13,185 nucleotides of DNA from Roseicyclus sp. (GTDB lineage Bacteria; Pseudomonadota; Alphaproteobacteria; Rhodobacterales; Rhodobacteraceae). Below, one piece after another: positions 1-13,185 of the stretch. The stretch spans positions 1-13,185 of the forward strand of contig JAGYLB010000076.1 of NCBI GenBank assembly GCA_018401055.1, read 5' to 3'. Within the stretch, counting starts at the first letter, position 1; each line of letters begins with the position of its first letter. The translations under genes were made by a program, and so were the position numbers. Under the pieces are notes generated by a model that worked only from the letters and a program-made list of their open reading frames with translations, was not told where the DNA came from and did not search any database.

Positions 1-141
1 ATCTGTCGTGCGTGGTCTGCCGGTTGTCTTGGGTGGCGGCATCAAAGGCGCTATCAACGACCATTCTGCGTCAGTCATATCGCTTGCGTATCTGCCGCCT
101 TTTCGGTCATGTTGGCGACGGGTGAGTTCGGTCCAGGCCAT
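1..141 (-). CDS. IS5-family transposase, N-terminal part (runs off the window)
   Basis: The minus-strand frame from ATG at 141 gives 47 codons, starting MAWTELTRRQHDR and continuing RYASDMTDAEW and PPPKTTGRPRTTD. The block R-Y-A-S-D-x-T-D-A-E-W followed by a P-rich stretch and GRPR is the typical N-terminal insertion domain (DUF4096-like) of IS5-group transposases. In many members this is the first of two frames. A GGAG ribosome site lies 7 bases before the ATG. The catalytic DDE region would be to the left of base 1. Nothing in the visible part is broken, so the element may be complete outside the window. The family call is confident; the subgroup (IS427/IS1031-like) is less so. Confidence 0.82.
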   Translation of the reverse strand, partial: MAWTELTRRQHDRKGGRYASDMTDAEWSLIAPLMPPPKTTGRPRTTD

Positions 142-226
142 TGGGGTCTCCGTTCAGCGTCATAACCGAACAGAATCACAACCTGCTGAACTCACTCAAC
201 TACTTTTAAATCGGGCTCTTATCCTC
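1..226 (-). mobile_element. 5' end of an IS5-family insertion sequence (partial)
   Basis: The element contains the start of an IS5-family transposase reading leftward plus about 85 bp of terminal non-coding DNA. Its outer end, read on the minus strand, begins GAGGATAAGAGCCCG near base 226. It abuts TAGG, where an interrupted IS110 transposase frame resumes. IS5 relatives commonly insert at TA or CTAG, which fits the junction. The other end, the matching inverted repeat and the target duplication lie outside the window, so the exact boundary is estimated to within a few bases. Confidence 0.7.
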
Positions 227-542
227 TAGGGACGTTGGTCCTTGGGTTGGTCTGACCCCGCGGCGCGAGCAATCCGGGGAGCGCGACATCATTGGCGAAA
301 TCTCCCGGGCCGGCGATGCGGGGTTGCGGACTGCACTTTATCAAGCCGCGACGGTGATGTTGAATACTGCGCGCCCGAATTGGCTGAGTGCCTGGGCATG
401 GAATGTCGCCAAGCGGCGCGGCAAAAAGCGCGCCACGGTTGCACTGGCACGTCGGATCGGGGTGGTTCTGCACCGCATGTGGCAAGACGGCACGGAATTT
501 CGCTTTACCCGTGCTGATGCCGCAACGGCAGCCGCAGCATAA
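225..542 (+). pseudogene. IS110-family (IS1111-type) transposase, C-terminal remnant
   Basis: From about base 228 the frame reads RDVGPWVGLTPRREQSGERD, then an IGEISRAGD block, RTALYQAA, KKRATVALARRIGVVLHRMW and DGTEFRF, ending at TAA 540-542. These are the conserved blocks of the Transposase_20 domain in the C-terminal half of IS110-family enzymes, and the ending resembles the IS1111 subgroup. A stop at 207-209 lies upstream in this frame, and no RuvC-like DEDD N-terminal domain is visible. The frame begins exactly at the end of the IS5-type element, so the 5' part was probably displaced by that insertion and may lie left of the window. The fragment cannot encode an active recombinase alone. 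Confidence 0.85.
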
Positions 543-1010
543 GGCACAACCAACCTCACAATCCATGCAGATCAGATTTGAAGCAAAAGGAGAGATAGGC
601 CGCGCCTGACGGCGCTGGCTCACCGAAGTCCCAAACCGGGACGCGGTCCCCGATGATGCCGGGTGGGACCTGGTCACCAGATAATAATCTGAGTGCGCCA
701 CTGAGATAGGCACGCGGGAACCGTTCTTGGACTTGGTATAGTGTGGCAGCCACGGTGCTGACTACGGATGGAAGCATATTCCGGTGCGGGAGATTTCGGT
801 GACGCTGATGCACGGAAGACACGGCCAAACAATAAAGTTCTGCAGCATACAGGGGAGTCACGGCTACTTTTCCCGGGGCGTTCATCGCTACGATAGCTGG
901 ATGTCTTCGCGCTGAACGCCCCTTGCCGTGGTTCTCCTGAAATGATCCCGCTCTGCCGGATCCGCTAATCGATGACACCCTCGCAGCCAACAGCTCAGCC
1001 GGGGGCGAGG
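543..1010. other. Gene-poor stretch between the IS110 remnant and a truncated gene
   Basis: No recognisable gene was found here. The first part should include the 3' end of the IS110 element, but its boundary cannot be placed by eye. A 163-codon frame stays open on the minus strand (1047-556). It has mixed third-base composition, no clear ribosome site and no recognisable domain, so it is more likely decayed DNA than a gene. The GC content is visibly lower than in the genes to the right, consistent with a different origin. Confidence 0.5.
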
Positions 1011-1352
1011 CTTTTGTGAAATTATCTCTTGATACCACCCGCCCCAATATGGAAGGTCCCAGCTGTCATTGTGGGCGCTCGAACGGGCGGTGTCGGCCAG
1101 AGTGGTATCCCGCCGGGTGCCGGTGTCGACCGCTGCCTTCTCGTCGGTGCGGCGCGCGGCGGCCGTCGCAACGGAGGCCTCGGCGTCGTCTTCCTCGGTG
1201 AAGTCGGAGGCGGTGTAGGCGGTGACGGCCCAACTGACGGCCCGGGACAGCAAGCCGTCCCGGATCTGGGCGGCGAAGGTGGCCCAGTCCGGGGTATCGG
1301 TGAGCGGGGCAGTGGCGGGAGGGATCGAGGGGGAGGTCGAGGGCAGCGTCAT
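888..1352 (-). CDS. Unknown protein, probably truncated, with a chimeric 3' end
   Basis: The start is ATG at 1352, with GGAG 7 bases upstream; it lies 90 bp after the nuclease-like gene on the same strand. The first roughly 100 residues are Thr/Ala/Asp-rich and hydrophilic, with a short central helix-like stretch (residues 24-45, DWATFAAQIRDGLLSRAVSW). There is no signal peptide or membrane segment. Codons are almost uniformly G/C-ending until about base 1060. Beyond that, codons ending in A or T become common, with a Cys/Arg/His-rich tail ending at TAG 888. I read the tail as foreign sequence joined at roughly 1010-1065, meaning the original C-terminus is lost. The family is not recognised, and any product may be non-functional. 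Confidence 0.5.
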   Translation of the reverse strand: MTLPSTSPSIPPATAPLTDTPDWATFAAQIRDGLLSRAVSWAVTAYTASDFTEEDDAEASVATAAARRTDEKAAVDTGTRRDTTLADTARSSAHNDSWDLPYWGGWYQEIISQKPRPRLSCWLRGCHRLADPAERDHFRRTTARGVQREDIQLS

Positions 1353-1442
1353 GGGAAAGCTCCGGGAAAAGGGGTGGCCGTCGGCCCCGCCGCCGAGGGG
1401 CGGGCCGAGGAGGGATCTGCGGGTGGGAAAGTGACGCGCCGG

Positions 1443-1922
1443 TCAGGCGGCGAGATCGAGGTCCGGCCCGTCGACGCGACCGGGGATCGCATGGGCGTGG
1501 CCCAGGCGCATGAGGGCCGCGTCCAGCGTGGAGCGCGGGTTGCGCCGAAGTTCCGGACACTCGCTCGCGTAGATCGTGTGGCGCGTCTGCCAGTCGGCGG
1601 TGAAGCGCACGGCCATTTCGGGCAGTGCGACCATCGCCAGAATATCGAAGTCCGTCGCCGAATACGGACCGCGCCCAGTGGCGCCCCGCTCCGAGCTCTG
1701 CTTCAGGTTGAAGACATAGTCGCCGGCGGGCGTCCGCGTATGGCGCGTCTTGACCTGGATGCGCAGGGGCGTGTCACCGGGAAGAAACAGGACCCTGTCA
1801 TGACGTTCGTACTCGGGCGCGGGAAAGTCCCGTTCCCCGAGGCGCATCAAGATCGAGGCAACGACAAGCTCTGCCGAATGGCCGAGGATCTTCGCATAGC
1901 GGCAGAGATCCTCGGTGGACAT
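1443..1922 (-). CDS. Small PD-(D/E)XK nuclease-like protein
   Basis: The protein has 159 aa and starts at ATG 1922. An N-terminal helix carries GHSAELVVASIL (Glu18). A HDRVLFL strand (Asp42) and the LRIQVKTR strand (Gln56-Val57-Lys58) follow. Then comes YSATDFDILAMVAL (about 87-100), a block seen after the core in proteins related to the I-Ssp6803I-like PD-(D/E)XK domain. This order, E...D...QxK then a D-F-D strand, points to a restriction-endonuclease-like fold; Q replaces the usual D/E before x-K, a known variation in the superfamily. No DNA-recognition domain or partner methylase is visible. It sits in a leftward gene set with a 339-aa unknown protein upstream. The start has no strong ribosome site and may be coupled to the small ORF before it. 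The fold is fairly likely; nuclease activity is inferred. Confidence 0.6.
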   Translation of the reverse strand: MSTEDLCRYAKILGHSAELVVASILMRLGERDFPAPEYERHDRVLFLPGDTPLRIQVKTRHTRTPAGDYVFNLKQSSERGATGRGPYSATDFDILAMVALPEMAVRFTADWQTRHTIYASECPELRRNPRSTLDAALMRLGHAHAIPGRVDGPDLDLAA

Positions 1923-1944
1923 GTCCGGATATGACGCCAGCGCG

Positions 1945-2013
1945 TCACGGGCGTCGCTGGGTCTCGACGGGGCGGGTCGGCAGGGTGATGCCGGGAAGAA
2001 GAAGCTGCGTCAT
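1945..2013 (-). CDS. Possible 22-aa peptide upstream of the nuclease-like gene
   Basis: The ORF begins at ATG 2013, is preceded by GGAGG 6 bases upstream, and reads MTQLLLPGITLPTRPVETQR then P and stop. An in-frame ATG at 2025 would give 26 aa, but the ribosome site fits the 2013 start. Its stop is 22 bp before the nuclease-like start, which itself lacks a good ribosome site. Translation of this small frame could therefore deliver ribosomes to the next gene. It could be a leader peptide, a tiny protein, or a chance ORF. No family is recognised, and support rests only on the ribosome site and spacing. Confidence 0.35.
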   Translation of the reverse strand: MTQLLLPGITLPTRPVETQRRP

Positions 2014-2080
2014 GCGCGCCTCCATGGTTCAGGGAGAGGGACAGGGGGCCGCGGGGCCCCCTTGCGAGGTCCGGGGCGGC

Positions 2081-3100
2081 TCAGGCCGCGAGCCCGGGCG
2101 CGTCGTCCGTGCCGTCATCCTCCGGCCCGGATCCCCTCCCTCCGTAGTCCGCCATCGACATGAGCCGCGCGACGCCGTCGAGGAAACGCTGCTGCAGGGC
2201 GCGTACCCGGCGAGCCGCGGGCGCATCCCCCCGCACGAGCAGCAGGTCGGCACTGCCGGCCATGACCGCGTGCATATGCTGGCGGTCGCCGTCATCCTCC
2301 ACCGAGAGGAGCGCATGAAGCCCCTTCGCCAACAGGCGCAGCGGACGGTCGAGATCACGCTGTTCCGGCAGCGCGGTGACCTCTGCGAGCCGGGTAAGAA
2401 GACCTTCGCGGGCGGCCTCTGCCGCGGCCAGGTCCGCCGCGACCTCCGGAGCGAACACGTCGCTCACGGCGTCGCGCTGGATCCGCCGCTCCGCAGCCAC
2501 GGAGGTCTCGAGACAGCGCAGAGCGCCGGTGAAGGCACGGCTCACCTCCGTATGGGCGGTGGGGAGATCCTCCCTGTCCGCCGCCGGGCCAGCCCCCATC
2601 TCCATCTGCACGTCCGCCGGCGGCGTGTCCTGCGGTTCGCCGGACCCGTCGATATAGCCGCCGAGCGCGTCCAGCGCGGCCTCGACGGCCGCATTATGGA
2701 AGGCGTGACCCGGCACGGTGGCCGGCAGCTGCCAGACCCAGCGCGCCACGGTCAGCCCGGCGCGAATGCGGGCCACCTCAACCGGATCCCCGGACCGGAT
2801 AACGGCCCCGACCAGCACCGCGACCCGCTGGAGACCGGCGGTCTGCAGCGTGACGAGGGGCTGGGCGATCAGCGCCTCGCAGTGCTCGAGAACGCGGGCC
2901 CGGGCCTCATCGACGGCAGCCTGATAGGCGGAGAGGGCGGGGTCGAAGCCGCCATCGTCGCCAAGGTCGCGCTCGGCGGTGGTCAGATCGACCAGCGCGC
3001 GGGTCATCGCGCGAGCGCGGATGAGCGTGGACAGGGTGAAGGTGAAGGGGGACGCGGAATTGAATCCGCCCGCGTGCGGGGTTACGTAGTTCTCAGCCAT
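2081..3100 (-). CDS. Unknown 339-aa protein, first gene of a leftward accessory set
   Basis: The start at ATG 3100 is well supported: GAGGAG lies 7 bases upstream. The protein appears soluble and mostly alpha-helical, with no signal peptide. A helix-rich first half (about residues 20-150, including AYQAAVDEARARVLEH) is followed by an acidic, Pro/Gly-rich linker (about 152-185). A second helical, Ala/Arg/Leu-rich region (about 185-320) contains possible coiled-coil stretches such as AADLAAAEAAREGLLTRLAE. The last 20 residues are acidic and Gly-rich. I do not recognise a family. Strong GC3 bias and the ribosome site support a real gene. It is transcribed divergently from the DUF927 gene and is followed by a tiny ORF and the nuclease-like gene, so these may form one accessory unit; its function is unknown. 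Confidence 0.7.
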   Translation of the reverse strand: MAENYVTPHAGGFNSASPFTFTLSTLIRARAMTRALVDLTTAERDLGDDGGFDPALSAYQAAVDEARARVLEHCEALIAQPLVTLQTAGLQRVAVLVGAVIRSGDPVEVARIRAGLTVARWVWQLPATVPGHAFHNAAVEAALDALGGYIDGSGEPQDTPPADVQMEMGAGPAADREDLPTAHTEVSRAFTGALRCLETSVAAERRIQRDAVSDVFAPEVAADLAAAEAAREGLLTRLAEVTALPEQRDLDRPLRLLAKGLHALLSVEDDGDRQHMHAVMAGSADLLLVRGDAPAARRVRALQQRFLDGVARLMSMADYGGRGSGPEDDGTDDAPGLAA

Positions 3101-3196
3101 GACGGGTCTCCTCAGGACACGTTGTGGTCAGGGCGGGGGCAGAGGGTAGGATCTCTGGTCTCGCCCGCTCATCGGGCGCCCGGTGACCATGTTGGA

Positions 3197-3225
3197 AAGT
3201 TGGGAGCGACTGTTCCGAATGTCAA
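3197..3225 (-). promoter_or_regulatory. Candidate sigma70-type promoter for the leftward gene set
   Basis: On the minus strand a perfect TTGACA (3225-3220) is followed 17 bases later by a weak -10 (CAACTT, 3202-3197). A perfect -35 with a poor -10 is common in alphaproteobacterial promoters. The site would give a leader of about 90 nt before ATG 3100. The -10 match is weak, so this remains a candidate. Confidence 0.35.
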
Positions 3226-3287
3226 GTGCACGACACAAAAAATTTAATCAGCACGAACAAGCGTACATGACTGTCTATAAATAATAA

Positions 3288-3300
3288 TATGTCGGACATA
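3288..3300. promoter_or_regulatory. 13-bp palindrome, candidate operator
   Basis: TATGTC-G-GACATA is a perfect 13-bp inverted repeat with a single central base. It lies within the A+T-rich part of the divergent intergenic region, between the candidate leftward promoter and the DUF927 gene. The size and position suit a dimeric repressor site serving one or both directions. No regulator gene is adjacent, and no second copy was noticed. Confidence 0.35.
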
Positions 3301-3547
3301 AAAGCAGACAGACCGACGGACTGTGTGGGTCGCTAATCCGGAAGGCCTCTCGGAACGGTGCGGGAGGGTCTCCGCGCGTCTCGCTCGGCGCGACAGGTGC
3401 GGGGCTCGGTCAAAATCTCCCTCTCAAGGAGGTGTCCCCATTGGATGGGCGGACGCAGTTGTTATATATCTGAAAATCGTTGGACTGTTTGAGCGTGCCT
3501 GTCCACCGGGGCAGGCCTGGTCCTCGAAGCCAGCCAAGGAGACGCGC

Positions 3548-5302
3548 ATGTCAGACGAAACCACTAAACATGAGGGATCTGCCGCGGATCAGATCACGCC
3601 TGAAGGGGCACCGCAGCCGCAGGCCGATCCGCTCCTGGAGCAGGTCCGTACCCGCCTGCCGGAGGACTATGAGCTGATCGGCCCCTTGATCCACCAGATC
3701 CGATCGGCCGGTCGCACGAAACCGCTCTGCGGACCGGTCCTCGTGCGCTCGCAGGCCCGCGGGGCGGATGGAACCGGCTGGAGCCTGGACGTGGCCTTCC
3801 GCACCTTCGATGGGGATTGGCAGAGCGCCGTGCTGCCGATGCGGGACCTGCTGAAGGCGCCGGCGCGGGTGGTGGCAGGGCTGGTCGATCGTGGCCTGGA
3901 TCTCCGGGGCAAGCCCGGCGAGGTCTGCGATCTGTTGCGGGCGATGGAGGTCGACCGCGTCGGCCTTGCGGTCGGTGTGACCGGATGGGTTGGAACGGAC
4001 TTCCAGCGGTTCATCCTCCCCTCGGGTGTGGTCCTGACCGGGTCAGGAAACTCCGATGCGGCGGGCGTCCTCTTCACCGGGGAGCCGCGTGTCTCGGCAC
4101 GGCCGATGGCCGAGGCTGACCGTGCCGCGTCAGCTGCAAAGTGGCTCGAGGGGGTGATCGGGCGGACGCCAGATAATGCCGTCATGCTGGGTCTCTGCGC
4201 CGCGATCGCGCCGGCGCTGATGCCGATCACGGCGGAGCAGTCGTGGTCCTTCCTGCTGCATCTGCACGGCAGCGACGGGGCCGGCCGGCTGAGCCGTGCG
4301 GTCGCCGCCAGTGTCTGGGCGCAGCCGACCGAGCTGCATCTGACCTGGTCGGAGCCGCAGTCGCGCCTTCTTGCGGCGATCCGCGAGGCCCGGGACGGTC
4401 TGGTGCTGATCTCCGGCTACGAGCCGCGTCATCACCGCAAGATCCCGGCGATCGCCGAGGCGCTGACCGGGATTGACGCCGCCGGCCGCGGCCGGGTCGT
4501 CGTGCTCTCGACGGGCATGGTCCCGCTCCTTGGCGGCGACGGCAAAGCGCTGCCGGGTCAGGATCTGCGCAACATCATCGATATCGACTCCCGATCCTGG
4601 GAGGTGGAAGACCCCGAGCGGGTCCTGGCGGTCGCAGCGCAGCATGCGGGCAGCTTCGGTCCGGAGTTGTTGCGGGCGAGCATTGACTGGGGCGTCGGGT
4701 CACGGGGTCAGTACCTTGGTATCAGAACCGATGACATCCGCGACAGTGTGGCCGGACCGGATGACCTCCCACTTGATGCTGAAACCGAGCGTGTCGTGCT
4801 TGCTTGCGGAGCAATGTACGCAGCGGGGCATTTGGTAACACTACGCATGAAATCTTTCCTGGCCGGGCCGCAGGCCCCGCTCCAAACGAGGCTCGAGACC
4901 TTCTGCACCCACCTCCTCGAAAGCTGGATCGCCAGGCACCGTGGCGTGCTGTCGGCGCAGGATCGCGCCCTGCTCAGCCGCGCGGCCACTGCGGTTCGGG
5001 ATCTCCTGCGAGACGAGGCTCTGGCGTCGCTGGATGACCCGGACGGGACCGTTCCGATCAGCGAGACCGGGTGGTTCGACGACAGCTTCGTCTATCTCAC
5101 CGCGCCCACGATGGCTGGCATCGCACATGCGGCAGAAGCTGACCTCGGGCGGCTTTTCGATCTCCTGCAGGTGCAGGATCTACTCAAGCCCGGCGGTGAG
5201 CGTGGCTTCCAGTACAAGCTGCCCAGTCGGGTCCCCGGCAGGCCACGCGCCTACCGCATCTCGCGGGATGTTTTGAGGTTCGCAGCCGCCGGCCAGAGCT
5301 GA
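3548..5302 (+). CDS. DUF927-family protein with degenerate ATPase motifs
   Basis: The start is ATG 3548, with AAGGAG 6 bases upstream; an earlier in-frame ATG (3323) has no such site. The product has 584 aa. After an acidic, Pro-rich N-terminus, residues about 60-400 follow the layout of DUF927 (COG5519) helicase-like ATPases from plasmids and phages. These blocks are GWVGTDFQRFILPSG (146-160), SWSFLLHLHGSDGAGRLSRA, SVWAQP (255-260), and RVVVLSTGMVPLL (316-328). In active relatives the P-loop reads like GPSSTGKTT; here it is GSDGAGRLS (241-249), without the Lys. The Walker B position, normally ending DE, reads LVLISGYEP (285-293). The C-terminal part (about 530-575, ending RPRAYRISRDV) resembles the winged-helix-like tail of the family. 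The protein is therefore probably a non-hydrolysing relative. It is transcribed divergently from the unknown/nuclease-like set; its role is unknown. Confidence 0.75.
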   Translation: MSDETTKHEGSAADQITPEGAPQPQADPLLEQVRTRLPEDYELIGPLIHQIRSAGRTKPLCGPVLVRSQARGADGTGWSLDVAFRTFDGDWQSAVLPMRDLLKAPARVVAGLVDRGLDLRGKPGEVCDLLRAMEVDRVGLAVGVTGWVGTDFQRFILPSGVVLTGSGNSDAAGVLFTGEPRVSARPMAEADRAASAAKWLEGVIGRTPDNAVMLGLCAAIAPALMPITAEQSWSFLLHLHGSDGAGRLSRAVAASVWAQPTELHLTWSEPQSRLLAAIREARDGLVLISGYEPRHHRKIPAIAEALTGIDAAGRGRVVVLSTGMVPLLGGDGKALPGQDLRNIIDIDSRSWEVEDPERVLAVAAQHAGSFGPELLRASIDWGVGSRGQYLGIRTDDIRDSVAGPDDLPLDAETERVVLACGAMYAAGHLVTLRMKSFLAGPQAPLQTRLETFCTHLLESWIARHRGVLSAQDRALLSRAATAVRDLLRDEALASLDDPDGTVPISETGWFDDSFVYLTAPTMAGIAHAAEADLGRLFDLLQVQDLLKPGGERGFQYKLPSRVPGRPRAYRISRDVLRFAAAGQS

Positions 5303-5532
5303 GCGCGACGAGAAGGTCGTGGCGAACGTGATGGGCGGAAAGCAGACTAATGCATATGCGGCATACTACTTGCTGGAGTTCAGAAGAGTTGCCGTTTAGA
5401 AGAACCAAGAACCACTGTTTGAGGGTCAGAAAACGGGCCACTCTGGCAGTTGTCGTGGCGTCAGGACGCGGTCGACACATGACTGCTTACCCGATCAGGC
5501 GATGTGATGATCTGATGGCGGTGGCCATAAGA
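5303..5532. other. Junction region between accessory DNA and the transport locus
   Basis: No complete gene lies between the DUF927 stop and the PP2C-like stop, which converge here. A weak, mismatched stem-loop (about 5304-5324) follows the DUF927 stop but has no T-run. The composition is lower in GC than on either side. The right end carries a possible acetyltransferase gene fragment (from 5479). The zone looks like a recombination scar between two unrelated gene groups. Confidence 0.45.
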
Positions 5533-5560
5533 TCAACCGCATTTGTGGAGCAGGACAAGC
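5479..5560 (+). pseudogene. Possible N-terminal fragment of a GNAT acetyltransferase
   Basis: From ATG 5479 the frame reads MTAYPIRRCDDLMAVAIRST then AFVEQD. This resembles the start of GNAT-family N-acetyltransferases, in which an IRR...DLM..AIRS.VF..EQ pattern forms the first strand and helix. The acetyl-CoA-binding motif (R/Q-x-x-G-x-G/A) does not follow, because the sequence then becomes the antisense of the PP2C-like gene. I infer that a GNAT gene was cut by a rearrangement near base 5550. The match is short and made by eye, and the ATG has no good ribosome site. Confidence 0.3.
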
Positions 5561-6474
5561 CCCATATCGTCATGGCGGCCGCTGGCGGTCGGCCCTTTCA
5601 AGCAAGCAAATCGTCGGGTTCGCTGCGAGTCTTCCAAATGGACAGCCGTGGCCGCCTTGATCCAGCTGTCGACATGCTGACCCGCGGGCAACAGCCAGCC
5701 ATCGGTCCAAAGTGCAAGCGCCCTGACGCTGTTGGCCCGGACCCTTACATGCCAACAAAAGTCATGACCCATGTCGCCCACGCCATCGGCAACGCCGAAG
5801 CTGAGCGGATCGCCCGGTGGTGCGGCGCGCATGCCGGCCAGACCGACTTGCAGCGCGCGTTCGCCCAGCACGGAGGCCTCCGCCAGGATAGGTTTCGCGA
5901 CCCGCCGCGCATCCGCATCCGCCTGTGCCAGGCCACCAAGCAGCGCCGCACGAATGTCTGCCTCCGACTTCTGTGGATCGTCGGCGATCATCGCGGCGCG
6001 CCAGGCGGCAAAGACTGGCTCGGCGGGATGGTCACGCAGAACCGGCGGGGCGTCGTCGATCCGAAGCGCGCAATCCCCCACACCGACGCCGCGCCAGACG
6101 CCATCGCGGAGCGAGGCGACGGCAAAGGCAGCCCGAAAGCGGCGCGCGGGGTCTTGCGCGGCCTCGATCAGGTCGAAGCGGTGGTAGAGTGCTGCGATGG
6201 CATGGTCGGCCAACGCCAGTGTCTTTTCAGCAGATGCGAAAAGGTCGGGCCCGCCCTGCCGCGCGTGGGACCAGCTTTGCGCGAAGGCGGCAGCTATGGC
6301 CTCGGCGGCCAGCGCCCCGCCGGTCTGTCCATCGAAGCGCTGGCCCGTGATGTCGGTCGCCCCGTCGATCACCGCCACGAAATCGGGCGGCAGGACCAGC
6401 ACGCGATCCTCGCAGGCACCGGGGGCCGCGTCATCCTTGGGCAGAACAAGGCTTTCGAAAACCCACCCTGTCAT
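5533..6474 (-). CDS. PP2C-like serine/threonine or small-molecule phosphatase
   Basis: The 313-aa soluble protein carries the metal-binding layout of PP2C phosphatases: E22-D23 near the N-terminus, FVAVIDGATD (32-41), GQTGGALAAEAI (49-60), GVGDCAL (131-137), LWTDGW (255-260) and GRHDDMGLVLL (299-309). These acidic residues normally hold two Mn2+/Mg2+ ions that activate water for phosphate-ester hydrolysis, and they all appear present. There is no kinase, receptor or sensor domain. The ATG at 6474 overlaps the TGA of the phosphodiester glycosidase (ATGA), so it is last in a coupled leftward operon. Its substrate could be a phosphoprotein regulating the transporter or a sugar phosphate; the sequence does not decide. 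The final residues (HKCG) lie at the suspected junction near 5550, so the native C-terminus may be slightly altered. Confidence 0.75.
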   Translation of the reverse strand: MTGWVFESLVLPKDDAAPGACEDRVLVLPPDFVAVIDGATDITGQRFDGQTGGALAAEAIAAAFAQSWSHARQGGPDLFASAEKTLALADHAIAALYHRFDLIEAAQDPARRFRAAFAVASLRDGVWRGVGVGDCALRIDDAPPVLRDHPAEPVFAAWRAAMIADDPQKSEADIRAALLGGLAQADADARRVAKPILAEASVLGERALQVGLAGMRAAPPGDPLSFGVADGVGDMGHDFCWHVRVRANSVRALALWTDGWLLPAGQHVDSWIKAATAVHLEDSQRTRRFACLKGPTASGRHDDMGLVLLHKCG

Positions 6475-7724
6475 GAAAGGACAAGCCCGAGCGGCAGGGG
6501 ACGGTCGAATTGGGCCGGGCTGTCGGGCATGGCGTGATGCACGTCACGAGGTGCGATCAATGCGCCGCCGCCATGACAAAACACCTGTGTCGAGCCGCCG
6601 CCATCGAGATGCAGGGCGCACATGGCGCCTTGGTCGATCATCAACTGCGCCAGATCATGTAGCGTCGCGCCCTGGGCCGGACCGTCGCGGAAGAACGAAG
6701 ACGTACCCTCGACCGCACAAAAGAACAGGCGGCCATCCCTTGTGATCCCCGCCGACAGGCGCGCGGCCCGCGTGCGGTGCCAGTCGGCAGCCCAAGCATA
6801 GGGCGAGACGGGCACGCTGTCAGGGCGCAGGGCGTCGCTCGACATCAGTTCCTCGGCAAAGACATCGCGCCCGACTTCCGTGGTCTGTCCACCCTCGACG
6901 ATCAGCGGACCTGACTGGACGCCGTGGTGCAGACCGGGCAGCTCGTAGGTGACCGGGCCTGTGACGACAGCTTCGGCCTCGGACCGGGTGGCACAGCGCA
7001 GCACGCAGCCCGCGCGGGGAATGGACAGCCGCCCGCCTTCCGACAGGGCAACGGCGTGGCGACCGACAACGGCCACATCCCAAACCCCATCTGCCGCTGG
7101 CGTAAGCCCCCGGTCCGAACCATGGAACAGGGCAAAGGCCGTTCCGGCACCTGCCAGCTTTGGCGGGCCGAAGGGATGCGGCGTGAACACCTGCCCCCGC
7201 ACGGCCCGGATGGTTGTCTGGGCAAAGCCAAGGCGCCGGATCTCGGGGCCGGCAGCGCCGAGCAACAGACAGCTGCGTGGGATCTGCGGCGGTGTCTCGA
7301 CAACACCATCGACCAACGTCAGGCCGATCGGGTCACCATATGCGTCAAACGGGTCTGCGATTTCGGCCGCAAGGAACAAGAAATAATTGGCATTTATCAA
7401 GATCTCGCCGGGTTGAAGCCCCGCCGCCACGGTCCTGAGCAACCGTAAAGGCGCGCAGGCCATACCGGATTGCGCATCGGCCCGGGCGGCAAGGCGTAGG
7501 CTGCCGCCCACGTCACGGGGTGCCATCCGCCGCGCGGCAGGCGGGACGGGAACAACCGGCTGCCCCAGCCGTGCCTCGGCCAGGACCAGCGCCAGCCGAG
7601 TCTCATCAGGGGGCGCGTCTTGCGTGAAGCAGGGCAGAATGCGGAAGCCGCGCGGCTCCAGGCGGACGATGCGGGCCGTGCTCCCCGAGGCCAGCCGCTG
7701 TTCGAGATACCGGACCTCGACCAT
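6471..7724 (-). CDS. Phosphodiester glycosidase family protein (NAGPA domain)
   Basis: The 417-aa protein has the hallmark blocks of the NAGPA/DUF2233 family. These are ILINANYF (about 108-115) with GDPIGLTLVDG after it, GPLIVEGG (272-279), RLSAGITRDGRLFFCAVEG (322-340), TLHDLAQLMIDQGAMCALHL and DGGGSTQVF (374-382). The family includes the enzyme that removes GlcNAc from GlcNAc-1-phosphodiesters, and bacterial members cleave sugar-1-phosphodiester bonds. No signal peptide or membrane anchor is seen, so it should act in the cytoplasm, which fits a role after import by the neighbouring ABC system. I chose ATG 7724, which overlaps the ATPase stop as TGATG; GTG 7727 (GTGA overlap) is possible. 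A long N-terminal region (1-100) before the domain is unassigned. The family is confident, the substrate inferred. Confidence 0.83.
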   Translation of the reverse strand: MVEVRYLEQRLASGSTARIVRLEPRGFRILPCFTQDAPPDETRLALVLAEARLGQPVVPVPPAARRMAPRDVGGSLRLAARADAQSGMACAPLRLLRTVAAGLQPGEILINANYFLFLAAEIADPFDAYGDPIGLTLVDGVVETPPQIPRSCLLLGAAGPEIRRLGFAQTTIRAVRGQVFTPHPFGPPKLAGAGTAFALFHGSDRGLTPAADGVWDVAVVGRHAVALSEGGRLSIPRAGCVLRCATRSEAEAVVTGPVTYELPGLHHGVQSGPLIVEGGQTTEVGRDVFAEELMSSDALRPDSVPVSPYAWAADWHRTRAARLSAGITRDGRLFFCAVEGTSSFFRDGPAQGATLHDLAQLMIDQGAMCALHLDGGGSTQVFCHGGGALIAPRDVHHAMPDSPAQFDRPLPLGLVLS

Positions 7725-8821
7725 CACGACACTTGGCGTTGGGTGCGCGTCAGAGCCTGACCGCCGCTGTTGAAGACATGCACCTTGTCGGGCAGGGCCA
7801 GTACAGTCACCCTTTGGCCGGGTGCCAGATCTGTGTCGCCCGCGACGACCGCCGACAACGCCGCGCCACTGTCGGTGCGGGCATGAACAACGGTATGCGG
7901 GCCCAGACGTTCCAGCACGCTAAGCCGCACGGGGATGCCGCCTTGCGCGACAACGGCCAGATCGTCGGGGCGGATGCCAATGCTGATCGTCTCCCCCTCC
8001 GCAAGGCCGCGACCGTCGACAGCGGCCTCGATGCGCTGGTCGGACCCGATCGTGGCAACCACGCGCAACGAGTCGGCCCGATCGACCTTGGCCTGCAGCA
8101 GGTTCATCGGCGGCTGCCCAATGAAGCCCGCGACAAAGCGCGTGGCGGGCGCGCGGTAAATGTCCATCGGCGCGCCGACTTGTTCGACCTGCCCGCCATT
8201 CAGCACCACGATGCGTTCGGCCATGGTCATCGCCTCGACCTGGTCATGGGTGACATAGATCATGGTTGTGCCCAGTTGCCGGTGCAGTTCGGCCAGTTCC
8301 ACCCGCATCTGACCGCGCAATGCCGCGTCGAGGTTCGAGAGCGGCTCGTCGAAGAGGAACACCGACGGCTCGCGCACGATGGCCCGACCGATGGCGACGC
8401 GCTGACGCTGGCCGCCCGACAGCTGCGCAGGCTTACGGTCGAGCAGGTCGCCGATGCGCAGGATTTCTGCCGCCCGGTCGATGGCCGTCGCCTGCTCGGC
8501 TCGGCCCATCCGCAGCGAACGGAGCGGAAAGGCCATGTTCTCACGCACGCTCATATGGGGGTAGAGCGAATAATTCTGGAACACCATGGCGATGCGCCGC
8601 TCGGCTGGTTCCAATCCCGTTACGTCGCGCCCACCGATGCGCAGGATGCCCGAGGTCGGCGCATCCAACCCCGCGAGGATGCGCAACAGCGTGGATTTCC
8701 CGCAACCTGACGGTCCGACGATGACGGTGAAAGACCCATCCGCAATATCGAGATCGATACCACGCAGCACCTCGTTTGGGCCGAAGCGGCGGGTGATCGC
8801 GTGCAGGGAAACCTCGGCCAC
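7724..8821 (-). CDS. ABC transporter ATPase, MalK/UgpC type
   Basis: The 365-aa protein has every nucleotide-binding motif: Walker A GPSGCGKST (36-44), Q-loop FQNYSLYP (81-88), signature LSGGQRQRV (134-142), Walker B VFLFDEP (154-160), D-loop SNLD and the switch His192 in YVTHD. A C-terminal extension (about 236-350), including RPDDLAVV and HTVVHARTD, is the MOI/TOBE region of the CUT1 subfamily, so it energises carbohydrate-type importers. It starts at GTG 8821, 12 bp after the PHP gene stop; GAGGG lies about 9 bases upstream. It overlaps the phosphodiester glycosidase gene at its 3' end. It is the only ATPase in view and presumably serves the permeases encoded divergently at 11145-12940. 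In related systems this subunit may be shared among transporters. Confidence 0.95.
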   Translation of the reverse strand: MAEVSLHAITRRFGPNEVLRGIDLDIADGSFTVIVGPSGCGKSTLLRILAGLDAPTSGILRIGGRDVTGLEPAERRIAMVFQNYSLYPHMSVRENMAFPLRSLRMGRAEQATAIDRAAEILRIGDLLDRKPAQLSGGQRQRVAIGRAIVREPSVFLFDEPLSNLDAALRGQMRVELAELHRQLGTTMIYVTHDQVEAMTMAERIVVLNGGQVEQVGAPMDIYRAPATRFVAGFIGQPPMNLLQAKVDRADSLRVVATIGSDQRIEAAVDGRGLAEGETISIGIRPDDLAVVAQGGIPVRLSVLERLGPHTVVHARTDSGAALSAVVAGDTDLAPGQRVTVLALPDKVHVFNSGGQALTRTQRQVS

Positions 8822-8833
8822 GTTACGCCGCCC

Positions 8834-9748
8834 TCATGATAGCCAGACCGGGTTGGTCCAGGCGTGGCGCCCGTGCCGGTCGCGCAGGATGATGCGGAAA
8901 TACCCGTTCGCCATCCCGGCAAGTGGCAGCGTCACGCGGTTGGCGATTTCGGTGACCGCCGCGTGGGCACGCCGCGCGCGGCTGCCGACAAGCGCGGCCG
9001 TGACCACCGGCGAGCAGTCGATGACAAGCGCCTCACCCTCGACCCGGATGTCGTGGATCATCGGACCTTGGGTGGCATAGAACTGCCCTGCATGTAGGGC
9101 TGCAAGGATCGCCTCGGGTGTCAGGGCAGTGGCCTTGACCATCGTCCAACCGCCGCCAAAGCCCACGCCCAGCCGGTGCATGTCATCAGTGGCGATGGCG
9201 GTCAGGCGACGCCCTTCGTTCAGAGCCATGTCGGCCAGATACCAGCCATCGCCGCGCATCTGCCCGATCTCGGTGCCGTGATTGTAGACTTCGACGGCAT
9301 GGACCATGGGGAGCGACCGCACATCCTCGGGCGTCAGGGCGAACCAGCCGGGATGGGTGAAGGCGAGAAAAGCGCCCGCTTCCGCCGCACGGGCGCAGAT
9401 CGCTTCGGCCGTCTCGCCCACGACCGGGGGCGCGAAATCCCACGGCAGGCCGACCGCGACAATGTGCCAAAGCTCCCCATTGCCGAGCCGACCCTGATGC
9501 AGTTCAGCGCCCGCAAGCGTGATGAACTGCTCGCTTTGGCAAGCGCGCGTGTCGGTCACCAGATGCCCGTATTGAGGCAGGAAGTGATCGGTGATGGCGA
9601 TGAAGTCATAACCCTCGCGCGCATAGGCCGCGCAGGCCTCCTCCGCGCTGTGGGCGCCGTCGGAGCCTTTGGAATGCATGTGCAGATTGCCGCGCCAGAA
9701 CCGGCCAGGGGCCGTGAACGGCAGTTGCGTCTCGATCAGGTCGGTCAT
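8834..9748 (-). CDS. PHP-domain metallohydrolase (CehA/McbA-like)
   Basis: The 304-aa protein has the PHP-domain metal ligands in order: NLHMHSKGSDG (H23, H25, D30), FIAITDHF (D54-H55), LAGAELH (E82), LWHIVAV (H95), FTHPGW (H132) and ATDDMHRLG (D188-D189, H191). PHP proteins hydrolyse phosphate esters or, in the CehA/McbA group, other esters and carbamates, using two or three metal ions. The C-terminal 80 residues form a beta-rich tail typical of this single-domain group rather than of polymerase-linked PHP domains. It has no signal peptide and is therefore cytoplasmic. I chose ATG 9748, just after GGGGGACCA; an in-frame start at 9817 would run across the divergent promoter. As first gene of the leftward operon it probably acts on the imported compound. 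The fold is confident, the reaction not. Confidence 0.85.
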   Translation of the reverse strand: MTDLIETQLPFTAPGRFWRGNLHMHSKGSDGAHSAEEACAAYAREGYDFIAITDHFLPQYGHLVTDTRACQSEQFITLAGAELHQGRLGNGELWHIVAVGLPWDFAPPVVGETAEAICARAAEAGAFLAFTHPGWFALTPEDVRSLPMVHAVEVYNHGTEIGQMRGDGWYLADMALNEGRRLTAIATDDMHRLGVGFGGGWTMVKATALTPEAILAALHAGQFYATQGPMIHDIRVEGEALVIDCSPVVTAALVGSRARRAHAAVTEIANRVTLPLAGMANGYFRIILRDRHGRHAWTNPVWLS

Positions 9749-9776
9749 TGGTCCCCCGCGCGGCTGCCCTGAAGAC

Positions 9777-9793
9777 GATGTCACAAAAACATC
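9777..9793. promoter_or_regulatory. Inverted repeat, candidate operator
   Basis: GATGT and ACATC flank 7 bases, giving a 17-bp site about 30 bp upstream of the PHP start. The same bases can be read as direct heptamers ATGTCAC-AAAA-ACATCAC (9778-9795), a spacing like a Pho box but with a poor second half. Either reading is tentative. Confidence 0.25.
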
Positions 9794-9809
9794 ACCCACG
9801 CCCGCTACC

Positions 9810-9823
9810 GATGCCACGGCATC
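9810..9823. promoter_or_regulatory. 14-bp palindrome at the centre of the divergent region
   Basis: GATGCC-AC-GGCATC has perfect 6-bp arms around two bases. It lies about 61 bp from the PHP start and about 50 bp from the binding-protein start, near the middle of the region. The form suits a dimeric regulator such as a LacI- or GntR-type protein, but no regulator gene is in the window. Confidence 0.35.
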
Positions 9824-9873
9824 CGGGGGTTATCCACCTGCCGAATGATGAAGTTTTGATGACGGGGGACCCC

Positions 9874-11148
9874 ATGAGCTTTATGAAATCCGCGCTTTGC
9901 GCATCCGCCTTGACGTGCATCGCAGGTGCAGCAGTCGCGCAAAACACCACGCTGACCTATATGCTGTGGTCGACCGACCAAGCCGAGATCGAGGAAAGCG
10001 CCATCGCGGCCTTCGAAGCGGCCAACCCTGGCGTGACTGTCGAGGTTCAGGCGATGCCACCGGCCGATTACTGGCCGCGCGTCTCCGCGCTGGCGGCCTC
10101 GGGCGATCTGCCCGATGTCATGGCGATGTCTTCGGGCTTCGTCCAGGAATGGGCGGCTGCGGGCAACCTGATGGACCTGACCCCGTTGATTGGCGGCACT
10201 TCGCTCGAGGGCTATTTTGAAAGCGCGGTCGAGATCGGGCAGATTAGCGGCCAGCAGGTTGCCTTCCCACAGAACTGGGTTGCCCCTGTGCTCTACTACA
10301 ACCGCACGGCGTTTGATGCGGCGGGCCTTGACCACCCCTCGGCCGACTGGACATGGGACGATTTCCGCACCGCCGCCGAGGCGCTGACCATCGACGCCGA
10401 TGGCGACGGCACGCCCGAGCAGTATGGCTACTGGGTCTATGGCCGCTACGCCCAGACCGACCCTTGGGTGTTCCGCAATGGTGGGCGCTTCGTGAACGCG
10501 GACGGCACTGCGCTAGAGATCAACGAGGAAGCGGTCAACGCGCTCGCCTTCCTCGCTTCGATCGTCGATGACGGCTTTGCCCCCCGCCCGCTGGAGCTTG
10601 AGGGCATCCGCCAGCAAGACGTGTTCGGCATGGGCATGGCGGCGATGTGGGTCGACGGATCGTGGAACATCGACAATAACCGCCGCTTGATCGGCGACAG
10701 CTTCGAATGGGGTATCGCGCAGGTTCCCGTGGGCCCCGACGCCACCCCCGAGACCGCCGTTGCCTACGCTTGGGCCGACATGCTGGCCGTGACGACCGAC
10801 AGCGAACAGACCGATCTGGCTTGGGCGCTGGTGCAGCACCTGACCGGCCCGACGCTGCGTGCTGCGGATTTCACCGGCGGCAAGGTGCCCGCATGGACGG
10901 CCACCGCGATGTCCGAGGAATGGCTTGGCCGCGGCCAGCAGCCTGACAACATGGAACTGATCCTCGAGATCGGGACCCAGCCGCTCTACACCGGCTTTAC
11001 CCCGAACTGGAGCGCGTGGCGCGGCTATGCCGCCGCTGGTTCGGGCGGTCTGAACGGCGAGTTGGACGAAGTATTCAACGGGCGCAAATCGCTTGCGGAT
11101 GCGCTGGCTGCTGCCACCGCTTACGGCAACGACATCCTGTCCCGGTGA
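9874..11148 (+). CDS. Extracellular solute-binding protein, CUT1 sugar type
   Basis: The 424-aa precursor has a Sec signal peptide, MSFMKSALCASALTCIAGAA then VA, with likely cleavage after A22 (AVA-Q). The mature start, TTLTYMLWSTDQAEIEESAI, followed by FEAANPGVTVEVQ, is the family-1 binding-protein pattern: a first strand, then a helix, then the P-x-V-x-V strand. Later blocks DLPDVMAMSS, LYYNRTAFDAAGLDHP, DWTWDDFRTAAEAL and MGMAAMWVDGSW are standard in periplasmic sugar-binding proteins. It would capture the substrate in the periplasm and dock on the permeases encoded next. I chose ATG 9874 because it follows GGGGGACCCC and puts the signal peptide at the N-terminus. It is the first gene of the rightward operon; the ligand cannot be read from sequence. 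Confidence 0.92.
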   Translation: MSFMKSALCASALTCIAGAAVAQNTTLTYMLWSTDQAEIEESAIAAFEAANPGVTVEVQAMPPADYWPRVSALAASGDLPDVMAMSSGFVQEWAAAGNLMDLTPLIGGTSLEGYFESAVEIGQISGQQVAFPQNWVAPVLYYNRTAFDAAGLDHPSADWTWDDFRTAAEALTIDADGDGTPEQYGYWVYGRYAQTDPWVFRNGGRFVNADGTALEINEEAVNALAFLASIVDDGFAPRPLELEGIRQQDVFGMGMAAMWVDGSWNIDNNRRLIGDSFEWGIAQVPVGPDATPETAVAYAWADMLAVTTDSEQTDLAWALVQHLTGPTLRAADFTGGKVPAWTATAMSEEWLGRGQQPDNMELILEIGTQPLYTGFTPNWSAWRGYAAAGSGGLNGELDEVFNGRKSLADALAAATAYGNDILSR

Positions 11149-12098
11149 GCGAAATCACCACAGCACGCGCCCCCGACCCCCGGGGGCGCGTGCCCGTTTC
11201 CAAGAGCGACCACGCCCCGATCCGGCGGCGGTCGCAGTGGAAAATTTGGGGTCCGGCGCTGCTGTTTCTTTTGCCCGCGATCGTCGGGCTTTTGGTATTC
11301 CGGCTAATCCCCATCGGCTGGGCCTTTGCCCTGTCCTTCACCAACTGGCGTATCTTCAACAATATCGAATGGGTCGGTCTGGCCAATTACGCCCACATCC
11401 TGACCTCGCCCGTCGCGCGCGAGGTGCTGGGCAATACGCTGTGGTTCACCGCGATGTATGTGCCGGGCGTCATGGTCGTATCGGTGACGCTCGCGGTGCT
11501 GCTCAACAACTCGCTCCGGTCGTCCACCTTTTTTCGCGGCGCGTTTTTCCTGCCCTACATCACCGCCACCGTCGCCGTCACGCTGGCCTGGCGCTGGATC
11601 TTTTCCACCCGCTTCGGGCTTTTGAACCACCTGCTGGGGCAGCTCGACATTGACCGGATCGCCTGGCTTGCGGATCCGGCCTGGGCCCTGCCGGCGGTCG
11701 CCATCGTATCGGTCTGGAAGGATGCGGGGTTTTACATGATCTTGCTGATCGCGGGCCTTCAGACCATCGACCCCGGTCTTTACGAGGCCGCCCGCGTCGA
11801 TGGCGCGCGGGCCTTTCGGCGGTTCTACGCAATCACCCTGCCGCTGTTATCGCGCAGCCTGTTCTTTGTTCTTATTCTTGCGCTGGTGCGGTCCACCCAG
11901 ACCTTCGAGATCACTTATGCGCTGACCAATGGCGGGCCGAACCGGGCGTCGACCACGCTGGCCTTCTATATTTACCAAAACGCCTTTGTGCATTTCGAGA
12001 TGGGCTATGCCTCGGCCTTGGCCTATGTGCTATGTTTCGTCATCGGGCTAATCACGCTGTTGAATTTCCACCTGCGGCGGAGGTGGGTCCATGAATGA
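11145..12098 (+). CDS. ABC transporter permease, MalF/UgpA type
   Basis: The 317-aa inner-membrane protein has about six hydrophobic segments (near 36-56, 100-122, 133-153, 181-205, 236-256 and 289-309). Its cytoplasmic EAA loop, YEAARVDGARAFRRF followed by ITLPLL (213-235), contacts the ATPase. The NGGPNRASTTLAFYIYQNAF segment is typical of the MalF/UgpA-like CUT1 permease. GTG 11145 overlaps the binding-protein stop as GTGA and is the longest credible start. GTG 11190 is an alternative that would leave a 13-bp stem-loop mostly outside the coding region. The first 30 residues are polar and poorly constrained, so the start is uncertain. It pairs with the permease encoded immediately downstream, whose gene it overlaps by 8 bp. 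Confidence 0.92.
   Translation: MSEITTARAPDPRGRVPVSKSDHAPIRRRSQWKIWGPALLFLLPAIVGLLVFRLIPIGWAFALSFTNWRIFNNIEWVGLANYAHILTSPVAREVLGNTLWFTAMYVPGVMVVSVTLAVLLNNSLRSSTFFRGAFFLPYITATVAVTLAWRWIFSTRFGLLNHLLGQLDIDRIAWLADPAWALPAVAIVSVWKDAGFYMILLIAGLQTIDPGLYEAARVDGARAFRRFYAITLPLLSRSLFFVLILALVRSTQTFEITYALTNGGPNRASTTLAFYIYQNAFVHFEMGYASALAYVLCFVIGLITLLNFHLRRRWVHE
11163..11193 (+). other. Strong GC stem-loop after the binding-protein gene
   Basis: A perfect 13-bp inverted repeat (GCACGCGCCCCCG, 11163-11175, and CGGGGGCGCGTGC, 11181-11193) surrounds a 5-base loop. It starts 14 bases after the binding-protein stop and has no T-run, so it is not a classic terminator. In many ABC operons a hairpin here protects the upstream mRNA or thins transcription, giving more binding protein than permease. 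It overlaps the beginning of the permease reading frame if GTG 11145 is used. Confidence 0.6.
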
Positions 12099-12940
12099 AA
12101 CCCTGCGCCGCGCCCCTGCGCTGATCGCGCTTTATGCCGTGCTGCTGGCCTATGCCGCCGTCACCCTGTTGCCCTTTGCCTGGATGCTGATCACCAGCTT
12201 CAAGGAAAGCCGCGATGTGTTCCGCCTGCCGCCCAGTTTCGTGCCGACGATGCTGTATGGCCCCGATCCGCTGGCCAATTATACCGAGGTGCTGACGCAG
12301 CACGATTTCCTGCTGTATTTCCGGAATTCCTTTTTCGTCTCGACCATGGCGGCGCTTGGGCAAGTGGCGACCTGCGCGCTTGCGGGCTATGCCTTTGCGC
12401 GGATGGAACTTCCGGGCAAGAACGTGATCTTCGCCCTCATTCTCGCCACCGCCTTTGTGCCGACCGAGGTGACGATCATCCCCGAATTCCTGCTTATGCG
12501 CAGCCTTGGATGGATCGACAGTTTTCTGCCGCTGATCGTGCCGTCGTTTCTCGTCGGGTCCTTCGGGACCTTCATGTTGCGCGAATATTTTCGCGAGCCT
12601 TCCCGCCGAATACGGCGAGGCCGCGCGGATCGACGGGGCGGGACCGTGGCGCATCTTCTGGCGGGTCTATCTGCCGCTGGCACGGCCCGCGCTGATCTCG
12701 ATCTTCGTGATCGCCTTTATCAATAACTGGGACGAATTGCTGCGCCCGCTGCTCTATCTCAACTCGCCCGAGTTGCGCACGGTGCCGCTGGGGCTGATGC
12801 GGTTCGTTGGTGAATTCGAGGCGGAATGGACCCTGCTGATGGCGGGTTCCGTCGCCTCCACGCTGCCGCTGATCCTAATCTATGTGCTCGGGCAGAAATA
12901 CGTGCTTCAGGGCTTTGCGGGCGGCGGCGTCAAGGGGTGA
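12091..12940 (+). pseudogene. ABC transporter permease, MalG/UgpE type, with a one-base frameshift
   Basis: The gene starts at ATG 12091 with GGAGGT 7 bases upstream, inside the end of the first permease gene. The first 167 residues are a normal MalG/UgpE-like protein, including ATAFVPTEVTIIPEFLLMRS and SFLVGSFGTFMLREYF. At the TTTT of 12588-12591 the frame is lost. Read with one T removed, the protein continues ASLPAEYGEAARIDGAGPWR and IFWRVYLPLARPAL (the EAA loop), then INNWDELLRPLLYL, to TGA 12940. That gives a full 282-aa permease. As written, the frame instead runs to a stop near 12726 and lacks the EAA loop and the last two membrane segments, so the transporter would not work. Everything else is intact, so a very recent mutation or a sequencing error in the T run are both plausible. 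Confidence 0.85.
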
Positions 12941-13016
12941 CGCCGTCATGCGCTTGTCATCTGCGCGCGGTAGCTTTGCGGTCGAGAACAATCCGCTTCC
13001 GGACGAGGGAACCACC

Positions 13017-13185
13017 ATGAAAACGCCGATGATCGCAACGCTTGCCGCCGCCCTGCTGGCTGGCCCCGCCTTGGCCCAGACCGCAGACGTGTCGGGGCGG
13101 CTGGTCCTTTACACCTCGCAGCCCAACCAAGATGCGCAGCGCACAGTCGATGCGTTCAACGCAGTCTATCCCAACGTGACCGTCG
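13017..13185 (+). CDS. Second ABC solute-binding protein, Fe3+/AfuA type (partial)
   Basis: The frame starts at ATG 13017, 76 bp after the permease stop, with GAGGGA shortly upstream; 56 codons are present before the window ends. A signal peptide, MKTPMIATLAAALLAGPALA, is followed by likely cleavage before Q21. The mature protein begins with GRLVLYTSQPNQDAQRTVDA, then FNAVYPNVTV. The L-V-L-Y-T-S-Q-P opening is typical of the binding proteins annotated for Fe3+ uptake (FbpA/AfuA-like), a different family from the CUT1 protein at 9874. Some members of that family bind iron; AfuA has been reported to bind hexose phosphates instead. It may end the rightward operon or begin a second transporter to the right. 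Confidence 0.82.
   Translation, partial: MKTPMIATLAAALLAGPALAQTADVSGRLVLYTSQPNQDAQRTVDAFNAVYPNVTV

Follow-up and report, generated by a model that had tools for sequence, protein, structure and literature searches.

The constant core of the gene cluster analysed here is an ABC transporter of the CUT1 type together with a cytoplasmic-looking phosphodiester glycosidase of the NAGPA type, and the PHP metallohydrolase and PP2C-fold phosphatase that accompany them in Roseicyclus sp. are additions within a subgroup of the Rhodobacterales. We tentatively read the locus, at slightly less than an even chance, as a phosphate-starvation-controlled system for the uptake and salvage of a small N-acetylhexosamine-1-phosphodiester, with a predicted ligand and predicted catalytic steps.

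The cluster lies in a stretch of 13,185 nucleotides (the window), in which an initial annotation had placed a CUT1 importer opposite a three-enzyme operon across one divergent promoter. The genes lie as it described, and the leftward genes are coupled as it had claimed, with a 12-bp gap between the PHP and ATPase genes, a TGATG junction between the ATPase and NAGPA genes and a 4-bp overlap of the NAGPA and PP2C genes. Comparison with relatives corrected three starts (PHP, 9748; NAGPA, 7724; binding protein, 9859), and the features are as follows.

5533 to 6474, minus strand: PP2C-fold phosphatase, 313 aa, final gene of the leftward operon
6471 to 7724, minus strand: NAGPA-type phosphodiester glycosidase, 417 aa, without signal peptide
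7724 to 8821, minus strand: UgpC/MalK-type ABC transporter ATPase, 365 aa (NF008653, 461.7 bits, cut-off 432)
8834 to 9748, minus strand: CehA/McbA-type PHP metallohydrolase, 304 aa when read from the ATG close to the start in relatives (NF038032, 95.5 bits, cut-off 80)
9749 to 9858, no strand: divergent promoter region, 110 bp, with gene starts set by comparison with relatives
9778 to 9795, plus strand: PHO-box-like site ATGTCACAAAAACATCAC, the top score in the window (22/28 by our own weights)
9859 to 11148, plus strand: CUT1 solute-binding protein with signal peptide (PF01547, 120.3 bits; hydrophobic N-terminus)
11145 to 12098, plus strand: CUT1 permease 1 (PF00528, 45.3 bits; 91.7% identical to that of locus L001)
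12091 to 12940, plus strand: CUT1 permease 2, frame broken near 12588 (95% identical to that of L001 over the first 167 residues)
13017 to 13185, plus strand: start of the binding protein of a second importer, cut by the window end (open reading frame)

The L001 relative of the permease 2 gene has 849 bases; the window's copy has one more, which is why its frame breaks. Ahead of the second importer stands a weak PHO-box-like site (12943, 21/28), and genes for a PhnS2-like solute-binding protein and a PhnU2-like permease lie close to the cluster in loci L002 and L003.

Conservation of the transporter and the NAGPA-type glycosidase

Relatives of the NAGPA-type protein were collected by an alignment-based scan of genome contigs, from which the best 80 of 99 loci were kept and the 19 weaker ones left out; a contig scan with a single NAGPA sequence as query gave no match. 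All three transporter genes stand beside the NAGPA gene in 11 of 11 family loci, compared with 0 of the 69 distant NAGPA loci among these best 80 of 99. Loci were compared over the fetched stretch, up to 10 kb on each side, and the gene order proved not to be unique to the window, the possibility that the initial annotation had wished to see checked: all seven genes occur in 2 of the 11 loci, and a third lacks the PP2C gene only. Roseicyclus mahoneyensis DSM 16097 carries the full set of genes. Its treatment of the three enzymes as one set did not survive this comparison, since no PHP or PP2C ortholog was seen in the fetched stretch of 8 of the 11 loci, a result that we counted against the salvage reading. 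We counted two further cases in the same way. Genome G084 keeps the transporter, ATPase and PP2C genes with a NAGPA remnant of 66 residues and a PHP match containing one internal TGA, so this cluster is perhaps in decay; in G298 and G350 the transporter is present but NAGPA is not. In the Agrobacterium family of G003 (presumably Rhizobiaceae), NAGPA was found in the centre genome only (1/394).

The window's protein scores well above the curated cut-off for NAGPA (PF09992, 66.5 bits versus 25), and its structure model has the catalytic-domain fold. A simple hydropathy scan agrees with the earlier observation that none of the three enzymes has a visible signal peptide. The N-terminus of the NAGPA-type protein is not hydrophobic, whereas that of P0069, a distant DUF2233-type homolog, is; the window's enzyme looks cytoplasmic. 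It shares its fold and aligned C-terminal motifs with the vertebrate mannose-6-phosphate uncovering enzyme NAGPA and with bacterial DUF2233 proteins, but differs from them in having no signal sequence and in being tied to an importer.

Transporter family, promoter and candidate ligand

Pfam profiles identify the binding protein (SBP_bac_1, 120.3 bits), permease (BPD_transp_1, 45.3) and ATPase (ABC_tran, 122.3), and the N-terminus of the binding protein is hydrophobic in the hydropathy scan. The ATPase exceeds the NCBIfam cut-off of the UgpC subfamily (461.7 versus 432 bits) and UgpA is the top match of the permease, as would be expected of a Ugp-like importer of a glycerophosphodiester or glycerol-3-phosphate in which NAGPA is a minor accessory; the PhoB-dependent UgpB and UgpC of Phaeobacter MED193, listed in PMC10132767, also suit that explanation. 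It is, however, quite unlikely in our estimate. The binding protein falls far below the UgpB cut-off (34.8 versus 411 bits; also counted against the salvage reading) and the permease below that of UgpA (126.4 versus 335), no glycerophosphodiesterase domain was matched in any of the 10 window proteins scanned, and NAGPA is linked to the transporter in every one of the 11 loci. The system thus resembles UgpBAEC(Q) in its UgpC-type ATPase, in its logic of importer plus hydrolase and in its likely phosphate-starvation control, and differs from it in these sub-threshold equivalog scores and in the missing match to a glycerophosphodiesterase domain.

The PHO box takes the form of two 7-nt repeats with a 4-nt spacer in PMC3131613 and PMC4415409, and the divergent promoter of the window has this two-repeat form (22/28). 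Across five aligned sequences, 13 of the 18 columns of the site are invariant, compared with 7 of 47 outside it (Fisher, 2e-5). Because the site is conserved in the divergent promoter and is also found in a sixth, diverged locus, phosphate-starvation control of the locus is likely, as judged from sequence; in L001 a whole-locus scan places the site at 7936 (22/28). The motif scan gave no significant PHO box in any Rhizobiales locus, in L004 or in L127, which we counted against the salvage reading. A second match in the window (9848, minus strand, 20/28) was given no weight, since it may be conserved because it overlaps the start of the binding protein.

On Agrobacterium fabrum plasmids the core lies among GlcNAc-kinase-like, NagA-like, NagB-II-like and Na/Pi-transporter genes, and these neighbours point to N-acetylglucosamine as part of the ligand. 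The GlcNAc genes score below their NCBIfam equivalog cut-offs, the NagA-like reading frame is broken, and no GlcNAc-type genes were found beside the window's own cluster, all of which weighed against the salvage reading in our assessment; an AgaS match is likewise below its cut-off. Locus L006 may lie on a Ti plasmid. Viewed as generic GlcNAc catabolic genes, the same neighbours would suit an ordinary CUT1 importer of a phosphate-free amino-sugar oligosaccharide, with the NAGPA-fold enzyme a plain glycosidase and PHP and PP2C performing side jobs. ROK regulators, which are common in sugar operons, fit this explanation too, as do the PDB hits that rank best for the binding protein, many of them labelled sugar binders (the top one is the unnamed Lmo0181). 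Against it stand the PHO-box-like promoter, the Na/Pi transporter gene of the A. fabrum plasmids and the NAGPA fold and motifs, and we consider it unlikely.

The PHP and PP2C enzymes

Both additional enzymes look cytoplasmic from their N-termini, that of PHP being not hydrophobic and that of PP2C having nothing signal-like in the hydropathy scan. The PHP protein lies above the NCBIfam CehA/McbA metallohydrolase cut-off, just misses the broader PF02811 (25.9 versus 26.4) and has a weak PDB match to 3e38, a PHP-like protein. Homologs of about 50% identity are widespread without the transporter, and we dropped PHP as a marker of this system: a match is present in 114 of the 394 genomes of G001's family, and only 3 reach 77% identity. 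PP2C_2 reaches 23 bits, just below its curated cut-off of 24, and the structure model has the PPM fold with conserved metal-binding aspartates; a profile search of the PDB found no chain at E 0.1, and PP2C was not detected on plasmids.

These enzymes may be non-catabolic, with PP2C a protein phosphatase that tunes the transporter and PHP an unrelated esterase, a doubtful but appreciable possibility that can coexist with the other explanations of what the transporter and NAGPA do. The top structural matches of the PP2C model are mostly protein phosphatases, the PHP family is named after CehA/McbA, and histidine-utilisation genes lie near PHP relatives in 5 of 12 wide loci. The opposing evidence comes from the 7 genomes found by the PP2C search: in 6 of them PP2C shares a cluster with genes for ABC importers, whose binding proteins fall into two families. 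This arrangement fits a shared kind of cargo and also fits shared regulation.

A related proposal is dedicated whole-molecule import of nucleotide sugars such as UDP-GlcNAc, or of similar HexNAc-1-phosphodiesters, in which NAGPA would free the sugar and the PP2C-fold and PHP enzymes would be catabolic, non-signalling phosphatases acting on the nucleotide or phosphomonoester. We hold this to be improbable. Its hints are hydrolysis of UDP-GlcNAc by the uncovering enzyme (PMC12024695), the nucleoside-hydrolase-family gene that ends the L008 operon, and the presence of PP2C beside importers of two families.

Proposed pathway and related systems

In the salvage reading that we prefer, the ligand would be GlcNAc- or GalNAc-1-phosphate linked to a further sugar or to an alcohol. 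The binding protein, CUT1 permeases and UgpC-type ATPase, a transporter by sequence, would bring in the intact diester; the NAGPA-type enzyme, assigned by its modelled fold, would cut the sugar-phosphate bond in the cytoplasm to release the free amino sugar; and PHP and PP2C would cleave the remaining phosphoesters to phosphate. The gain would be phosphorus in Rhodobacterales and the amino sugar in Rhizobiaceae. The sugar-phosphodiester import first proposed for this DNA thus stands in part: the recurring gene order, the cytoplasmic appearance of the enzymes and the PHO-box-like site favour it, while the enzymes do not form a single conserved set.

Literature searches, judged from the openings of abstracts, returned no description of this gene set or pathway, and by analogy the nearest precedents are agrocinopine (acc) and glycerophosphodiester (Ugp) uptake. 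In the acc system of Agrobacterium, as outlined in PMC7356202, the cell binds and takes up a sugar phosphodiester, which the phosphodiesterase AccF then cleaves internally to give glucose-2-phosphate. Import followed by internal cleavage is the likeness proposed here; AccA and AccF are set apart by description, in that a NAGPA-type glycosidase would be expected to break the sugar-phosphate bond. Table 1 of PMC10132767 lists for Phaeobacter sp. MED193 a phosphate-starvation-induced, PhoB-dependent 'sugar ABC transporter' and a 'predicted phosphodiesterase' with neighbouring locus tags, the binding protein row being also up in the phoB mutant. Compared by that description only, this pairing of a phosphate-starvation sugar importer with a predicted phosphodiesterase resembles ours.

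If the salvage reading holds, some Rhodobacterales would import sugar phosphodiesters whole as a source of phosphorus, the compounds deriving from capsules, teichoic acids, glycoconjugates or nucleotide sugars. On conjugative plasmids, plant-associated bacteria would have redirected the same core towards the use of amino sugars. A NAGPA-type enzyme of the cytoplasm would then have a role in bacteria, and a PP2C-fold enzyme a candidate role in metabolism.

Conservation of the transporter-NAGPA core

The window encodes a cluster of seven genes arranged around a divergent promoter region:

8834-9748, leftward, PHP protein
7724-8821, leftward, UgpC-type ATPase
6471-7724, leftward, NAGPA-type glycosidase
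5533-6474, leftward, PP2C-fold protein
9859-11148, rightward, CUT1 binding protein
11145-12098, rightward, CUT1 permease 1
12091-12940, rightward, CUT1 permease 2

The gene coordinates bear out the coupling of the leftward genes claimed in the initial annotation. A simple hydropathy scan detected no signal-like N-terminus in the PHP, NAGPA or PP2C proteins, which had been described as lacking signal peptides, and detected one in the binding protein. Permease 2 is one base longer than its counterpart in the related locus L001 and its reading frame is therefore broken in the window sequence, which may represent a real mutation or a sequencing error.

A protein search yielded 69 NAGPA homologs (among the 7999 candidates with the most shared words), and from an alignment scan of species genomes the best 80 of 99 loci were retained. 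The family of the window protein was defined as 11 of these 80 loci (L001-L011), all labelled Alphaproteobacteria, whose best NAGPA segments share 37-81% identity, with 27% at the next locus, L012. Genes for the binding protein and both permeases adjoin NAGPA in 11/11 of these loci and in 0/69 of the remaining loci, mostly labelled Firmicutes (tblastn, 1e-8), a comparison in which many loci are short and distant CUT1 proteins might escape the search. A second NAGPA-family gene occurs elsewhere in four of these genomes, with no match to a window gene above 60 bits within ~1.5 kb in any of the four. Within a set of 60 NAGPA homologs exceeding 380 residues, two (P0059 and P0064) have a hydrophobic 15-mer (mean at least 1.8) within the first 45 residues. 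There is good support both for the transporter-NAGPA core and for its cytoplasmic character. P0059 is a 701-aa predicted protein combining a UgpE-like permease and NAGPA in a single frame, which may be a true fusion or a frameshift.

The position of NAGPA is within the divergent operon in L001-L003, as in the window, and downstream of the second permease in L004-L011, where it is followed in L006-L011 by a ROK-type regulator (clustering; profile-tested in L008 only). The proposed grouping of three enzymes with the transporter is not unique to the window, as all seven genes are present in L001 and L002, but it holds only in part across the family: L003 lacks PP2C, and PHP and PP2C orthologs were not found within the fetched stretches of L004-L011.

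Distribution and neighboring genes in Rhodobacteraceae

Among 394 genomes of the family of G001, the Roseicyclus genome (presumably Rhodobacteraceae), NAGPA occurs in 3, the binding protein (1e-60 or better, 60-94% identity) in 6, PP2C in 7 (two close, at 85 and 77%, and five distant, at 29-35%) and PHP in 114, with 77% identity reached in only 3. One genome (G084) retains the transporter, PHP, ATPase and PP2C with a 66-residue NAGPA remnant at 44%; its PHP match contains one internal TGA. In two others, G298 (L126) and G350 (L127), the transporter is accompanied by a Gfo/Idh/MocA-type gene (assigned by profile test in L126 and by clustering in L127) and a distant PP2C in place of NAGPA, together with a ROK gene in G298 and an AgaS-family gene in G350 (255 bits of a 529-bit cut-off). 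Members of a PP2C-fold family turn up repeatedly (L128, L129, L130, L132) in clusters that also encode a binding protein or an ATPase of SBP_bac_6 type. Of the 12 wide loci L133-L144, 5 have PHP relatives (~50% identity) close to histidine-utilization genes (clustering; profile-tested in L143).

A second ABC importer, PhnS2/PhnU2-like and below NCBIfam cut-offs, is adjacent to the cluster in the window (13017-13185) and L003 (1969-4883), and lies at ~0.7 kb in L001 (12911-17963) and 3.7 kb in L002 (15866-18590); the window holds only the start of its binding protein, and the likeness comes from the relatives' loci. A DUF927 protein (PF06048, 50.2 bits; 3323-5302), preceded by two unassigned leftward frames (1443-1922 and 2081-3100), belongs to a segment beside the cluster that may be mobile or island DNA.

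Probable phosphate control

The aligned divergent regions of the window, L001, L002, L003 and L125 contain a single strongly conserved block, interpretable as a pair of 7-nt repeats separated by an A-rich spacer of 4 nt, the form described for the PHO box, rhizobia included, in excerpts of PMC3131613 and PMC4415409. Invariant columns comprise 13/18 in the block versus 7/47 of the others common to all five sequences (Fisher 2e-5). Scored with a weighted consensus, whose weights were our own choice and which was applied mostly to related loci, the window site reaches 22 of 28, the highest in the window. Random same-length stretches match the site score in 0.5% (window), 1.2% (L002), 2.6% (L003) and 0.4% (L125) of draws; the L001 site, found by whole-locus scan, lies outside the interval randomized. 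In L126, where the divergent region has diverged, a 24-of-28 site precedes the binding protein (random 1.2%). L005 is borderline (5%), and sites are not significant in L004, L006-L011, L085 and L127 (8% to 72%). By whole-locus scan, sites scoring at least 22 number 14 in six cluster loci (window, L001, L002, L003, L125, L126; ~116 kb), compared with 2 across the 17 loci L128-L144 (~281 kb) and none in L127 and L004. Some of the 14 fall within genes or at different promoters. A 26-of-28 site lies upstream of the second importer at L001 12772. As the weights were chosen by us and most loci are related, this evidence is good rather than conclusive, and the Rhodobacterales version is likely to be under phosphate control, judging from these promoter sequences.

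Excerpts of PMC10132767 list sugar ABC transporter proteins of Phaeobacter MED193 as induced by phosphate starvation, together with a predicted phosphodiesterase, and the binding protein as elevated in a phoB mutant too; this importer is a possible counterpart of the window cluster. In L005, a gene for the alkaline phosphatase PhoX (575.6 bits; 11394-13382) is found just past NAGPA on the opposite strand.

Amino-sugar neighborhood and candidate ligand

The cluster would share with the agrocinopine and Ugp systems a common logic of import followed by cleavage; judged by its binding protein, it is not a Ugp system. Agrobacterium fabrum plasmids pAt3 and pAt1D132b share 12 kb at 99.9% identity, so their clusters count as one observation. 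A ROK kinase gene on the opposite strand is followed by genes for the binding protein, the two permeases, NAGPA, a ROK regulator, UgpC and an SIS protein, then by a frame missing from the gene table and the Na/Pi transporter gene. Established GlcNAc utilization proceeds through kinase, deacetylase and deaminase steps. NCBIfam scores are below cut-off for the plasmid GlcNAc kinase (146.6 versus 380) and NagB-II (284.1 versus 430), just below for NagA, whose end is broken (223.8 versus 225.65), and above for the Na/Pi transporter (405.4 versus 306.15). In L008 the last gene of the operon belongs instead to the nucleoside-hydrolase family (PF01156, 56.6 bits), so the substrate could possibly contain a nucleotide. 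Our best single guess for the ligand, about evenly balanced between right and wrong, is an N-acetylhexosamine-1-phosphodiester.

A Na/Pi-like frame, judged on the protein start, also lies downstream of the ATPase in L010, and we take the Na/Pi transporter genes of these loci to be akin to YjbB. In excerpts of PMC11389368, the Na/Pi transporter YjbB promotes phosphate export. Such export would fit a cell that consumes a phosphodiester for its sugar.
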